Source: Corynebacterium tuberculostearicum
GTDB taxonomy: Bacteria; Actinomycetota; Actinomycetes; Mycobacteriales; Mycobacteriaceae
Assembly: GCF_013408445.1 (NCBI RefSeq)
Contig: NZ_JACBZL010000001.1
Coordinates: 2,170,001 to 2,234,000 of the forward strand
Direction: 5' to 3'
Length of the DNA: 64,000 bases
The notes under the pieces were generated by a model. That model saw only the letters and a program-made list of their open reading frames with translations. It was not told the origin of the DNA and made no database searches. The first letter of the stretch is position 1, and the number at the start of each line of letters is the position of its first letter. Both the position numbers and the translations under genes were made by a program. This document shows positions 1 to 64,000 of the stretch, piece after piece.

Positions 1-1
1 T

Positions 2-745
2 GATACCAATCCACGCTTGCGTGAGGTGGTTTGGGAAATGGTGAAAGACAGGTACTCGCCAGAGCAGATTTCTGGGCGGTTGCGCAGTTGCTACCCCGGT
101 GATGAGACTATGTACGTGTGTCCTGAAACGATTTATCAATCTCTGTATTTCCAGGCTAAAGGCGAGTTGAAAAAAGAAATCGCTGCTGCACTGCGTCGCG
201 GTCACGCCCAACGTCGACCTCGTGGCACGCGCAGCGCCCGCAAGCGGTTTGTTGACCCTATAGTGATGATTTCCGACCGGCCAGCAGAAGTAGACGACCG
301 AGCCGTACCAGGTCATTGGGAAGGCGACCTCATTTTAGGCGCGGGCAATAAGTCTGCAATTGGGACTCTCGTAGAACGAACCACGCGCTATGTCATCTTG
401 CTGCATCTACCTAATGGGCATAATGCTACCGAAGTAAATGCAGCACTTACTAAAGCGATCGCTGGCTTGCCAGATCATCTCAAAGGCTCACTTACCTGGG
501 ACCAGGGAAGTGAAATGGCCTGCCATAAGGCCTTTTCTGTAGCGACAAACTGTCCCGTGTTCTTCTGCGATCCTGGCTCGCCGTGGCAGCGGGGCACCAA
601 TGAAAACACCAACGGACTACTTAGGCAGTACTTCCCCAAAGGAACAGACCTAAGCCTCCACAGTGCAGCGGACCTAGAATTCGTCGCCATGCAACTCAAC
701 CGCCGCCCCCGCAAAACCCTGGGCTTTCAAACACCAGCCGAGTAA
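2..745 (+). CDS. IS30-family transposase, 5' end outside window
   Basis: The frame is open from the first bases of the window, so the N-terminal helix-turn-helix part lies upstream. The visible part contains the DDE integrase core: HWEGDLILG (first Asp), TWDQGSEMACH (second Asp) and NENTNGLLRQYFPKGTDL (Glu). It resembles the complete IS30-type protein at 16092-17702 over its whole length, but with many substitutions, so the two elements are different members of the family. The frame ends TPAE-stop. In the longer copy TPAE is followed by a further V-M-T-N-A-L, and here the same frame reads M-A-A-L after the stop, so this copy has probably lost about ten C-terminal residues to a nonsense change. 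Whether it is still active cannot be told. Confidence 0.9.
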   Translation, partial: DTNPRLREVVWEMVKDRYSPEQISGRLRSCYPGDETMYVCPETIYQSLYFQAKGELKKEIAAALRRGHAQRRPRGTRSARKRFVDPIVMISDRPAEVDDRAVPGHWEGDLILGAGNKSAIGTLVERTTRYVILLHLPNGHNATEVNAALTKAIAGLPDHLKGSLTWDQGSEMACHKAFSVATNCPVFFCDPGSPWQRGTNENTNGLLRQYFPKGTDLSLHSAADLEFVAMQLNRRPRKTLGFQTPAE

Positions 746-777
746 ATGGCAGCACTGATAAACTCAACCGAAACATA

Positions 778-795
778 GGAAGTGTTTCCACGACC
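778..795. repeat. Right terminal inverted repeat of first IS30 element
   Basis: Read on the minus strand, this stretch (GGTCGTGGAAACACTTCC) resembles the left end of the second IS30 element (GGGTCGTTGCAACACTTTCC), which marks it as the right terminus of the element. The next bases, CTAGAATCCGCC (797-808), recur outside the right end of the second element. Confidence 0.6.
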
Positions 796-811
796 ACTAG
801 AATCCGCCTCT

Positions 812-1633
812 TTACGGCCGGGCCCTGCCATAAAACCAGTAGGGAACCCATGTGACGTCGATGGTATCTAGGCCCCATTCATTCACTGCGAGGCCTCGCA
901 CGCTTTTTGCTAGGCTCCCCTCGCCGGAAACCCATACGTACCCTGGCCCCGACGCACCGGCATAGTCCGCTCTCAAGGCGGCAACGACAGCCTCCGCCTC
1001 CCCGTGCGCTTGGGTATGAATAATCCGCAGGCTGTGTACGCTCGGCTCCCATCTAGCTGCGAGGCCTGGCTCTACCTCGTCGTTGCTGGTAACCACGGCC
1101 ATAACGTCGGTGGCCCGAAGCATTTCCGGATTATGGTCTTCTTGGTAGGCCAAAATGTGCCGCAGGGCGGGCAGGGCGGATGCGTCGGCGACTAGAAGTT
1201 GTGGCTTCTCGGTTGGCCGCCACAGGTCGTTGCAGGTGAAGAATCCCGCTGTATCCCCGGCTTGTGCGCGGCGAATCCACCGCGAGCCAGGTCCTGAATC
1301 ACCGTGTGTCACCACGTCGACATCGACTGTGGCCTCCTCCGAGTGGAGCGCGCGGATGGTGTACCAGCGCAGGTCCGGCCGCCTCTCCTCGTCGATCGCG
1401 CTCACAGCCGAGCGGAGGTTTATGCCGTCGACGGGGAAGGGTGTAAACTCCTGTTCAGCTCGGGGCATGACGAGTCCGAAGAATTCATCGGGACCGGAGA
1501 GGGTGTATGTCCGGAAAGCCTCGGCGTAGAACGTGAGCCGGTGCAAGCGCGGACGGATCCGTTTATTGGCGGTCAAAGTAACGGGGATGAGTTCGTGCGC
1601 AGACATTGGGGCCGATTGTAGAGAAGGGTTCAT
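812..1633 (-). CDS. Siderophore-interacting FAD-binding protein (ViuB/YqjH type)
   Basis: A 273-residue cytosolic flavoprotein of the siderophore-interacting family, which uses NAD(P)H to reduce ferric iron in imported siderophores and release it. The ferredoxin-reductase-like FAD motif RWYTIRA is visible around residue 90, followed by the NAD(P)H-binding half with LLVADASALPAL and the C-terminal YWFYGRARP typical of the family. It diverges from a ferric-siderophore ABC transporter, and the shared intergenic region carries a DtxR-type box, so both sides are probably induced when iron is scarce. An alternative start is Met10 (MSAHEL). The IS30 element ends 16 bases past the stop codon without damaging the gene. 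Confidence 0.88.
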   Translation of the reverse strand: MNPSLQSAPMSAHELIPVTLTANKRIRPRLHRLTFYAEAFRTYTLSGPDEFFGLVMPRAEQEFTPFPVDGINLRSAVSAIDEERRPDLRWYTIRALHSEEATVDVDVVTHGDSGPGSRWIRRAQAGDTAGFFTCNDLWRPTEKPQLLVADASALPALRHILAYQEDHNPEMLRATDVMAVVTSNDEVEPGLAARWEPSVHSLRIIHTQAHGEAEAVVAALRADYAGASGPGYVWVSGEGSLAKSVRGLAVNEWGLDTIDVTWVPYWFYGRARP

Positions 1634-1653
1634 GCGTCTACTAAATTACTATT

Positions 1654-1672
1654 TTAGTTTAGCCTTGCCTAA
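1654..1672. promoter_or_regulatory. DtxR-type iron box
   Basis: TTAGTTTAGCCTTGCCTAA matches 16 of 19 positions of the DtxR/IdeR consensus TTAGGTTAGSCTAACCTAA. It lies between two divergent iron-uptake transcription units and overlaps the likely -35 of the rightward one, as expected for Fe(II)-DtxR repression. A weaker half-site-like stretch follows at about 1690-1708. Confidence 0.8.
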
Positions 1673-1694
1673 TTGACCCTATGCGTTATAGGGT
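1665..1694 (+). promoter_or_regulatory. Candidate promoter of the siderophore ABC operon
   Basis: TTGCCT (1665-1670) and TAGGGT (1689-1694) are separated by 18 bases. The -10 fits the corynebacterial TANNNT pattern. The -35 lies inside the DtxR box. Confidence 0.5.
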
Positions 1695-1735
1695 AAGCAA
1701 GGTTATTTTCCTCCTTTATTGAAAGGCTTAACCTC

Positions 1736-2683
1736 ATGAGGATTTTCGGCCGTCGCACCATGGGCGCAGTAGCAATGCTTTCCGCCGGAGCCTTAGCTTT
1801 AGGCGGTTGCTCGCGTGGTGAGGGCGATGAAACAGCTCAGGCGACCGACGCTGCCAGCGAGCAGCGCGTGGCTAGCCTGGGTCTAGGTGATGCCGACACG
1901 CTGCTTGCCCTGGGGATCACTCCCGTAACGGTGGCGCCGTGGGGTGCTGAGGGCGATGGCGACCCTTCTGGCGTCGGCCCCTGGGCAGAGGAACTTTTGG
2001 GCGAGGCAAAGCCTGAGGTGATTTACAATACCGCAAGCGGATTTACCGCGGATACCTTTGAGCAGGTCACCGCGGCCGACCCCACCCAGATCATTGCGGT
2101 GAACCAGGCAGTGGATGCACGCACGAAGGGATCCCTGGAAGAAATCGCGCCTACCACCGTCAAGCCGAACGGCTATGAAGACTGGCAGGTACCCTGGGAA
2201 AAACAGGTAGAGACCATCGCGGATGCGGTGGGCAAAGAAAACGAAGGCGATAAGCTTATCGATGACACCGAAAAGGCCTTCGAGGAATTCCGCCACGCGC
2301 ACGCGGAATTGAAGGATAAGTCTGCGGCCATCGTCATGCCTTATGACGGCAAAATTGGCCTATACACCGAGGAGGATGGGCGTGGACAATTTATTGAGGA
2401 CCTTGGCATGGAGATCCCCGATGCATTGCAGGGCGATGGCGGCAGCTTCTTCGTCGACATTGCCTCAGAAAACTACGCGAAGCTTAACCAGGTTGATTAC
2501 CTCTTTGTCCTGGACTACAACGGCTCCTCAGATGCCTTGAAGAAGGATAAGACCTTCCAAGGCCTCGACCTTGTCAAGGATGGTCGCGTGCGCTACTTGG
2601 ATACCGATACCGGCAATGCCATGAGTATGCCGAACCCGGTGACCATTCCCTGGGCAGTAGATAAATTTGAAGAGAAGCTGTAA
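1736..2683 (+). CDS. Ferric-siderophore ABC transporter, substrate-binding lipoprotein
   Basis: A 315-residue extracytoplasmic binding protein of the FepB/FhuD type. The N-terminus is a lipoprotein signal with lipobox LALGGC; Cys25 would be lipidated and anchor the protein outside the membrane. The mature part has the class III binding-protein pattern, beginning VASLGLGDADTLLALGITPV. A GAAAGG ribosome site lies about ten bases before the ATG. It is the first gene of an operon with two FecCD permeases and an ATPase, all on the same strand with no or few intervening bases. The siderophore cannot be deduced; corynebacteria of this type often import foreign siderophores. Confidence 0.92.
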   Translation: MRIFGRRTMGAVAMLSAGALALGGCSRGEGDETAQATDAASEQRVASLGLGDADTLLALGITPVTVAPWGAEGDGDPSGVGPWAEELLGEAKPEVIYNTASGFTADTFEQVTAADPTQIIAVNQAVDARTKGSLEEIAPTTVKPNGYEDWQVPWEKQVETIADAVGKENEGDKLIDDTEKAFEEFRHAHAELKDKSAAIVMPYDGKIGLYTEEDGRGQFIEDLGMEIPDALQGDGGSFFVDIASENYAKLNQVDYLFVLDYNGSSDALKKDKTFQGLDLVKDGRVRYLDTDTGNAMSMPNPVTIPWAVDKFEEKL

Positions 2684-3757
2684 TTGTCAGCAACCACGAT
2701 GGACGGCCAACAAATCCTGCCGGTTTCCACAGCAGGTAGTCCTACTACCACACCGGTATTAGCGCGGGCACAGGGGCATAAGATGCTGCTTGTCGCCTTA
2801 ATCCTCACCAGCCTGGCGTTGGCGGTGGCGTCTTTGGCGGTGGGATCTCGCTCGATTCCGCCCGGTGAGGTCATCGCTGCCCTGCACGGGGCAGGGGAGC
2901 AGGATATCCGCGATATCGTGTGGAACCTGCGCATGCCGCGCACCTTCTTGGCTTATTTCGCCGGCGCGGCCCTTGCTGTGGCAGGTGTGCTGGCGCAATC
3001 GTGGACCAGAAACCCGCTAGCGGATCCAGGATTTATTGGTGTTACCGCGGGCGCGTCCTTCTTCGTTGCCTTAGGCACGGCCATTGGTATTGCTACCTCC
3101 ACCAGTATGCGGACCGCCCTCGCGCTCGTTGGCGCGGGTATTACTACGCTTCTGGTCTTAGCCGTATCGCGGCGGTTTGAGGATCCCCTGACGCTCATTC
3201 TGGTGGGCGCCGGCGTCTCCGCAGCTTTGGGATCGGGCGCGACGATCATCGGTCTATATTCCACGGACGTCCTCGATAGCATGCGGCGGTGGACTATCGG
3301 CTCGACCTTTGGCCGCGGCCCAGAAGATGTCGCGATCGCGGGCATAGGGCTAGTTATTGGCGTAGCGTGTGCGGCGATGGTGGCTAGACCCCTCGACCTT
3401 CTGGCAATGGGGGAGGAGTCCTCCCTCGCCTTGGGTGGGTCCCCCACTACCGCGCGGGCGGGCGCGGCGCTCAGCGTCGTGGTGTTGGCTGGCAGCGCAA
3501 CGGCAGCAACGGGTCCCATTGCCTTCGTCGGTTTTGCCATTCCCCACATCGTGCGGCGGGTGGTGGGCCCTAGCGTTGCCACCTTGCTTTTGCCCTCTGC
3601 GCTCTTGGGCGGTTGTGCCGTGCTTGTCGCTGATATCACCGGCCGCCTCATTGCGGGGAACTCGGAGCTGGAGATGTCGATCGTCCTCGCGATAGTGGGC
3701 GCACCTTTCCTCATTTGGGGTGCTCACCGCGGCGTGGGCAGAGCATGGGGGCAATAA
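2684..3757 (+). CDS. Ferric-siderophore ABC permease, FecCD family (first)
   Basis: An integral membrane permease of about 357 residues, with a roughly 30-residue cytoplasmic N-terminus and then about nine hydrophobic segments. The FecCD signature NPLADPGFIGVTAGASF and the cytoplasmic coupling loop GPIAFVGFAIPHIVRR, which contacts the ATPase, are both visible. The annotated start is TTG immediately after the stop of the lipoprotein gene; an ATG fifteen bases downstream is the alternative. It would form a heterodimeric channel with the next gene product. Confidence 0.9.
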   Translation: MSATTMDGQQILPVSTAGSPTTTPVLARAQGHKMLLVALILTSLALAVASLAVGSRSIPPGEVIAALHGAGEQDIRDIVWNLRMPRTFLAYFAGAALAVAGVLAQSWTRNPLADPGFIGVTAGASFFVALGTAIGIATSTSMRTALALVGAGITTLLVLAVSRRFEDPLTLILVGAGVSAALGSGATIIGLYSTDVLDSMRRWTIGSTFGRGPEDVAIAGIGLVIGVACAAMVARPLDLLAMGEESSLALGGSPTTARAGAALSVVVLAGSATAATGPIAFVGFAIPHIVRRVVGPSVATLLLPSALLGGCAVLVADITGRLIAGNSELEMSIVLAIVGAPFLIWGAHRGVGRAWGQ

Positions 3758-3760
3758 AGC

Positions 3761-4795
3761 ATGACCGCAATCAGCACTATTTTAAAAGCTCAACAACGCC
3801 GCCGGCACGTGCGCGTGCTCGCTTCCACGCTGGCATTCGTCCTCATCGCCCTTAGTGCGTACCTAGTGTTACTGGGGCAAGGTCCCATGGCATTGAGTCC
3901 GCGGCAGGTCATCGATGTCCTCACCGGAGGCGGCAGCAAGAACCACATCAGGGTGGTGTGGGACTTGCGCCTGCCGGTTGCCATCGCCACCGTTATCGTG
4001 GGTGCCGTCCTCGGCTTGGCCGGTTCTTGGACGCAAACCATGGCTCGTAACCCGCTGGCCTCCCCGGATATTTTAGGCGTTACCGGCGGGGCGTCGGTGC
4101 TGGTGGTCTTGGGCACCGTGCATTCGCGCCCCAGTTTCGCCGAGGGTATCCCGGAGTTTTGGTGGCGGGCATGCTTGGCGATGATCGGCGCCCTCCTCGT
4201 TGTCATCCTCCTCGCTGTTCTGGGTGGCATCGGTACGAGCAACCGCATCGTCATTATCGGTATTGCGTTATCGCTGATGTTTAACGCCCTCGTCGCGTAT
4301 TTAATGCGCAGCGCCCAGATCTTGCGCGCTGCGGAGGCGCAAACGTGGCTCGCGGGATCGACTGGATTTGTGCGCATGGAGGTCATCTTCCCCCTCTTGG
4401 CGGCATTAGCGCCGTTTCTCGCCATAGGTATCTGGTGCGCGCGGGAGCTGCCGCTGCTTGCCCATGATGATTCCTCCGCAACCACCCTGGGCGTAAACAT
4501 CTCCCGCCAGCGCGCCCTGCTGCTTATTGCGGCAACCGGTATCAGTGCCGTGGTGGTCTCGGTGGTCGGGCCCATTGGGTTTATCGCGCTGTTGGCGCCG
4601 CACCTGGCGCGGATGGTGGCGCGCACCCCCACGCCATCACCGTTGGCATCAGCGGCCGCGGGCGCAGCATTGCTGACAGTGTGTGCTGTGATCGCCGGTG
4701 CTATCCCGGTAAATGCACCGGTGGGTGCGGTTTCCTCGGTCATCGGTGGTTGCGCCTTGGTGATAGTGGTGTGGAATGCGGCAGGTCGCAGCTAA
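3761..4795 (+). CDS. Ferric-siderophore ABC permease, FecCD family (second)
   Basis: A 344-residue paralogue of the upstream permease with the same architecture: signature NPLASPDILGVTGGAS near residue 95 and coupling loop GPIGFIALLAPHLARM near the C-terminus. It starts four bases after the preceding stop, so the two are probably translationally coupled. Two different FecCD subunits per transporter are usual for Gram-positive catecholate and hydroxamate importers. Confidence 0.9.
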   Translation: MTAISTILKAQQRRRHVRVLASTLAFVLIALSAYLVLLGQGPMALSPRQVIDVLTGGGSKNHIRVVWDLRLPVAIATVIVGAVLGLAGSWTQTMARNPLASPDILGVTGGASVLVVLGTVHSRPSFAEGIPEFWWRACLAMIGALLVVILLAVLGGIGTSNRIVIIGIALSLMFNALVAYLMRSAQILRAAEAQTWLAGSTGFVRMEVIFPLLAALAPFLAIGIWCARELPLLAHDDSSATTLGVNISRQRALLLIAATGISAVVVSVVGPIGFIALLAPHLARMVARTPTPSPLASAAAGAALLTVCAVIAGAIPVNAPVGAVSSVIGGCALVIVVWNAAGRS

Positions 4796-4880
4796 ACGTT
4801 GTGCCGCGGTACAGCAGGGGAAACAGACAAGCATCGCGCCGGATGGTGCTAAATAGTCAGACGTGGATGAAGGAAAAGAA

Positions 4881-5723
4881 ATGAAGGATAATCAGCCTAA
4901 TCAGCTTAAACAGACCACGACCCCGAAGCCTCGGTGCAGCCTCCACGCCACCGGCATTCATGCGGGATATAAGGATGGCGGGGATATCCTTGCCGGCGTT
5001 GATCTGCACGCCCGCGCCGGCGAAGTCACCACGCTCATTGGCCCCAATGGCTGTGGCAAGTCCACGCTGCTGAAAACTCTCTCGAAAATCCTGGCCCCGC
5101 GGCAGGGCAGCGTCATGGTGGGGGAAGCTGATTTACACGCGATGTCCGCGAAGGATGCCGCGCAGCAGGTGGCGCTACTGCCACAGCACCCCGTGGCTCC
5201 CGATGGGTTGCGGGTAGGTGAGTTGGTTGCACGCGGGCGTCATCCCTATCAGGGAAGGATGCGCGGCCTTTCCGCGACGGACCGGGAGATCATTGCGCAG
5301 GCTTGCGAGGCTACCGACATTGTGGACTTCCTCGATCGTGATATCGCTTCGCTATCGGGCGGGCAGCGCCAGCGCGTTTGGCTGGCGTTGGCCCTGGCAC
5401 AAGATACGCCCGTGCTGCTTCTCGATGAACCCACGACCTTCCTCGACCCTGCCCATGCCATGCGCATGCTGGAGTTGGCCCGCGCACAGGCGCAGGCGGG
5501 AAAGACAGTGGTTGTAGTCCTACACGATCTCATGCTGGCGGGCCACTATTCTGATTCCATGGTGGTGATGAAATCCGGCGATATCATCGCTCGTGGGGCA
5601 CCGAAACAAGCGCTGTCGCCGAAGGTATTGGCGCAGGCCTATGGCATCGAGGCTGAGGCCTGGGAGGATCCGCTTGGCGATGCCCCCATTATCGTTCCCC
5701 GCCGCGTCGTAGCGGCGCATTAG
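4881..5723 (+). CDS. Ferric-siderophore ABC transporter ATP-binding protein
   Basis: The FepC/FhuC-type ATPase that powers the two permeases. Walker A GPNGCGKST is near residue 53, the signature LSGGQRQRVW near 157 and Walker B VLLLDEPT shortly after, with the switch histidine in VVLHDL. I prefer the ATG at 4881 because AGGAAAAGAA lies just before it at normal spacing; an in-frame GTG at 4863 would add six residues. The 67-base gap before this gene is the largest in the operon, but no terminator is visible in it. Confidence 0.9.
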   Translation: MKDNQPNQLKQTTTPKPRCSLHATGIHAGYKDGGDILAGVDLHARAGEVTTLIGPNGCGKSTLLKTLSKILAPRQGSVMVGEADLHAMSAKDAAQQVALLPQHPVAPDGLRVGELVARGRHPYQGRMRGLSATDREIIAQACEATDIVDFLDRDIASLSGGQRQRVWLALALAQDTPVLLLDEPTTFLDPAHAMRMLELARAQAQAGKTVVVVLHDLMLAGHYSDSMVVMKSGDIIARGAPKQALSPKVLAQAYGIEAEAWEDPLGDAPIIVPRRVVAAH

Positions 5724-5759
5724 TGGAGAGCTGCCAATAGTGGCTGTGTGCTAGACGCT

Positions 5760-6152
5760 TTACTTGACCTTTCGTTGTACATCTAGAAAAGAAATTGCCA
5801 CTACAAAAAGATTGAGCACGCTTCCCGCGCCGAGCAAAAAGGTGCCGATTCGATAGGAGCCTGTGCCTACGGCCGCCATATTGCCGTAGATATAGACCCA
5901 GATGCCCCAGCCGATGAGCAGAACGAGGCCGGCAAGACCAGAGAGCAGGCGCAGGCTGCGCGGGGAGGAGGGGGCGAAGAACTTGTAGGCGGCGTCTACA
6001 AGCGCGCAAGCTGCAAGCCCCAGACTCAGCCCGCCGGTCAACCAGACAGGAAGTAGAGCGGAGGCGCCAAAGACTACGGGCAGGATAAACGCCAGAAACG
6101 CGAGGATAAAGAGCGCGGCGTGCAACCACAGGGTGCGCTTGGTGTAGGTCAT
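5760..6152 (-). CDS. Small four-helix membrane protein of unknown function
   Basis: About 130 residues forming four hydrophobic segments (roughly 8-28, 34-52, 68-88 and 98-120) with a basic C-terminus, DVQRKVK. The start MTYTKRT is chosen because its ATG overlaps the TGA of the upstream sugar-kinase remnant (ATGA), the usual sign of translational coupling. The longer reading from 6251 only translates the kinase 3' end in another frame. I do not recognise the family. It looks intact although the gene it was coupled to is broken. Confidence 0.65.
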   Translation of the reverse strand: MTYTKRTLWLHAALFILAFLAFILPVVFGASALLPVWLTGGLSLGLAACALVDAAYKFFAPSSPRSLRLLSGLAGLVLLIGWGIWVYIYGNMAAVGTGSYRIGTFLLGAGSVLNLFVVAISFLDVQRKVK

Positions 6153-6790
6153 AGCGATGACTCTACTTCCTCGCGGCGCGGGGGATTGGCACCCTTCCGG
6201 GAGACGGTGATTCCTGCAGCGGCTGCGGCGAAGGAAAGCAGTTCCTTCCACTCTGCAGCGCCCAGTTGGGCGAGCGCGGAGGAGTCGAGTCCCCGCTCGT
6301 CAATTTGGGTCAGCAATGCGGCCATGATGGTATCACCGGCGCCGATGGTATCGGTCACAGGAACCTGTGCGGCCGGCACGTTTAGCTTGGTCTCACCGGC
6401 CTGCACGCTAAACCCCTCCCCGCAGCGGGTGACCACTACGATGGGAACCTGCGAAATGAGGTCGTCGCCCAAGAACTCGACTTCTTCATCGGAAAGCTTC
6501 AACAAAGTCACGTAGGGGGAGTAGTTCCGCCAAGAACTCGCGGTGCTCCGCAGTGGCGTAGAAAGGGCGGATATTCGGGTCGAGGGCGACCAGGGTTCCC
6601 CGCGCGGCAAAATCCTTGAGCAGTTGTGCATAGCGGGAGGCTCCCGGCTCAAGGGCGAGGGAGACCGTGCCGAAGCACGCTATATCGGCTGGGACCAGCT
6701 GTGGCTCGACCAGGCGGTCGGCCGTGCCCTCGATATAGAAGTTATAGGAGGCCGAGCCATCCTCGTGGATGGTCGTCACGGCAAAGCGGG
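6149..6790 (-). pseudogene. PfkB-family sugar kinase remnant (5' deleted, frameshifted)
   Basis: The C-terminal two thirds of a ribokinase/fructokinase-like protein. Recognisable parts are EDGSASYNFY, LVALDPNIRP, and the catalytic and anion-hole motif DTIGAGDTIMAALL. Two lesions are visible. First, the reading frame is interrupted near 6515-6519, where five C on the minus strand should be four: removing one C restores AELLPYVTLLKLSDEE. Second, the first roughly 100 residues are missing, and the sequence runs directly into a fragment of a PTS protein on the other strand at about 6780-6790. The gene is therefore dead even if the homopolymer difference is a sequencing error. Fructokinases of this type often accompany sucrose PTS genes, which fits the neighbouring fragment. 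Confidence 0.85.
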
Positions 6791-7017
6791 GCGATGTTCT
6801 CGCCGAATTCGATATCGACGCCATCGAGGCCGCCGAATTTCCGGCAACTACCCCGGTGGTTGTCTCCAATTCGAAGAAGAACGGCCCCGTTATTCCTACC
6901 GAGGTCTTCCGCCCCGGCGAGCTCATTGGCTCCGGCACCGATATCTTCACCGTGGATCCCAAGCCCGCCGTAGTACCGGCACAGACAGCCTCGCCGGCTT
7001 CCGAATCCGCGTCTTAA
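6785..7017 (+). pseudogene. C-terminal fragment of a PTS EIIA domain (sucrose/beta-glucoside type)
   Basis: About 75 residues beginning GDVLAEFDIDAIEAAEF and TTPVVVSNSKK, the end of a glucose-superfamily EIIA domain, usually the last domain of a fused EIIBCA permease. Nothing upstream belongs to the gene: the active-site histidine region and the membrane domain are gone, and the sequence continues as the antisense of a PfkB kinase. The C-terminal tail is Ala/Pro/Ser-rich, as in some corynebacterial PTS proteins. A strong terminator follows at 7079. It is a relic of a sugar-uptake locus. Confidence 0.8.
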
Positions 7018-7078
7018 TGCGCATCCTTTAGAAGCCAACGGGGGGCTCTCGGGTCCATCACATTAGGTCCATAGTATC

Positions 7079-7118
7079 AGGCCGATCTGAGGAAAACCAC
7101 TCCTCAGATCGGCCTTTT
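7079..7118 (+). terminator. Rho-independent terminator after the PTS remnant
   Basis: A perfect 15-bp stem, AGGCCGATCTGAGGA (7079-7093) with its complement at 7101-7115, a 7-base loop and TTTT. It is probably the original terminator of the lost PTS gene. A partial copy of one arm (GATCAGATCGGCCTT) follows at about 7136-7150. Confidence 0.85.
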
Positions 7119-7201
7119 CCACCTCAATTCAGCCCGATCAGATCGGCCTTAACTCGGATGGGCCCTTGATTCTGCGTGAACGCAGTTTTAGTCAGGCATA
7201 C

Positions 7202-7242
7202 AAAAAGCTGTGCCGGCCGGACCGTAGTCCGACCGGCACAGC
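7202..7242 (-). terminator. Terminator of the leftward surface-protein gene
   Basis: A 16-bp stem with one mismatch (7207-7222 against 7227-7242) around a 4-base loop. On the minus strand it is followed by five T (7202-7206). Confidence 0.85.
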
Positions 7243-7283
7243 CAGTCTCAGTTTCAGACCCTACTCAGTAGGGGAGTTCTTTC

Positions 7284-8192
7284 TTAAGCGAAGAACTTGC
7301 GGCGTGCAGCGAAGGCGCCAGCAGCAACCATTGCAGCTACGGTCAGAGCAGCCAGAGCCTGTGCAACGGAATTGGAGCCGGTCTCAGCAGCCATGCCGCG
7401 AACGGAGTCGGTGCCCTCGCCAGCAGCAGGTGCAGCCGGTGCGCCAGCCTGTGCGGCGTCACCCTCGGCCAGCTTGCCGCCCTGAGCAACAACCTCATCC
7501 TTGTTGGCGTTCAGCATCTGCTCGGAAGCAGCCTTCTCCTCAGCGGTTGGCTCCTGGCCCTTGCGTGCCTCGTCCTTGACGTAGGTCTTGCCGTCCTGGG
7601 ACAGGTACCAGGTGATGCCACCGATAACCAGCGCTGCCGGAAGTGCCAACCAAGCCAGCTTCTTCTTGTCGAAGCCAGGCTTCGGATCCTCAGACGGGAA
7701 TGCCTTGGCGTAAGCGTCGCGCATCTCGTCGGTGATCTCTTCGTTCACCTTAGCCGGGTCGTTAACGTAGACGGCCGGATCCTTCATGCTCTGGTACCAC
7801 TCGTTGCCCTCTGCGTCTTTCTTGGTGGCTGGGGCAGGGATGCCCTCTTCTTCGGAGCCCTCGGAGTCTGTGCCCTCGGCGTCGGCTGCGCCTTCAGTAT
7901 CGGTCTCGGTTCCAGGGGCTTCAGAATCAGTGTTTTCGCCATCCTCGGACTGCTGACGCTCCCAGATAGCGCGAGCCTGATCTTCAGTGAGGATAGGCGC
8001 GGACTTCTCGCCGGCTGGGTTCTCAAAGCGGTCGCGTGGTGCGTAGCTGCCGTCGGACTGCTTGTCGTAGGTAATACCATCGGCTTCGATGGAAGCTGGT
8101 AGTGGCATCTGAGCCTGGGCAACAGCTGCGCCGCCGAAGGCGAGAGCGCCGGTCAGTGCTGCAGCGGTCAGAGTCTGTGGCAAACGCTTCAT
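7284..8192 (-). CDS. Secreted acidic surface protein with degenerate sorting signal
   Basis: About 302 residues. The start MKRLPQ at 8192 is preceded by AAGGAG at good spacing; a longer frame to 8393 lacks such a site. It has a signal peptide ending AVAQAQ, an acidic Glu/Thr/Asp-rich segment around 90-125, one internal hydrophobic stretch (LAWLALPAALVIGGITWYL, near 195-215), a Glu/Ala-rich helical part and an Ala-rich C-terminal hydrophobic segment ending ARRKFFA. Just before this segment stands MAAETGSN, which has the position and ETG core of an LPXTG sorting motif but lacks the Leu-Pro. A sortase is encoded 2 kb away. No catalytic domain is recognised. Confidence 0.75.
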   Translation of the reverse strand: MKRLPQTLTAAALTGALAFGGAAVAQAQMPLPASIEADGITYDKQSDGSYAPRDRFENPAGEKSAPILTEDQARAIWERQQSEDGENTDSEAPGTETDTEGAADAEGTDSEGSEEEGIPAPATKKDAEGNEWYQSMKDPAVYVNDPAKVNEEITDEMRDAYAKAFPSEDPKPGFDKKKLAWLALPAALVIGGITWYLSQDGKTYVKDEARKGQEPTAEEKAASEQMLNANKDEVVAQGGKLAEGDAAQAGAPAAPAAGEGTDSVRGMAAETGSNSVAQALAALTVAAMVAAGAFAARRKFFA

Positions 8193-8749
8193 GTGGTTCT
8201 CCTTAAGGGAATGTGTTGTTACGCGCATCCGGTGGAGGTACGCGCCAAAAGATATGAGTCGTTCTCGACGCCAATCACGATAGTCACAGGATTCACAGTT
8301 GTCACGCTGGAAACATTGGTTAACTGTAATTTCCATGCGTTGCAGGTGCGGGAAACCTAGCAAAATGGAACGGGTGTGCGGCTGAAATTGCACTAAAAAC
8401 CTTTAGGGTGTTGGGCAAATGTGCAGATAATGCGGTTAACTTCTCCACGTATGCGTGTCATTGCATTCGAAATTAGCGGCCAAGGGGTAGGCGGGGGTGT
8501 TGGCGAAAATAAATTGGAAGGGGAGGGGGCGTCGGCAAGCGCTAAGCAGTGTTTTGGTATGGGCGCTGGCGTGTGGTTGAATGTATAGGTTGCAAAAGCT
8601 GGTCGGCCCGTAGTGGTGCGTTTCCGAACCGCCGGTCCGAGACCCTTCGGCATAGTCCGTTGTCAAGGCTTGAGCATCGCAAGTTTGTAGACCGCGTGCG
8701 GCAAGGACGGAAATCTTACCGCACATCAATCCAGGTCAGGAGACCCATA
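8193..8749. other. Intergenic region before rplN
   Basis: 557 bases without a convincing gene. It holds the promoter region of the leftward surface-protein gene, one copy of the dispersed 15-base motif (8527-8541), a possible rightward promoter TTGGTA-N17-TTGAAT (8554-8582), and a leader of about 160 bases before rplN with AGGAG at 8739-8743 as ribosome site. No clear terminator is visible. Confidence 0.5.
8527..8541 (+). repeat. Dispersed 15-base motif, copy 1
   Basis: Exact GGGCGTCGGCAAGCG in the intergenic region upstream of rplN. Confidence 0.7.
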
Positions 8750-9118
8750 GTGATTCAGCAAGAATCGCGTCTGCGCGTCGCCGACAACTCTGGTGCACGT
8801 GAACTGCTGTGCATCCGCGTTCTCGGCGGCTCTGTCCGACGCTCCGCTGGCATCGGCGACGTCATCGTCGCGACTGTCAAGGACGCCGTTCCAGGCGGCA
8901 ACGTCAAGGAAGGCGACGTAGTAAAGGCCGTTATCGTCCGCGCCAAGAAGGAGACCCGTCGTCCGGACGGCTCCTACATTCGCTTCGACGAGAACGCTGC
9001 AGTTGTTCTCAAGGGCGATAGCGAGCCCCGTGGTACCCGTATCTTCGGACCGGTTGCTCGCGAACTTCGTGACAAGCGTTTCATGAAGATCGTTTCTCTC
9101 GCACCGGAGGTGATCTAG
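8750..9118 (+). CDS. rplN: 50S ribosomal protein L14
   Basis: 122 residues, the normal family length, starting at GTG ([20 protein letters not shown]) eight bases after AGGAG. L14 binds 23S rRNA at the subunit interface. It is the first gene of rplN-rplX-rplE, the front half of the spc operon. The frame is open further upstream, to 8549, but that extension is not part of L14. Confidence 0.98.
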
Positions 9119-9122
9119 TCTT

Positions 9123-9437
9123 ATGAAGATCCATAAGGGAGATATGGTGATCGTCATTTCGGGCCCAGATAAGGGCGCGAAGGGCAAGGTCATCGAGGCA
9201 TACCCAAAGCGTGACAAGGTCCTCGTTGAGGGCGTTAACCGCATCAAGAAGCACGTCGCTAACTCCGCTACCGAGCGTGGCGCCGAGTCCGGCGGAATCG
9301 TTACCCAGGAAGCTCCGATCCACGTGTCCAACGTTGCGATCGTTGACTCCGAAGGCAACCCGACCCGCGTGGGCTACCGTTTCGACGAGAACGGCAAGAA
9401 GGTCCGTATCGCGCGTAGCAACGGGAAGGACATCTAA
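9123..9437 (+). CDS. rplX: 50S ribosomal protein L24
   Basis: 104 residues with the N-terminal KOW motif ([18 protein letters not shown]). L24 is an early assembly protein of the large subunit. It starts four bases after rplN in a tight operon. Confidence 0.98.
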
Positions 9438-9439
9438 AA

Positions 9440-9991
9440 ATGAGCGAGAACTACACCCCGCGTCTGAAGACTCGCTACCGCGAGGAAATCCGCAAGTCCC
9501 TGAATGACGAGTTCAAGTACGACAACGTCATGCAGATCCCTGGTGTCACCAAGGTTGTTGTCAACATGGGTGTTGGCGAAGCCGCACGTGACTCCAAGGT
9601 CATCAACGGCGCACTCGAGGACCTGACCGCTATTACCGGTCAGAAGCCGCAGCTGCGTCGCGCTAAGAAGTCCATCGCGAACTTCAAGCTCCGTGAGGGC
9701 ATGCCTATCGGCGCACGCGTTACCCTGCGCGGCGACCGTATGTGGGAGTTCCTGGACCGCCTGCTGACCATCGCGCTGCCACGTATTCGTGACTTCCGCG
9801 GTCTGTCTGATCAGCAGTTCGACGGCCACGGTAACTACACCTTCGGCCTGTCCGAGCAGTCCATGTTCTACGAGATCGACATTGACAAGATCGATCGCCC
9901 TCGTGGTATGGACATCACCGTCGTTACCACCGCTACTAACGACGACGAGGGCCGCAAGCTCCTGCGCGAGCTCGGCTTCCCGTTCAAGTAA
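9440..9991 (+). CDS. rplE: 50S ribosomal protein L5
   Basis: 183 residues starting [13 protein letters not shown], with the family features [14 protein letters not shown] and [17 protein letters not shown]. It binds 5S rRNA in the central protuberance. A terminator follows directly, so the spc operon is cut here. No rpsN (S14) gene follows, as would be usual in many other bacteria. Confidence 0.98.
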
Positions 9992-10004
9992 ATAGAGCGC
10001 TAAG

Positions 10005-10039
10005 AATCCCAACTCCCCGAAAGGGGCGTTGGGATTTTC
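10005..10039 (+). terminator. Terminator after rplE
   Basis: AATCCCAACTCCCC (10005-10018) pairs with 10023-10036 (one mismatch) around GAAA and runs into TTTCT. Confidence 0.85.
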
Positions 10040-10099
10040 TAGTTTTACCGAGCATCTTGAATTCAAAGGTGCGCAGGCGCTGGCGTGTGCGGGCCTGGC

Positions 10100-10981
10100 T
10101 TAAGCTCTTTCAGCCTCTGTGTGCGTGGTGCCCTCATACTGCCAGCCGACGACTGCGTTGCGCACCGCTGGCTCCAGCGGATTCGCAGGTTGGATACAAC
10201 TGATGGTGAGTAGGCGGCCGGGCATGGGGCCATCGCCCCAGATAGAGGTGTCGTCAGACAGGCCTTGCTTATCAGGGTCGTGCAGGTCAGTTGCGGTATA
10301 GATGAGCCAGTTCTGCCCGGAGTCTTGGGTGCGCACGTAGAGCTTGTCTCCCAGATGGACCTTGTGCTCATTGGCAGAGCCATCGTAGAGATTATTGAAT
10401 ACGCCCGGCACGCCCGCCCCGGTATGTCCGGCGATAACGACGATGTCTTGTGCCGTGGTGCCTGGCAGCGAGTAAGGGCGATCATCGGCAGTGTAGGTAC
10501 AAGCCTTATTCATGGTGTCTGGATTGATAGCGCCATTGACCACGCGGCAGGAACCATCCTCAAACTCCGCGTGTACCTCGATGGCGGGGATGAACAGCTC
10601 TACCGCGGGGGAAGGGTCGATAGCAGGCGCCTCTTGGGCGGTGACCTCGTTGGTCTCCAGGCCTTCGGGCGGATTGACCACGCGATTGATGGTGCTGGCG
10701 ATCGCTACCGTGGCGACGATTCCCACCACGACGCGTAGGATGCCGGAGGACTTCCATGCTTCCTTGATGCGGTGCCACAGCGTGGGCTTGCGGCGCTGGC
10801 GAGGGAGGGAAGTGTCCTCAATGCGGCGCGGCGGGCGGCGGCGCTGTTGTTGACGGGTGTGCGACTCGGTCTGGCGCCATTGGCGATCTGCATCTGTGTG
10901 CTGGGAACGCGATGGGACGTGCCGGCGCCCGTTAGTGGGAAGCCGATTCGGTTCCCTCCGCGGCCGGTAGTGGGAATCCAT
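10100..10981 (-). CDS. Sortase-family transpeptidase (class E/F-like)
   Basis: 293 residues: a long Arg/Gln-rich cytoplasmic N-terminus, one membrane segment near 80-98, then an extracellular sortase domain. The catalytic histidine is in IAGHTG near residue 184, the cysteine in TISC near 260, and a conserved Arg follows a few residues later (PAVRNAVV). GGAGG lies just before the ATG. Sortases attach proteins carrying C-terminal sorting signals to the cell wall. This one has no pilin operon beside it, so it is probably a stand-alone sortase of the actinobacterial E/F type. The surface protein at 7284-8192 has a degenerate sorting motif and might be a client. It lies in the block that splits the spc operon. 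Confidence 0.82.
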   Translation of the reverse strand: MDSHYRPRREPNRLPTNGRRHVPSRSQHTDADRQWRQTESHTRQQQRRRPPRRIEDTSLPRQRRKPTLWHRIKEAWKSSGILRVVVGIVATVAIASTINRVVNPPEGLETNEVTAQEAPAIDPSPAVELFIPAIEVHAEFEDGSCRVVNGAINPDTMNKACTYTADDRPYSLPGTTAQDIVVIAGHTGAGVPGVFNNLYDGSANEHKVHLGDKLYVRTQDSGQNWLIYTATDLHDPDKQGLSDDTSIWGDGPMPGRLLTISCIQPANPLEPAVRNAVVGWQYEGTTHTEAERA

Positions 10982-11082
10982 GCGACCTCCGAAGAGAAAT
11001 TAAGGGTTATAGGAAAGCTCTAGCTTACAACGCAGGGGTATGCATTCCCGGAATTGGCTCGGAAACAGGTGGTCAGGATAGG

Positions 11083-11108
11083 ATTAGAGGGATTTAATTC
11101 GCTCTAAT
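11083..11108. promoter_or_regulatory. Inverted repeat before the FNT transporter gene
   Basis: ATTAGAG (11083-11089) and CTCTAAT (11102-11108) are separated by 12 bases. They lie just after a possible -10 (TAGGAT, 11079-11084) and before the ribosome site, where an operator would be expected. No regulator is identified. Confidence 0.3.
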
Positions 11109-11122
11109 TAATGAGGTAAAAG

Positions 11123-11908
11123 ATGTCTCTCAATGATGCTGCCAAGGCGGCAGCTGTCAAAAAGGTCACCTTGTTGGATGAATCCTTCTCTCGCTTCGCG
11201 GTGCGCTCCACCTTGGCCGGCGTGTACCTGTGCATCGGTACCGCATTTGCTGGTGTGGTTGGCCAAGCCGTCAATGGTGTAGCACCAGGCTTGGGTGCGG
11301 TGACCTTTGCTCTATTCTTTGGCCTCGGGCTCTTCGCCATTTTGATTCTGGGCGCGGATCTGGCCACGGGAAACATGATGTATATGGTCTATGCCGCAAG
11401 CAATAAGCAGGTCTCGTGGGGCAAAGCCTTCTACCTTTTGCTCATCACGACTCTCTTCAATCTGGTGGGCGCAGTCATCTTTGCGGCCATCATGGGTATG
11501 TCCGCAAAATTCGCTGACATGGATCCTTCGCATCTGTTGGTCACCCTTTCTGAGGGGAAGCTGACCAAGTCCCCGCAGGGAATGCTGGTAGAGGGAATCG
11601 CGGCGAACTTTGTGGTCAATATGGGCATCGTCGGCGCCATCTTTGCTAAGGACATTGTCTCTAAGTTCTTCGTCATCATTCCGATTATTGGCGCCTTTGT
11701 TGGCCTGGGCCTGGAGCACGTAATTGCGAACTTCTGCCTGTTTAGTCTCACCCTCTTTGGATCCGATCCGTTGCCTGCAACACTGACTGTGGGCAATGTG
11801 GCGCTCAATTGGATCCTGGTGTGGATCGGCAATTTGATTGGCGGCGGTCTGCTGATTGGCGGCGTATACGCCTGGCTTAACCGTGGGCCGGAGGCTTACC
11901 GCGACTAG
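11123..11908 (+). CDS. Formate/nitrite transporter (FNT) family channel
   Basis: 261 residues with six membrane segments and the pentameric FNT fold. Characteristic pieces are LCIGTAFAGVVGQAV, GADLATGNMM and GLEHVIANFCLF. FNT proteins pass formate, nitrite or hydrosulfide. The adjacent convergent gene encodes FdhD, the formate dehydrogenase activator, which makes formate the likelier substrate. The 3' ends of the two genes overlap by four bases. GAGG six bases before the ATG serves as ribosome site. Confidence 0.88.
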   Translation: MSLNDAAKAAAVKKVTLLDESFSRFAVRSTLAGVYLCIGTAFAGVVGQAVNGVAPGLGAVTFALFFGLGLFAILILGADLATGNMMYMVYAASNKQVSWGKAFYLLLITTLFNLVGAVIFAAIMGMSAKFADMDPSHLLVTLSEGKLTKSPQGMLVEGIAANFVVNMGIVGAIFAKDIVSKFFVIIPIIGAFVGLGLEHVIANFCLFSLTLFGSDPLPATLTVGNVALNWILVWIGNLIGGGLLIGGVYAWLNRGPEAYRD

Positions 11909-12723
11909 GCGAGCTCGCCGGAATACAGATTAAAGCGGTCGCCGCGAGCGAAGCCGACGAGCGCCATCCCGGTTTCGCGGGCCGTCTCTACGGCCAGGGA
12001 GGAGGCGGCGCTGACGGCAACGAGCATGCCGAATCCGGCCATCGCGGCCTTTTGGACGAGCTCGAAGCTGGCGCGGGAGCTCATCACCAAAATGAGGTCA
12101 TCTGCGGGGAGTCGGTCTTCTAATAGGAGGTGGCCGATGACCTTATCCGCGGCATTGTGGCGGCCGATATCCTCGCGTATGACTACCGGTTCACCGTCCA
12201 AGGTGAAGGCACCGGCGGCGTGAATGCCGCCGGTCTTTTTAAATTGCTTCTGCTCGGCCCGGAGCCTATCTGGCAGCTTGGCGACGACATAGGGGTCCAC
12301 TGGTATATGCGGAATCGGGTAGCGGGTTTGTTTGGTCAAGGCCTCGATAGAAGAGGTGCCGCATACGCCGCAGGCGGAAGTGGTGGTGGTTAGCCGCAGA
12401 TCGCTCAGGTCCAGTACGTTCTTCTTCGCCAGATCGATGTCGAGCAGGTTGTAGGTATTCATGCCGTTGACGGTGGCGCCGGCGCAGTAGCGGGCCTCGG
12501 TGACGTCGCTAAGCGAAGCAATATGGCCCTCTGAATGCAAGAACCCATGCGCCAGCTCAATGTCATGGCCAGGGGTGCGCATGGTGGTGGTGATGGTCTG
12601 ACCACCCACGCGGATCTCGAGGGGCTCCTCGCCGGCGACGGTATCGGCGCGGGTATCGACCTGCAGGCCATCTCCCAGGCGGACCTTGGTGACGGCAAAG
12701 GTAGAGTTCTTGCGGCCGGCCAT
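11905..12723 (-). CDS. fdhD: Formate dehydrogenase accessory sulfurtransferase FdhD
   Basis: 272 residues from MAGRKNSTFA, the normal length. FdhD transfers sulfur to the molybdenum cofactor to activate formate dehydrogenase. Seen are the catalytic cysteine motif SACGVCGTSS, GGIHAAGAF, REDIGRHNAADKVIG and the FELVQKAAMAG block. The ATG shares one base with the stop of the upstream small gene (TAATG), so they are cotranslated. The longer frame to 12930 only reads that upstream gene in the wrong frame. No formate dehydrogenase gene is present in the window, so the target enzyme must be elsewhere or lost. Confidence 0.95.
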   Translation of the reverse strand: MAGRKNSTFAVTKVRLGDGLQVDTRADTVAGEEPLEIRVGGQTITTTMRTPGHDIELAHGFLHSEGHIASLSDVTEARYCAGATVNGMNTYNLLDIDLAKKNVLDLSDLRLTTTTSACGVCGTSSIEALTKQTRYPIPHIPVDPYVVAKLPDRLRAEQKQFKKTGGIHAAGAFTLDGEPVVIREDIGRHNAADKVIGHLLLEDRLPADDLILVMSSRASFELVQKAAMAGFGMLVAVSAASSLAVETARETGMALVGFARGDRFNLYSGELA

Positions 12724-12971
12724 TACTGCAGCTCCTGCTTCAAGACATCGATATTGCTGCGGGCTTCCTCTACATTGCTGGAGGCTAGACCCACGAGGAA
12801 GGCAGTAAGTGGGGCCGCGGGGCGGGAGCGATTGTGCGCAACGTCCTTGGTGAGGTCCAGGATCTCGCGGGTGAGTGCGGTTGCCTCCTGAGGATCGAGG
12901 CCGAGGTGACGGGCGGCTTCTTCGAGCCACTCGTGTGCGGATTGGATGGGGTCCTCGTGTGTTTGGCTCAT
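12723..12971 (-). CDS. Small DUF6457-like protein coupled to fdhD
   Basis: About 82 residues from MSQTHED. That start, not the ATG six bases earlier, stands seven bases after AAGGAG. The helical sequence contains LDLTKDVAHNRSRPAAPLTA, which I recognise as the DUF6457 pattern found beside or fused to molybdenum-cofactor genes in actinobacteria. The one-base overlap with fdhD supports a shared role in formate dehydrogenase maturation, but no activity is known to me. Confidence 0.75.
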   Translation of the reverse strand: MSQTHEDPIQSAHEWLEEAARHLGLDPQEATALTREILDLTKDVAHNRSRPAAPLTAFLVGLASSNVEEARSNIDVLKQELQ

Positions 12972-13326
12972 CACCATCTCCTTATATACGTTCGTGCTGG
13001 TCTCGACTCTAATGAAGGCGCTAGATTATTTGGAAAACCGCAGGTTATGGCGTAGCATAGTACCTCGTGCTTGCGCCGAGGCGTCAGCGTGCCCCAATCA
13101 TTGCGTATTTTGGCGCGCTGAGCTGCAGAAAGCGCCGAGCCGATGCAAGAACTGAACATCAACTTTGTTGTAGGCCCCTCGCCGTAGATAGCGGACCGTT
13201 GTCTGAATCAAAGGGTGGCGAGCGCCTTACGGTATTGACCGTAGGGAGCGTGAGTAGCCCGAAATCACACGGAGAACGCTTTGGTGAGCACGGGAACCGC
13301 AACGAGAAAGGTACACGGTCACTCAT
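12972..13326. other. Intergenic region before rpsH
   Basis: 355 bases without a gene. It contains the rpsH promoter (13030-13058) and a long leader of roughly 260 bases. The leader has short self-complementary stretches (for example ACGGT/ACCGT around 13195-13240) that might form regulatory RNA structure. No stable terminator is seen. Confidence 0.5.
13030..13058 (+). promoter_or_regulatory. Promoter of the rpsH ribosomal operon
   Basis: TTGGAA (13030-13035), 17-base spacer, TAGCAT (13053-13058). The layout is the same as that of the infA promoter at 26755-26783, which supports a vegetative sigma-A promoter. Confidence 0.6.
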
Positions 13327-13710
13327 ATGACTATGACTGATCCTATTGCCGACATGCTGTCGCGCGTGCGCAACGCAAGTAATGCGCACCATGACACCGT
13401 GTCGATGCCTACCTCCAAGCTGAAGGCAAACATTGCCGACATCTTGAAGCAGGAAGGCTACATCGCTGACTACACCGTCGAGGGTCACACCCTGTCCCTC
13501 GAGCTGAAGTACAACAACCGCGAGCGCTCCCTGTCTGGCCTGCGTCGCGTGTCTAAGCCGGGTCTGCGTGTGTACGCAAAGTCCACCGAACTGCCACAGG
13601 TCTTGGGCGGCCTGGGCGTGGCTATCATTTCCACGTCCCACGGCGTGCTGACTGACCGTCAGGCTGAGGAGAAGGGCGTAGGCGGAGAAGTTCTCGCCTA
13701 CGTCTGGTAA
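13327..13710 (+). CDS. rpsH: 30S ribosomal protein S8
   Basis: 127 residues, [17 protein letters not shown] to GGEVLAYVW, complete. S8 binds the central domain of 16S rRNA and in many bacteria is the translational repressor of the spc operon. It starts the second half of the split operon (rpsH-rplF-rplR-rpsE-rpmD-rplO) with its own promoter. Confidence 0.98.
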
Positions 13711-13725
13711 AGGGAGGTTTGACAC

Positions 13726-14262
13726 ATGTCTCGAGTCGGTCTAGCACCAATCGCCGTACCGAACGGCGTCGAAATCAAGATCAACGGCCAAGACGTTGAG
13801 GTGAAGGGCCCTAAGGGCACCCAGAGCGTTAACGTTCCAGAGCCTATCGCCATCAACCTGGAAGACGGCGTCCTGTCCGTCTCCCGCCCTGATGACCACC
13901 GCAAGCACCGTGCTCTGCACGGTCTGTCCCGCTCCCTGCTGAACAACGCCGTTGTTGGCGTGACCGAGGGCTACACCATCAAGATGGAAATCTTCGGTGT
14001 CGGCTACCGTGTTCAGCAGAAGGGTAAGGACCTGGAATTTAGCCTGGGCTACTCCCACCCGATCCTCATTGAGGCTCCGGAGGGAATTACCTTCGCAGTG
14101 GACGGCGCAACCAAGCTGTCCATTACCGGTATTGACAAGCAACTAGTCGGACAGATCGCCGCTAATATCCGTCGTCTGCGTAAGGACGATCCTTACAAGG
14201 GCAAGGGTATTCGCTACGAGGGCGAGCAGATCCGTCGCAAGGTCGGAAAGACGGGTAAGTAA
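13726..14262 (+). CDS. rplF: 50S ribosomal protein L6
   Basis: 178 residues, [15 protein letters not shown] to RRKVGKTGK, with the conserved ending [12 protein letters not shown]. It binds helix 97 of 23S rRNA near the factor-binding site. AGGGAGG lies in the 15-base gap after rpsH. Confidence 0.98.
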
Positions 14263-14265
14263 GCA

Positions 14266-14667
14266 ATGGCAAACACTGAAAACACCAAGCGCACTCCAGT
14301 CGGCAAGGACATTTCCTCTCGTCGTCGCGAAGCACGCGCACGCCGTCACTTCCGTATCCGTAAGACCCTGCGTGGCACCCCTGAGGCACCGCGTCTGGTT
14401 CTTCACCGCTCCTCCCGTCACATGCACGTGCAGGTCATCGATGACCTGGCAGGCCACACCCTGGTCTCCGCATCCTCCATGGAGGCGGACGTTCGTGCAC
14501 TCGAGGGCGATAAGAAGGCCAAGGCTGCCAAGGTAGGCGAGCTGGTTGCCGAGCGCGCTAAGGCCGCTGGCATCGAGCACGTCGTATTTGACCGCGCAGG
14601 CTACAAGTACCACGGCCGCGTCGCTGCGCTGGCTGACGCCGCACGTGAAGGTGGTCTGAAGTTCTAA
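14266..14667 (+). CDS. rplR: 50S ribosomal protein L18
   Basis: 133 residues with the 5S rRNA-binding basic N-terminus ([19 protein letters not shown]) and C-terminal [17 protein letters not shown]. It starts four bases after rplF. Confidence 0.98.
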
Positions 14668-14707
14668 TGATCATCGTCAACGGAAACATCAACGGAAGGA
14701 ACGCCTA

Positions 14708-15331
14708 ATGTCGGACCGTGAACAGCGTGACGGCGGACGCTCCGCCGAGAACAACAAGAACAACCGCGGTGGCAACGGCCGCCGCAACGATCGTCGTAAT
14801 CAGCAGGACAACGAGCGCGATAAGTACATCGAGCGCGTTGTGACCATCAACCGCGTCTCCAAGACCGTTAAGGGTGGCCGCAACATGTCCTTCACCGCCC
14901 TCGTCGTCGTCGGTGATGGCCAGGGTCAGGTTGGCGTTGGCTACGGCAAGGCTAAGGAAGTCCCGGCCGCAATCCAGAAGGGCGCTGAAGAGGCTCGCAA
15001 GAACTTCTTCCGCGTTCCGATGATTGCCGGCACCATCACCCACCCGGTTGAGGGTCGCGACGCAGCTGGCATCGTCATGATGAAGCCTGCCGCACCTGGT
15101 ACCGGTGTTATCGCTGGTGGTGCTGCTCGTCCAGTGCTCGAATGCGCTGGCGTGCAGGACATTCTGTCGAAGTCCCTGGGCTCCGACAACGCACTCAACG
15201 TCGTCCGCGCTACCGTGGACGGCCTCAAGCAGCTGGTCCGCCCTGAAGAGGTTGCCGCACGTCGTGGCAAGTCCATCGAAGAGGTCACCCCGGCCCGTAT
15301 GCTGCGCAAGCGCGCAGGTCAGGAGGCATAA
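14708..15331 (+). CDS. rpsE: 30S ribosomal protein S5
   Basis: 207 residues. The usual S5 core starts at about residue 45 ([15 protein letters not shown]) and is preceded by an Asn/Arg/Asp-rich low-complexity extension typical of actinobacteria. The motif [13 protein letters not shown] and the domain II region are intact. S5 takes part in decoding accuracy. Confidence 0.98.
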
Positions 15332-15334
15332 GCA

Positions 15335-15520
15335 ATGGCTCTGAAGATTACACAGGTAAAGGGCCTGGTGGGCACCAAGCCGAACCACCGCAAGAACATT
15401 GAGGCTCTCGGCCTCAAGCGCATCGGTCAGTCCGTAGTTAAGCAGGACACCCCGGTCGTTCGCGGTATGGTTCACAAGGTTCGCCACCTGGTCACCGTCG
15501 AAGAAGTGGCAGGGGAGTAA
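15335..15520 (+). CDS. rpmD: 50S ribosomal protein L30
   Basis: 61 residues, [20 protein letters not shown] onward, the normal L30 length. Four bases follow rpsE. Confidence 0.97.
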
Positions 15521-15523
15521 ACC

Positions 15524-15970
15524 ATGGCTGATATCATCAAGCTGCACGACCTGCGCCCAACCGCAGGAGCAAACAAGCCTAAGACCCGCGTCGGCCGCGG
15601 TGAGGCATCCAAGGGTAAGACCGCTGGTCGCGGTACCAAGGGCACCGGTGCTCGTAAGCAGGTTTCCGCTGCTTTCGAGGGTGGCCAGATGCCGATCCAC
15701 ATGCGTCTGCCTAAGTTGAAGGGCTTTAAGAACCCGAACCATGTTGAGTACCAGGTAGTTAACGTTGCTGACCTGGCCGAGAAGTTCGCAGATGGCGGCG
15801 ACATCACCGTTGCTGACATCGCAGCTGCCGGCCTGGTCCGCGCTAACAAGCCGGTCAAGGTTCTGGGCAACGGCGACATCAACGTTAAGTTGAACGTCAC
15901 CGCTGACAAGTTCTCCAAGTCTGCTGTAGAGAAGATCGAGGCTGCTGGCGGTTCCGCCAACACCAAGTAA
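15524..15970 (+). CDS. rplO: 50S ribosomal protein L15
   Basis: 148 residues with the Gly-rich N-terminal extension ([20 protein letters not shown]) that penetrates 23S rRNA. It is the last gene of the operon; a terminator follows. secY, which directly follows rplO in many bacteria, is 7 kb away here, beyond IS elements and lipid genes. Confidence 0.98.
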
Positions 15971-15989
15971 TCTCCTCTAGGTAGATTTC

Positions 15990-16026
15990 ATCCCCCTCTC
16001 CGCACACGCGGGGCAGGGGGATTTTT
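15990..16026 (+). terminator. Terminator after rplO
   Basis: ATCCCCCT (15990-15997) pairs with AGGGGGAT (16015-16022) and is followed by TTTT. The loop contains a smaller GCGC-rich stem. Confidence 0.8.
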
Positions 16027-16091
16027 GCGCTTCTTGGCGGGCCTTGAGTTCAGAGGGTCGTTGCAACACTTTCCCTTAGGAGGGTGTTGTT

Positions 16092-17702
16092 GTGTCTGGG
16101 GTTGTTGGCCCGTTTCATTCGTTGTCTGAATCGGATCGTCGTGGCTTAGTTGCCTTGGTTGGCAGTGGGCGTAGTGTCCGTTCGGCGGCTGGTGAGCTTG
16201 GCTGTCATTACGGGCATGCTTTGAATTTTTGCCATGCCTTTGGATTGCCAGTCGTGTATAAAGCCAAACGAGTTGATCGCCGCGGCAGCCAGGCTGTCCA
16301 GCTTGTAGAGCTAGTCCGAAGCGGACTGTCGGTACGCCAAGCTGCTAAAAGATGTGGGATGCATCTTACCGCTGCGTATGCCGTAGCTACGGAAGCTGGG
16401 TGCCATATCCGGTTAAGTCAGTATGCTCGGAAAGTCCGCCAGACGCAGTTAAGAGTGGAATACCTGCGCCTTCGGCTGGCGAGCCTGCCTGGTGGTGATG
16501 CTGGCACGGCAGTAGGAATTGATCGTCGACTGCGTTTAGATTTCGAAAAAGGACTCACCAAATCCCAGGGTCGACGAGAAGAGTTCATACCCGTCGGCGA
16601 AGACGCCAGCACGTATAACAGACTTATGAAAGCGCTGCGCCAACGCCATGATGTCATCGAATCCGGAAGGCTTGCCCCTCCCGCCTTACCTAGCGGGGTA
16701 GATCCGTATAAACGCATCAGCAATCGCTACATTTGCTTCGAAGAACGCGTCATCATCGCCGATCTTCTCCGCGAAGATGTGCCACTGCGTGAGATTGGGC
16801 GCCGTTTAGGGCGAAGTGCATCGTCAATTCAGCGTGAAGTACGCAGAAACCACAGTGCGGAAGGCCCGTATCGTGCAGAAACAGCCCAGTTAAAGGCCTG
16901 TGCGCGGAGGTTGCGGCCGAAAATACCGAAACTACTAGCCAACAAAAGACTATGGGACTATGTATGCGCACAATTGCGGGCACAATGGTCACCTGAGGAG
17001 ATTTCTAATCGCCTGCCCATCGACTACCCCACTGATAAGGACATGCGCATTAGTCACGAAACGATTTATGACGCCTTTTACCTGCAGGCCAAAGGAAGAC
17101 TCAAAGACCTTGGCCTGGACTTGCCGACCGGTAGAAAGAAACGCAAGAAACGCCAAACCCGCTCCAGCACACCTGCCCAGCAACGCTTCGTCGACGACAT
17201 GATCCTCATAGACGACCGGCCAGATGAGGTAAGTGAACGTATTTTGCCAGGCCACTGGGAAGGCGACCTCATCCTCGGTAAAAACAACCAATCAGCGGTA
17301 ATCACGCTAGTAGAACGCGTCAGCCGATTTGTTGTCCTTGGCCACTTACCGGGAAGGCATACCAGCAAAGAAGTATTCACAGCCCTGCACAAGGCAGTTA
17401 CAGGAATCGATAAAGCTATCTGGTCATCAATTACCTGGGACCAAGGAAGCGAAATGGCTGGTCATAAAGCTTTTACCATGGCCACTGACATTCCCATCTA
17501 CTTCTGCCATCCAGGATCACCATGGGAACGCGGCAGCAACGAAAACACCAACGGCAGGCTCAGAAGAAACCTTCCCAAAAACAGCGACCTGTCCATCTAC
17601 AGCGCCGAGGACCTAGAAATGATCGCCAACATTCACAACCACAAACCACGCAAAGCACTCAACTGGCGCACCCCAGCCGAAGTCATGACCAACGCCCTCT
17701 GA
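16092..17702 (+). CDS. IS30-family transposase
   Basis: 536 residues, starting GTG (MSGVVGPFHSL) after AGGAGG. The long N-terminus has two helix-turn-helix-like regions (around 15-35 and 55-80), followed by the IS30-type HTH (ISNRYICFEERVIIADLL, GRRLGRSASSIQREV) near 215-260. The C-terminal DDE core has HWEGDLILG, TWDQGSEMAGH and NENTNGRLRRNLPKNSDL. It is longer than classical IS30 transposase because of the N-terminal part. The frame is intact. The stop codon abuts the inserted IS3 element and may be provided by it. Confidence 0.93.
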   Translation: MSGVVGPFHSLSESDRRGLVALVGSGRSVRSAAGELGCHYGHALNFCHAFGLPVVYKAKRVDRRGSQAVQLVELVRSGLSVRQAAKRCGMHLTAAYAVATEAGCHIRLSQYARKVRQTQLRVEYLRLRLASLPGGDAGTAVGIDRRLRLDFEKGLTKSQGRREEFIPVGEDASTYNRLMKALRQRHDVIESGRLAPPALPSGVDPYKRISNRYICFEERVIIADLLREDVPLREIGRRLGRSASSIQREVRRNHSAEGPYRAETAQLKACARRLRPKIPKLLANKRLWDYVCAQLRAQWSPEEISNRLPIDYPTDKDMRISHETIYDAFYLQAKGRLKDLGLDLPTGRKKRKKRQTRSSTPAQQRFVDDMILIDDRPDEVSERILPGHWEGDLILGKNNQSAVITLVERVSRFVVLGHLPGRHTSKEVFTALHKAVTGIDKAIWSSITWDQGSEMAGHKAFTMATDIPIYFCHPGSPWERGSNENTNGRLRRNLPKNSDLSIYSAEDLEMIANIHNHKPRKALNWRTPAEVMTNAL

Positions 17703-17759
17703 GGTTACCCTCGTTTAGTGGACACCCTATTTGTGCGGATCTTGTGTCCGTAGGAGAGG

Positions 17760-18077
17760 ATGTTCATTGTGAGTCAACAGCGCAAGAAGTACACGCCGGA
17801 GTACCGGCGTGAAGCCGCGAACCTTGTAATCGAGTCAGAGCGCCCGATCGCTCATGTGGCTAAGGAGATTGGCGTCTCCGCCGGGCTTTTAGGCCGGTGG
17901 GTCAAACTCGAGCGTGAACGCCGAGGGGCCTCGGATGGGATGAGTGAGGCTGATCTTCGTGCTGAGAATGCTCGTCTGCGCCGTGAGTTGGCGGAAGCCA
18001 AGATGGATAATGAGTTCTTGTCAAAAGCGACAGCCTTCTTCGCCGCGAAGCAACGCGAGCAGAAAAGTTCGAATTGA
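17760..18077 (+). CDS. IS3-family transposase OrfA
   Basis: 105 residues: helix-turn-helix domain (YTPEYRREAANLVIESER, HVAKEIGVSAGLLGRWV) and a leucine-zipper-like coiled coil (LRAENARLRRELAEAKMDNEFL) used for dimerisation. It may instead start at GTG 17769. Its 3' end overlaps orfB, which lies in the -1 frame. An A4G run at 18063-18067 just before the overlap could support the programmed frameshift that makes the OrfAB fusion. Confidence 0.9.
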   Translation: MFIVSQQRKKYTPEYRREAANLVIESERPIAHVAKEIGVSAGLLGRWVKLERERRGASDGMSEADLRAENARLRRELAEAKMDNEFLSKATAFFAAKQREQKSSN

Positions 18078-18976
18078 TGCAGCAGGAGAAGGCAAACTAC
18101 AGCATCAAACGCATGGCACGGCTATTAAAAGTGTCTCGGTCTGGATACTACAAATGGGCTGATACGCAGCAGAAGCGACTATCTGGCGAAAATGATCGTG
18201 CTGCATTTTACGATGGCGTTGACCGAAAGATTCATCAGATTTGGAAAGACTCCGATGAGGTTTATGGTGCTCCGCGGATCACCGCAGAACTTACCGAGCG
18301 CTACCAGATCACCCTGAATCGCAAGACTGTGGCTAAGCGGATGCGCATGATGGGCATTGAAGGGATTTCACCGCGTGCCTTTGTCCCGGTGACAACGATT
18401 CAATCCAAGCGTAAGTCAGCTCTTCCTGACCTGGTCAAGCGCATGTTTGATACTGGTGAGCTCAACCGAGTGTGGATGTCGGATATTACCTACCTACGCA
18501 CCAGCGAGGGATGGTTGTACTTGTGTGCGGTCCGCGACGGCCATTCCCGCAGGGTGCTGGGATGGGCAATGGATAGCGTTCAAGATACATGCCTGGTCGA
18601 ACGGGCCCTGCGGATGGCACATACACTGCGCGGTGACGTTCCTAATGGGCTGGTGTTCCACGCTGACCGCGGAACGCAATTTACCAGCGAGAAGCTCTGG
18701 GAAGTCTGCCATAACCTGGGCATTGCTCAGTCTGTGGGGCGTACTGGTGTGTGCTTTGATAACGCGATGGCTGAGTCGTTCTGGTCGACGCTTAAAACCG
18801 AGTTCTACGACCGTAAGCGTTGGCCTACCCGCGATGCTGCGCGCAAGGCCGTTGCCTACTGGATGGAAGTCGTTTACAACCGTCGGCGCCGGCACTCTGC
18901 ACTAGGGATGGTCAGCCCCGTCGACTTCGAAAACCACATTGGTCTAACCACCAGTAGAAAAGAAATAGCTGCCTAA
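18074..18976 (+). CDS. IS3-family transposase OrfB
   Basis: About 300 residues (the first ATG is at 18077, overlapping the OrfA stop) with the HTH_21 region and the complete DDE integrase core: WMSDITYLRT, HADRGTQFTSEKL and NAMAESFWSTLKTE. The C-terminal YNRRRRHSALGMVSPVDFE is typical of the family. The frame is intact, so the element may be mobile. Confidence 0.93.
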   Translation: MMQQEKANYSIKRMARLLKVSRSGYYKWADTQQKRLSGENDRAAFYDGVDRKIHQIWKDSDEVYGAPRITAELTERYQITLNRKTVAKRMRMMGIEGISPRAFVPVTTIQSKRKSALPDLVKRMFDTGELNRVWMSDITYLRTSEGWLYLCAVRDGHSRRVLGWAMDSVQDTCLVERALRMAHTLRGDVPNGLVFHADRGTQFTSEKLWEVCHNLGIAQSVGRTGVCFDNAMAESFWSTLKTEFYDRKRWPTRDAARKAVAYWMEVVYNRRRRHSALGMVSPVDFENHIGLTTSRKEIAA

Positions 18977-19153
18977 GCACTAGGTAGCCCCACTACGTGT
19001 CCACGATTTGCGGGCAACCCCACCTCACACAAACCGGTAGCATCAAACCAAACTAACCATCATCGTTGCAACGACCCCTAGAATCCGCCGGCACACTGGG
19101 GTCGGAGCGAATAGTGGGGGCGGGCAAATGTCAGCAATTGCCGCCATAAATAG

Positions 19154-19180
19154 TTGACAGGAAACCTTTATTAATAAATA
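19154..19180 (+). promoter_or_regulatory. Candidate promoter of the small secreted protein gene
   Basis: A consensus -35 TTGACA (19154-19159) is followed by a strongly AT-rich -10 region with several possible hexamers, so the exact -10 is uncertain. The start codon lies about 80 bases further on. Confidence 0.4.
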
Positions 19181-19261
19181 AGGCTGCGTGTATAGAGATT
19201 TATATTCACGAATGTTAGAGTCTCCCTTAGTTCAAAATCATCAAACGTTAAGGAGAATCTT

Positions 19262-19750
19262 ATGTCGTCTATTTCTTCCCTGCTCGCCACCGCAATTGCT
19301 GCGATTATGCCGTTTGCGGGCTCCACCGGACCGGTCGATGCCCAAGACCAGCTGTCCCAGCCGGATCCTGCGGAAAACGCTCAAACCGCACCGGCCGAGG
19401 CTGGCGAGCAGACCGCTCAGGACCAGCAGCCGGGCGCGCACGCTGAAAAGGGCCGCATCACCGGTGACAAGGAAGATGTCATCAACGGTGAGGGGGAAGG
19501 TGCCACCGAGGTAGATCCTGGCTTCAACGGCGGCAACCTGCAGAGCGGCAAGTTAGCGGTGCAGCGCGAGCTGGCACTTGCTACCCAGGAGGCTGGCCAC
19601 GAGTTCATGAACATTGAGTTCAAGGATGATCACTCCGCCCACTTGACCTTCCCGGAGACCTATAACCCGGACAAGGATGAGGCCGCTGTGCAGCGCGTCA
19701 TGGATGCGCTGAAGGTTAACGGTTACGAGAACATCACCGCTGCCTACTAA
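19262..19750 (+). CDS. Small secreted protein of unknown function
   Basis: 162 residues, starting six bases after AAGGAG. The N-terminus is hydrophobic (SSLLATAIAAIMPFAG) but has no basic residue before it, which is unusual for a signal peptide. A Gln/Glu/Pro/Ala-rich acidic linker follows to about residue 60, then a compact C-terminal part (LALATQEAGHEFMNIEFK, LTFPETYNPDKDEAAVQRVM) ending NGYENITAAY. It stands alone between the IS elements and a bidirectional terminator. I recognise no family; it looks like one of the small secreted proteins restricted to corynebacteria. Confidence 0.7.
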   Translation: MSSISSLLATAIAAIMPFAGSTGPVDAQDQLSQPDPAENAQTAPAEAGEQTAQDQQPGAHAEKGRITGDKEDVINGEGEGATEVDPGFNGGNLQSGKLAVQRELALATQEAGHEFMNIEFKDDHSAHLTFPETYNPDKDEAAVQRVMDALKVNGYENITAAY

Positions 19751-19779
19751 AGCGCGGGAATCCTAGATAAAGGCAAAGA

Positions 19780-19816
19780 AGAGGGTGGAACGCCTGGGAA
19801 AGGCGTTCCACCCTCT
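19780..19816. terminator. Bidirectional terminator between convergent genes
   Basis: A perfect 16-bp stem, AGAGGGTGGAACGCCT (19780-19795) with its complement at 19801-19816, and a 5-base loop. It lies between the rightward secreted-protein gene and the leftward tms genes. Runs of U are weak on both sides. Confidence 0.75.
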
Positions 19817-19845
19817 GTGCGTATCAGGCCGTGCGGGGTGGGGGG

Positions 19846-21348
19846 CTAGGCCTCGTCCACGGTCTTTTCGTATAGGCCAGGGAAGCGGTCATCTGGGTCG
19901 GTAACCGCCTTAATAGTCGAAGGAAGGCTGCCACCGTAGAGCTCTTCGAACTTCTCCCGGGAATAGAAGGCCTCGGAGTAGAGGGATTTGTGCCCGCCTA
20001 GCTCGTTGACCTTGGATTCGATAACTTTGTTGAAGGCGCCATTATTCGGCGCGGATGGATCGACGTGGTCGCCGTCCACGCCGGACCAGAAGCCGACGTT
20101 GACCCAGGTTTGTCCGGGGCGCAGCGGGTAGAGGGGCCATGGGTCGCCGGAGTCAGAGGCAATGTCGCCGGTGCCTACGAGCTCGTCCACGCCATCGCGC
20201 AGACGGATGGGGCACAGCCACACCGGTTGAATATCGGAGGCGTTAAAGAACCAGTGGAGGAATTCCGGCAGGTTCTCCGGTGTGACCTCAATATCCTGCA
20301 CCACGCGCTCGGCGCGCGGCTTGCCGTGCGGCTTTTTGATGAAGTTATATTCCAGCTCGTACTTGCGGTCGAGGCGGACCAGCTTCCAGTAGAAAGAGCT
20401 GCGGCGAAGCTCGCGCGGCCACACCTTACGCACCTTCGGGTTCTGCGCACCAAAAGCGCGCGAGCACCAGAACCAGTCGGTATCCCAGCGCCAGATGTAA
20501 TCGCGGATGGTGAGGCGATCGCGGCGGATGCCAGAGGCGTGCTGCAGGCTGCGGTAGTAAATCTTGTCCCGCGTGTAATCGGAGGTTGGGCCCTCTTCAT
20601 CGGTAAAGCGGGCGAAGACGAGGTAGGCCTCATCTTCGGAAAAGACCACGCCGTCGAGGCCGTGGACGGGCTCGCCGCGGTGGGTATGGGAAGAGGCGAC
20701 GTCGGCAAGCACGCGGCTTGCTTCCTCCACGGTGTGGAAACGCTCTTCGCGGAGCTCTACAAAGGCGGGCACGGGTTCCAGCTCAATCTTGAGGCGCACC
20801 GCGTAGCCCAGCGAGCCATAGGAGTTGGGGAACAGGCGGAAGAGATCAACGTTCTCTTCGCGGGAGCAGGTGAGAATCTCGCCGGTGCCGGTGAGGACAT
20901 CCATCTCCAGCACGGACTCGTGCGGGAGACCATTGCGGAAGCTGGTGGATTCCACGCCCATGCCGGTAACCGCACCGCCCAAAGTAATGGTCTTAAGCTG
21001 CGGGACGACGAAGGGCATGAGGCCATGGGGCAGGGTGGCATCGACTAAGTCCTCATAGGTGCACATGCCTTGCACATCGGCCGTGCCGGCAACTGGGTCG
21101 ACCTCAATGACGCCGCTCAGGCCGGATACATCGAGGCCCTCCTGCTCCTCGCTGCGGCTACGGAAGAGATTGGAGGTCTTCTTAGCTAGGCGCACGCGCT
21201 TTCCGGCCGGGACAGCACGGAAGCTCGCCAGCAGCTTATCGACGCCCTCCTGGTGCGCCTGCCACCCCACCGGCTCAATGGGCATGGCATCCACCGGCCG
21301 CGGCTGGGCGGCGGCGAGGCGTTCGCGCAGGTTATCAATGAGAGTCAT
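19846..21348 (-). CDS. tmsA: FAD-dependent reductase of 10-methyl fatty acid synthesis (TmsA/BfaA type)
   Basis: 500 residues of the PCMH/FAD_binding_4 fold with the FAD-cradle sequence TLGGAVTGMGVES near 135 and a C-terminal domain containing YSEAFYSREKFEELYGG. It lies 11 bases downstream of a cyclopropane-synthase-like methyltransferase, with AAGGAGG before its ATG. In actinobacteria this pair makes 10-methylstearic (tuberculostearic) acid: the methyltransferase adds a methylene group to a phospholipid oleoyl chain and the flavoprotein reduces it. The assignment rests on family resemblance and on the gene pair; a general FAD-linked oxidoreductase is the alternative. Confidence 0.8.
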   Translation of the reverse strand: MTLIDNLRERLAAAQPRPVDAMPIEPVGWQAHQEGVDKLLASFRAVPAGKRVRLAKKTSNLFRSRSEEQEGLDVSGLSGVIEVDPVAGTADVQGMCTYEDLVDATLPHGLMPFVVPQLKTITLGGAVTGMGVESTSFRNGLPHESVLEMDVLTGTGEILTCSREENVDLFRLFPNSYGSLGYAVRLKIELEPVPAFVELREERFHTVEEASRVLADVASSHTHRGEPVHGLDGVVFSEDEAYLVFARFTDEEGPTSDYTRDKIYYRSLQHASGIRRDRLTIRDYIWRWDTDWFWCSRAFGAQNPKVRKVWPRELRRSSFYWKLVRLDRKYELEYNFIKKPHGKPRAERVVQDIEVTPENLPEFLHWFFNASDIQPVWLCPIRLRDGVDELVGTGDIASDSGDPWPLYPLRPGQTWVNVGFWSGVDGDHVDPSAPNNGAFNKVIESKVNELGGHKSLYSEAFYSREKFEELYGGSLPSTIKAVTDPDDRFPGLYEKTVDEA

Positions 21349-21359
21349 GGCACCCCTCC

Positions 21360-22667
21360 TTAAAAGCGGCTATCTTCCCACCAGCGGCGCTCGGGCACGC
21401 CGGCGCGGGAGCCGGCTTCGCCCAGCTTGACGCCGAGGAAGTGATACAGGTTGATGATATTGCGCTCAAAGCCCCACTCGGATCCGGCCATATAAATGCC
21501 ATAGAGGCGGGCGGTGGGCAGGCCCACGGTTGCGCAGGCCTCGTCCCAATTCTCCTTCAGGTTCTCGCACCAGTCATGCAGCGTGCGCATGTAGTCAAAG
21601 CGAAGGGACTCGGTGTGGATGACTTCGAAGCCATTGTCTTGCATCGCCTTGGTGACATTGCCGGAGCCGGTGAGCTCGCCGTCCGGGAAGATATAGCGGT
21701 CAATGAAGCCGCCCTTGGGGGTCTTGTGATTATCCGGGTAGGTGATGTTGTGGTTGAGCATCAGGCCGCCGACCTTCAACTTGCCGTGCAGGAATTTGAA
21801 GAAGTCGTTGTAGTTCTTCACGCCAATGTGCTCAATAATGCCGATGGCGGAGATAGCATCGAAGCCCTCTTCGGTGATATCGCGGTAATCCATGAAGCGG
21901 ACCTCCGCCAAGTCTTGGAGGCCTTCCTCCTCAATCTTGCGCTGGCCCCACTCGGCCTGTTCCTTGGATAGGGTGACGCCGATGGACTTCACGCCGCGGC
22001 GCGCCGCGTAGCGCACCATGCCGCCCCAGCCGCAGCCCACATCCAAGTGGCGGTCGCCTTCCTTGAGGCGCAGCTTGTCAAAGATGAGGCGGTACTTATT
22101 CTCCTGCGCTTCCTCCAGGGTGGCATCCGGGGAAGGGTAGTAGGCGCAGGTGTAGGTCATCGAATCGCCCAAGAAGAGCTCGTAGAAATCATTGCCAACG
22201 TCATAGTGATCAGAAATGACATCGGCATCGCGCTGCTTCGAGTGCTTGGAAAGGCCGTCGTGTAGCTTGCGGCGCAACCAGGAAGCGCGCTCCACCTCAG
22301 GGACCGGCTGGATCTGGAAGGCGCCCATGGACGCTAGGGAACGAACGACGCGGGCCAGGGTCTTGGCATCCGGCTTCTGGAATTTGTCATACATGGCATG
22401 CAGCGCGTCAAAAATGCCATAGGGGTGGGCCGGGTGATCGCCATGCACCGTAATGCCGTCCGTGACATAAGCTCGCGCAAATCCCACGTCGCCGGGGTGG
22501 GTAGCGATAAAGGAGAGGCCCTCGAGGCTATTAATAGTCACCTTGTACTGGGCGTCTTCCGGTCCGGTCGCGGAGCCGTCAAAGGCTTCCCAGCGGAAGG
22601 GGTTGGGGCTAGGGACAAAAACGTCGATGATCTCAGCAACGGTCATCGGCGTGAATTTCTTGCTCAT
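21360..22667 (-). CDS. tmsB: Fatty-acyl phospholipid methyltransferase (TmsB/UfaA1 type)
   Basis: 435 residues from MSKKFTPMTVAEI, a SAM-dependent methyltransferase of the cyclopropane fatty-acyl-phospholipid synthase family. Seen are the SAM-binding motif HLDVGCGWGGMVRYAA, the family block ISDHYDVGNDFYELFLG with SMTYTCAYY, and AIGIIEHIGVKNY. With TmsA directly downstream it most likely methylates oleate at C10 on the way to tuberculostearic acid; a stand-alone cyclopropane synthase is less likely given the coupled reductase. A GAAAGAAG ribosome site is visible. The frame is open to 22892, but the extra N-terminus is not conserved-looking. Confidence 0.85.
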   Translation of the reverse strand: MSKKFTPMTVAEIIDVFVPSPNPFRWEAFDGSATGPEDAQYKVTINSLEGLSFIATHPGDVGFARAYVTDGITVHGDHPAHPYGIFDALHAMYDKFQKPDAKTLARVVRSLASMGAFQIQPVPEVERASWLRRKLHDGLSKHSKQRDADVISDHYDVGNDFYELFLGDSMTYTCAYYPSPDATLEEAQENKYRLIFDKLRLKEGDRHLDVGCGWGGMVRYAARRGVKSIGVTLSKEQAEWGQRKIEEEGLQDLAEVRFMDYRDITEEGFDAISAIGIIEHIGVKNYNDFFKFLHGKLKVGGLMLNHNITYPDNHKTPKGGFIDRYIFPDGELTGSGNVTKAMQDNGFEVIHTESLRFDYMRTLHDWCENLKENWDEACATVGLPTARLYGIYMAGSEWGFERNIINLYHFLGVKLGEAGSRAGVPERRWWEDSRF

Positions 22668-23042
22668 AAGTACTTCTTTCGAAACATTAGGTTCACACCA
22701 ATAACGGCCTCGAAGCGCATAGTGCTGTGAGGTCGGAGATATTTCAGGAGAATTGCGTGTGCGCAATACCCCCTCATGGTAAACCCCGAATACAAAACGC
22801 GCGAAAGGACAAGCAATCATGGTCACACTATTGGGTCTTAATGTGGCTATGCGGAGCAAGGCTGGTAGGGTGATGGGGTCATAAGTGTTCAACCGTCCCT
22901 GAAGGAAACCTGAATTTCCCCTAAGCTTTCTGGCTCAGGGGGTGCGGTTTCCTAGGGGTAGATGAGTTTCCACCTCCGTGTATGAACGCGAAACCCTCCC
23001 TAGATTTCGCGTTCGGCAGCGGTAGGCCAGGAGGATTTTGTA
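22668..23042. other. Intergenic region between tmsB and secY
   Basis: 375 bases. The left part is the upstream region of tmsB. The right part carries an extended -10 (TGG-TAGGGT, 22863-22871) and a structured leader of about 165 bases before secY. No open frame is supported. Confidence 0.5.
22903..23014 (+). promoter_or_regulatory. Structured 5' leader of secY with two hairpins
   Basis: Hairpin 1: AGGAAACC (22903-22910) pairs perfectly with GGTTTCCT (22946-22953) and encloses a second stem, CCCCTAAGC (22918-22926) with GCTCAGGGG (22933-22941, one mismatch). Hairpin 2: GAACGCGAAA (22984-22993) pairs perfectly with TTTCGCGTTC (23005-23014), 28 bases before the secY start. Neither is followed by a U-tract, so they look like regulatory structures more than terminators. 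Confidence 0.45.
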
Positions 23043-24368
23043 GTGTCCGCCATTGTCCAGGCTTTTAAGGATGCCGACCTACGTAAGAAGATCATCTTCA
23101 CCATCGTGATGATCATCGCGTACCGCGTCGGTGCACAGATCCCGTCCCCGGGTGTTGACTATGCGTCTATTGCTGGCCGCTTGCGCCAGTTGACCGAGCA
23201 GTCCGGTGACCTTTACTCCGTCATCAACCTCTTCTCGGGTGGTGCGCTGCTGCAGCTGTCGATCTTCGCTATCGGCATCATGCCGTACATTACGGCGTCG
23301 ATTATTGTGCAGCTGCTGACCGTGGTCATTCCCCGCTTTGAGGAATTGAAGAAGGAGGGCCAATCCGGTCAGGCCAAGATGACCCAGTACACCCGCTACT
23401 TGACCCTCGCGTTGGCGTTGCTGCAATCCTCCGGCATTGTCGCGCTGGCAGACCGCGAGCAGCTGCTGGGTCAGGGCGTACAGGTCCTGGCAGCTGATCG
23501 TAACTTCTTTACCCTCATCGTCTTGGTCATCACCATGACCTCCGGCGCTGTGCTGGTGATGTGGATGGGTGAGCTCATCACCGAAAAGGGCATCGGTAAC
23601 GGTATGTCCCTGCTCATCTTCGCTGGTATCGCAACCCGCCTGCCAACCGATGGTGTAAGCATCCTGCAGAACAATGGTGGACTCGTTTTCGCCATGGTTG
23701 TAGCCGGCTTGGTCATCCTGGTTGTTGGCATTACCTTCATCGAACAGGGCCAGCGCCGCATTCCGGTCCAGTACGCTAAGCGCATGGTCGGTCGCCGTCA
23801 GTACGGTGGTTCCTCTACCTACCTGCCGCTGAAGGTCAACCAGGCCGGCGTTATCCCGGTCATCTTCGCTTCCTCCCTTATCTACATGCCGGTTCTCATT
23901 ACCCAGATTGTGAACTCTGGCTCCCCCGGCACCCCGGATAACTGGTGGCAGCGCAATGTCATCGCGCACCTGCAGGCACCTTCCTCCTGGCAGTACATCG
24001 TGCTGTACTTCGTCCTGACCATCTTCTTCGCTTACTTCTATGTCTCGGTCCAGTACGATCCGGCAGAGCAGGCGGATAATATGAAGAAGTACGGCGGCTT
24101 TATCCCGGGTATTCGCCCGGGCCGTCCGACCGCGGAGTACCTTGGTTATGTGATGAACCGTCTGCTGTGCGTGGGCGCCCTGTACCTGGCAGTTATTGCC
24201 ATCCTGCCGAATATCCTCTTGGATCTCGGCGTGGGCCGCTCCTCCGCCAGCGGCACGTCCGCCTTTGGTGGTACGGCCATCCTGATTATGGTCTCCGTCG
24301 CTTTGACTACGGTCAAGCAGATCGAGTCCCAGCTACTGCAATCCAACTACGAAGGACTACTTAAGTAA
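23043..24368 (+). CDS. secY: Protein translocase subunit SecY
   Basis: 441 residues, ten membrane segments, the central channel of the Sec export machinery. It starts GTG ([17 protein letters not shown]) after AGGAGG. The family blocks [15 protein letters not shown] and [20 protein letters not shown] are present. The stop overlaps the adk start (TAATG). Here it is separated from the spc operon and has its own leader. Confidence 0.98.
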
Positions 24369-24913
24369 TGCGTCTTGTACTTCTAGGACCTCCCGGTGCC
24401 GGCAAGGGCACCCAGGCAGCTATCCTCAGCGAGAAGCTAAACGTTCCGCACATCTCCACCGGCGACCTGTTCCGCGCCAATATCGGCGAGGGCACCCCGT
24501 TGGGTGTAGAGGCAAAGTCCTACATCGATGCAGGCAAGCTGGTACCTACCGACGTCACTGCCCGCATGGTCGAGGACCGCCTTAACCAGGATGACGCCAA
24601 GAATGGCTTCCTGCTGGACGGCTTCCCACGTACCACCGAGCAAGCAGACATCCTGGAGGAGCTGCTGGCTAAGAAGGGCGAGAAGCTCGACGGAGTTCTC
24701 AACTTCGAGGTCTCTGAGGATGTTGTGGTTGAGCGCATGATGGCCCGTGGCCGCGCCGACGACAACGAGGAGACCATCCGCACCCGCCTCGGTGTCTACC
24801 GCGAGGAAACCTTCCCGCTTATCGAGCACTACGGCGATGCCATCATCTCCATTAAGGCCGAAGGCACCGTGGAGGAAATCAACGCCCGTGCGATGGAAGC
24901 ACTGGGTAAGTAA
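24368..24913 (+). CDS. adk: Adenylate kinase
   Basis: 181 residues. ATP + AMP interconverted with 2 ADP. P-loop [10 protein letters not shown] at 8-17, AMP-binding [12 protein letters not shown] and [11 protein letters not shown], and the short-type lid with [16 protein letters not shown]. It is the short bacterial form without a zinc lid. Confidence 0.98.
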
Positions 24914-24915
24914 GC

Positions 24916-25710
24916 ATGGCTTTTCGACGCCGCAGTAAGCGCATCCCCGCCCGCACCCCGGGCGAGCTAGACGCCATGCAGGCCGCCGGCGAAATTGTTG
25001 GCAAGGCACTGCAGGAAGTCCGCGCTGCTGCGGCGTCTGGCGTATCTACCCTCGAGCTGGATGCGGTGGCTGAGCAGACTATTCGCGATGCCGGCGCCTA
25101 TCCCACCTTCAAGGGGTACGAGGGCTTCCCGGGCTCCATTTGTGCTTCCGTTAATGACGTCATCGTGCACGGCATTCCGGATAAGGAAACCATCCTGGCA
25201 GAAGGCGACTTGGTGTCCATCGATTGCGGTGCCACGCTGGACGGTTGGGTAGGCGATAGTGCCTGGTCCTTCGCAGTGGGCGAGCTGGATGCTGATGTCG
25301 CGGCCCTCAACAGGGCCACCGAGTATGTCCTTATGGAGGGCATGCAGGCTATGGTTCCGGGCAATCTGCTTACCGACGTCTCCCATGCCCTAGAGCAAGC
25401 CACCCGCCGGGCCGAGCAGAAGTTCGGCGTGGATCTGTTCATCGTGGATGGCTACGGCGGTCACGGCATCGGGCGAACCATGCACGAGGATCCTTACCTG
25501 GCCAATGAGGGACGCCCGGGCCGTGGCCCGCTGATCCAAGAAGGCTCTGTGCTGGCCATTGAACCCATGCTAACTTTGGGCACAGAGGATTCCGCCGTGC
25601 TAGAAGATGACTGGACGGTCGTTACCCTCGATGGCTCCTTTGCCGCTCACTGGGAGCATACGGTGGCCGCGACGGCCGATGGTCCCCGTATTCTCACCCG
25701 CCGCTACTGA
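24916..25710 (+). CDS. map: Methionine aminopeptidase type I
   Basis: 264 residues. It removes the N-terminal methionine from nascent proteins. The metal ligands are visible: Asp in [17 protein letters not shown], His in [13 protein letters not shown], Glu in AIEPMLTLG, and the C-terminal HWEHTVAAT. It starts right after adk (secY-adk-map operon). Confidence 0.97.
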
Positions 25711-25775
25711 CATTTATTCCCCAATATTGCCTGTTGCACTAGGCATACGCCCCTGAAAGGTTTATACTCACAGCC

Positions 25776-26627
25776 ATGTCTAAATTTAGCTTCCGCAAGA
25801 TCCGTGCCACGGTTGCAGCGCCCGCAGTCGCTGGCGTGATGGCCTTGAGCACCACCGTTGCGGCTCCTGCCGCTTCCGCCCAGGAGATTCCGAACCTGGA
25901 TCAGCTCAGCTCCAAGGCAAATTCCGACCTCGCTCAGTTCTCTTCCCAGTCCGGCTTGGACCAGCTCACTGCTGAGGCAAAGAAGCAGCTGGATAACTTC
26001 TACGGCCAGAGCCGCGAGCAGGCCTGGAATACCCGTAACCAGATCCTGGACCAAGCAGAGAAGTTCTCCCCGGAGCTGGCACCTAGCGTTCAGACCGCTG
26101 TGGACGGCGCCGTAGAATTCCTCTTCCCAGGCTTGATCGCCCAGAAGAATGAGGAAGCACGCAAGGCCCGCGAGGCCGCTGCTCGCGCCAACGCTGAGCG
26201 CGTCGCTGCTGAGAAGGCTCGTTCTGAGGCTGCAGCACGCAAGGCGGAAGCACAGCGTCGTGCTAACCAGTTCGACCGTGGCCCGTGCCCGACCGATGCG
26301 AAGGTTTGTGTCGACCTCAATGGTCGACGCACCTGGCTGCAGGATGGCGGCAAGGTGTCCTACGTGTCCCCGGCAATGTCCGCCGGCATGCGCGGTCAGG
26401 AAACCCCACGCGGTACTTTCCATGTGACCCGCAAGGTAGAACATGAGATTTCCCGCGAGTTCAATAACGCACCGATGCCGTACTCCATCTACTTCACCAA
26501 TAACGGTCACGCCTTCCACCTGGATGACCCGGCCGTTGACTCCAATGGCTGCGTTCACCTGCCGCCAGACGCTGCAAAGCGCTACTGGGATAATGTGCAG
26601 GTTGGCGATAAGGTCTTTATCTACTAA
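25776..26627 (+). CDS. Secreted L,D-transpeptidase (YkuD domain)
   Basis: 283 residues: signal peptide ending ASAQE near residue 35, an Ala/Glu/Arg-rich coiled coil (about 120-165), then a YkuD catalytic domain with ETPRGTFHVTRK and FHLDDPAVDSNGCVHLPPD. L,D-transpeptidases form 3-3 crosslinks in peptidoglycan using the cysteine of the SxGC motif. Here the motif is SNGCVHL where most members have SHGCIRL or SHGCVRL, so both the middle His and the Arg after Cys-Val are replaced, the latter by His. It follows map and is closed by a terminator, so it is probably a single gene. Confidence 0.85.
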   Translation: MSKFSFRKIRATVAAPAVAGVMALSTTVAAPAASAQEIPNLDQLSSKANSDLAQFSSQSGLDQLTAEAKKQLDNFYGQSREQAWNTRNQILDQAEKFSPELAPSVQTAVDGAVEFLFPGLIAQKNEEARKAREAAARANAERVAAEKARSEAAARKAEAQRRANQFDRGPCPTDAKVCVDLNGRRTWLQDGGKVSYVSPAMSAGMRGQETPRGTFHVTRKVEHEISREFNNAPMPYSIYFTNNGHAFHLDDPAVDSNGCVHLPPDAAKRYWDNVQVGDKVFIY

Positions 26628-26651
26628 GGCCCGCGCTTAAGCGAAAACCTC

Positions 26652-26700
26652 ATCCCCCGAACTGAGCTCCCGAAGAGGAGAATTGGTTCGGGGGATTTTG
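26652..26700 (+). terminator. Terminator after the L,D-transpeptidase gene
   Basis: ATCCCCCGAAC (26652-26662) pairs perfectly with 26686-26696 and is followed by TTTG. Confidence 0.8.
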
Positions 26701-26754
26701 CTGGCTTAGGGGGAGGGGCGTGCGAGCTAGCGGGGCGTCGGAAAGCTCAGCGGT

Positions 26755-26783
26755 TTGGAAAACGTGTCGCTGCAGCGTATGCT
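26755..26783 (+). promoter_or_regulatory. Promoter of infA
   Basis: TTGGAA (26755-26760), 17-base spacer, TATGCT (26778-26783): a good sigma-A promoter about 110 bases before the infA start. Confidence 0.65.
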
Positions 26784-26891
26784 GTTAAGTCGGTGTATAG
26801 CGTCAGCGAGGCTGGCGCGGATACGCCACCGCAGTAGACAACAAACATGCAGGTGACGGCGCACTTGTCCGTCGCCAGAAAAGTAGAGGTT

Positions 26892-27110
26892 ATGGCTAAG
26901 GAAGGCGCAATCGAGGTAGAAGGCCGCATTATCGAGCCTTTGCCCAACGCAATGTTCCGTGTCGAGCTCGACAATGGACACAAGGTTCTTGCACACATTT
27001 CTGGCAAGATGCGTCAGCACTACATTCGCATCCTCCCAGAGGACCGCGTGGTTGTAGAGCTGTCTCCTTATGACCTGACCCGCGGACGCATCGTCTACCG
27101 CTACAAGTAA
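26892..27110 (+). CDS. infA: Translation initiation factor IF-1
   Basis: 72 residues ([20 protein letters not shown] to GRIVYRYK), the universal length; a single S1-like OB fold that binds the ribosomal A site during initiation. The ATG after GAGGTT at 26892 is the real start; upstream in-frame starts are not used in this family. rpmJ (L36), found next to infA in many bacteria, is absent. Confidence 0.98.
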
Positions 27111-27132
27111 AGACAGTAAGCCTCCTCACCCA

Positions 27133-27183
27133 AGGGTGAACCCGTAGGTTCACCCTGTCCACCTCAGGCTACGGTGGCCTGAG
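27133..27183 (+). promoter_or_regulatory. Hairpins in the infA-rpsM spacer
   Basis: AGGGTGAACC (27133-27142) pairs perfectly with GGTTCACCCT (27147-27156). A second stem, CTCAGGC (27163-27169) with GCCTGAG (27177-27183), follows. There is no U-tract. The 183-base spacer probably acts as a leader for the rpsM operon, either as an attenuator or as an S4/S13 feedback site. Confidence 0.45.
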
Positions 27184-27293
27184 CCCGCACTGGTAAGCAA
27201 CCCAAGGATTCCCGGCACGGTCCGGGCGAAGCGTTGCATGGAGCGGGACGGATGGGGAGAAAACCGCCGTAACAACCCGAAAGGACACGCCAT

Positions 27294-27662
27294 ATGGCAC
27301 GTCTAGCTGGTGTTGACCTCCCCCGCAATAAGCGCATGGAGGTCGCTCTCACCTACATCTACGGCATCGGTCCAACCCGTGCCAAGGAACTGCTAGAAAA
27401 GACTGGCATTTCTCCTGACCTGCGCACTGACAACCTGGATGATGACCAGCTGTCGGCGCTCCGTGACGCAATTGAGGCTACCTGGAAGGTTGAGGGTGAC
27501 CTCCGCCGTCAGGTTCAGGCTGATATCCGCCGCAAGATTGAAATCGGAAGCTACAAGGGTCTGCGCCACCGCCGTGGCCTGCCTGTACGTGGCCAGCGCA
27601 CCAAGACCAATGCGCGCACTCGTAAGGGTCCGAAGAAGACGATCGCAGGAAAGAAGAAGTAA
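27294..27662 (+). CDS. rpsM: 30S ribosomal protein S13
   Basis: 122 residues, [20 protein letters not shown] onward, with the basic tail [15 protein letters not shown] that contacts P-site tRNA. First gene of the alpha operon rpsM-rpsK-rpsD-rpoA-rplQ. Confidence 0.98.
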
Positions 27663-27665
27663 TTC

Positions 27666-28070
27666 ATGCCTCCAAAGACTCGTTCCGGCGCGCGCCGTTC
27701 CGGCCGTCGCGTCGTAAAGAAGAATGTGGCCCTCGGCCACGCATACATCAAGTCCACCTTCAATAACACCATCGTCTCGATCACCGATCAGACCGGTGCT
27801 GTTATCTCTTGGGCATCCTCCGGCCACGTTGGCTTCAAGGGTTCCCGTAAGTCCACTCCGTTCGCCGCTCAGATGGCAGCTGAGAACGCTGCACGCAAGG
27901 CAATGGATCATGGCATGAAGAAGGTTGACGTATTCGTCAAGGGTCCGGGCTCCGGCCGCGAGACCGCCATCCGTTCCCTGCAGGCTGCAGGCCTCGAGGT
28001 TTCCTCGATCACGGATGCAACCCCACAGCCGCACAACGGCTGCCGTCCGACCAAGCGCCGCAAGGTTTAA
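27666..28070 (+). CDS. rpsK: 30S ribosomal protein S11
   Basis: 134 residues with [20 protein letters not shown] and the C-terminal [13 protein letters not shown]. It lines the mRNA exit on the platform of the small subunit. Confidence 0.98.
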
Positions 28071-28091
28071 GGGAAAGGAAGAGGTAAGAAA

Positions 28092-28697
28092 ATGGCTCGT
28101 TACACTGGCCCCGCTACCCGCGTATCCCGCCGTCTTCGCGTCGACTTGGTCGGCGGCGATATGGCATTCGAGCGTCGCCCGTACCCTCCGGGACAGGCTG
28201 GCCGCAACCGCATCAAGGAATCTGAGTACCTGCTGCAGCTCCAGGAGAAGCAGAAGGCAAAGTACACCTACGGTGTGCTGGAGCGTCAGTTCCGTCGCTA
28301 CTACGCAGAGGCTAACCGCCTCCCGGGCAAGACCGGCGATAACCTGGTTATCCTGCTCGAGTCCCGTCTGGACAACGTAGTTTACCGTGCAGGTCTGGCA
28401 CGCACCCGCCGCCAGGCTCGCCAGCTTGTCTCTCACGGTCACTTCACCGTGAACGGCAAGAACATCAACGTTCCTTCCTACAAGGTCACCCAGTACGACA
28501 TCATCGATGTCCGTGACCGCTCCAAGAAGATGGAATGGTTCGAAGATGCTCAGGACGCCCTCATCGATGCCAACGTACCGGCATGGCTGCAGGTTGTGCC
28601 TGATACCCTGCGCATCCTCGTGCACCAGCTGCCCGAGCGCGCTCAGATCGACATTCCGCTGCAGGAGCAGCTCATCGTCGAGCTTTACTCGAAGTAA
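28092..28697 (+). CDS. rpsD: 30S ribosomal protein S4
   Basis: 201 residues with the S4 RNA-binding domain ([31 protein letters not shown]). It is an assembly initiator and in several bacteria represses this operon by binding its mRNA. The N-terminal zinc cysteines of some S4 paralogues are absent, so it is the zinc-free form. Confidence 0.98.
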
Positions 28698-28811
28698 ACT
28701 GTTATACCGCACGGCCTGTGAAGGCCTGGCGGATAACCAGGAATCTTCAATCCCGAAGATTTTTACCCCTCTACCGGCGTCAAATAGCGGTCGCCGAAAA
28801 GGAGAATTTCA

Positions 28812-29822
28812 ATGCTCATTTCCCAGCGTCCTCAGCTCACCGAGGAATTCATCGACTCGTCTCGTTCCAAGTTCGTCATCGAACCGCTCGAGCCGGGCTT
28901 TGGCTACACCCTCGGTAACTCGCTGCGTCGTACCCTGCTGTCCTCCATTCCGGGTGCAGCGGTAACCTCCATCAAGATCGATGGTGTTCTCCACGAGTTC
29001 ACCACGATCAACGGTGTGAAGGAAGACGTTTCCGAGATCATCTTGAACATCAAGAGCATGGTGCTTTCTTCCGACTCCGATGAGCCGGTTGTTATGTACC
29101 TGAGCAAGGAAGGCCCGGGCGATGTCACCGCGGGCGATATCCAGCCGCCGGCTGGCGTGGAGATCCACAACCCGGATCTGCATATCGCTTCCCTGAATGA
29201 CACCGCTAAGCTGGACATTGAGCTCGTCGTCGAGCGCGGCCGTGGCTACGTCCCAGCCGCTCCTACCTCCGGTGAGATTGGCCGCATCCCGGTCGACCAG
29301 ATTTACTCCCCGGTTCTCAAGGTCTCCTACAAGGTCGAGGCAACTCGTGTTGAGCAGCGCACCGACTTTGACAAGCTGACCATCGACGTCGAAACCAAGA
29401 ACTCGATTTCTGCCCGCGATGCCCTGGCTTCCGCCGGCGGCACCCTGGTCGAGCTCTTCGGCCTGGCTCGCGAGCTGAACAACTCTGCCGAAGGTATTGA
29501 GATCGGACCCTCCCCGCAGGAGACCGAGTACATCGCTGCCTACGGCATGCCGATCGAGGACCTGAACTTCTCCGTCCGCTCTTATAACTGCCTGAAGCGT
29601 CAGGAGATTCACACCGTGGGCGAGCTCGCTGAATGCACCGAGTCCGACCTGCTGGATATCCGCAACTTCGGCCAGAAGTCGATCAATGAGGTAAAGATCA
29701 AGCTGGCTAACCTGGGCCTGGCTCTCAAGGACACCCCTGAGGACTTCGACCCGACCCAGCTCGAGGGCTACGACGCAGAAACCGGTGACTTCAAGGATCC
29801 GGCTGCCGAGGATTCCGAGTAA
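28812..29822 (+). CDS. rpoA: RNA polymerase alpha subunit
   Basis: 336 residues: N-terminal dimerisation domain ([20 protein letters not shown]) and C-terminal domain with helix-hairpin-helix ([22 protein letters not shown]) that contacts UP elements and activators. Complete, with an acidic C-terminus ending DPAAEDSE. Confidence 0.98.
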
Positions 29823-29894
29823 AGAACCCCGCTGACTTGCGGCAATAACCTAATTGCCGCGCGCTCAACTTTTACCGCATACGAGGAGTACACA

Positions 29895-30392
29895 ATGCCA
29901 ACCCCTAAGAAGGGTGCCCGTCTCGGCGGCTCCGCCAAGCAGCAGGCTCACATGCTGAGCAACTTGGCAGCCAGCCTGATCGAGCACGGCGCTATCAAGA
30001 CCACCGATGCCAAGGCGAAGGTTCTTCGCCCGTACATCGAAAAGATCATCACCAAGGCTAAGTCCGGCACGATTGCTGACCGCCGCGCAGTCCTGAAGCT
30101 CATCCCGCGCAAGGATGTTGTTTCTTACCTGTTCGACGAGGTTGCCCCGAAGTTTGAGAACCGTGAGGGTGGCTACACCCGCACCATCAAGCTGGACAAC
30201 CGCGCCGGTGACAACGCCCCGATGTCCCAGATCTCCCTCGTTCTCGAGGAGACCGTGACCTCCGAGGCTAACCGCGCTACCCGCGCTGCTGCATCCAAGG
30301 CCGCTGAGGCCGAGGAAGCTAAGGCAGACGAGGCTGCTGAGACCGAGGCACCTGCCGAGGAGACCGCAGCTGAGGAGTCCGAGGAGAAGTAA
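29895..30392 (+). CDS. rplQ: 50S ribosomal protein L17
   Basis: 165 residues. The conserved core (about 1-120) is followed by an Ala/Glu-rich acidic extension of some 45 residues, common in actinobacterial L17. Last gene of the alpha operon before a strong terminator. Confidence 0.98.
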
Positions 30393-30415
30393 TTTCCCTT
30401 CGGCCCTAGCGCTTC

Positions 30416-30456
30416 GCCGCCGCCTTTCCCCATCTGTGGGAGGGCGGCGGCTTTTT
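30416..30456 (+). terminator. Terminator after rplQ
   Basis: GCCGCCGCC (30416-30424) pairs with GGCGGCGGC (30443-30451), followed by five T. Confidence 0.9.
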
Positions 30457-30540
30457 CATGTCCGCATCCCAGCAAGGGGGCGTTGCACGGCCGACCCAGC
30501 GCCGGTGGGGAGAAGATGCTCCGGTAGCATGAAGCCCACT

Positions 30541-31422
30541 ATGACAGATGCAGCATCGACTTCCCCCGAAGGGCCGGCGGACGGGTTCGTTCGCCTGCGC
30601 TTGGACTTGGCTTATGACGGCACGGACTTTCATGGCTGGGCCAAGCAGAAGGGCGGTCTGCGCACGGTGCAAGGCGTCCTCGAAGAGAAGCTCGCGATGA
30701 TTGCGCGCACGGAGGTGCCGCTTACGGTCGCTGGGCGCACGGATGCCGGCGTTCACGCTCGTGGCCAGGTGGCGCATGTGGACGTTCCCACGGAGATGCT
30801 GGCGCAGCGCTCGGTGGCGGGGGAGCCGGGGAAGCTGGTGCGTCGGCTAGCAAAGCTTCTGCCAGAAGATGTTCGGGTGCACGGCTGCGAGTTTGCCCCC
30901 GCGGGTTTTGATGCGCGGTTTTCGGCGCTGCGGCGGCGCTACGTCTATCGGATTACTACCAATCCGCGCGGCGCGCTGCCGACCCGGGCGCGGGATACTG
31001 CCGAGTGGATTAAGCCGGTGGATATCGATGCCATGCAAGAAGCCGCTACCGCCCTGGTGGGCCTGCACGATTTTGCGGCCTTTTGTAAGGCCAAGCCGAA
31101 CGCCACGACCATCCGTGAATTGCAGGAATTTTCCTGGCGCGATGTTTCTACGCCCGAAGAACCGGAGCTTTATGAGGCCCGCGTGAGTGCCGATGCTTTT
31201 TGCTGGTCGATGGTGCGCTCGTTGGTGGGTTGTTGCCTGCGCGTGGGCGAGGGGCGGCGCGATACCGACTTCGCCGCGGCACTGCTGCAGGAGACGAAGC
31301 GCTCTTCCAGCATCCCCGTGGCCCCGGCAAAGGGACTCTCGCTCGTCGCCGTTGATTACCCAGCGGCGGACAAGCTAGCCGCGCGCGCCGAGGTCACCCG
31401 CGAAAGGCGCAGCGCTGACTAA
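30541..31422 (+). CDS. truA: tRNA pseudouridine synthase A
   Basis: 293 residues. Converts U38-40 of the tRNA anticodon arm to pseudouridine. The catalytic Asp is in [32 protein letters not shown] and [11 protein letters not shown] are also typical. I use the ATG at 30541; the frame is open upstream through the rplQ terminator, which excludes the longer start. Order rplQ-truA-ESX-4 is as in mycobacteria. Confidence 0.96.
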
Positions 31423-31479
31423 CGCCCAAGTGGCAGCGGTCGCCTACCTGGGATAGCCTGTGTGCTGGGTGTACACAGA

Positions 31480-31495
31480 CTTTTCGGGGGAAAAT
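31480..31495 (+). promoter_or_regulatory. T7SS-associated CGGGGGA element before eccB
   Basis: CTTTTCGGGGGAAAAT directly precedes the eccB start. Nearly the same string is found before the WXG100 genes (40435-40450) and, on the minus strand, before eccD (35353-35365). Part of it may serve as a ribosome site here. Confidence 0.45.
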
Positions 31496-31496
31496 C

Positions 31497-32783
31497 ATGG
31501 CACGTCCGCTGCCTACTACCAAGGCCCAGGTATCGGGTCATAAATTCTTGCGCCGCCGCGTCGAGCATGGGCTCGTCTTAGGCGATATCCGCATGATTCA
31601 CGATCCTTTGGCTAGGCGCCGCAAAGCGCTCCTTTTCGGCGGGGTCGGCGTCGCCTTCCTTGCGGTGGGCTCTGGCATGTTGGCCTGGCTGCAGCCGAGC
31701 CCGCAGCCGGGTGATGCGCCGATTGTGCGCTCGGAGCAGGGCCAGCTCTTTGTGGATGTCAATGACACCTACCACCCGGTTTTCAACCTGGCTTCGGCGC
31801 GCATTATCGCCGGGCAGGCGGCCGAGGCGCAGACCATTGGGGATGAGCACCTGCAAGAAGCGCTACTGGGCTCACCGGTGGGTATCTCGGATGCCCCTGG
31901 GTACCTCGCGGCGGCAGGCGAGAATCCCCAAGAGCGATGGGCAGCGTGTTTGGCCGGCAAGGATGAGGCGCCGTCTACAGATAACCCGACCAGCATTGGC
32001 GGTCACCAGGTAGCGTCGCAGGAGGTTATTGTCCTTGCCGAGCCCGAGCAGAAAAGCCTCGGTGAGGAGCGCGCCGCACTGGTGGAATCCGAGGGCACGC
32101 AGTGGCTTGTCACCCAGGAAGGCCGCGTGGCGCTGCCAGATCCCTCCAGCACCGAAGGGCGTGTCGTGCGTCGGGCGGTGGGCGTGGACGATAGTACCCA
32201 CACTTGGCCCGTGCCACCCGAGCTGCTCAATGCCTTTGCGGAGCTGCCACCGCTGAACTTTCCGGCTGATCCGCCCGAGGTTGTCGATACTGGGCAGGGC
32301 CTATGGGCACGTACGCCCGAGGGCGTAGCGGAGCTCACGCCTACGCAGGCGGAGATACTCACCGGCGTGGGTGCCAAGGAGACAACAGCCACGCCGCAGG
32401 AGATTGCTGCGCTTGCCGACGCCCCCTTAAACCTCAACCTTCCCTCCACGTCCTTCCGCTTCCTAAGCCCGGACGATGGCTGGATGTGTGCTGCTAACGA
32501 GGGCGGCGGGGTAGTGGTACCTGCCCAAGCGGGCACTGTCGCCTTGGCAGGTGAGTCGGTGGCCCATCGCTTTGGTGGGCTCAACGCTGGTGGCGTAGGC
32601 GTAGACAGCGGCCATGGCTATCACGTGGTCTCACCCACGGGGCAGCGGCACGAGGTCAAGGACAAAGAGACTTTGGAAGCCCTTGGCACCGGCGTGGGCG
32701 CGCAGGTGCCGTGGGAGATCCTGCGCTTGCTGCCGGAAGGCTCCGCGCTAAACCGTGAGCAGGCGCTGCAGGTTAGTTCTTAG
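31497..32783 (+). CDS. eccB: Type VII secretion core protein EccB (ESX-4-like)
   Basis: 428 residues. The cytoplasmic N-terminus contains the family sequence TKAQVSGHKFLRRRVEHGLV, one membrane helix lies at about 44-66, and a large extracytoplasmic domain has conserved Cys in RWAACLAGK and GWMCAAN. EccB is a structural and ATP-binding part of the T7SS membrane complex. It is the first gene of the ESX-4-like locus and faces mycP, overlapping it by 11 bases at the 3' ends. One copy of the dispersed 15-base motif lies inside (32410-32424). Confidence 0.95.
   Translation: MARPLPTTKAQVSGHKFLRRRVEHGLVLGDIRMIHDPLARRRKALLFGGVGVAFLAVGSGMLAWLQPSPQPGDAPIVRSEQGQLFVDVNDTYHPVFNLASARIIAGQAAEAQTIGDEHLQEALLGSPVGISDAPGYLAAAGENPQERWAACLAGKDEAPSTDNPTSIGGHQVASQEVIVLAEPEQKSLGEERAALVESEGTQWLVTQEGRVALPDPSSTEGRVVRRAVGVDDSTHTWPVPPELLNAFAELPPLNFPADPPEVVDTGQGLWARTPEGVAELTPTQAEILTGVGAKETTATPQEIAALADAPLNLNLPSTSFRFLSPDDGWMCAANEGGGVVVPAQAGTVALAGESVAHRFGGLNAGGVGVDSGHGYHVVSPTGQRHEVKDKETLEALGTGVGAQVPWEILRLLPEGSALNREQALQVSS
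32410..32424 (-). repeat. Dispersed 15-base motif, copy 2
   Basis: Exact motif on the minus strand inside eccB, where it encodes A-L-A-D-A-P codons. Confidence 0.7.
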
Positions 32784-33921
32784 GCTGTAGCCCGCGCCAC
32801 ACCGCCCACGCGGCAAGCGCCAGCGCTAATCCACCCAGCACCCAGGCGCTGCGTGTGGGGGCGCGCGAGTCGCCTTCGTCGGCGGGGCGGATGGTCATAG
32901 CCCGAGTATCGACTTCTGCGGCGGACTCCACGTGGGTGAGCACGGTGAGCGGGTCGATGAAGCCGTGGCCTGGTTCCGCGGCGTCCTCCAAACGTTTGCG
33001 GAGGGCGGCGGGGCTATCGTCGGGAAAGCGCTGCGTCAAAAGGGCAGCGGTGCCGCTGACCACCGGCGCGGCAAAAGAGGTGCCATGGAACTGCGCCGTT
33101 CCGTCCGTGCCTTCCTTACCATCGGCCCATCCACCCGCGGGGTTGAGCGCTAGCGGAATGAAACCTTGCGCAGCGAGCTGGGGGCCATCGGCCGAATTAA
33201 GAGAGTAGTCAGCGAGTTCGTGTGAATCCGCTTGGGCGCTTACTGAGAGCACCGTGGGCGAATCCGCCGGAAAGACGCGGTCACCCATCTCACAGCTGCC
33301 AGAGGACGCATTGCCGGATGCTGCGATCACCACGGCCCCGGAGTCTTCCGCATGCGCCAAAGCACGATCCAAGCGAGAGGTATCGACCTGCGCGGCCACA
33401 TCTGGCGGGACACAGGAAACAACCGAAATGTTAATGACGCGGGCACCGGCAGCGGCGGCGTCATCAATGGCGCGGGCCAAGGTGTCCAGCGATCCGGTAG
33501 TACTGTCTTCGGCTTCTTGGCGGTAGTGCGCGCTGGTCTGGCGCACAGCGTAGATTTCTGCTCGCGGGGCGATACCGATATCGTGACTGGCGATGACACC
33601 GGCCACGACGGTGCCGTGCAGGTCGCAATCGCGATGCGGCTCTGGTTCCTCCGGCGCGACAAGATCCGCGCCACTGCTGAGATGCCGCAGTTGGTCGTGA
33701 CGGGCAACGCCAGTATCGATAACGGCTACTTTGACGCCTTCCCCGGTAGCAAAGGAATGTAAACGGGCCCGGTAGTCTAGCTGCTCCTCGCTTGGTTGGG
33801 GCGAAAGCGGTGAGGAATGTGCGGCGGCGCATTCGCGGTCCGGTTCGCGCGCGGCCGCGTAGGGAGCAGCAGTCAGTCCTGCAGCGAATGCAACTACTAA
33901 AGCGGTGGGTAGCACGCGCAT
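32773..33921 (-). CDS. mycP: Mycosin, subtilisin-like protease of type VII secretion
   Basis: 382 residues: signal peptide (cleavage near AYAAAREP), S8 protease domain with Asp69 (VAVIDTG), His102 (DLHGTVVAG) and Ser near 281 (GTSFAAPVVSG), and a C-terminal membrane anchor (AWVLGGLALALAAWAVWRGL). Mycosins sit on the outer face of the membrane, stabilise the T7SS complex and cleave some substrates. The ATG overlaps the stop of eccD by one base, so eccD-mycP is a coupled pair. Confidence 0.95.
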   Translation of the reverse strand: MRVLPTALVVAFAAGLTAAPYAAAREPDRECAAAHSSPLSPQPSEEQLDYRARLHSFATGEGVKVAVIDTGVARHDQLRHLSSGADLVAPEEPEPHRDCDLHGTVVAGVIASHDIGIAPRAEIYAVRQTSAHYRQEAEDSTTGSLDTLARAIDDAAAAGARVINISVVSCVPPDVAAQVDTSRLDRALAHAEDSGAVVIAASGNASSGSCEMGDRVFPADSPTVLSVSAQADSHELADYSLNSADGPQLAAQGFIPLALNPAGGWADGKEGTDGTAQFHGTSFAAPVVSGTAALLTQRFPDDSPAALRKRLEDAAEPGHGFIDPLTVLTHVESAAEVDTRAMTIRPADEGDSRAPTRSAWVLGGLALALAAWAVWRGLQPKN

Positions 33922-35348
33922 TATCCAAGCCCCCTAATGAGCACGAAGACACCGGCTAGGTGCGCGGCCAGCGGCAAACTAGCGGCAATGGCGAGGGATT
34001 CTATGCGCTCAAACCACGCGATGGTGGTGGGCTCGAGCCCGGCCACCTTGGGTGCCCACAGCGGGGCGCTCAGCATGGCGAGGAGAACCAGGCAGGCAAC
34101 AAGGATTGGCGCCCAGGCATCGGCAAGGCCGGAATCCGCTACCGCGTGGGTAGCGCACAAGCATGTAGCGAGACAGGCGGTCATCGCCAGCAGCATCAGG
34201 GCCCAGCTAGCCAACGCACGACCGTGCCGGGCGGCATGCATAACGACGGCACCCGCGGTGGTCACGCAGAGTGCTTGGACGAAGCCCGCGCCGGTGTGCT
34301 CAGCACCAAAGAGCACCGCAACGTACTCGGCGAGAGAATCGGGCGCGCCGCTCGTCGGCGCCAAGGCCGGACCACTGCCCGTCAGCGAGAGGGCGATAAG
34401 GGCCGGAATGAGACAGAGCGACAGCCCACAGCACATTCCCTCATAGGCGCTGCCGGCGCGCCGGGCCCGGATATCGACATCCGGCTGGACGGTATCCGAA
34501 ACCGCGAGGTCTTGGCCGGCCGTGGGCAGCTGCGGGACTTTGAGCCCAGCGGTGGCAACGGTCAGCGCAGGAGCTGCGGCCAACAGGATAATGCCGGCGA
34601 TCACCACGCAGGCGGCTGCCGCCGTACCGTGGCTGCCCTGGAGACCCGTCCCTGGTCCGGGTAGCAGGTAGCCCAAAGCCGCGACCAACAACAGCACCGA
34701 GACGGTGAGTGCCACGGCGGTAGTGCGAACCGTGCTCAACCCGGTGACGTGGCAGGCAAGCAGCACGATGAGGAGGGCGACGCAGGCGGTGAGTGCGGCA
34801 AAGGGGGCTTCGCCAAGCGAGGGCGAAATCACCACCCAGCCACACGCCATGCCGGCTACCAGGCTAAGGTGTACCAGCGATAAGGCCCGGGTCCACAAGG
34901 CGAGCAACAGGGCTCCAGCGGTCAACGCCGCCCACGCCGCGAGGGGAAGGGTGCTAACCCACACGAGGGCGAAGGCGGCAAGCATTCCTGCCCATGCCCA
35001 GACGGTGGGAAGGGCGGCGGTAGTATCTTCCTCAGCCGCGGCGGCGAGCGATTCCGCCGCATCCCGAATCACCGGTGCAGGCCGGCGCTCGCGCGGACTA
35101 ATAACCAGGATGGAGCCTTCCGTGAGCGCAGTGGCAGCCAATGGGGCGGTGAGATCGATGGCGCGGCCGGAGGCTGTGCTCGCGCGCCAAGGCTCAGAAA
35201 TGGTGGGCGCATCTACCAAGTCAGTGATTTCCGCCAAAAGCTCGCCCACGCTGGAGCTTAGCGGTAGCGCCACGTCCGCCTCCTTGTGGAAGGTGCCGGC
35301 ATGAATGCGAACGGTAAGGCGCAGATGATGCGCCGTTGCAGTAGTCAT
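33921..35348 (-). CDS. eccD: Type VII secretion integral membrane protein EccD
   Basis: 475 residues: N-terminal ubiquitin-like (YukD) domain of about 95 residues (LRLTVRIHAGTFHKEADVAL), a linker, then about eleven membrane helices. EccD forms the transmembrane ring of the T7SS channel. It diverges from eccC. Directly before its start, on its own strand, lies ATTTTTCGGGGGA, the string shared with other genes of the locus. Confidence 0.93.
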   Translation of the reverse strand: MTTATAHHLRLTVRIHAGTFHKEADVALPLSSSVGELLAEITDLVDAPTISEPWRASTASGRAIDLTAPLAATALTEGSILVISPRERRPAPVIRDAAESLAAAAEEDTTAALPTVWAWAGMLAAFALVWVSTLPLAAWAALTAGALLLALWTRALSLVHLSLVAGMACGWVVISPSLGEAPFAALTACVALLIVLLACHVTGLSTVRTTAVALTVSVLLLVAALGYLLPGPGTGLQGSHGTAAAACVVIAGIILLAAAPALTVATAGLKVPQLPTAGQDLAVSDTVQPDVDIRARRAGSAYEGMCCGLSLCLIPALIALSLTGSGPALAPTSGAPDSLAEYVAVLFGAEHTGAGFVQALCVTTAGAVVMHAARHGRALASWALMLLAMTACLATCLCATHAVADSGLADAWAPILVACLVLLAMLSAPLWAPKVAGLEPTTIAWFERIESLAIAASLPLAAHLAGVFVLIRGLG

Positions 35349-35352
35349 GATG

Positions 35353-35365
35353 TCCCCCGAAAAAT
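35353..35365 (-). promoter_or_regulatory. T7SS-associated CGGGGGA element before eccD
   Basis: On the minus strand ATTTTTCGGGGGA ends four bases before the eccD ATG. A shorter form (CTCGGGGGAGG, about 35482-35492) stands before eccC on the plus strand. Confidence 0.4.
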
Positions 35366-35502
35366 GTATGGATTGTGGGCGTCCCCCTTGCCCAATGCCA
35401 CATATTGTGGCTTACTAGTGGCGACGTGTCCACCGCAGCGCGGGGAATCTTGGCAGGGGGCCAAGGGCGCTTGGCGCGTGGCTCGGGGGAGGTTATTTAG
35501 GC

Positions 35503-38500
35503 ATGCTTGGGATCGGGGATACCCGCGTCATTGAGCCGTTGACCATGCCACTACGGGATGCTGCGCCGCCGCTGCCCACCGGCAGCATCGAGGCCGAGGA
35601 GGTCCCAGAGGCGGTGCGTCCACAACCGGTGCCGCTGGTGCGGCTGCTGCTGCCGGTGGTGATGATTGCGGCGATGCTCGGCATGGTCGCCCTCATGGTG
35701 TTAGGCGCTGGGGATTCCCGGCAGATTAGCCCGATGGCCTTGATGTTTCCATTGATGATGCTGGCGAGTATGGCCATGATGTTTGGGCCCAATAATAGTG
35801 GGCAGGATCCGGATGAAACCCGGCGTACCTACCTGCGCCACATCAAAGCCTTGCGGGAAAAGGCGCTGCGCAATGCGTCGGCGCAGCGTGCACATGAAAG
35901 CTATCGCCACCCGGCACCGGTGGAACTTAGCACTCTAGTCGGCTCGCGCCGCATGTGGGAGCGTGGCCCGGATGACTCGGACGCCCTCGAGGTACGCGTG
36001 GGAACTGGACCAACGACGTTGTGCACCCCCATCAACGTGCCGGATTCCGGCGCCACTGAAGACCTGGACCCGGTGTGTGCGGTAAGCATGCGCCAGACCA
36101 TTAAGGCGGTGGGCACCGTTCCCGATATGCCGGTGGTTATCCAACTGCAGGCCTTTCGCTTCTTGTCCGTGTCCGGAATGGCGTCGACTCGGAGCGAAGA
36201 GCCCGCAGATCCCTCCCGCGATATGGTGCGCGCAATGGTGCTGCAGATGGCCTTGGCGCATGGCCCGGAAACCTGCGGGATCGAGGCCATCGGTGGCCAG
36301 TGGGAGTGGCTGAAGTGGCTGCCCCATGCGCGCACACCGGAAAAGGCGCGCTTTCGCATCCTCATAGTCGATGGCGTGCTGACCACGGGCACCGAGGACT
36401 TCTTCCATGATGATTCCTACACCACCATCATTGAGGTCGGTGGGGCGCCGTCTTCGGCGCTGGGGGTACGCGCCGAGCACGAAGGACTAAGCCTCGTGGC
36501 AGGGGAGCAGCTGCAGGTGGTCACCGCGGCAGGGGTGGAAGACCTCGGTTCTCCCGACGGAATGAGTACGGCCGGCGCGACCTTGCTTGCGCGCAGTATG
36601 GCCTCCTACCGCCGCCCCGATAGCACTTCTGGCAGGCGCGGCAGTGACCTTATGGGCCTTCTGGGCTATCGCGATGTGGAAGAGCTAGCGGCCAGTGGCA
36701 TGTGGCATGGCCGAGAGGGTTCGGCGCGTCTCATGGTGCCCATCGGCATCGATACGGTGGGCCAGCCCGTCACGGTAGATCTCAAGGAATCTGCCCACGG
36801 CGGTATGGGCCCGCACGGCCTGTGCATCGGTGCGACTGGCAGCGGAAAGTCGGAGCTGCTGCGCACGCTTGTCACCGCGCTGGCGGCTACCCATAGTCCG
36901 GACGAGCTCAATCTTGTGTTGGTGGATTTCAAGGGCGGCGCGACATTTTTAGGATGCGACCGCCTGCCGCATACTTCCGCGGTGATTACCAACCTGGAGG
37001 AGGAATCTACGCTGGTAGAACGCATGTATGATGCCATCTCCGGCGAGATGAACCGCCGCCAGGAGCTGCTGCGCACCGCCGGAAACTTTGCCAATGTCGG
37101 CGAGTACAACTCCTCTGCCACCGCGGTGCGTGAGCACGGGCCGCTGCCGGCCTTGGTCATTGTGGTCGATGAGTTCTCGGAGCTTTTGGGCCAGCACCCG
37201 GATTTCGCGGAACTCTTTGTCGCCGTCGGCCGCTTGGGGCGCAGTCTCCACGTGCACCTGCTTTTGGCCTCCCAAAGGCTCGAAGAAGGCCGCTTGCGGG
37301 GGCTAGATTCCCACTTGTCCTACCGAATCGGCCTGAAAACCTTCTCCTCAGCGGAATCCCGCCAGGTATTGGGCGTGACCGATGCCTACCACCTGCCCGG
37401 CCAGCCTGGCGCGGGTTACCTCAAATCCGATGCCGAGGCCTTGACCCGCTTCCAAGCTTCTTATGTGTCTGGGCCTCTGCCGCGCCGGACGCTTGCCGAC
37501 GCCTCCGTGGACCACCCCGCAGCGTCCCGCGGCCGCGTGCAGCTCTTTCATGGCTGGTCCCAGGAAGAGGACAATACTAGCGCTGCGGTGGTTCTCGATG
37601 ACTCCACCACTGTGCTTACCGAGGTCGTGCGCGCCGCGGCGGAAGAGGCCCACCTGCGCGATCAATCGGCGCACCGCATCTGGCTGCCGCCGCTACCGCC
37701 GGTCATTGAGCTATCCGCGTTGCCGGGGCTTTCCGGTGCAGATGACGCGGGTGCAGTCTCGCCCGCAGTGGACCAAGGGTCGCTGCGCGCGCCCATCGGC
37801 ATTATCGATAGGCCGTACTACCAACGCCAGGACGAGCTGATTATTGATTTCACCCAGCACGGCGGACACATGGCCCTGTGTGGCGGTCCACAGTCCGGTA
37901 AATCGAGTGCGCTGCGCACGATCGTCTCTGCGCTAGCTCTACGGCATGATCCGCAGGCGGCACGCTTCTACGTCATCGATCTTGGCGGCGGTCAGCTAGC
38001 ATCCCTGGAGCGACTGCCCCACGTGGCCGGAGTTGCCGGGCGCGAGGAGGGCGAAAAGGTACGGCGCATCGTCGACGAAGTAGCTGGGTTTATCCGCCGT
38101 CCAGAACGGTGCGCAACCTTCCTTGTCATTGATGGCTGGCACCACATCGGTACCTCGAATGCGGAGTTTGAAGACATAGCGGAGAAGGTTACCGAGATCG
38201 TCGCCGATGGCGCCTCCGCCCACGTGCACGTCATCATTGCCACTTCGCGGTGGACCACGATGCGCCCCGCTATCCGCGATCTCATTGCCAACCGCCTCGA
38301 GCTGCGCCTAGGCGAGGCCTTGGATTCGCTCATCGACCGCAAACTACAGCAAAAGCTTCCCTGCGCGCCGGGCCGCGGGCTCACCTTGACGGGTGAGAAT
38401 ATGCTCTTAGCTCGCACCTCTAACCAGGACATCGCTCACATCTGCCGCGTTCATGCGGAGGCTCAGCCGGTTCCTCAGCTCAAGATGCTGCCCGCCGTGC

Positions 38501-39222
38501 TTACCCCGGCCGCACTCGCAGCTCAAGGGGATGTTCCCGCCGGTGAGATCGCCTGGGGCATCGGCGGGCGCGACCTCGATACGCTGACCTGGAATCCGTC
38601 GCGCGAGCCGCACCTAGTGGCAATCGGGGCGCAGGGGTGTGGCAAGTCCACCTTCCTGGCGCAGGTCATGCGCGGTATTAGCGCTTTTGCGAGGGAAGAC
38701 GCCCGGCTCGTGGTCATCGACCAGCGCCGAGCCCACCTAGGAACCTTGGACCAGAACATGGTTGCTGCCTACGCCGCGACGCAGTCGAGTGCGCAAGAGA
38801 CCATTGTCGATACAGTCCGGACCCTGGAATCTCGCCTGCCTGGCCCGGACATTACCCCGGCGCAGCTCGCCGCACGAGATTGGTGGCAGGGCCCAGATAT
38901 TTACCTAGTCATCGATGATGCGGACCTGCTGAGCGATATTGCCCTCTCGCCACTGCTGGAATTGCTCCCACATGCCCGCGACATTGGCTTGCACCTTGTT
39001 ATCGCTCGCAAATCCGGCGGCATCGGCCGTGCCCTCTTTGGCCAATTCTTTTCCGCGGTGCGCGATCTGCAGCCGGCGCTGCTGCTTTTCGACGCCGACC
39101 GCGACGAAGGAACCATCTTCGGCCTCAAGCCCTGCCACCAACCACCCGGGCGCGGTCAGTGGAGCATCCGCGGTGAAAACCTCGGCGTCGCCCAAGCGGT
39201 GTACCTAGAAGGAGAAAAGTAA
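35503..39222 (+). CDS. eccC: Type VII secretion ATPase EccC (FtsK/SpoIIIE family, fused)
   Basis: 1239 residues. Two membrane helices near 45-95 are followed by three FtsK-like ATPase domains with Walker A motifs GATGSGKSE (about 443), GGPQSGKSS (about 793) and GAQGCGKST (about 1041). Matching Walker B strands are LVLVDFKGG, FYVIDLGGG and LVVIDQRRA. The EccCa and EccCb halves are fused, as in ESX-4. EccC recognises substrates and drives export. The next gene begins at the base after its stop codon. Copy 3 of the dispersed motif (one mismatch) is at 37490-37504. Confidence 0.96.
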   Translation: MLGIGDTRVIEPLTMPLRDAAPPLPTGSIEAEEVPEAVRPQPVPLVRLLLPVVMIAAMLGMVALMVLGAGDSRQISPMALMFPLMMLASMAMMFGPNNSGQDPDETRRTYLRHIKALREKALRNASAQRAHESYRHPAPVELSTLVGSRRMWERGPDDSDALEVRVGTGPTTLCTPINVPDSGATEDLDPVCAVSMRQTIKAVGTVPDMPVVIQLQAFRFLSVSGMASTRSEEPADPSRDMVRAMVLQMALAHGPETCGIEAIGGQWEWLKWLPHARTPEKARFRILIVDGVLTTGTEDFFHDDSYTTIIEVGGAPSSALGVRAEHEGLSLVAGEQLQVVTAAGVEDLGSPDGMSTAGATLLARSMASYRRPDSTSGRRGSDLMGLLGYRDVEELAASGMWHGREGSARLMVPIGIDTVGQPVTVDLKESAHGGMGPHGLCIGATGSGKSELLRTLVTALAATHSPDELNLVLVDFKGGATFLGCDRLPHTSAVITNLEEESTLVERMYDAISGEMNRRQELLRTAGNFANVGEYNSSATAVREHGPLPALVIVVDEFSELLGQHPDFAELFVAVGRLGRSLHVHLLLASQRLEEGRLRGLDSHLSYRIGLKTFSSAESRQVLGVTDAYHLPGQPGAGYLKSDAEALTRFQASYVSGPLPRRTLADASVDHPAASRGRVQLFHGWSQEEDNTSAAVVLDDSTTVLTEVVRAAAEEAHLRDQSAHRIWLPPLPPVIELSALPGLSGADDAGAVSPAVDQGSLRAPIGIIDRPYYQRQDELIIDFTQHGGHMALCGGPQSGKSSALRTIVSALALRHDPQAARFYVIDLGGGQLASLERLPHVAGVAGREEGEKVRRIVDEVAGFIRRPERCATFLVIDGWHHIGTSNAEFEDIAEKVTEIVADGASAHVHVIIATSRWTTMRPAIRDLIANRLELRLGEALDSLIDRKLQQKLPCAPGRGLTLTGENMLLARTSNQDIAHICRVHAEAQPVPQLKMLPAVLTPAALAAQGDVPAGEIAWGIGGRDLDTLTWNPSREPHLVAIGAQGCGKSTFLAQVMRGISAFAREDARLVVIDQRRAHLGTLDQNMVAAYAATQSSAQETIVDTVRTLESRLPGPDITPAQLAARDWWQGPDIYLVIDDADLLSDIALSPLLELLPHARDIGLHLVIARKSGGIGRALFGQFFSAVRDLQPALLLFDADRDEGTIFGLKPCHQPPGRGQWSIRGENLGVAQAVYLEGEK
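37490..37504 (-). repeat. Dispersed 15-base motif, copy 3 (one mismatch)
   Basis: 14 of 15 bases match, inside eccC; the differing base is at the end of the motif. Confidence 0.55.
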
Positions 39223-40347
39223 ATGACCACCAATCTCAGCGCGCATACGCCAACCGACACCCCTATCCCTACTGGTGGGGAGACCACCGCCGGCCCCATT
39301 ACCGTCACCATCCTGGATGCGGCCACAATCTTTGAAGGGCCCGAAACGGTCTATCGCTATGACCTGCCGGGAACCGGCATTGTGGAAGGCTGGGCCTTAG
39401 GCCAAGTCATGGATCAGATATCCAAGATGGCGGGACCGTCCTGGCCCGACGTGGAAGCCTGCGTGGTGGCAGACTCTTCCGGCACGGGAATTGCGCAGGA
39501 AGCCACCTCTATTATCTGCCGGCAATTGGAAGTCACCGGGGTGCACCTCATCGACCCAGAACCAACCATCTCCCCGCTAGCCGCCCCGGACCCACTCGAT
39601 CCGCCTCCTCACCCGGTTCCTGAAGCCACTGATTCGGCACCTCCCACTACGGTGATGGAGGCACCTGCTTATGACGAACCGGTAACGCCACGCTGGACCG
39701 ACCGCCTGCGCGGTTGGCTCGGAGCCATCGATATCTTTCATGTGGCAATTGCCGTGGTCATTATCGCCGTGGCTGGGGCTTCTTGGTGGGCCATCGGTGC
39801 CCAAGCTTCAGGTGAAGGCGACGCCGCTCCGGATGCATCGCACCCGCAACCCCGCGCTGCCGAGCCAAGCGGCGATGGTGCGGCGGAGTTCGCGCCGGCC
39901 TCGCCGCAACCGGGAATGCCAGGCGCGTCAGATTCCGGCAGCGAGGAATTGAACCCAGGCGAAAAGCGCTTAGACGTGGAAGGAATGTCAGTAGTAGTCC
40001 CCAGTGGGTTCCACACCAAGGTAGAAGATGGTCTGGTCACCGCCACCGGGAAAGACCCGAACCTACGCATCCTGCTGGCGGCGGATGAGATGTTTAACGT
40101 GCCGGCGGATGCCCTGTTCAAAGAAATTCACGCGCAGGTCGACGAAGATCCGACGCTTCGCGATGCCACCGATGAGGCAGGGCGCCTGACCTATACCGAA
40201 GACCCCGGGGACGGCTCCTTGGTGGAATGGACCACTTGGGAAGACCGTGGGCACCAGATGTCCGTGGGATGCCATACCCGGCATAACTCCAACGCCGTTC
40301 AAAAGGCGGCCTGCCGCATGGCCACGGAAAGCCTGGTCAAAAAATAG
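39223..40347 (+). CDS. Type VII secretion-associated protein, Rv3446c-like
   Basis: 374 residues: N-terminal domain of about 120 residues with VTILDAATIFEGPETVYRYD, a Pro-rich linker, one membrane helix (near 168-190, VAIAVVIIAVAGASWWAIG), an acidic linker and a C-terminal extracytoplasmic domain (RLDVEGMSVVVPSGFH...). Position between eccC and the WXG100 genes, topology and size match the Rv3446c family of ESX-4 loci. Its function is not established. Start directly follows the eccC stop. Confidence 0.85.
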   Translation: MTTNLSAHTPTDTPIPTGGETTAGPITVTILDAATIFEGPETVYRYDLPGTGIVEGWALGQVMDQISKMAGPSWPDVEACVVADSSGTGIAQEATSIICRQLEVTGVHLIDPEPTISPLAAPDPLDPPPHPVPEATDSAPPTTVMEAPAYDEPVTPRWTDRLRGWLGAIDIFHVAIAVVIIAVAGASWWAIGAQASGEGDAAPDASHPQPRAAEPSGDGAAEFAPASPQPGMPGASDSGSEELNPGEKRLDVEGMSVVVPSGFHTKVEDGLVTATGKDPNLRILLAADEMFNVPADALFKEIHAQVDEDPTLRDATDEAGRLTYTEDPGDGSLVEWTTWEDRGHQMSVGCHTRHNSNAVQKAACRMATESLVKK

Positions 40348-40369
40348 TCTCAAAAACTTTGCCCCAGCC

Positions 40370-40450
40370 GGGAACCGTTTGGCGGAAAGTTCAGTCCAAT
40401 AAAAGTGAGAAAGCACAGATGCGAAGCACAGCTGCTTTTTCGGGGGAAAT
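40370..40450 (+). promoter_or_regulatory. Promoter region of the WXG100 genes, shared with 44507-44576
   Basis: GGAACC (40371-40376), 17 bases, then GTCC within CAGTCCAAT (40392-40400) suggests an extracytoplasmic-function sigma-type promoter (-35 GGAAC). TTTGGCG and GTGAGAA stand at fixed positions within and after it. CTTTTTCGGGGGAAAT follows at 40435-40450. The same blocks with identical spacing precede the three-gene cassette at 44583. A separate ribosome site, AAGGAGG, lies at about 40472, so the CGGGGGA string here is not the ribosome site. Confidence 0.6.
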
Positions 40451-40489
40451 ACACACAATCTCATCCGCCCTAAGGAGGGGCGCACTCTT

Positions 40490-40804
40490 ATGTCTCAGAC
40501 TTTCAAGACACAAGCCGATGTCATGGTTGCCACCGCTGGCAAAGTCGATAACACCAACGATGAAGTCCAAGGCGAGCTCACCCGCCTGCAGGGCGTCGTC
40601 GACTCCGTCCGCGGCAGCTGGGTTGGCCAGGCCCAGGTCTCCTTCGATGACCTGATGCAGCGCTACAACACCTCTGCACAGCAGCTGCGCGAGGCCTTGG
40701 CCTCAATCTCTGACAATATCCGCAGCAACGCCCACAACTTCGACAACGTGGAAGCCGAAAACACCCAGGCCTTCTCCAACGTGGGCGGCGGCCTCGCCCT
40801 CTAA
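40490..40804 (+). CDS. WXG100 family protein, EsxB/CFP-10-like
   Basis: 104 residues, helical hairpin with the turn motif W-V-G near residue 44 (GSWVGQAQ). The second helix ends ISDNIRSNAHNFDNVEAEN, which lines up with the end of CFP-10. Where CFP-10 and most substrates have the secretion signal YxxxD/E, this protein has FDNVE, Phe replacing Tyr. It would form a heterodimer with the next gene product and be exported by the ESX-4-like machine. A good AAGGAGG site precedes the ATG. Confidence 0.93.
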   Translation: MSQTFKTQADVMVATAGKVDNTNDEVQGELTRLQGVVDSVRGSWVGQAQVSFDDLMQRYNTSAQQLREALASISDNIRSNAHNFDNVEAENTQAFSNVGGGLAL

Positions 40805-40873
40805 ACCGCACCGCACACTTCACTAGTCCGCAGCCTCAAAGCTATAGATTCACAGAAGGGAATCCACCACCAC

Positions 40874-41161
40874 ATGTCCGAGATCAAGTACGAATTCGGT
40901 GCCATTTCTTCCGCCGCAGCCGATATCAACGCCACCTCTGGCCGCATCAACAGCACTCTGGCAGACCTGAAGGCGCGCCTGCAGCCGATGGTAAGCACCT
41001 GGGAGGGCGAGTCCGCCGTGGCTTATAACCAAGCGCAGGCCAAGTGGGACAAGGCGTCCCAGGAACTCAACACCGTGCTGGCCACCATCTCCAAGACCGT
41101 TTCGCAAGGCAACGATGCAATGAGCGACGTCAACCGTCGCGCCGCTGCAAGCTGGGGTTAA
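40874..41161 (+). CDS. WXG100 family protein, EsxA/ESAT-6-like
   Basis: 95 residues, helix-turn-helix with W-E-G (STWEGESAVAY) near residue 43. The C-terminus ends AAASWG with no YxxxD/E motif, as expected for the partner that does not carry the export signal. It is encoded 69 bases after the EsxB-like gene and followed by a terminator. Confidence 0.93.
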   Translation: MSEIKYEFGAISSAAADINATSGRINSTLADLKARLQPMVSTWEGESAVAYNQAQAKWDKASQELNTVLATISKTVSQGNDAMSDVNRRAAASWG

Positions 41162-41308
41162 AACCACACCCTGATTGCACGGTTCCACGCGGTCCCCGTC
41201 AGGGCTGCGGTGCCACTGACCACACCCGCGTGGCAGGAGGCGGACGCAGCCGCAGCCTTGGCCAAGAAACCAGCGTGGCTATTCCTTTTTCTAGTCCGTA
41301 CCCACGAG

Positions 41309-41346
41309 CCGGCACCTCCCGTTTGAGCGGCGGAAGGTGCCGGTTT
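41309..41346 (+). terminator. Terminator after the WXG100 genes
   Basis: CCGGCACCT (41309-41317) pairs perfectly with AGGTGCCGG (41335-41343), followed by TTT. Confidence 0.7.
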
Positions 41347-41353
41347 CGGCGTT

Positions 41354-41383
41354 TTGGTCTTTGGGCAGGTGAGCAAGTAGGGT
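41354..41383 (+). promoter_or_regulatory. Candidate promoter of rplM
   Basis: TTGGTC (41354-41359), 18-base spacer, TAGGGT (41378-41383). Confidence 0.5.
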
Positions 41384-41518
41384 AGGAAACCTATGTGTTC
41401 GCTCGTCGGCAAGCAGCTGGCGAAGCGCTCCCTGCAGGTCTCCACCGGCCGCTGTACGGGAGTGAATGGATGCTTAGCGCTGGCCGGCAGTTCCGAGACA
41501 GACTTTCAAGGAGTCAAA

Positions 41519-41962
41519 TTGTCTACTTTCCACCCAAAGAGCGGTGACATCACCCGCAAGTGGTACGTCATCGACGCTACTGATGTGGTGCTGGGCAAGC
41601 TCGCTTCCACCGTTGCAGACCTGCTGCGCGGCAAGCACAAGCCACAGTTCGCACCGAACGTTGACGCTGGTGACCACGTCATCATCATCAACGCTGACAA
41701 GATCCACGTTTCTTCCACCAAGCGCGGCCGTGAGATGCGCTACCGCCACTCCGGTTACCCGGGCGGCCTGAAGTCCATGACCCTGGGTCAGTCTTTGGAC
41801 GCCAACCCGGTTCGCGTTATCGAAGAATCCGTTGCCGGCATGATGCCGCACAACAAGCTCTCCCGCGCTTCCATCAAGAAGCTGCACGTCTTCGCAGGCG
41901 AAGAGCACCCGTACGCCGGCCAGAAGCCGGAAACCTTCGAGTTTAAGCAGGTGGCACAGTAA
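41519..41962 (+). CDS. rplM: 50S ribosomal protein L13
   Basis: 147 residues from a TTG start ([20 protein letters not shown]) six bases after AAGGAG. The frame is open further upstream, but L13 begins here. L13 is one of the first proteins to join the large subunit. Stop and rpsI start overlap (TAATG). Confidence 0.97.
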
Positions 41963-42495
41963 TGTCTGAGCAGAACATCGACAACAACGTAGCCGACGCT
42001 GCTGACATCGCTGCAGCAAGCGCCGCTACCGAAGAGTTCACCAACACCATCGGTGATTCCATCGCACCGGCCGAGACCGAAGAGGTCGAGGCTGCCGCTC
42101 CGGTACACGAGGGCCCGATCCAGACCGTCGGTCGCCGTAAGCGCGCCGTCGCACGTGTTCGCCTCGTTGCTGGCTCCGGCCAGATCGTGGTTAACGGCCG
42201 CGAGTTCGGCGAGTACTTCCCGAACAAGCTGCACCAGCAGGACATCCTGCTGCCGCTGACCCTCCTGGAGCGCGAGAACCAGTTCGACCTCAAGGTCACC
42301 GTTAACGGCGGCGGCCCAACCGGTCAGGCTGGCGCCCTGCGTCTGGCTATCGCTCGTGCACTGAACATCTACAACCCGGCTGACCGCACCGCCCTCAAGA
42401 AGGCTGGTCTGCTCACCCGAGATGCTCGTGCAGTTGAGCGTAAGAAGGCTGGTCTGCACAAGGCACGTCGCGCACCGCAGTACTCCAAGCGTTAA
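41962..42495 (+). CDS. rpsI: 30S ribosomal protein S9
   Basis: 177 residues. A variable acidic N-terminal extension of about 50 residues is followed by the S9 core ([19 protein letters not shown]) and the basic tail PQYSKR that reaches the P-site tRNA. Confidence 0.98.
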
Positions 42496-42527
42496 TCTCG
42501 CTTCTACTGCGCGCGCAAGCGCAACGC

Positions 42528-42561
42528 AAAGCCGCTGCTTCCTTTGGGAGGCGGCGGCTTT
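42528..42561 (+). terminator. Terminator after rpsI
   Basis: AAAGCCGC (42528-42535) pairs with GCGGCTTT (42554-42561), followed by CGTCGTTTT. Confidence 0.7.
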
Positions 42562-42606
42562 CGTCGTTTTGAGCTTCGGCAGGGGAGAACGACACCTCTG
42601 CATGGT

Positions 42607-42624
42607 AGTACCATATGCGGTACT
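42607..42624. promoter_or_regulatory. Palindromic candidate operator before the hicB-like genes
   Basis: AGTACC (42607-42612) and GGTACT (42619-42624), six bases apart, form a perfect inverted repeat eight bases before the first start codon. Autoregulation by a ribbon-helix-helix antitoxin would use such a site. Confidence 0.4.
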
Positions 42625-42632
42625 GATTAGTT

Positions 42633-42749
42633 GTGGGTAGCAGCGTAGAAGAAATCTTGGCCAACAAGAAAAGAAGTCCAGCAAAAGCCACCTTTTCGGA
42701 ACTTCTTCAAGCTGTACAAATGCTTCAAACCGAGCAAGAAAGAAGATAA
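42633..42749 (+). CDS. 38-residue ORF upstream of the HicB-like gene
   Basis: Starts GTG (MGSSVEEILANKKRSPAKAT), basic and helical, ending QTEQERR; the stop lies two bases before the next ATG. No ribosome site is visible, and the frame is closed by a stop codon at 42624. It lacks the features of HicA toxins (no dsRNA-binding fold, no catalytic His). It could be a small protein of the module or the remnant of a larger gene. Its base composition is less GC-rich than that of its neighbours. Confidence 0.4.
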   Translation: MGSSVEEILANKKRSPAKATFSELLQAVQMLQTEQERR

Positions 42750-42751
42750 AA

Positions 42752-43078
42752 ATGGACGTCAGCAAATACACCTATCAAGTCTTCTGGTCTGAAGAGGACA
42801 ATGAGTTCGTGGCGACGGTTGCCGAGTTTCCTTCACTATCGTGGCTGGATTCTGATCGTAGCTGTGCAGAGCAGGAACTTCTGAAGTTGGTCGCGGAAGT
42901 AGTAGAAGATATGCAGGTTTCAGGGGAAGTCATCCCACAACCGCTGGGGGCTCGTTCATATTCGGGAAAATTCAACGTTCGAACCTCTCCGTCGCTGCAT
43001 CGCAAACTAGTAATGGAAGCTAGGACGGAAGGAATTTCACTCAACGCATTGATAAACCAGAAGCTTGCCTCCGCCTAG
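42752..43078 (+). CDS. HicB-family antitoxin-like protein with RHH domain
   Basis: 108 residues: partial RNase H-like HicB domain (YTYQVFWSEEDNEFVATVAE, FPSLSWLDSDRSCAEQELLK) and a C-terminal ribbon-helix-helix (GKFNVRTSPSLHRKLVMEA, ISLNALINQKLASA). HicB proteins neutralise the HicA mRNA-cleaving toxin and repress their own operon. No hicA is found beside it; only the 38-residue ORF precedes it. It may act as an orphan regulator. Codon use is less GC-rich than in the flanking rpsI and glmM, which suggests acquisition. Confidence 0.8.
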   Translation: MDVSKYTYQVFWSEEDNEFVATVAEFPSLSWLDSDRSCAEQELLKLVAEVVEDMQVSGEVIPQPLGARSYSGKFNVRTSPSLHRKLVMEARTEGISLNALINQKLASA

Positions 43079-43126
43079 ACCGCCCCAACATGCAATCGAT
43101 GGGCACAGGAGTGCATAATTGATTGC

Positions 43127-44470
43127 ATGACTCGACTTTTTGGAACCGATGGCGTTCGCGGCCTCGCGAACAAGAAGCTGACCCCAATTCTGGCCTTGCA
43201 ACTAGGCCAGGCCGCTGCAGAGGTATTTACCGCCAAGCGCGAATCCTATGAGCGCCAGCCGCTGGCCATTATTGGCCGCGACCCGCGTGTTTCTGGCGAG
43301 ATGCTGGATGCAGCGATTGCGTCCGGGCTGGCTTCCCGCGGCGTGGACGTGGTGCGCGTGGGCGTGCTGCCGACGCCGGCGATTGCCTACCTGACGGATG
43401 ACTATGGTGCGGATTTGGGCGTGATGATTTCCGCCTCCCACAACCCGATGCCAGACAACGGCATCAAGTTCTTCTCCGCAGGTGGTAAGAAGCTACCAGA
43501 CGAGGTAGAAGATCAGATTCAGGCCACCATGGAAAACCTCACCGAGGATGGCCCGACCGGCACCAAGTTGGGCCGCATCATCTCGGAGGCTCCGGACGGA
43601 CGCGAGCGCTACCTCAACCACTTGAAGGAAGTGGTCTCCACCGACCTGGGCGGCATCAAGGTGGTCGTAGACACCGCCAATGGTGCGGCTTCCAAGGTTG
43701 CTCCGATCGCCTACGAGGCGGCTGGCGCAGAGGTTATTGCTATCCACAACAAGCCGAATGCCTTCAATATCAATGAGGACTGCGGTTCGACGCACATTGA
43801 AAAGGCACAGGCGGCCGTCGTCGAGCATGGCGCCGATCTGGGCTTGGCGCACGATGGCGACGCCGACCGTTGCCTGGCTGTGGACGCCGAGGGCAATGTT
43901 GTTGACGGTGACCAGATTATGGCCCTGCTGGCCGTAGGCATGAAGGAGGATAATGACCTGCGCTACAACACTCTGGTAGCAACCGTCATGTCTAACCTGG
44001 GCCTGAAGCTAGCCATGCAGGAGCAAGGCATCGAAGTGCGCCATACCGCAGTAGGCGACCGCTACGTACTGGAAGAGCTCAACCGCGGCGATTTCTCCTT
44101 GGGCGGCGAGCAGTCTGGTCACGTCGTGTTGCCAGATGATTGCACGACTGGCGACGGCACGCTTACTGGCCTGTCCATCATGGCGCGCATGGCCAAGTCC
44201 GGGAAGTCCCTAAAGGAATTGGCATCGGTGATGACCGTGCTGCCGCAGGTCCTCATTAACGTGCCGGTTTCTGATAAGGGTGTCATCATGGACGCCCCCG
44301 AAGTACAAGAAGCCATTGCCCAGGCCGAGGAAGAACTCGGCGAAACCGGCCGCGTCCTGTTGCGTCCCTCCGGCACCGAGGAGGTTTTCCGCGTCATGGT
44401 GGAGGCTGCCGATAAGGAGCAGGCACGCAAGGTTGCCGGGAGGCTTTCCGCCATCGTTTCCTCGGTCTAG
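43127..44470 (+). CDS. glmM: Phosphoglucosamine mutase
   Basis: 447 residues. Interconverts glucosamine-6-P and glucosamine-1-P for peptidoglycan precursor synthesis. The phosphoserine loop [12 protein letters not shown] is near 100, the metal loop HDGDADR near 242, and the C-terminal phosphate-binding [12 protein letters not shown] is present. The partner glmS lies 6.4 kb downstream. Its place after rplM-rpsI matches mycobacteria. Confidence 0.97.
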
Positions 44471-44506
44471 CGCAACTGCCGGGTGCGGAAGAATTTTGGC
44501 ATCCTA

Positions 44507-44576
44507 GGGAACCATTTGGCGCAATCCCCAGTCCAATGAAGGTGAGAACTTTTACCGCATATGGATTTGGGGGAAT
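44507..44576 (+). promoter_or_regulatory. Promoter region of the three-gene cassette, like that of the WXG100 genes
   Basis: GGGAACC (44507-44513), TTTGGCG (44515-44521), CAGTCCAAT (44529-44537) and GTGAGAA (44542-44548) stand at exactly the spacing found at 40370-40411. TTTGGGGGAATACAC then leads into the start codon, like CGGGGGAAATACAC at 40441-40454. The bases between the blocks differ, so the blocks look selected. Confidence 0.65.
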
Positions 44577-44582
44577 ACACCA

Positions 44583-44897
44583 GTGTCTGAGGTTTTTCTT
44601 CGCCCCTTGGAGGCGATGTCCGCACTACGGCAGGTCGTAGCCGATAACGACGAACAACGCGATGCTCACCGGGCCGAGGTGCCGGATTTTCCGGTGGCCG
44701 CGGCTGGACGCAACTTTGGCGGCCACGGTGAGCGCATTCGTGATGTCTTGGCGCGCATCCATGAGCGCGGCGGGCAGAGGTTGGATAATTTATCCGCCAC
44801 CGCCCACGCCGCCCATGAACAGGTGCGCGCCATTGCTGATTTTGATGAGTCCTTCGGCAGCTCCTTTGCACGCGGCGGGGAGGCGGACAGCAAGTGA
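44583..44897 (+). CDS. Small helical protein, possible T7SS (EspC/WXG-like) substrate
   Basis: 104 residues from GTG (MSEVFLRPLEAMSALRQ), no signal peptide and no cysteine. Two predicted helical stretches (about 10-30 and 48-88) are joined by a Gly-rich turn, GRNFGGHGERI, in the place of a WxG turn, and are followed by FDESFGSSF. Length, hairpin layout and lack of signal peptide are those of WXG100/EspC-type substrates, but the Trp is missing and I claim no family match. The GTGA overlap with the next gene, and the promoter shared with the WXG100 genes, tie it to type VII secretion. By position it corresponds to Rv3440c in mycobacteria. Confidence 0.6.
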   Translation: MSEVFLRPLEAMSALRQVVADNDEQRDAHRAEVPDFPVAAAGRNFGGHGERIRDVLARIHERGGQRLDNLSATAHAAHEQVRAIADFDESFGSSFARGGEADSK

Positions 44898-46675
44898 GTA
44901 CGCTGACAAAATCCCTGTTGGGGGACTATTCCAACGCGATTTCCCAATTCCAGTTCGCATGCTTGGGAAGCTACTCGGGCCCCAGCATGCCGATGAACCT
45001 ACTGGGAGAGCTAGTCGGTGCGGTGGATGGCATCGCGCCCGAAAACCTGGTGAAAAACACCGTTGCGGCCGTGGGCGGCAACCGCCCGCAGGGAGGCGGT
45101 GCTGGACTAGCGGGCTATTTGCAGCAAGATGATTCCGAGGTTGCTCAAGGCGCCATGCGCGAGCACCTGTGCGGCGTGCAGGAAGACTTCGACATTGACC
45201 GCCAGGATGCCGCCCATCTCACCAGTTCGGCGGAGCAGTGCTCGGGCGCTATTGCCGACGTCGTCGATGTCTCCGACACCGCCCTTACCGAGCTCATCTC
45301 TGCGGTCATCCCACTGCTGAATATCTTGTCCATGGTGGCTACCAAGCACCCCCTGGCCAGGTTTATCATCCCGATTCTTTCCACCATTGGCGGGCGCGTT
45401 ATCGAAGAGACGAATCACAATATCGCTAGCACCTGCCGTGACCGCGATGATGCGATTGAGTCCTGCTATAACGAGTTTGAATCGCGCTGCGAATGCGTCT
45501 GTGAGCGCCCAATGCCGGAAGAATGCCCGACGCCAGCTAAACCTACAGATGACGCCTGCCCCGCACCGGTAGAACAATGCCCGGAGACTCCTACTCCCAC
45601 TAAGCCGATGCCGAAGGAAGAGTGCCCGCCCCCGCCCTCGCAGCCCACCGAGCCGGCCCAGGTGGAGTGCCCACCAGAGCCCAAGCCCATGCCGGAGCCT
45701 GACTCAAAGCGAGAATCGAGCCAGACGACTTCCGCGCCGCCACAGCCGACGCCTCCTTCGCCACCACCCGTCCCGCCAAAGGAATGCCCCGAGCCCGAGC
45801 CGGAGCAATCCTCCAAGACGGAAGTGCACACGGAGACCACTGCAGAACACGGTCTCGGCTGCCACTGCAATGAGTGCACCGAGCAACCATTTACCGAGCG
45901 ACCAGCGCAGTCCCAGCGCGAAGTAGAGATAACCAAGCCGGCACAGGCAGAGATCATTCCGCCGCAGGAGCCGCCAGAACAGCCACAGCAAGTAGAAGAA
46001 CCGTGCCCGGAACCTGAACCTCAGCCTGAGCCGAAACCTAAACCAGACATGGATACGGAACCCGCTTCTGGATCGGGCGCAGGCGAGGAAACGCTCTGCC
46101 CGGAAAATACCGCGGAAAGTACCGAAGAATGTGTGGAAACGACCCAAACCAGCTCAGAAGGCTGTGAAATTGAATCCTCCTGCAGCGGCAGCCTCGGCCT
46201 GGTAGGGGCCGGAATCGCTTTAGTAGGCGTGGGCCTCATTGTGGAAGGCGCCGCGCAGTGCCTGGAGCACATGTCCGAGGCGGATTGCCCGGTGCAAGAG
46301 CCCGAACCGGACCCCGTCCCTGAGCCTGAGCCAGAGCCAGAACCTGATCCCTGCCCGGACCCTAAGCCTGAGCCCGAACCGGAGCCGGAGCCAGCTGGTG
46401 ATGATGGCGTAATGGCGCCGCCTCCTGAGCTGTCTCAGGTAGAGGAGCCAACGCCGCCACCAGAAAAGGTGGCACACCTCCAGGCGGCCGGTCCAGCAGA
46501 GGCACCGTCACCAGCCCCTGCTCCGGCTCCTGAACCAGCACCGGCACCGGAGCCGGCCCCGGCACCGCAGCCGGCTCCAGAAGAAGCGCCAGCACCGGCA
46601 CCAGCGCCGCAGCAGGAGGCGGCACCGGCGCCAGAAGAACCAACCATTAAGGCACGAAAGGCAGGTCAGTGGTAA
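44894..46675 (+). CDS. 593-residue Pro/Glu/Cys-rich protein, putative T7SS partner
   Basis: An N-terminal helical domain of about 200 residues, without signal peptide, contains a hydrophobic stretch (ELISAVIPLLNILSMVA, LARFIIPILSTIGGRVI). Next comes a long Pro/Glu/Gln/Cys-rich region (about 205-425) with many Cys-Pro pairs and a CHCNEC motif. A second hydrophobic segment (near 432-455, LGLVGAGIALVGVGLIVEG) follows, then Pro-Glu repeats (about 466-500), Pro-Ala repeats (about 537-585) and the end KARKAGQW. It overlaps both neighbours (GTGA at the start, TAATG at the end). By position it corresponds to the Ala/Pro-rich Rv3439c of mycobacteria. An envelope-spanning or exported structural protein is plausible; no enzyme domain is seen. 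Confidence 0.75.
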   Translation: MSTLTKSLLGDYSNAISQFQFACLGSYSGPSMPMNLLGELVGAVDGIAPENLVKNTVAAVGGNRPQGGGAGLAGYLQQDDSEVAQGAMREHLCGVQEDFDIDRQDAAHLTSSAEQCSGAIADVVDVSDTALTELISAVIPLLNILSMVATKHPLARFIIPILSTIGGRVIEETNHNIASTCRDRDDAIESCYNEFESRCECVCERPMPEECPTPAKPTDDACPAPVEQCPETPTPTKPMPKEECPPPPSQPTEPAQVECPPEPKPMPEPDSKRESSQTTSAPPQPTPPSPPPVPPKECPEPEPEQSSKTEVHTETTAEHGLGCHCNECTEQPFTERPAQSQREVEITKPAQAEIIPPQEPPEQPQQVEEPCPEPEPQPEPKPKPDMDTEPASGSGAGEETLCPENTAESTEECVETTQTSSEGCEIESSCSGSLGLVGAGIALVGVGLIVEGAAQCLEHMSEADCPVQEPEPDPVPEPEPEPEPDPCPDPKPEPEPEPEPAGDDGVMAPPPELSQVEEPTPPPEKVAHLQAAGPAEAPSPAPAPAPEPAPAPEPAPAPQPAPEEAPAPAPAPQQEAAPAPEEPTIKARKAGQW

Positions 46676-46935
46676 TGAATAACGACTTCGCAGAATTTGC
46701 GCAGGGCTTTCGGGAAAGGACGGCTAAACGCCTGCTGGAATTTGAAAAAACGCTGGCGAAAGCGCAAGACGAGCTAGAAAAGTCTGCGGATAAAGCCATG
46801 CAAGAGGCGCGAAGGGAGAAGGGGCAGGTGGGGCGTCGGCAAGCGGCGGCGGTGCCAAGGCCACGATATGGCGCTGCCCCGGCGCGCTCAAGGAACGCGT
46901 CGGGGCAGGTGCAATCTGTGCTGCGGCGGGGCTAA
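46675..46935 (+). CDS. Small coiled-coil protein, third gene of the cassette
   Basis: 86 residues from an ATG overlapping the preceding stop (TAATG). The N-terminal half is a charged amphipathic helix (FRERTAKRLLEFEKTLAKAQ, DELEKSADKAMQEARREKG) and the C-terminal half is Arg/Ala/Pro-rich and probably unfolded. No signal peptide. Unknown family. It contains copy 4 of the dispersed 15-base motif. The convergent hydrolase-like gene ends five bases away. Confidence 0.65.
   Translation: MNNDFAEFAQGFRERTAKRLLEFEKTLAKAQDELEKSADKAMQEARREKGQVGRRQAAAVPRPRYGAAPARSRNASGQVQSVLRRG
46831..46845 (+). repeat. Dispersed 15-base motif, copy 4
   Basis: Exact motif inside the small coiled-coil gene; there it encodes G-R-R-Q-A, a reading frame different from copies 2, 3 and 6. 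Confidence 0.7.
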
Positions 46936-46939
46936 TACC

Positions 46940-47773
46940 TTAGGCGTCGCGGGTGACGCCGGCGCGCTCGGCCAAGTCCTCGCCTACGAGGCTTTCGACC
47001 TTCTTGGCGCTCGCCTCTGGATCCGCAAAGGCGTCATAGGTGGAATCGCCATTGAGGGTGGCCAGCAGGAAGCCGGTGACCAAGCCGCGGGCGATTTCGG
47101 TAGGGCCGGACTGGAAGGCGGCGGTGCCGATGGCCAGCTTGCGCAGGCGATCTTCGGTAAAGCCGGCGTGGCTGCCCTTGTCGATGGCGCGGAAGCAGAC
47201 TGGGCCATTCCAGTTATGGGCCAGCTTGGCGGGGTTGCCGGCATTGAAAATGTCTTCCTGGCCGGCACCAATGACCAAGCCCGGGGTAGTAATGCGGCGG
47301 GCTGCCTGCACCGCAGACGGCGCGGTGATGGAAGGGTAAATCGCGGCGACGGCGGCGACCTTCTGGTTATCCAAGGCGCCAAGCACGGCCGTGCCACCAC
47401 CCATGCCGTGGCCAATCATGCCGAGCTTGCCCGGGGAGACCGTAATATTGCCAGCGCCAAGCTTTACCCCAGCGGCAATCTGCAGCGCGGATTCCATATC
47501 CGCGGCCAGGTTGCGGTGGTTAGGGAAGGGGCCGGTCTCGGAATCGGGGGCTACCACGACGATGCCCCAGCTAGCCAGGTGGCGCAGGGTGGCGTGGTAA
47601 TCCTTAATCTTGTGCATCCAGTCATGGCCAAAGGCCACGGCGGGCAGGCTTTGGCCCTCCGCAGGGGTATAAACCTTGCCGGTGACTCCGGCATAGTCAA
47701 GGTCGCCAACCAAAACTCGGTTGCGACCGCGCTTCGACAACGTTGCTAGATGTTTATTCAAATTCGCAGACAC
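46940..47773 (-). CDS. Alpha/beta-hydrolase-fold protein without nucleophilic serine
   Basis: 277 residues with the dienelactone-hydrolase/platelet-activating-factor-hydrolase-like layout: strand PAVAFGHDWMHKIKDYHATL, the helix after GIVVVAPDSETG, the nucleophile elbow, acid loop PGLVIGAGQEDIF and His loop KGSHAGF. The elbow reads GHGMGGG where active enzymes have GHSMGG, so the nucleophilic Ser is Gly. A catalytically altered or non-enzymatic role is likely. By position (after the Rv3440c/Rv3439c-like genes) it corresponds to Rv3438. It is convergent with the cassette. Confidence 0.8.
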   Translation of the reverse strand: MSANLNKHLATLSKRGRNRVLVGDLDYAGVTGKVYTPAEGQSLPAVAFGHDWMHKIKDYHATLRHLASWGIVVVAPDSETGPFPNHRNLAADMESALQIAAGVKLGAGNITVSPGKLGMIGHGMGGGTAVLGALDNQKVAAVAAIYPSITAPSAVQAARRITTPGLVIGAGQEDIFNAGNPAKLAHNWNGPVCFRAIDKGSHAGFTEDRLRKLAIGTAAFQSGPTEIARGLVTGFLLATLNGDSTYDAFADPEASAKKVESLVGEDLAERAGVTRDA

Positions 47774-47979
47774 GCATTCAAGGATAGATGAAGATCACCC
47801 GCTAGGCGGGAAAGGGTGCGGGTTTATCTGAGAAATGTCTGCGTAGTACCCAGCCGAGCCGCGGGTGTGGTGGAAAGGCTTTCCTAAGCCCCTCCTAACT
47901 TGCGCGCCTTTGCGCAGGGGAGTGCAATGTGTGGGCAACTACATACTCTATTTATTTCTGGGAAGGCGGGCTGCGGTAC

Positions 47980-50784
47980 ATGACTACCGGCGTCGTTGAT
48001 GTAGAAGAACTTTCTACTCGTTATGGGATGGAGGTAAAGACCGAGGTCATTGACCGCGTGGCACATGCCTCCGATGCCTCGCATTACCTGTACACCCCTA
48101 AGGCGGTCATTGAGGCCCGCTCGGCCGAGCACGTGGCCGCCATCTTCCGCGCGGGCCGGCAGCAGAATGTTCCGGTCACCCTGCGCTCCGGCGGTACCTC
48201 CCTTGCCGGCCAGGCTTCCGGCGATGGTTACCTGGTGGACGTGCGCAAGCACTTCCGCGGCATCGAGGTGCTGGATGAGGGCAAGCGCGTGCGCGTCCAG
48301 CCCGGCGCCACGGTGCGCCAGGTCAACGCCCGCCTGGGCCTGCGCAACCGCAAGCTCGGCCCGGATCCGGCCAGTGAATCTGCCTGCACCATCGGTGGCG
48401 TAGTGGCCAATAACTCCTCCGGCATGGCCTGCGGTACCGAGCTCAATACGTATAACACTCTGGAATCGCTAACCTTCGTGCTGCCTACCGGCACCGTGAT
48501 CAATACCGCCGATGCGGATGCAGACCGGCAGTTCCAAGAGCAGGAACCGGAGCTGGTGGAAACGCTCACCCGCCTGCAGCGTCGCGTGCGCGATAACCAG
48601 GAGTCCGTGGACATCATCCGCCGCCACTTCCAGCTGAAAAACACGATGGGCTATGGCCTCAATTCCTTCCTGGATTTTGATAGTCCGGTCAAGCTCTTTG
48701 AGCACCTGCTCATCGGCTCGGAGGGAACCCTGGCCTTCATTGCAGAAGCGGTATTCCGCACGGTGCCGATTTCCAAGCTGACCACCACCACGGTGGCTGT
48801 CTTTGATGACCTCACCGCCGCCACCAAGTCCCTGCCGGCCCTGCTAGATACCGGGGCGGCCACCCTGGAGCTAATGGACTCTGCCTCGATCCGCGTAGGC
48901 CAAGGCTTTGATAAGGTCCCGCAGGCCATCACCGGATTCGATGTGGACAAGCAGGCCGCACTGCTCATTGAGTACCATGCCGACGCGGAAGAAGAACTGC
49001 GCGAGAAGGAAGGCAAGGGCTCGCAGCTCCTGCGCGAGCTGCCGCTGCAATCGCCGGCTGCCTTCTCGGCCGATGCCGCTTCGCGCAATACCGCATGGAG
49101 CTTCCGCAAGGGCCTGTATGCCCAGGTCGCTGAGGCGCGCCCGTCCGGTACAACCGCGCTTTTGGAAGACATCGTCGTGCCCGTGGGGGACTTGGCTGAT
49201 ACCTGTTCTTCCCTGCAGGAACTCTTTGCCCGCTATGGCTATGACGACGCCGTTATCTTCGGCCACGCTAAGGACGGCAATATCCACTTCCTGCTCACGG
49301 ACCGCTTTGAAGGCGATGACGCTATCGGTCGGTATAACGACTTCAACGAGGGCATGGTGGACTTGGTTCTCTCGGCCGAGGGCAACCTCAAGGCCGAGCA
49401 CGGCACCGGCCGCGCCATGGCGCCGTATGTACGCCGCCAGTATGGCGACGAGCTTTACGCGGTCATGCAGGAACTCAAGCGGGCCTGCGATCCCAGCAAC
49501 ACGATGAACCCGGGCGTCATCTTGGACGATGACCCCGATGCGCACATCAAAAACATCAAGCTCAACCCCACCGTGGAAGAGGAAGTGGACCGCTGCGTGG
49601 AGTGCGGCTACTGCGAGCCGGTCTGCCCGTCGCGTGATCTCACGCTTACCCCACGCCAACGCATTGTGGTGCGCCGCGCCCGCAAGCGCGCGGAAGAAGC
49701 CGGCGATAGCCAGCTCGTAGCCGAGCTGGATGAGGCCTATGAATACATGGGCATCGAGACCTGCGCGGTGGATTCCATGTGCCGCACCGCCTGCCCGGTA
49801 GGTATCGATACCGGCAAGTTCATCAAGCGCCTGCGCCGCGAGGAGGCCCAGCCGGCGCAGCAGAAGCTGTGGGGCGCTGCCGCCAAGAATTGGCAGGTGG
49901 TTAGCCAAGGCGCCGGGCTGGCGCTCACCGGCGCGCACCTGCTGCCCACCGAGCTGGTCAAGAAGGTCACCGATGTGGGCCGCAGCCTCATCGGCACCGA
50001 TAACCTGCCGCAGTACCAGCCGGAGCTGGGCAAGGGCGGCAAGTCCCGCGGCCGCTTGGCCGGGCGCGTGGGTGACCGCTACGCGCAGACCACCGGAATT
50101 TACCTGCCAGCCTGCGTGAACACCATGTTTGGCCCGCAGGGCGGTGGCAAAGGCACTACCGATTCCTTCGTGACTCTCTTGGAGCGCGCCGGGGTAGCGC
50201 TGGAGGTTCCGGAGGGCATCGACAAGCTCTGCTGTGGCACCCCATGGGCGTCCAAGGGCATGCAGGCCGGCCACGATGCGATGGAGCAGCGCGTGCGCGA
50301 TATCGTCATGGAGGCCACCGATGGTGCGCGCCTGCCGGTCATCGTGGACGCCAGCAGCTGTACCGCCGGATTCAAGGACATGTTGGAGTCGGTAGGCATT
50401 ACCGTTCTTGACGCCATTAGCTTTACGGCCGATACCCTCCTGCCGCAGCTTGCGGTCAAGAACCCCGCGGCTTCCGTGACCGTGCACCCCACCTGCTCTG
50501 CCTTCCAGCTGGGCATGATGGAAGATGTGGAGAAGGTAGCCCGCGCCGCCGCGGCCGAGGTACACATTCCCACTGACTGGAATTGCTGTGGCTATGCCGG
50601 CGATCGCGGCATGCTCCACCCGGAGCTAACCGACGCCGCAACGCGCGCCGAAGCAGCGCAAGTCAAGGAAATCGGGGCGCAGTATCACGCCTCGACCAAC
50701 CGCACCTGCGAGCTCGGCTTGACCCGTGCTACCGGCGAGGATTATCACCACATTCTGGAACTTTTGGAGCAGGCGACGCGCTAG
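47980..50784 (+). CDS. FAD/Fe-S D-2-hydroxyacid (D-lactate) dehydrogenase
   Basis: About 934 residues. The N-terminal half is an FAD-linked oxidase: PCMH-type FAD site VTLRSGGTSLAGQ and GPDPASESACTIGGVVANNSSG, FAD-oxidase C domain with GHAKDGNIHFLL and AEHGTGRAMAPYVRR. Around 540-620 lie two ferredoxin-type clusters (CVECGYCEPVCPSRD, CRTACPVGID). The C-terminal part has CCG domains (DKLCCGTPW, DWNCCGYAGDRG) as in LutA/GlpC. It should oxidise D-lactate or a related D-2-hydroxyacid at the membrane and pass electrons to quinone. I prefer the ATG at 47980 (MTTGVVDVEELS) over the in-frame start at 47929; the ribosome site is weak for both. Confidence 0.88.
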   Translation: MTTGVVDVEELSTRYGMEVKTEVIDRVAHASDASHYLYTPKAVIEARSAEHVAAIFRAGRQQNVPVTLRSGGTSLAGQASGDGYLVDVRKHFRGIEVLDEGKRVRVQPGATVRQVNARLGLRNRKLGPDPASESACTIGGVVANNSSGMACGTELNTYNTLESLTFVLPTGTVINTADADADRQFQEQEPELVETLTRLQRRVRDNQESVDIIRRHFQLKNTMGYGLNSFLDFDSPVKLFEHLLIGSEGTLAFIAEAVFRTVPISKLTTTTVAVFDDLTAATKSLPALLDTGAATLELMDSASIRVGQGFDKVPQAITGFDVDKQAALLIEYHADAEEELREKEGKGSQLLRELPLQSPAAFSADAASRNTAWSFRKGLYAQVAEARPSGTTALLEDIVVPVGDLADTCSSLQELFARYGYDDAVIFGHAKDGNIHFLLTDRFEGDDAIGRYNDFNEGMVDLVLSAEGNLKAEHGTGRAMAPYVRRQYGDELYAVMQELKRACDPSNTMNPGVILDDDPDAHIKNIKLNPTVEEEVDRCVECGYCEPVCPSRDLTLTPRQRIVVRRARKRAEEAGDSQLVAELDEAYEYMGIETCAVDSMCRTACPVGIDTGKFIKRLRREEAQPAQQKLWGAAAKNWQVVSQGAGLALTGAHLLPTELVKKVTDVGRSLIGTDNLPQYQPELGKGGKSRGRLAGRVGDRYAQTTGIYLPACVNTMFGPQGGGKGTTDSFVTLLERAGVALEVPEGIDKLCCGTPWASKGMQAGHDAMEQRVRDIVMEATDGARLPVIVDASSCTAGFKDMLESVGITVLDAISFTADTLLPQLAVKNPAASVTVHPTCSAFQLGMMEDVEKVARAAAAEVHIPTDWNCCGYAGDRGMLHPELTDAATRAEAAQVKEIGAQYHASTNRTCELGLTRATGEDYHHILELLEQATR

Positions 50785-50800
50785 TTTTCCCAGCGCACTA

Positions 50801-50843
50801 GCGGGCGGGGCGCTATGCCCCCGCTTGCCGACGCCCCGCCCGC
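50801..50843 (+). terminator. Hairpin between the dehydrogenase gene and glmS
   Basis: A perfect 12-bp GC stem, GCGGGCGGGGCG (50801-50812) with 50832-50843. No U-tract follows on the plus strand. It may be a terminator or a leader structure of glmS, whose start is only 38 bases away. The 3' arm contains part of copy 5 of the 15-base motif. Confidence 0.5.
50822..50836 (-). repeat. Dispersed 15-base motif, copy 5
   Basis: Exact motif on the minus strand, intergenic, 45 bases before glmS. Confidence 0.7.
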
Positions 50844-50880
50844 CTAGAGGTTTCTTCCCCGTGCTGTAAAATCAGCAACC

Positions 50881-52752
50881 ATGTGTGGAATTGTTGGATA
50901 TATTGGTCACGCTGGTGGTGACCGTGATTACTTCGCCCTCGACGTAGTCTTGGAAGGGCTGCGCCGTTTGGAATACCGCGGCTATGACTCCGCTGGCGTA
51001 GCAATGTACGCCGATGGGGACATTAGCTGGCGCAAGAAGGCCGGTAAGGTCGCTGCGCTGGATGCTGAGATTGAGGCCCGCCCGTTGCCAGACTCCGTGC
51101 TGGGCATTGGCCATACCCGCTGGGCTACCCATGGTGGCCCTACCGACCTGAATGCGCACCCGCACGTGGTCGATGGCGGCAAGCTGGCCGTGGTGCACAA
51201 CGGCATCATTGAGAACTTTGCCGAGCTCAAGTCCGAGCTTTTGAACAAGGGCTACAACTTCGTTTCCGAGACCGACACTGAGGTTGCCGCTACGTTGCTG
51301 GGCGATGTCTTCCACAACGAGGCCGCTGGTGACCTCACCAAGGCAATGCAGCTGACCTGCTCCCGCCTCGAGGGCGCATTCACCCTGCTGGCCATCCACG
51401 CCGAGCAGGCCGATCGCATCGTTGCCGCTCGCCGCGACTCGCCGCTGGTTATCGGCCTGGGCGAGGGCGAGAACTTCCTCGGCTCCGACGTATCTGGCTT
51501 CATCGATTACACCAAGTCCGCCGTGGAGATGGACAACGACCAGGTCGTGACCATCACCGCCGACGAGGTAGAAATCACCGATTATGCGGGCAACCCTGCA
51601 CAGGGCAAGCCTTTTGAAATCAAGTGGGATGCCGCCGCTGCCGAAAAGGGTGGCTTCGATTCCTTCATGGAAAAGGAAATCCACGACCAGCCCGCCGCTG
51701 TGCGCGATACCCTGCTCGGCCGCTTCGATGAACAGGGCCAGCTGGCTCTCGATGATCTGCGCATCGATGAGACCGTGTTGAAGTCCATCGACAAGATCAT
51801 CGTCATCGCTTGCGGTACCGCCGCCTACGCCGGCCACGTGGCACGCTATGCCATCGAGCACTGGTGCCGCATTCCTACCGAGGTCGAGCTCGCCCACGAG
51901 TTCCGCTACCGCGATCCGATCGTGAACGAAAAGACCCTCGTCGTCGCCCTGTCCCAGTCCGGCGAGACCATGGATACCCTGATGGCCGTGCGCCACGCCC
52001 GCCAGCAGGGCGCCAAGGTTATTGCCATCTGCAATACCCAGGGCTCGTCCATTCCGCGCGAATCCGATGCCGCGCTCTACACCCACGCCGGTCCGGAAAT
52101 CGCCGTGGCCTCCACCAAGGCCTTCCTGGCACAGATCACCGCCACCTACCTGCTTGGCCTCTACCTGGCCCAGCTGCGCGGCAACATGTTCGCCGATGAA
52201 ATCCAGAGCGTTCTCGCTGAGCTGCGCCACATGCCGGACAAGGTCCAAAACGTCATCGACGAAGAGGACCAGGTGGCCAACCTGGCCAACTCCATGAAGG
52301 ATGCGGAATCCGTGCTCTTCCTGGGCCGCCACGTCGGCTTCCCTGTAGCTCTTGAAGGCGCGCTCAAGCTCAAGGAGATCGCCTACCTGCACGCCGAGGG
52401 CTTTGCCGCCGGCGAGCTCAAGCACGGCCCGATTGCACTGATTGAGGAAGGCCAGCCGGTCTTCGTTATCGTGCCGTCCCCGCGCGGCCGCGACTCCCTG
52501 CACTCCAAGGTCGTTTCCAATATCCAGGAGATCCGCGCCCGCGGTGCCATCACCATCGTGATTGCGGAAGAAGGCGATACCGCCGTGGAGGATTACGCTA
52601 ACCACGTCATCCGCATCCCGAAGGCGCCGACCCTCATGCAGCCGCTGCTGGCCACCGTGCCGCTGCAGATCTTCGCCGCCCATGTAGCAAAGTCCAAGGG
52701 CTACGACGTTGACCAGCCACGTAACCTGGCCAAGTCCGTGACCGTGGAGTAA
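50881..52752 (+). CDS. glmS: Glutamine-fructose-6-phosphate aminotransferase
   Basis: 623 residues. Makes glucosamine-6-P from fructose-6-P and glutamine, the first step of amino-sugar synthesis. The N-terminal nucleophile Cys is exposed after Met removal (MCGIVGYIGH), and the glutaminase blocks GIGHTRWATHG and HNGIIENF are present. Two SIS domains follow (IIVIACGTAAYAG, LSQSGETMDTL), then the C-terminal AEGFAAGELKHGPIAL and DQPRNLAKSVTVE. Complete. It supplies GlmM. Confidence 0.98.
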   Translation: MCGIVGYIGHAGGDRDYFALDVVLEGLRRLEYRGYDSAGVAMYADGDISWRKKAGKVAALDAEIEARPLPDSVLGIGHTRWATHGGPTDLNAHPHVVDGGKLAVVHNGIIENFAELKSELLNKGYNFVSETDTEVAATLLGDVFHNEAAGDLTKAMQLTCSRLEGAFTLLAIHAEQADRIVAARRDSPLVIGLGEGENFLGSDVSGFIDYTKSAVEMDNDQVVTITADEVEITDYAGNPAQGKPFEIKWDAAAAEKGGFDSFMEKEIHDQPAAVRDTLLGRFDEQGQLALDDLRIDETVLKSIDKIIVIACGTAAYAGHVARYAIEHWCRIPTEVELAHEFRYRDPIVNEKTLVVALSQSGETMDTLMAVRHARQQGAKVIAICNTQGSSIPRESDAALYTHAGPEIAVASTKAFLAQITATYLLGLYLAQLRGNMFADEIQSVLAELRHMPDKVQNVIDEEDQVANLANSMKDAESVLFLGRHVGFPVALEGALKLKEIAYLHAEGFAAGELKHGPIALIEEGQPVFVIVPSPRGRDSLHSKVVSNIQEIRARGAITIVIAEEGDTAVEDYANHVIRIPKAPTLMQPLLATVPLQIFAAHVAKSKGYDVDQPRNLAKSVTVE

Positions 52753-52774
52753 TCCACGCCGAACGGTACTAGTT

Positions 52775-52825
52775 AAGCCCCCTTACTTGCCGCGTTTCTT
52801 GCGTGGGAGGTAAGGGGGCTTTGGC
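52775..52825 (+). terminator. Terminator after glmS
   Basis: AAGCCCCCTTAC (52775-52786) pairs perfectly with GTAAGGGGGCTT (52810-52821), followed by T. Confidence 0.8.
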
Positions 52826-52845
52826 ATTTCTTTGAAGCTTGAATC

Positions 52846-52854
52846 TGTTATGCT
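52846..52854 (+). promoter_or_regulatory. Extended -10 promoter before the ABC-F gene
   Basis: TGT-TATGCT is an extended -10 element without a clear -35, placing the transcript start about 30 bases before the leader peptide. Confidence 0.4.
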
Positions 52855-52890
52855 ATTGGGAGCAATTGTTGTCGGTGAAAGGAGTAGGCA

Positions 52891-52917
52891 GTGCTCATCC
52901 GTCGTGTTTTTGCGTAA
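52891..52917 (+). CDS. Leader peptide upstream of the ABC-F gene
   Basis: An eight-codon ORF, GTG start, peptide M-L-I-R-R-V-F-A, preceded by AAAGGAG at ideal spacing, a far better ribosome site than that of the main gene. It ends 28 bases before the ABC-F ATG. Short leader ORFs of this kind control ABC-F and erm genes by drug-induced ribosome stalling. Confidence 0.6.
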   Translation: MLIRRVFA

Positions 52918-52938
52918 AACACTAAAGAAAGAACGGAT
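52897..52938 (+). promoter_or_regulatory. Attenuator-like hairpin overlapping the leader peptide
   Basis: GTGTTTT (52904-52910) pairs perfectly with AAAACAC (52916-52922), and the flanking ATCCGT (52897-52902) pairs with ACGGAT (52933-52938) next to the main start codon. A ribosome stalled on the leader would break this fold. Confidence 0.5.
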
Positions 52939-52944
52939 TTAAGC

Positions 52945-54468
52945 ATGCCTATTTTATTGAACGACCTTTCCCTAGTATGGCCCGATGGTACAACCTGCTT
53001 CAGTGGCCTAAACGGTGCCTTTTCTGGCCCTTTAACTGCGCTGATTGGGGATAATGGTGCAGGAAAGACAACTCTGTTAAACGTCATCCTTGGCAAAATC
53101 TTGCCTACTGCTGGAACGGTGGAAAAGCCGGAATCGATAGCGTACCTGCCACAAGACCTTGCTTGGAATGAAAATGATGTAGTAGCAGACATCTTCGGTG
53201 TCACCCAAGTGCTCACGGCGATTTCCGCAGTCGAAGCCGGTGAGTATGAACCAGAACTCTATGAGTTAATTGGGGAGCAATGGGACGTCGGCGAGCGCAT
53301 TGCCGCTGCCCTTTCCGCCGCCGGATTGGATATCCCGTTGGACCGCCCTATCAAAAGCCTCTCTGGAGGTGAAGCGGTCCGCGTCGCTTTGGTGGCGGTG
53401 TTCTTGTCTGAGCCGGATTTCATTATCCTCGATGAACCGACCAATAACCTCGACGGAACTGCTAAGAAGCATCTGAAAGATATGTTGGTAAATGCCACGG
53501 CGCCGGTGCTAGTGGTAAGCCATGACAAAGACCTGTTGGATGTAGTTTCCGAGGTAGCGGAATTAAGGGATGGAAACCTACGCTTCTTCCAAGGCAACTA
53601 TTCCGACTACCTAGCCACGATTAATGCAGAGCAGGAAGTAGCTCAAAAAGCAGTATCTACCGCCAAGGCGACTTATAAGCAGCAACTCCGCGAACGACAA
53701 GCAATGCAGACACGGATTGCGCGTGATGCGCGCCGTGGAAAGAAGTTCGCGGAGTCGAAGCGCAAACCAGGCATGACGATGAAGCTTGATAAGCAGCGAT
53801 CCGAAAAGACGGCATCGCGCAGAGCGCAGATCCATTCAGGCGCAGTTGAAGCGGCCCAACGCTCTTTAGCTCGAGCTGAGCGAAACATACGAGATGATGA
53901 TTCGGTCTATATCGAGCTGCCACAAACTGAGCTGCCGGAAGGAAAGCGGGTTATTTCGATTCCCGGGCTGACGATTGTCGGCCCAGAACGGGTGCGCTTG
54001 TCAGGACCAAATGGAAGTGGCAAGACCACGCTCTTAAACCGAATTAACTCCGGTGAGGCGGGCTACGTGATCGGCAACTCGGGGTATTTGCGTCAACGAA
54101 TTGGATTAGATCCTTCTCTAAGCGTATGGGACGTGGTTACCAACGCGAATCCACGAGAGGATCCGCAGTTCATCCGTGATCAGCTAGCTCAGTTGTTATT
54201 TCAATCTGACTCGGTTCATGCGTTGACAGGGACCCTCTCGGGAGGCGAAAGATTTAGGGCGGAATTCGCCAGAGTGCTCTTAGCGGATCCGGCGCCGCAA
54301 TTGCTAATGCTCGATGAGCCGACTAACAACATCGATATTTCAACTGTTGATTGGTTGGTCTCAGTCTTGAAAAACTATCGGGGCGCATTGCTAGTGGTGA
54401 GTCATGATGAAGATTTCTGCTCGCGGATAAAACTTACGAGGCAAGTTTCTATAGAGGACATTGGATGA
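52945..54468 (+). CDS. ABC-F family ATPase, probable ribosome-protection protein
   Basis: 507 residues, two ABC domains and no membrane segment. Walker A GDNGAGKTT and GPNGSGKTT, signatures LSGGEAVRVALV and LSGGERFRAEFA, Walker B FIILDEPTNNLD and LLMLDEPTNNID. The two domains are joined by a charged linker (about 205-310) rich in Arg/Lys/Ala. ABC-F proteins bind the ribosomal E site; many release macrolides, lincosamides or pleuromutilins. The upstream leader ORF supports inducible antibiotic resistance. Codon use is visibly more AT-rich than in glmS and alr on either side, suggesting horizontal acquisition. Confidence 0.85.
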   Translation: MPILLNDLSLVWPDGTTCFSGLNGAFSGPLTALIGDNGAGKTTLLNVILGKILPTAGTVEKPESIAYLPQDLAWNENDVVADIFGVTQVLTAISAVEAGEYEPELYELIGEQWDVGERIAAALSAAGLDIPLDRPIKSLSGGEAVRVALVAVFLSEPDFIILDEPTNNLDGTAKKHLKDMLVNATAPVLVVSHDKDLLDVVSEVAELRDGNLRFFQGNYSDYLATINAEQEVAQKAVSTAKATYKQQLRERQAMQTRIARDARRGKKFAESKRKPGMTMKLDKQRSEKTASRRAQIHSGAVEAAQRSLARAERNIRDDDSVYIELPQTELPEGKRVISIPGLTIVGPERVRLSGPNGSGKTTLLNRINSGEAGYVIGNSGYLRQRIGLDPSLSVWDVVTNANPREDPQFIRDQLAQLLFQSDSVHALTGTLSGGERFRAEFARVLLADPAPQLLMLDEPTNNIDISTVDWLVSVLKNYRGALLVVSHDEDFCSRIKLTRQVSIEDIG

Positions 54469-54547
54469 GCCGACTCCAAGGTGGAGGTATCGCGAGTCAG
54501 TGCGCCACACCCTGCCCGAATTCAGCCCAAGGGTGAGCAGTGGCACA

Positions 54548-55654
54548 ATGGTGGGCATGCTGAAAACCACGATTGATCTCTCCGCCATTGCGCACAACGT
54601 CCGCCTCATCAAGGAAAAGGTGGGGCCTGAGGTCAAGCTCATGTGCGTGGTCAAGGCCGATGCCTATGGGCACGGCGCGGCCAAGGTTGTGCCGGTGATG
54701 GCGCGTGCCGGCGCGGATTGCTTTGGCGTGGCCACCTTGCGGGAGGCGGTGGACCTGCGCCGCGCGGGCGTGGATGCGCCCATCGTGGCGTGGATTTGGC
54801 AAACAGACGAAATCCTCGAAGAAGCCTTGGCCAATGGAATCGAGGTAGCGGTCAACTCCCTTGAGCAGGCACATAAGCTGGTCAAGGCCGATTTTCCTGC
54901 TGAGGTGTACATCAAGGTGGAAACCGGCATGCACCGCTCCGGTGTGGATGAAGAGGATTGGGCAGAGACCTTTAAGGTGTTGCGCGATGCCCCGCACATC
55001 AAGGTGCTCGGGCTCATGTCCCACTTTGCGTGCGCCGATGAGCCGGATAATCCGCACAATGACGCCCAAGAGGAGGCGTTCCGCACGGCCCTGCAGCTCG
55101 CGCGTGAGATTGGTTTGGAGTGTCCAGTCAATCACCTGGCCAATTCGCCCGCAGTGTTGACACGTCCGTCCTCTTATTTCGAGCAGGTGCGCGTAGGCGC
55201 CGCCTGCTATGGCTTGGAGCCTATTGAAGGACGCGAACACGGCTTGCGCCCGGCCATGACCTGGTCCGGGCAGATTTTTAATGTCAAGCCCATTAAACCG
55301 GGTGAGGGCACGTGCTACGGATTGACCTGGAAGGCGGATAAGTCGGGATTTTTGGCCACAGTGGACTGTGGCTATGCCGATGGCCTGCCGCGCGGCTATC
55401 AGGGCGACTTGCACGTGGGCATTGGTGGGTACCTTTACCCGCAAGTAGGCCGTATCTGTATGGATCAGATCGTGGTGGACTTAGGCGAGAACCCGCATGG
55501 CGTGGACACGGGGCAAGACGCCGTGATCTTTGGCAACGGGGGAGTATCGGCCAGGGATCTCGCCGCTGCCGCAGGAACCATTAACTATGAGGTGGTGTGC
55601 CTGCCCGATGGCCGCACCGAACGCGAATACATAGGAGAAGATGATGCGCAGTAG
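54548..55654 (+). CDS. alr: Alanine racemase
   Basis: About 368 residues. Makes D-alanine for peptidoglycan, PLP-dependent. The Lys that binds PLP is in VVKADAYGHG. GYADGLPRG and GRICMDQIVVDLG, with the Met-Asp of the second active-site half, are conserved. The start is either 54548 (MVGMLKTTIDLS) or 54557; the longer frame back to 54461 is not typical of the family. It overlaps tsaE. Confidence 0.95.
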   Translation: MVGMLKTTIDLSAIAHNVRLIKEKVGPEVKLMCVVKADAYGHGAAKVVPVMARAGADCFGVATLREAVDLRRAGVDAPIVAWIWQTDEILEEALANGIEVAVNSLEQAHKLVKADFPAEVYIKVETGMHRSGVDEEDWAETFKVLRDAPHIKVLGLMSHFACADEPDNPHNDAQEEAFRTALQLAREIGLECPVNHLANSPAVLTRPSSYFEQVRVGAACYGLEPIEGREHGLRPAMTWSGQIFNVKPIKPGEGTCYGLTWKADKSGFLATVDCGYADGLPRGYQGDLHVGIGGYLYPQVGRICMDQIVVDLGENPHGVDTGQDAVIFGNGGVSARDLAAAAGTINYEVVCLPDGRTEREYIGEDDAQ

Positions 55655-56144
55655 TTTTCCGGAATCCGGCAGCCGTGACCTATCCACGGTGGAGGAAACC
55701 TATGCCTTTGGTGAAGAGCTGGGTGCGGCGCTTGAAGCCGGCGATGTAGTGATCCTGGATGGGCCGTTGGGGGCGGGGAAGACGACGCTAACGCAGGGCG
55801 TCGCCAAGGGCATGCAGGTCAAAGGGCGAGTTACTTCGCCGACCTTTGTTATCGCCCGCGTGCACCGCTCAACGGTGGGCGGACCGGACCTTGTGCACGT
55901 TGATGCCTACCGCCTGCTCGATGAAGGCGGCGCTAATTCTGGGGATCCGCTAGGGGAGCTCGACGCGCTGGATCTGGACACGGAGCTAGAGGACGCCGTG
56001 GTTATTGCCGAATGGGGCGGGGGACTAGTAGAGCAGATTGCGGAGCGCTACCTATTTGTCAGTATCGACCGCGAGCCGGCAGAGTATGCCGGCGCAGACG
56101 AAGATGTTCGCCGCTTCACATGGTCTTGGAAAAATGGTGTATAG
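55641..56144 (+). CDS. tsaE: tRNA t6A biosynthesis ATPase TsaE
   Basis: 167 residues with P-loop GPLGAGKTTLTQGVAKG, SPTFVIARVH, HVDAYRLL and VVIAEWGG. TsaE works with TsaB and TsaD to make N6-threonylcarbamoyladenosine at A37 of ANN-decoding tRNAs. The start overlaps the alr 3' end; AGGAG lies just before. tsaB and tsaD are 2.3-3.5 kb further on, separated by a transporter and a hypothetical gene. Confidence 0.95.
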   Translation: MMRSSFPESGSRDLSTVEETYAFGEELGAALEAGDVVILDGPLGAGKTTLTQGVAKGMQVKGRVTSPTFVIARVHRSTVGGPDLVHVDAYRLLDEGGANSGDPLGELDALDLDTELEDAVVIAEWGGGLVEQIAERYLFVSIDREPAEYAGADEDVRRFTWSWKNGV

Positions 56145-56230
56145 CACATCTCTGTATATAAAAGTGATTTAAGTGATGAATATCCCAGACCGCTGATTTG
56201 ATCCGGGTATAACCACTACGTAATTCTATT

Positions 56231-57823
56231 ATGGTGTTGAATTTTCTCGCCTCAAGTCCTTTGCTATCTCTCTTCGTCATCATGGCGGTGGGTCTAGCGA
56301 TTGGCAAGATCAAGATCTTCGGCATCTCTCTCGGTGCCGCGGCCGCGATGTTTGTGGCACTGGGTCTATCTACTGCCAATCCTGATATCCAAATTCCGCC
56401 GCTGGTCTATCAATTTGGCCTGGCGATCTTCGTTTATGCCATTGGCCTCAATTTCGGGCCTTCCTTTGTCCGTGAGTTTAAAACCCGCGGCTGGAAGCTC
56501 ACCGTCTTTATGCTGGGCATGCTGGTTATTTTGGTCGCCGTTGGCTATGGCCTTATCCGTGCCTTTGGCATGAGCGTGCCAGAGGCTGTCGGTATGTTCG
56601 CCGGTTCGCTCTCCTCCACGCCGGGCATGGCTGCCGTGGTGGAAATGGTGGGCGATTCCACCCCGGTCGTCGGTTACTCCTTGGCCTACCCAGGCGCGGT
56701 GATTGGCGCGATTCTCGTCGCCGCCATCGGCGCCAAGGTTGTCAAAGCCAACCATGAGGAAGATGCCCGCGCAGAGGGCATGATTCCCGCCGAGCTCGTA
56801 GCCAAAGGCGTGCGCCTGACCAAGAACTTCAATGACACCGCTGGCCATATCTACCGCGTTACCGGCCAAACCGTAGTGGCTACTCGTATCATCTCCGATG
56901 AGGAGCGCCACCGCCTCGCAGTCCCGGAAATGCCACTGTGCGAGGGGGAGGCCTACCTGCTCAACGGCTCCGAAGAGGCCGTCGATAAGGCCATTGAGGT
57001 CTTGGGTGAGGAACACCCGGTGGAGCTGACCGAGGACGCTGGGCTTAAATACACCCGCGTTACCGTGTCCAACCCGGAAATTGCCGGTAAGTCCATCCGC
57101 GAGATCAAGGCCCTCGACCACGGCTTTATCATCGCTCGTATCCGTAAGGGCGATAAGGACCTCGTCCCGCACCCAGACACTGTGCTCAACTACTCGGATC
57201 GCGTTCGCGTGGTCACCAGCCCGAGCCGCCTGCCGTACGTGCGCAAGTACCTCGGTGACTCTGAGGCCGCGTTGGGTAATGCGGACCTGCTGTCCATGGC
57301 TATCGGCCTGACCTTGGGTATGCTGCTTGGCCTCATTCCGATTCCGATGCCGGGTGGTTCTACCCTGCAGCTGGGCTTCGGTGGCGGCCCCGTGGTCGTC
57401 GGCCTGCTCTTGGGCTACCTCAACCGTACCGGCCCGTTGAACTGGCAGATGCCCTTCCAAACCCGTGAGACCTTGTCCAATATGGGCCTTACCTTGTTCC
57501 TGGCTGGCGTGGGTACCTCGGCCGGCGCCTCCTTCCGTGATGCCCTGACGGATCCATCCTCCCTGACCATCATGGGCGTGGGCCTTATCATTACGCTGGT
57601 CTCCGCCATCTTGATCGGCGTCATCGGCATGCTGGTGCTCAAGCTGAAGTGGGACGAGGCCATGGGCTGTGCGGCTGGCATGACCACCAACCCGGCAGTC
57701 TTTGCCTACATTCGTGATCAAACCGGCACCGAGCTGGCCGGCCGCGGATGGGCCACGGTCTATCCCACCACAATTATCGGCAAGATTATTGCCTCGCAGG
57801 TATTGCTCCTGTTGTTGCTATAG
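56231..57823 (+). CDS. AspT/SucE-type exchanger (AAEx family)
   Basis: 530 residues: two blocks of about five membrane helices (N-terminal 8-185, C-terminal 365-530) separated by a cytoplasmic region with two TrkA-C-like domains (about 205-355, GQTVVATRIISDEE, GHIYRV). The motif GSLSSTPGMAAVVE in the first half and GMTTNPAVFAYI in the second are the duplicated AspT signature. In C. glutamicum the related SucE1 exports succinate; AspT exchanges aspartate and alanine. The substrate here is not shown. It has its own terminator and interrupts the t6A gene order. Confidence 0.85.
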   Translation: MVLNFLASSPLLSLFVIMAVGLAIGKIKIFGISLGAAAAMFVALGLSTANPDIQIPPLVYQFGLAIFVYAIGLNFGPSFVREFKTRGWKLTVFMLGMLVILVAVGYGLIRAFGMSVPEAVGMFAGSLSSTPGMAAVVEMVGDSTPVVGYSLAYPGAVIGAILVAAIGAKVVKANHEEDARAEGMIPAELVAKGVRLTKNFNDTAGHIYRVTGQTVVATRIISDEERHRLAVPEMPLCEGEAYLLNGSEEAVDKAIEVLGEEHPVELTEDAGLKYTRVTVSNPEIAGKSIREIKALDHGFIIARIRKGDKDLVPHPDTVLNYSDRVRVVTSPSRLPYVRKYLGDSEAALGNADLLSMAIGLTLGMLLGLIPIPMPGGSTLQLGFGGGPVVVGLLLGYLNRTGPLNWQMPFQTRETLSNMGLTLFLAGVGTSAGASFRDALTDPSSLTIMGVGLIITLVSAILIGVIGMLVLKLKWDEAMGCAAGMTTNPAVFAYIRDQTGTELAGRGWATVYPTTIIGKIIASQVLLLLLL

Positions 57824-57848
57824 CGGCAATATCTCGCGTTAATTACTC

Positions 57849-57898
57849 ACCCACAGGGTCGCACGCCTACACTGGCAGGCACTACCCTGTGGGTTTTG
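57849..57898 (+). terminator. Terminator after the AspT/SucE-type gene
   Basis: ACCCACAGGGT (57849-57859) pairs perfectly with 57884-57894, followed by TTT. Confidence 0.85.
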
Positions 57899-57986
57899 TG
57901 TTGCGGTTAACCAGGTAGCATCGGTTGCCAGTATTACCGCCGCCCGCCTGAAACTTAAACATTTTTCAAGGAGCCATACTCACCCC

Positions 57987-58496
57987 ATGACTAAATTCGC
58001 TCGCAACCTCACTGCCGTCATCATCGCCATCTTTATCGTTGTCATGATGGTTCTTCTTGCCTCCTCCACGCTGCGCGAGGATAACCACTTGGAGGGAAAC
58101 CTCTCCTCCACGCTGGCCAAGGCGCCAAATAACTTGGAGGTCATGACCGTCATGCCCACCGACGTCTATGGCGAGGAATACCCTGCCATTGGTTTCATCT
58201 GCCCAGGCATGCGTGAAGACAAGGTTAAAGAGGCACAGATCGATACCGAGAACATCACCTTTGAAGATGGTGCGGTGCCGGAAGGCAAGAGCTACGCGGT
58301 AGCCATCTCCCAGAGCGCTAAGCCCTTCATCGAAGAGCTGGATCCGGAAAAGGTCGAGGTGTGCGAGATGATTGACATGCAGATCAAGGCCATGGAGCAG
58401 CAGGGCCAGAGCCTTGATGGCGGCGTGCCCATGATCCAGGGCACCCAGCCGCTGGGCTTCCAGCGCGAGGATGGCACCTGGAAGATGGTTGCCTAA
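57987..58496 (+). CDS. Membrane-anchored extracytoplasmic protein, unknown function
   Basis: 169 residues: a short cytoplasmic end, one membrane helix (LTAVIIAIFIVVMMVLLASS, about 8-28) and an exported domain with two Cys (FICPGMRED and EVCEMIDMQ), which could form a disulfide. The start follows AAGGAG. Its stop overlaps the tsaB start (TAATG), so it is cotranscribed with tsaB-rimI-tsaD. I do not recognise the family. Confidence 0.75.
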   Translation: MTKFARNLTAVIIAIFIVVMMVLLASSTLREDNHLEGNLSSTLAKAPNNLEVMTVMPTDVYGEEYPAIGFICPGMREDKVKEAQIDTENITFEDGAVPEGKSYAVAISQSAKPFIEELDPEKVEVCEMIDMQIKAMEQQGQSLDGGVPMIQGTQPLGFQREDGTWKMVA

Positions 58497-59203
58497 TGCG
58501 CGTCCTCGCGATTGATACGGCTACCACCGCCCTGGTTACCGGGGTAGTGGATACCGTCACCGGGCAGACCACCGAGCGCGTGCTGGAGGATACCCGCGCG
58601 CATAATGAACTGCTCATTCCTACCATCACCGAGGTCCTCGCAGAGGCGGGCATGGAGTTTTCCGACCTCGATGCGGTGGTCACCGGTGTGGGCCCGGGGC
58701 CATTTACCGGGTTGCGCGTGGGGATGGCGACGGCCTCCGCGCTTGCCGACGCCCTCTCGATCCCCCTCCACGGCATCTGCACCCACGATGCCATCGCGGC
58801 CGCCGCCGAGCTCGACGTAGAACCTGCCGCCGCGGCCGACGAAGCGACCGCCTTGGTAGCTACCGATGCTCGCCGCAAAGAGATCTACTGGGCCACTTAT
58901 CGCGTTACCGACTCCGGTGTGCAGCGCATTTCTGGCCCCGCGGTGACGAAACCGGCCGAACTCGAGGTGGAACTTGCCTCCACCGCCGAGGTCATCATTC
59001 CTGACCGCCTTGCTGAGCAACTCCCCGAGAAGCTTGCCACCGTTCCACACCGCGCGGCCCATCCGAGTGCGACGGCCCTCGTTGCCGCGGCCGACCTCGA
59101 GGCAGAACCGGCTCCCGTCGTGCCGCTGTACCTACGCCGCCCAGATGCGGTCCCGCCAAAGCAGCAACAGCTTTCTGCCGCCATCCCCAAGGTCGAGCTG
59201 TGA
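58496..59203 (+). CDS. tsaB: tRNA t6A biosynthesis protein TsaB
   Basis: 235 residues, ASKHA fold: MRVLAIDTATTALVTGVVD, the RAHNELLIP block and GVGPGPFTGLRVGMATA. TsaB dimerises with TsaD and activates it. Copy 6 of the dispersed motif lies at 58740-58754. It overlaps rimI by four bases (GTGA). Confidence 0.95.
   Translation: MRVLAIDTATTALVTGVVDTVTGQTTERVLEDTRAHNELLIPTITEVLAEAGMEFSDLDAVVTGVGPGPFTGLRVGMATASALADALSIPLHGICTHDAIAAAAELDVEPAAAADEATALVATDARRKEIYWATYRVTDSGVQRISGPAVTKPAELEVELASTAEVIIPDRLAEQLPEKLATVPHRAAHPSATALVAAADLEAEPAPVVPLYLRRPDAVPPKQQQLSAAIPKVEL
58740..58754 (-). repeat. Dispersed 15-base motif, copy 6
   Basis: Exact motif on the minus strand inside tsaB, encoding A-L-A-D-A. Confidence 0.7.
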
Positions 59204-59688
59204 AGCTACGCGAGCTAACCCCGGCCGATGCACCTCGGTGCGCCGAGCTGGAAGAGGTCCTTTTCCCAGGCGAAACCCCGTGGTCCAGCCGGATTTTCCG
59301 GGAAGAAATGGCCCAGCCCTTCAACTTCTATCTCGGGGTGGAAGGCGCGATCGAGGAACCGGAGCCCGTAAAGCTTTTGGGCTATGCGGGCATCGGCATG
59401 ATGGGACCGGCCGCGGACCCGGAGTTTGAAATCCACACCATTGGCGTCGACCCCGCCGCGCAGCGCCGCGGCATCGCGCGGATGATGATGGACAATATCT
59501 GCCATATCGCGGATCTCAAGGACGCCCCGGTCTTCCTCGAGGTTCGCGTGGGCAATGATCCCGCTATTGGCCTGTATGAGCGCTACGGCTTTGCCAAGCA
59601 GGGGATCCGCAAGAACTATTACCAACCTTCCGGGGCGGATGCGCACGTGATGGTGCGCCCGCGTCAGTCCGATCGCCCAGAAGATTAA
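59200..59688 (+). CDS. rimI: Ribosomal-protein-alanine N-acetyltransferase RimI-like
   Basis: 162 residues, GNAT fold. GTG start (MKLRELTPADAPRCAELEE); acetyl-CoA-binding loop DPAAQRRGIARMMMD and LYERYGFAKQGIRKNYY with the conserved Tyr. It probably acetylates the N-terminus of S18 or other proteins. Placed between tsaB and tsaD as in many bacteria. Confidence 0.92.
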   Translation: MKLRELTPADAPRCAELEEVLFPGETPWSSRIFREEMAQPFNFYLGVEGAIEEPEPVKLLGYAGIGMMGPAADPEFEIHTIGVDPAAQRRGIARMMMDNICHIADLKDAPVFLEVRVGNDPAIGLYERYGFAKQGIRKNYYQPSGADAHVMVRPRQSDRPED

Positions 59689-59697
59689 GGAGCAGTC

Positions 59698-60741
59698 ATG
59701 AAGATCATGGGTATCGAGTCCTCCTGCGATGAAACCGGCGTGGGCATCGTCGAGCTGCGCGAGGACGGCCACATGGAGATCATCGCTAACGCCGTTGCTT
59801 CCTCCATGGAGCAGCACGCGCGTTTCGGCGGCGTCGTCCCGGAAATCGCCTCCCGTGCCCACCTTGAGGCCATGCCGCAGGTGATGCAGGCGGCGCTGAA
59901 TGAGGCGGGCATCGAAAAGCCGGATGCCATCGCCGCCACCGTGGGGCCGGGTCTAGCCGGTGCCTTGCTGGTGGGAGCCTCGGCCGCCAAGGCCTATGCC
60001 GCGGCCTGGGGCGTGCCTTTCTACGGCGTTAACCACCTGGGCGGCCACGTTGCCGTGGCCAACCTGGAAGGCAAAGAGCTGCCGCACTCGGTGGCCCTCT
60101 TGGTCTCGGGCGGGCATACGCAGCTGTTGGAAGTAGAGGCCGTCGGCAAGCCCATGCGCGAGCTGGGCTCTACGCTTGACGACGCCGCCGGTGAAGCCTA
60201 CGACAAAGTCTCCCGCCTCCTTGGTTTGGGCTACCCGGGCGGTCCGGTGATCGATAAGTTCGCCGCCCGCGGCGAAGCCACCATCGATTTCCCGCGCGGC
60301 ATGTCCCGCGCCGAGGATCTGCGCGGCCCGCATCGCCACGACTTTTCCTTCTCCGGGCTCAAGACTTCCGTGGCTCGCTACGTGGAGCGCGCCGAAAAGG
60401 CAGGGGAGACCATCAGCGTGGAAGATGTCTGCGCCAGCTTCCAAGAAGCCGTGGCCGATGTCCTGACCGCCAAGGCCGTGCGTGCCTGCGAGGACACCGG
60501 CGCCCGCGTGCTGCTATTGGGAGGCGGCGTGGCCGCTAATTCTCGACTGCGCGAGTTGGCCGCCGAGCGCTGCGCCGCCGCCGGGGTGGAACTGCGTGTG
60601 CCGCGCTTTTCCCTGTGCACCGATAACGGCGTGATGATCGCGGCCATCGGCGCGCAACTCATCCACGAAGGCGCCCGGCCCTCTGGCCTCGGCGTTGGCA
60701 CCGATACCCAGCTGGATGTGGAAGAGCCGCAGTTAACCTAA
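59698..60741 (+). CDS. tsaD: tRNA t6A transferase TsaD
   Basis: 347 residues. [20 protein letters not shown]; metal-binding [40 protein letters not shown]. It transfers the threonylcarbamoyl group to A37 of tRNA. Complete, nine bases after rimI with GGAG before the ATG. Confidence 0.97.
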
Positions 60742-60832
60742 AGTTCTTCTCGCTCGCGCTGCAGGCGAGGCATGGGGCCGGTACTCTAAAGAGCGTTCAT
60801 GCCCTCTTGGCTTTCTGAAGGAGCTTTCTCTC

Positions 60833-61261
60833 ATGACCGTCGGTTTCCTTGTCAACCCTGATCTCACCCGCCGCAAGCTAGAGTTCGAGCTGGAGCACGC
60901 CAACCAGTTCTTGGGCGGCACCACCGAGGACCGCGTCTCCGTTGTTTTCCAGGAAGACGGCACCACCTACGCCGCGCTCTACAACCCGGAAGCCAAGGCC
61001 GAAGGCGCCGAGCCGAACCCGGTAGCCTCCCTGGCGCGCAACGCAGCCGCCACCGGCAACGCCGCCTTCCTGCAGGACCCCATTCGCTCCATCTGTGGCC
61101 CCGTCATTTTCGTTGATGCCGAGGGCGAAGACACCACCATCGATGCCGTTATCGAGTCTGTGGAGCAGGGTATTCGCGCAGTGAAGAACTACCGCGAAGA
61201 TAACCCGGAGGAATACACCCTCTGGCGCGCGGCCGTTATCAACTCCGATAAGAGCCTCTAA
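60833..61261 (+). CDS. Conserved hypothetical cytoplasmic protein
   Basis: 142 residues, acidic, no signal peptide or membrane helix. N-terminus MTVGFLVNPDLTRRKLEFEL; a single Cys in IRSICGPVIF; C-terminal ESVEQGIRAVKNYREDNPEE. It has a good GGAG site and stands alone between tsaD and a phosphoesterase. I do not recognise a family; it looks like a compact alpha/beta protein restricted to corynebacteria. Confidence 0.7.
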   Translation: MTVGFLVNPDLTRRKLEFELEHANQFLGGTTEDRVSVVFQEDGTTYAALYNPEAKAEGAEPNPVASLARNAAATGNAAFLQDPIRSICGPVIFVDAEGEDTTIDAVIESVEQGIRAVKNYREDNPEEYTLWRAAVINSDKSL

Positions 61262-61383
61262 ACCCCAGCCCCTCACAGGTAGGGTTCAAGCGCTTTTCGC
61301 GCGCCCGTAATACGGTGTTCACATTCTTATGGTGTTCTAGGGAGCCGTACCGCTTCTTCTAAGACTCCAAAGGTGAAAACTGT

Positions 61384-62847
61384 ATGCTTCGTTCATCGCG
61401 CTTCGTCGCCTCCTTCGCCACCGCCCTCGCCGTGGGTGGCGCCGCCGCCATCGTGCCCGCCACCCCGGCGCTGGCCGCTGACTCGCCCATCTACCGCACC
61501 ATCCTGCAACCGGGCGAGGATGAATCCCAGGTCATGGTCACTTGGCGCACCAAGTCCAAGGCAGACGAGGTCCTCGAGGTTACCGGCCCAGAAGGCACCA
61601 CGACCTTCCAAGCCGACGAGCGCGACTTTGGCGCCTTGCTGTACAAGTCCCAGTTCGCCACCGCCACCGACCTGCAGCCGGATACGGAGTACTCCTACCG
61701 CGTCGGCTCCGAGGAAGGCGGCTGGTCCGAACCAGAGACCTTCAACACCGGCTCCAACGGCGATGACTGGTCCTTCCTTACCGTCGCCGACCCGCAGATC
61801 GGCGTGGACCTCAAGGTGGATGACCAAGCCGAACAGTGGCGCAAGACCATTGGTCACGCGGCCTCCCACGTGCCGAATGCCAGCATGATCTGGTCCCTGG
61901 GTGACCAGGTTGAGGGCTGGGGTGCGCAGGTACCGCAGTACGATGCGTACTTCTCCGCCCCGGAGATCCGTCACATCCCCACCAACACGGTCCCGGGCAA
62001 TCACGAGACTTATAACCTCACCATGAAGCATCATGATGAGCATTTCTCCAACCCGCATCAGGCGGACGATATCCGCGACCACTACTTCGAGCGCAATAAC
62101 GTACTCTTCATCGGCCTGGACTCCAATGCTTCTTCCGACGCCGATATCGCCCGCCACGAGCAGTTCCTGCGCGAGGCCATCGAATCCCGCGGCGCGGATA
62201 ATGACTGGATCGTCGTCGGCATGCACCACGGCCCGTACTCCCAGGGCTCGCATCACTTTGATAAGGACGTCACCAACCTGCGCGAGAAGCTTACCCCGGT
62301 GCTGTCTGAACTCAATGTCGATGCCGTGCTCTCCGGCCACGACCACATCTACACCCGCAGCCACCTGATGAAGAACAATAAGCCGGTCCTGCCTGAAAAG
62401 AAGCCGCAGCGCGGCGACGTGCTCGAGCCCAAGGATGGCGAGGCGCTGTACCTGACCACCACCACCGCGGGCGGCGGCAAGTACTACGACTTCACCGACG
62501 TCAACAATAAGAAGCACAAGGGCGCGCGCATGGAGACCATCGATCCGAAGCTCGCCCACGAATCCACCGCCATGTGGCGCCAGGACTACACCGAGGACTA
62601 CATGCGCGTGGACGTCTCCGATGACAAGCTCACCTTCACCACCTTCAACGAAGGCGATAACACGCTGGTGGACAAGGTCTCGCTCAAGAAGAAGGACCGC
62701 GGCGCTGCGCCTGCCGACGACGCCACCGACCCCGCCGACTCCACCGAGTCCACCGACCCAGACACCCCAGAGGTGCCTAAGGATCCGGAGGGCGGCAGCT
62801 CCCTGAGCTCCAGCGATATTTTCGGCGGGCTCAGCTCGAAGAAGTAA
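61384..62847 (+). CDS. Secreted metallophosphoesterase (purple acid phosphatase-like)
   Basis: 487 residues: signal peptide (cleavage after ATPALAADS), an N-terminal fibronectin-like domain (about 32-130, ILQPGEDESQVMVTWRTK), then a calcineurin-like domain. The metal ligands are in VADPQIG, WSLGDQVEGW, PGNHETYN, VVGMHHGPYS and SGHDHIYTRS. It ends in a Pro/Ser/Asp-rich tail. The layout is that of purple acid phosphatases, which release phosphate from esters outside the cell. The substrate is unknown. Confidence 0.9.
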   Translation: MLRSSRFVASFATALAVGGAAAIVPATPALAADSPIYRTILQPGEDESQVMVTWRTKSKADEVLEVTGPEGTTTFQADERDFGALLYKSQFATATDLQPDTEYSYRVGSEEGGWSEPETFNTGSNGDDWSFLTVADPQIGVDLKVDDQAEQWRKTIGHAASHVPNASMIWSLGDQVEGWGAQVPQYDAYFSAPEIRHIPTNTVPGNHETYNLTMKHHDEHFSNPHQADDIRDHYFERNNVLFIGLDSNASSDADIARHEQFLREAIESRGADNDWIVVGMHHGPYSQGSHHFDKDVTNLREKLTPVLSELNVDAVLSGHDHIYTRSHLMKNNKPVLPEKKPQRGDVLEPKDGEALYLTTTTAGGGKYYDFTDVNNKKHKGARMETIDPKLAHESTAMWRQDYTEDYMRVDVSDDKLTFTTFNEGDNTLVDKVSLKKKDRGAAPADDATDPADSTESTDPDTPEVPKDPEGGSSLSSSDIFGGLSSKK

Positions 62848-62878
62848 CTAGCATCGCGCCTGGGTGTGGCGGGTGTGG

Positions 62879-63514
62879 CTAGCGCTCCGTATGGCGCAGC
62901 CACGCCAATACGGCCTTGACCCGCCGGTTGGAATCCTCGGGCCGAAACCCGAGCTTCATAAACACATTGGAGACATGCTTGCTTACCGCTCCGGCGGTAA
63001 GAACGAGCGTGTCTTCAATTTCTTTATTGCTCAATCCTTGGGCCATAAGCCCCAGTACCTCCCGCTCGCGGGCGGTGAGCTGGGCTAAACCAGTACGCCG
63101 CGCCGACAGCAGCGCAGTGACCACCTCTGGGTCCACCACGGTGCCGCCGCGCGCGACCTCGTCTAGCGTGCGCACGAATTCTTCCACATCAGAAACGCGC
63201 TCCTTGAGCAGGTAGCCAAAGCCGCCGTGCTCCAAGAGCCGGTCGAGGTAGCTTGCCGCTACGTATTGGCTCAACACCACCACCGGTTGGGTGGGATTGG
63301 CCGCTCGCAGGTCATGCACGGCGCGCAAGCCATCGTCGGTCATGGTCGGTGGCATGCGCACATCGCTGATAATCAGGTCAAAATCTTCCTGCCCGGCAAT
63401 AGCGCGCAGTTCTTCGGCATCCGTGGCCGCCGTAACGCTGTGGCCCAAGGCGCTAAGTAGCTGCTTGAGCCCCGCGCGCAGCAGCGCGGAGTCTTCCGCC
63501 AGTAGTAGTTTCAT
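62879..63514 (-). CDS. NarL/LuxR-family response regulator
   Basis: 211 residues: receiver domain with acidic pocket Glu7/Asp8, phospho-acceptor Asp51 (LIISDVRMPP), conserved Ser/Lys (VLSQYVAASY, LLKERV), and a C-terminal LuxR HTH (LTAREREVLGLMAQGLSNKE, GAVSKHVSNVFMKLG). Its ATG overlaps the stop of the kinase gene (ATGA). Target genes are not evident here. Confidence 0.93.
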   Translation of the reverse strand: MKLLLAEDSALLRAGLKQLLSALGHSVTAATDAEELRAIAGQEDFDLIISDVRMPPTMTDDGLRAVHDLRAANPTQPVVVLSQYVAASYLDRLLEHGGFGYLLKERVSDVEEFVRTLDEVARGGTVVDPEVVTALLSARRTGLAQLTAREREVLGLMAQGLSNKEIEDTLVLTAGAVSKHVSNVFMKLGFRPEDSNRRVKAVLAWLRHTER

Positions 63515-64000
63515 TCCGCCTCCTTCAGCGGTAATTCGACCTGCAGCCGACCACCGCGTTCGCGCGCAGCCGCGTCATCTGCTGCCGAAAAGTTCACCGT
63601 TCCGCCCAGTGCGGCGGCGCGTTCGCGCAGCCCGGCGAGACCGGTGCCCGACCCAGCTAGCTCCTTGTCCGTGTGGCCGAGGTCAGCTCCGGGGCCGGGG
63701 CAGGGTCCGGTGCCATTATCAACGATGTCTAAGCGCAGTGTGTCCCCAAAAGCAACTGTTACCGTCGCCTGGGTGGCCGCGCCGTGCTTGGACGCATTGG
63801 TAAGCGCCTCGGCTACCGCGTGGTAAGCCAGCAGGGCAGTGGTCTCATCCACGGAGCGTTCGGCGCCTTCGACGTGTAGTTTGGTCTCCAGCCCGGAGTG
63901 GGCGAGGAGTTCGTCGAGGGCGGGGATAAGTCCTGCGTCGAAAAGCACCTGCGGGGCAATGCCACGCACCGTCGCCCGCAGGGAGGCTAAGGCCAATGAG
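63511..64000 (-). CDS. Sensor histidine kinase, 5' end outside window
   Basis: The C-terminal 160 or so residues of a NarX/DesK-type kinase: end of the HisKA_3 dimerisation helix (RATVRGIAPQVL, GLIPALDELL), then the HATPase domain with N-box EALTNASKH, DIVDNGTG and GSGTGLAGLRERAAALGG. The frame stays open to the window edge, so the sensor and phospho-acceptor His parts lie beyond it. It is the partner of the response regulator. Confidence 0.92.
   Translation of the reverse strand, partial: SLALASLRATVRGIAPQVLFDAGLIPALDELLAHSGLETKLHVEGAERSVDETTALLAYHAVAEALTNASKHGAATQATVTVAFGDTLRLDIVDNGTGPCPGPGADLGHTDKELAGSGTGLAGLRERAAALGGTVNFSAADDAAARERGGRLQVELPLKEAE

Follow-up and report, generated by a model that had tools for sequence, protein, structure and literature searches.

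A three-gene operon beside ESX-4 in Corynebacterium tuberculostearicum with an ECF-type promoter core in common with esxU-esxT

Results

A three-gene operon probably co-switched with esxU-esxT

We propose that positions 44507-46935 of the analyzed window (64,000 nucleotides from C. tuberculostearicum) represent a stand-alone operon of three genes, p1, p2 and p3, under control of an ECF sigma factor, SigM, which would be switched on together with esxU-esxT and whose products p1 and p2 would be handled by ESX-4. Judged from the sequence data, we give this reading a probability of roughly 0.55. Through the promoter GGGAACC-N16-AGTC[C/T]AA, the cassette and the neighboring ESX-4 operon esxU-esxT would be turned on jointly (Table 1). 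The p1 protein would be an EspC-like partner and p2 a large associated protein, both most likely handled by ESX-4, which may either take them as cargo or be extended by them at the surface or membrane; p3 is a putative small accessory. The open reading frame layout of the first-pass annotation was confirmed, with p1 and p2 overlapping by GTGA and p2 and p3 by TAATG. Signal peptides had been described as absent, and indeed a crude hydropathy scan detected no hydrophobic N-terminus in p1, p2 or p3; the same scan placed the hydrophobic stretches of p2 internally, near residue 432 and, weaker, near residue 130. A p3-like open reading frame was found downstream of p2 in all 39 loci with a called p1-p2 pair.

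Table 1. Positions of the cassette, its predicted promoter and neighboring genes in the window.
Feature	Position	Strand	Remarks
Cassette promoter, -35 element GGGAACC	44507..44513	+	exact match to esxU promoter; kept across 41 scored loci
Cassette promoter, -10 element AGTCCAA	44530..44536	+	16 nt after -35; predicted
p1, 104 aa, GTG start, helical, possibly EspC-like partner	44583..44897	+	PF10824 above cutoff in 3/4 mycobacterial counterparts; no family match for window p1
p2, 593 aa, 25 Cys, Pro/Glu-rich, internal hydrophobic stretches, C-terminal tail KAGQW	44894..46675	+	
p3, 88 aa from GTG (or from ATG 46675), basic C-terminus	46669..46935	+	
esxU-esxT promoter, -35 element	40370..40376	+	exact block match with cassette; cross-locus scoring
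esxU-esxT promoter, -10 element AGTCCAA	40393..40399	+	exact block match with cassette; cross-locus scoring
WXG100 gene, esxU position	40490..40804	+	PF06013 and TIGR03930
WXG100 gene, esxT position	40874..41161	+	PF06013 and TIGR03930
Rv3446c-like ESX-4 gene	39223..40347	+	TIGR03931, 200.9 bits, cutoff 47.6
eccC, ESX-4 ATPase	35503..39222	+	TIGR03924 and TIGR03925 above cutoff
glmM (presumed), syntenic neighbor upstream of cassette	43127..44470	+	gene order

A conserved promoter core at both operons

The first-pass annotation had reported four blocks whose spacing is the same at 40370-40411 as at 44507-44548. As a gapped 42-mer they yielded two exact matches in the window versus none in 100 shuffles. 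The GGGGGAA(A)TACAC string described downstream of both promoters is present as well; however, GGGGA+TACAC was found in just 5 esxU leaders and 3 cassette leaders of 41 loci, and the string is thus a local feature. The element persisting across species is the two-part ECF-type promoter GGGAACC-N16-AGTC[C/T]AA, and its GGAAC -35 and fixed spacing are common to the cassette and esxUT. Conservation of the blocks among relatives therefore holds for the GGGAACC and AGTC[C/T]AA core, while TTTGGCG varies, falls within the spacer and was rejected as promoter element. In Corynebacterium, 34 of 40 loci had promoter scores of at least 12 of 14 upstream of esxU, and 35 of 41 had them upstream of the cassette; the 41 loci include one wrong glmM paralogue region (L102). 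Control upstream regions reached this score in 1/41 (glmM), 0/40 (rplM), 0/41 (esxT), 0/41 (hydrolase) and 5/39 loci (eccC).

The same core extends beyond the genus. Of 20 regions taken from other genera, 13 carried promoter copies at both esxU and the cassette, and these two are the sites found in both Corynebacterium and other genera (the wider regulon was mapped within Corynebacterium). Among 80 named Mycobacterium/Mycolicibacterium loci, 79 had a looser form upstream of the corresponding operon, versus 0/80 in the reverse-strand control; this loose pattern gave 136 plus-strand matches over the 925 kb of those 80 loci. The mycobacterial cassette promoters had the 16-nt spacer in 77/80 loci, and a leaderless open reading frame of 80-125 aa was present in 74/80. 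What the sequences establish is the promoter common to both operons, its recurrence across genera, its tie to SigM presence and the synteny with ESX-4. The proposed co-regulation with the WXG100 genes is well supported at this level by one core found upstream of the two operons in the majority of Corynebacterium loci as well as in further genera, and by a motif abundance that tracks the presence of SigM.

The similarity of the two promoters in the window might also stem from a local duplication of recent date that carries no regulatory meaning, as the likeness extends to TTTGGCG and GTGAGAA outside the core. We consider this extremely improbable. Throughout the genus both sites retain the core while the spacer varies, the core recurs in other genera, and elsewhere in the source genome copies are found upstream of other genes (relaxed pattern, 8 matches versus 0 in the reversed control). 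The conservation of the core thus already contradicts a duplication.

SigM as the probable sigma factor

A total of 324 copies of the strict motif were counted in 121 Corynebacterium genomes, 323 in 96 SigM-positive genomes and 1 in 25 SigM-negative genomes. The association of motif and SigM presence gave a Fisher value of 4.5e-11 in a test that ignores phylogeny, with a SigM limit chosen after seeing the data. Genomes with at least one strict copy amounted to 72/96 SigM-positive versus 1/25 SigM-negative (again ignoring phylogeny); 24 of the 96 SigM-positive genomes had none. SigM-negative was defined as a best E above 1e-24, a limit set after paralogue matches at about 1e-20 to 1e-23 had appeared. 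One genome with 10 copies and a partial SigM match (G113, 4.2e-23) was counted SigM-positive; coded as negative, it would result in 11 copies in 26 negative genomes. Some SigM negatives are probably divergent, since a variant motif, TTGTCTAA, occurs at esxU and the cassette in G016 and G104 and at the cassette of G105, all three coded SigM-negative. Another genome, G097, has kept ESX-4 and the cassette, its promoters score just 8 and 9, and no SigM-grade match was found in it.

Control of esx-4 by SigM in M. tuberculosis is described in PMC8092274 and PMC10117145, and PMC10117145 describes esxU/esxT as out of step with the other esx-4 genes in heme. The shared promoter and the location of 323 of 324 strict copies in SigM-positive genomes indicate that the cassette is probably expressed with esxUT by SigM, and we regard its transcription by SigM as very probable. 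SigH and SigC of C. glutamicum recognize a -35 with GGAA as well, but were rejected as candidates, because their published -10 elements (t/cGTTgaa for SigH, CGACT for SigC; PMC5483222) differ from GTC[C/T]AA of the cassette type. Autoregulation of sigM from this promoter was also rejected, because the motif is absent from the sigM upstream region in 30 loci and the sites around the seven sigma genes of the source genome score 11 of 14 at most. In the literature, the papers listed for this motif together with SigM proved to be chance matches. The sigM gene adjoins trxB in 30/30 corynebacterial loci (gaps of 60-264 nt).

p1 as a possible EspC-like partner

The p1 protein had been called WXG/EspC-like. 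For the window p1 the profile search found no Pfam or NCBIfam family at E<=1, and two other corynebacterial p1 proteins gave no family match either; of the mycobacterial counterparts, 3/4 matched PF10824 above the cutoff. This family is unspecific, as the WXG100 protein of the window also passes its cutoff. Membership of p1 in the WXG100 family was rejected: PF06013 and TIGR03930 gave no match at E<=1, and WxG occurred in 1/39 corynebacterial p1 proteins. Like EspC family genes, p1 stands before a large partner gene, and YxxxD/E is found near the end of 11/12 mycobacterial p1 proteins. In contrast, the motif is present in 2/39 corynebacterial p1 proteins, which lack the PF10824 match. The corynebacterial and mycobacterial p1 profiles matched moderately (probability 62, E 7.4e-5). 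An AlphaFold model of the window p1, of low confidence (mean pLDDT 69.7, pTM 0.29), displayed helices at 7-32, 38-44 and 48-102, and Foldseek with this model found 0 matches in the PDB at E<=10. We lean toward an EspC-like p1, which may act as partner of the type VII secretion system.

p2 and a possible feedback function

Family search of the window p2 and profile comparison established no tie of p2 to a type VII secretion family. The comparison of corynebacterial with mycobacterial p2 gave a negligible match (probability 1.6). YxxxD/E was found in the N-terminal part of 19/39 corynebacterial and 12/12 mycobacterial p2 proteins, and WxG in 12/12 mycobacterial ones. Best matches of the mycobacterial p2 profile in the PDB were ESAT-6 chains (E 0.034 and 0.041). 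Further profiles were run against the PDB: A1 and A2 gave no notable match, and A3 retrieved coiled-coil chains (best E 5e-4), which were not accepted as homology. For the N-terminal region of p2, the AlphaFold model had a mean pLDDT of 48.0 and was left unused.

The Rv numbers of the mycobacterial counterparts are presumed ones, assigned by gene order only. The first-pass annotation had listed Rv3440c, Rv3439c and Rv3438 as uncharacterized, which is not wholly the case for Rv3439c, named Ppr2 in the review PMC6963305. By synteny, p2 shares with Ppr2 the position after glmM and a small gene; however, corynebacterial p2 is unalignable to mycobacterial p2 by profile, and the likeness is one of position. 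This position leads to an alternative in which the cassette would be a feedback regulator instead of cargo. With the regulon already on, the p2 tail would hold a PDZ-domain intramembrane protease (e.g., Rip1) and thereby limit anti-sigma cleavage, assisted by p1 and p3. A yeast two-hybrid screen with the Rip1 PDZ domain, covered by PMC6963305, brought up Rv3439c, Rip1 is described in PMC10449499 as acting on the anti-SigM factor RsmA, and the C-terminal tails of p2 are conserved, of type [KRT]xGxW in 39/39 corynebacterial and of LPQ/K-[V/A]G types in 10/12 mycobacterial proteins. Nevertheless, the tails of the two groups are unlike each other, just as their profiles hardly match. Moreover, the gap between sigM and trxB, the region searched, leaves no room for an anti-sigma gene in 30/30 corynebacterial loci, so the target pathway of such a feedback may be missing nearby, with a location elsewhere possible. 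Overall, we consider a feedback regulator unlikely.

Linkage of the cassette to ESX-4

The first-pass annotation had tied the cassette to ESX-4, and it was not found to be frequent without this system: 62 of the 66 genomes with a p1 match in a single-sequence query, which misses distant members, have EccC above the cutoff. Among the remaining four, G016 and G104 possess a divergent ESX-4 locus, G109 an ESX-4 with a stop in eccC, and the contig of G105 showed the cassette end alone. In the compared Corynebacterium loci the cassette remains beside ESX-4. Handling of p1 and p2 by ESX-4 appears about as likely as not, with export as a candidate mode.

Other promoter-bearing genes

In the source genome the promoter was also found upstream of recA-recX, a CpaB/SAF gene, the gene of an HNH-type protein and an NlpC/P60 pair. 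Relatives within Corynebacterium had it additionally upstream of tagI and, once, comC, in genomes picked for high copy number and with classifying reference proteins drawn from the same genome set. Three sites were rejected as regulon members: L002 (G000:1886920), without the A before GTCCAA, looks like a chance match, as do L011 and L032.

This gene list permits a further explanation, a general response to envelope or redox stress governed by an ECF sigma factor, in which co-regulation would reflect shared stress control and the cassette would have no physical role at ESX-4. The many non-secretion genes behind the promoter (e.g., recA, CpaB/SAF-mscL, tagI) and the neighborhood of sigM and trxB fit such a response. 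It accounts poorly for a cassette kept adjacent to ESX-4, for esxU and the cassette as the sites common to Corynebacterium and other genera, and for the EspC-like appearance of mycobacterial p1. We judge it improbable, and the co-switched operon with p1-p2 handled by ESX-4 stays our preferred reading.

The list of promoter-bearing genes hints that ESX-4 and DNA handling may belong to a common programme. More speculatively, a single SigM programme in Corynebacterium might combine ESX-4 parts with DNA handling, and ESX-4 with p1-p2 would then belong to a contact-triggered, competence-like state of DNA exchange; we regard this as tentative and rather doubtful. Its ESX-4 side would comprise the WXG100 cargo, the p1-p2-p3 operon, and the small helical/NlpC-P60 pair; some species would add a substrate-like pair made up of a DUF3558 protein and one of about 560 aa. 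The DNA side would include recA-recX, the TagI glycosylase, the HNH-type protein and the CpaB-like pilus gene, joined in a single genome by the prepilin peptidase ComC. EsxUT and p1-p2 would be the part kept between Corynebacterium and Mycobacterium. A role in mycobacterial DNA transfer has been reported for ESX-4 and SigM, and the DNA-exchange reading is in line with it.

Discussion

The cargo and role of ESX-4 are still debated. ESX-4 is regarded as the ancestral type VII system (PMC10117145, PMC12607788). Our data agree with the mycobacterial SigM/ESX-4 system in that one promoter core precedes esxU and the cassette in Corynebacterium and Mycobacterium and that SigM controls esx-4 (PMC8092274, PMC10117145). 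They differ in cassette membership and in the corynebacterial list of recA, tagI, HNH and NlpC genes, which go unmentioned in the available portions of these two papers and may overlap SigM gene lists elsewhere. C. glutamicum, of the same genus, likewise has a single ESX-4-like locus, with the effector ExsI and the receptor ExiR; for this esx locus, however, Fur control and iron uptake are reported, and the cassette is unmentioned in the available part of that report (PMC12607788).

A promoter signature on esxUT and one small operon in both genera provides a short, testable list of candidate ESX-4 partners, headed by p1 and p2. Should the wider corynebacterial regulon prove genuine, it would tie the most ancient of the type VII systems to recA and other DNA-processing genes, and a role of ESX-4 in DNA transfer would become directly testable in laboratory species that are harmless.

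Locus organization

The source genome is a single contig of 2.45 Mb, in which the window covers positions 2,170,001-2,234,000; close protein relatives carry the names Corynebacterium kefirresidentii and C. marquesiae. Beyond the ESX-4 locus came rplM and rpsI, then glmM after a small inserted gene, and next the cassette p1-p2-p3, a minus-strand alpha/beta-hydrolase gene and glmS. The names eccB, mycP, eccD, rplM, rpsI, glmM and glmS are assumed from position. The inserted gene appears HicB-antitoxin-like by eye and interrupts the ribosomal-glmM run. Some Corynebacterium genomes carry a second high-scoring EccC, separate from the ESX-4 one, which perhaps marks another type VII locus.

Coordinates of features and promoter-bearing loci (L, fetched DNA regions; G, genomes compared, G000 being the source genome)
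Feature	Position or locus	Strand	Remark
eccB, mycP, eccD	eccB at 31497	minus	ESX-4 locus
eccC	35503-39222		TIGR03924/TIGR03925; ESX-4 locus
Rv3446c-like gene			TIGR03931; between eccC and WXG100 pair
Blocks before esxU	40370-40411
Two WXG100 genes (esxU, esxT)	40490, 40874		end of ESX-4 locus
Small ORF	42752-43078		between rpsI and glmM
Blocks before cassette	44507-44548
p1, p2, p3	44583-44897, 44894-46675, 46669-46935	plus	104, 593, 88 aa
p2 C-terminus	46655-46672
Promoter copy	L006		205-aa protein of no assigned family, then RelA/SpoT-like gene (by eye)
Promoter copy	L007:9460-10719 (G000:2284459-2285718)		leaderless 92-aa helical-looking ORF, NlpC/P60 protein without signal peptide (by eye)
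Promoter copy	L157		before CpaB/SAF-domain gene
Promoter copy	L158		before GmrSD_C/HNH_4 protein
Promoter copy	L159 (G000, 764021-764050)	minus	with GTCTAA, 74 nt ahead of recA-recX start (recA-recX by eye)
Promoter copy	L160		before protein with weak AbiEi_4 match below cut-off
recA promoter copies, several genomes	L159, L183, L377, L382, L390, L387 (C replaces first G)
Promoter, short MI[F/L]LD ORF	L137, L169, L170, L172		leaderless in at least 3 of 4
Promoter, lipoprotein, 550-610-aa protein	L165, L168, L171, L173, L177, L180, L181, L392		DUF3558 in L165
Second EccC	G116:C1:1588949, G025:C1:2102421, G034:C5:11780, G070:C27:140904, G024:C78:52819, G075:C7:5155, G032:C1:119046

A promoter shared by the WXG100 genes and the cassette

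The sequence blocks which the first-pass annotation had reported before esxU and before the cassette matched exactly, and none were found in shuffled windows. Genome-wide, GGGAACC-N16-18-GTCCRA gave 5 matches and GGAACC-N16-AGTCNAA gave 8, both with 0 in the reversed control. The window was scored together with 40 regions retrieved from Corynebacterium, almost all of them syntenic (L102 was not), for GGGAACC plus AGTCCAA (14 positions, spacer 15-17, searched in 400 nt). A score of at least 12 was reached upstream of esxU in 34/40 loci and downstream of glmM, i.e., before the cassette, in 35/41, compared with controls of 1/41 for glmM, 0/40 for rplM, 0/41 each for esxT and the hydrolase gene, and 5/39 for eccC. 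In most of these loci the core was conserved at both sites, while the spacer letters, including the TTTGGCG initially listed among the blocks, were variable.

Outside Corynebacterium, twenty regions were taken beside TIGR03931 matches in other genera belonging to the same family. Both copies, before esxU and directly after glmM, were present in 13, and a 95-109-aa ORF came next in 12 of these (in the exception, L246, the small ORF was miscalled); one or both copies were absent at these sites in the remaining 7. For mycobacteria, 80 named Mycobacterium/Mycolicibacterium loci were obtained via the p2 profile, the best 80 of 132 relatives by p2 similarity. A looser motif form stood upstream of the cassette in 79/80, with a 16-nt spacer in 77, and in 0/80 in the reverse-strand control; the single miss was M. 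lepraemurium. It was accompanied by a leaderless start of an 80-125-aa ORF in 74/80. The proposed co-regulation with the WXG100 genes was right at the sequence level and recurs in other genera.

Probable assignment of the promoter to SigM

Seven sigma genes were found in the source genome, which we take from their neighbours to be sigA, sigB, sigE, sigH-rshA, sigM-trxB, one beside katA, and sigD. In 30/30 corynebacterial loci (L114, L332-L361) sigM lay directly before trxB, the two being separated by 60-264 nt.

Scanning 121 Corynebacterium genomes for the strict motif GGGAACC-N16-AGTC[C/T]AA gave 324 copies (reversed control 1), 323 of which fell within SigM-positive genomes. At least one copy was present in 72/96 SigM-positive versus 1/25 SigM-negative genomes (Fisher 4.5e-11, phylogeny ignored). 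Genome G097 (L108) kept ESX-4 and the cassette, its promoters scored merely 8 and 9, and it gave no SigM-grade match; in G057 neither the motif, by loose scan, nor SigM was found. For M. tuberculosis, control of esx-4 by SigM is reported in PMC8092274 and PMC10117145. Based on the co-occurrence, these two genomes and the M. tuberculosis reports, we consider the core promoter a SigM promoter with a probability of about 0.8. Several observations count against SigM: 24 SigM-positive genomes had no strict copy (some with variants such as CGTCTAA at the site), G113 had 10 copies and only a partial SigM match, and in all 30 loci the sigM-trxB interval leaves no space for an anti-sigma gene and the motif was not found upstream of sigM. 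The joint regulation of cassette and WXG100 genes is probably SigM-driven.

Products of the cassette

In corynebacterial p1 (alignment A1, 35 sequences) P34 was invariant, the AAGR-x-F centre conserved, and H29, G42, F45, H60 and D88 near-invariant; in mycobacterial p1 (A2, 12 sequences) A46-G47 and G54 were invariant and R48 nearly so. The A1-A2 profile match was moderate (probability 62, E 7.4e-5). PF10824 EspC exceeded its cut-off for 3/4 mycobacterial p1 tested; this family is not exclusive, as the WXG100 protein at 40490 also passed. YxxxD/E was found near the end of 11/12 mycobacterial p1 and in 2/39 corynebacterial ones (20/39 with F or W permitted for Y); because of this low count, corynebacterial p1, if exported, may use some other signal. 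The cassette may plausibly be exported by way of p1.

In its N-terminal region corynebacterial p2 showed Y-x-GP and GLD motifs and, in 25/39, a DRD-C element; at the C-terminus it had [KRT]xGxW in 39/39. The mycobacterial p2 tail mostly differs (…LPQVG type in 10/12). WxG was invariant in mycobacterial p2, whose best two PDB matches were ESAT-6 chains at weak E values (0.034 and 0.041). Profile comparison of p2 from the two groups gave no demonstrable homology; the same position and promoter suggest that they are orthologues. The short p3, with a basic C-terminus, lay 3' of p2 in 39/39 loci with a called p1-p2 pair.

The wider promoter set

Beyond esxU and the cassette, the source genome held six copies (Table), the one in L007 some 75 kb downstream from esxU. 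Together, the 92-aa ORF and NlpC/P60 protein of L007 are candidates for a second pair of ESX-4 substrates. Surrounding DNA was available for 160 distinct strict copies, of which 140 stood upstream of recurring families: esxU 29, cassette 27, 205-aa family 18, CpaB/SAF 14, AbiEi-like 13, NlpC 9, HNH 9, Tag 7, recA 5, DUF3558 5, eccC 3 and comC 1, shares that are not population frequencies, as the genomes were selected for many copies. Of the remaining 20, inspection assigned 6 to the NlpC pair and 3 to the DUF3558 type; 4 stood before the short MI[F/L]LD ORF, 2 just outside ESX-4 loci, and 5 had no assigned target or were due to chance. The lipoprotein and 550-610-aa protein, which follow the promoter in several genomes, form another substrate-like pair; most of the latter proteins carry a GLDQLG-type stretch, and in some genomes the pair lies upstream of an isopentenyl-diphosphate-isomerase-like gene.

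SigM control of ESX-4 in mycobacteria is already known. In the literature covered we found neither the corynebacterial regulon nor SigM control of the cassette operon described, a weak claim with the primary SigM papers outside its scope. Work attributed to Clark et al. in 2018 reportedly showed that contact activates SigM in M. smegmatis. ESX-4 takes part in conjugation of that species, according to PMC8092274. A general envelope and DNA-damage response, rather than DNA exchange, is an equally open reading of the promoter set. That RecA, TagI, prepilin peptidase, CpaB-like and nuclease-like proteins share one promoter with ESX-4 suggests a DNA-exchange state, and the regulon including recA is the most interesting lead.
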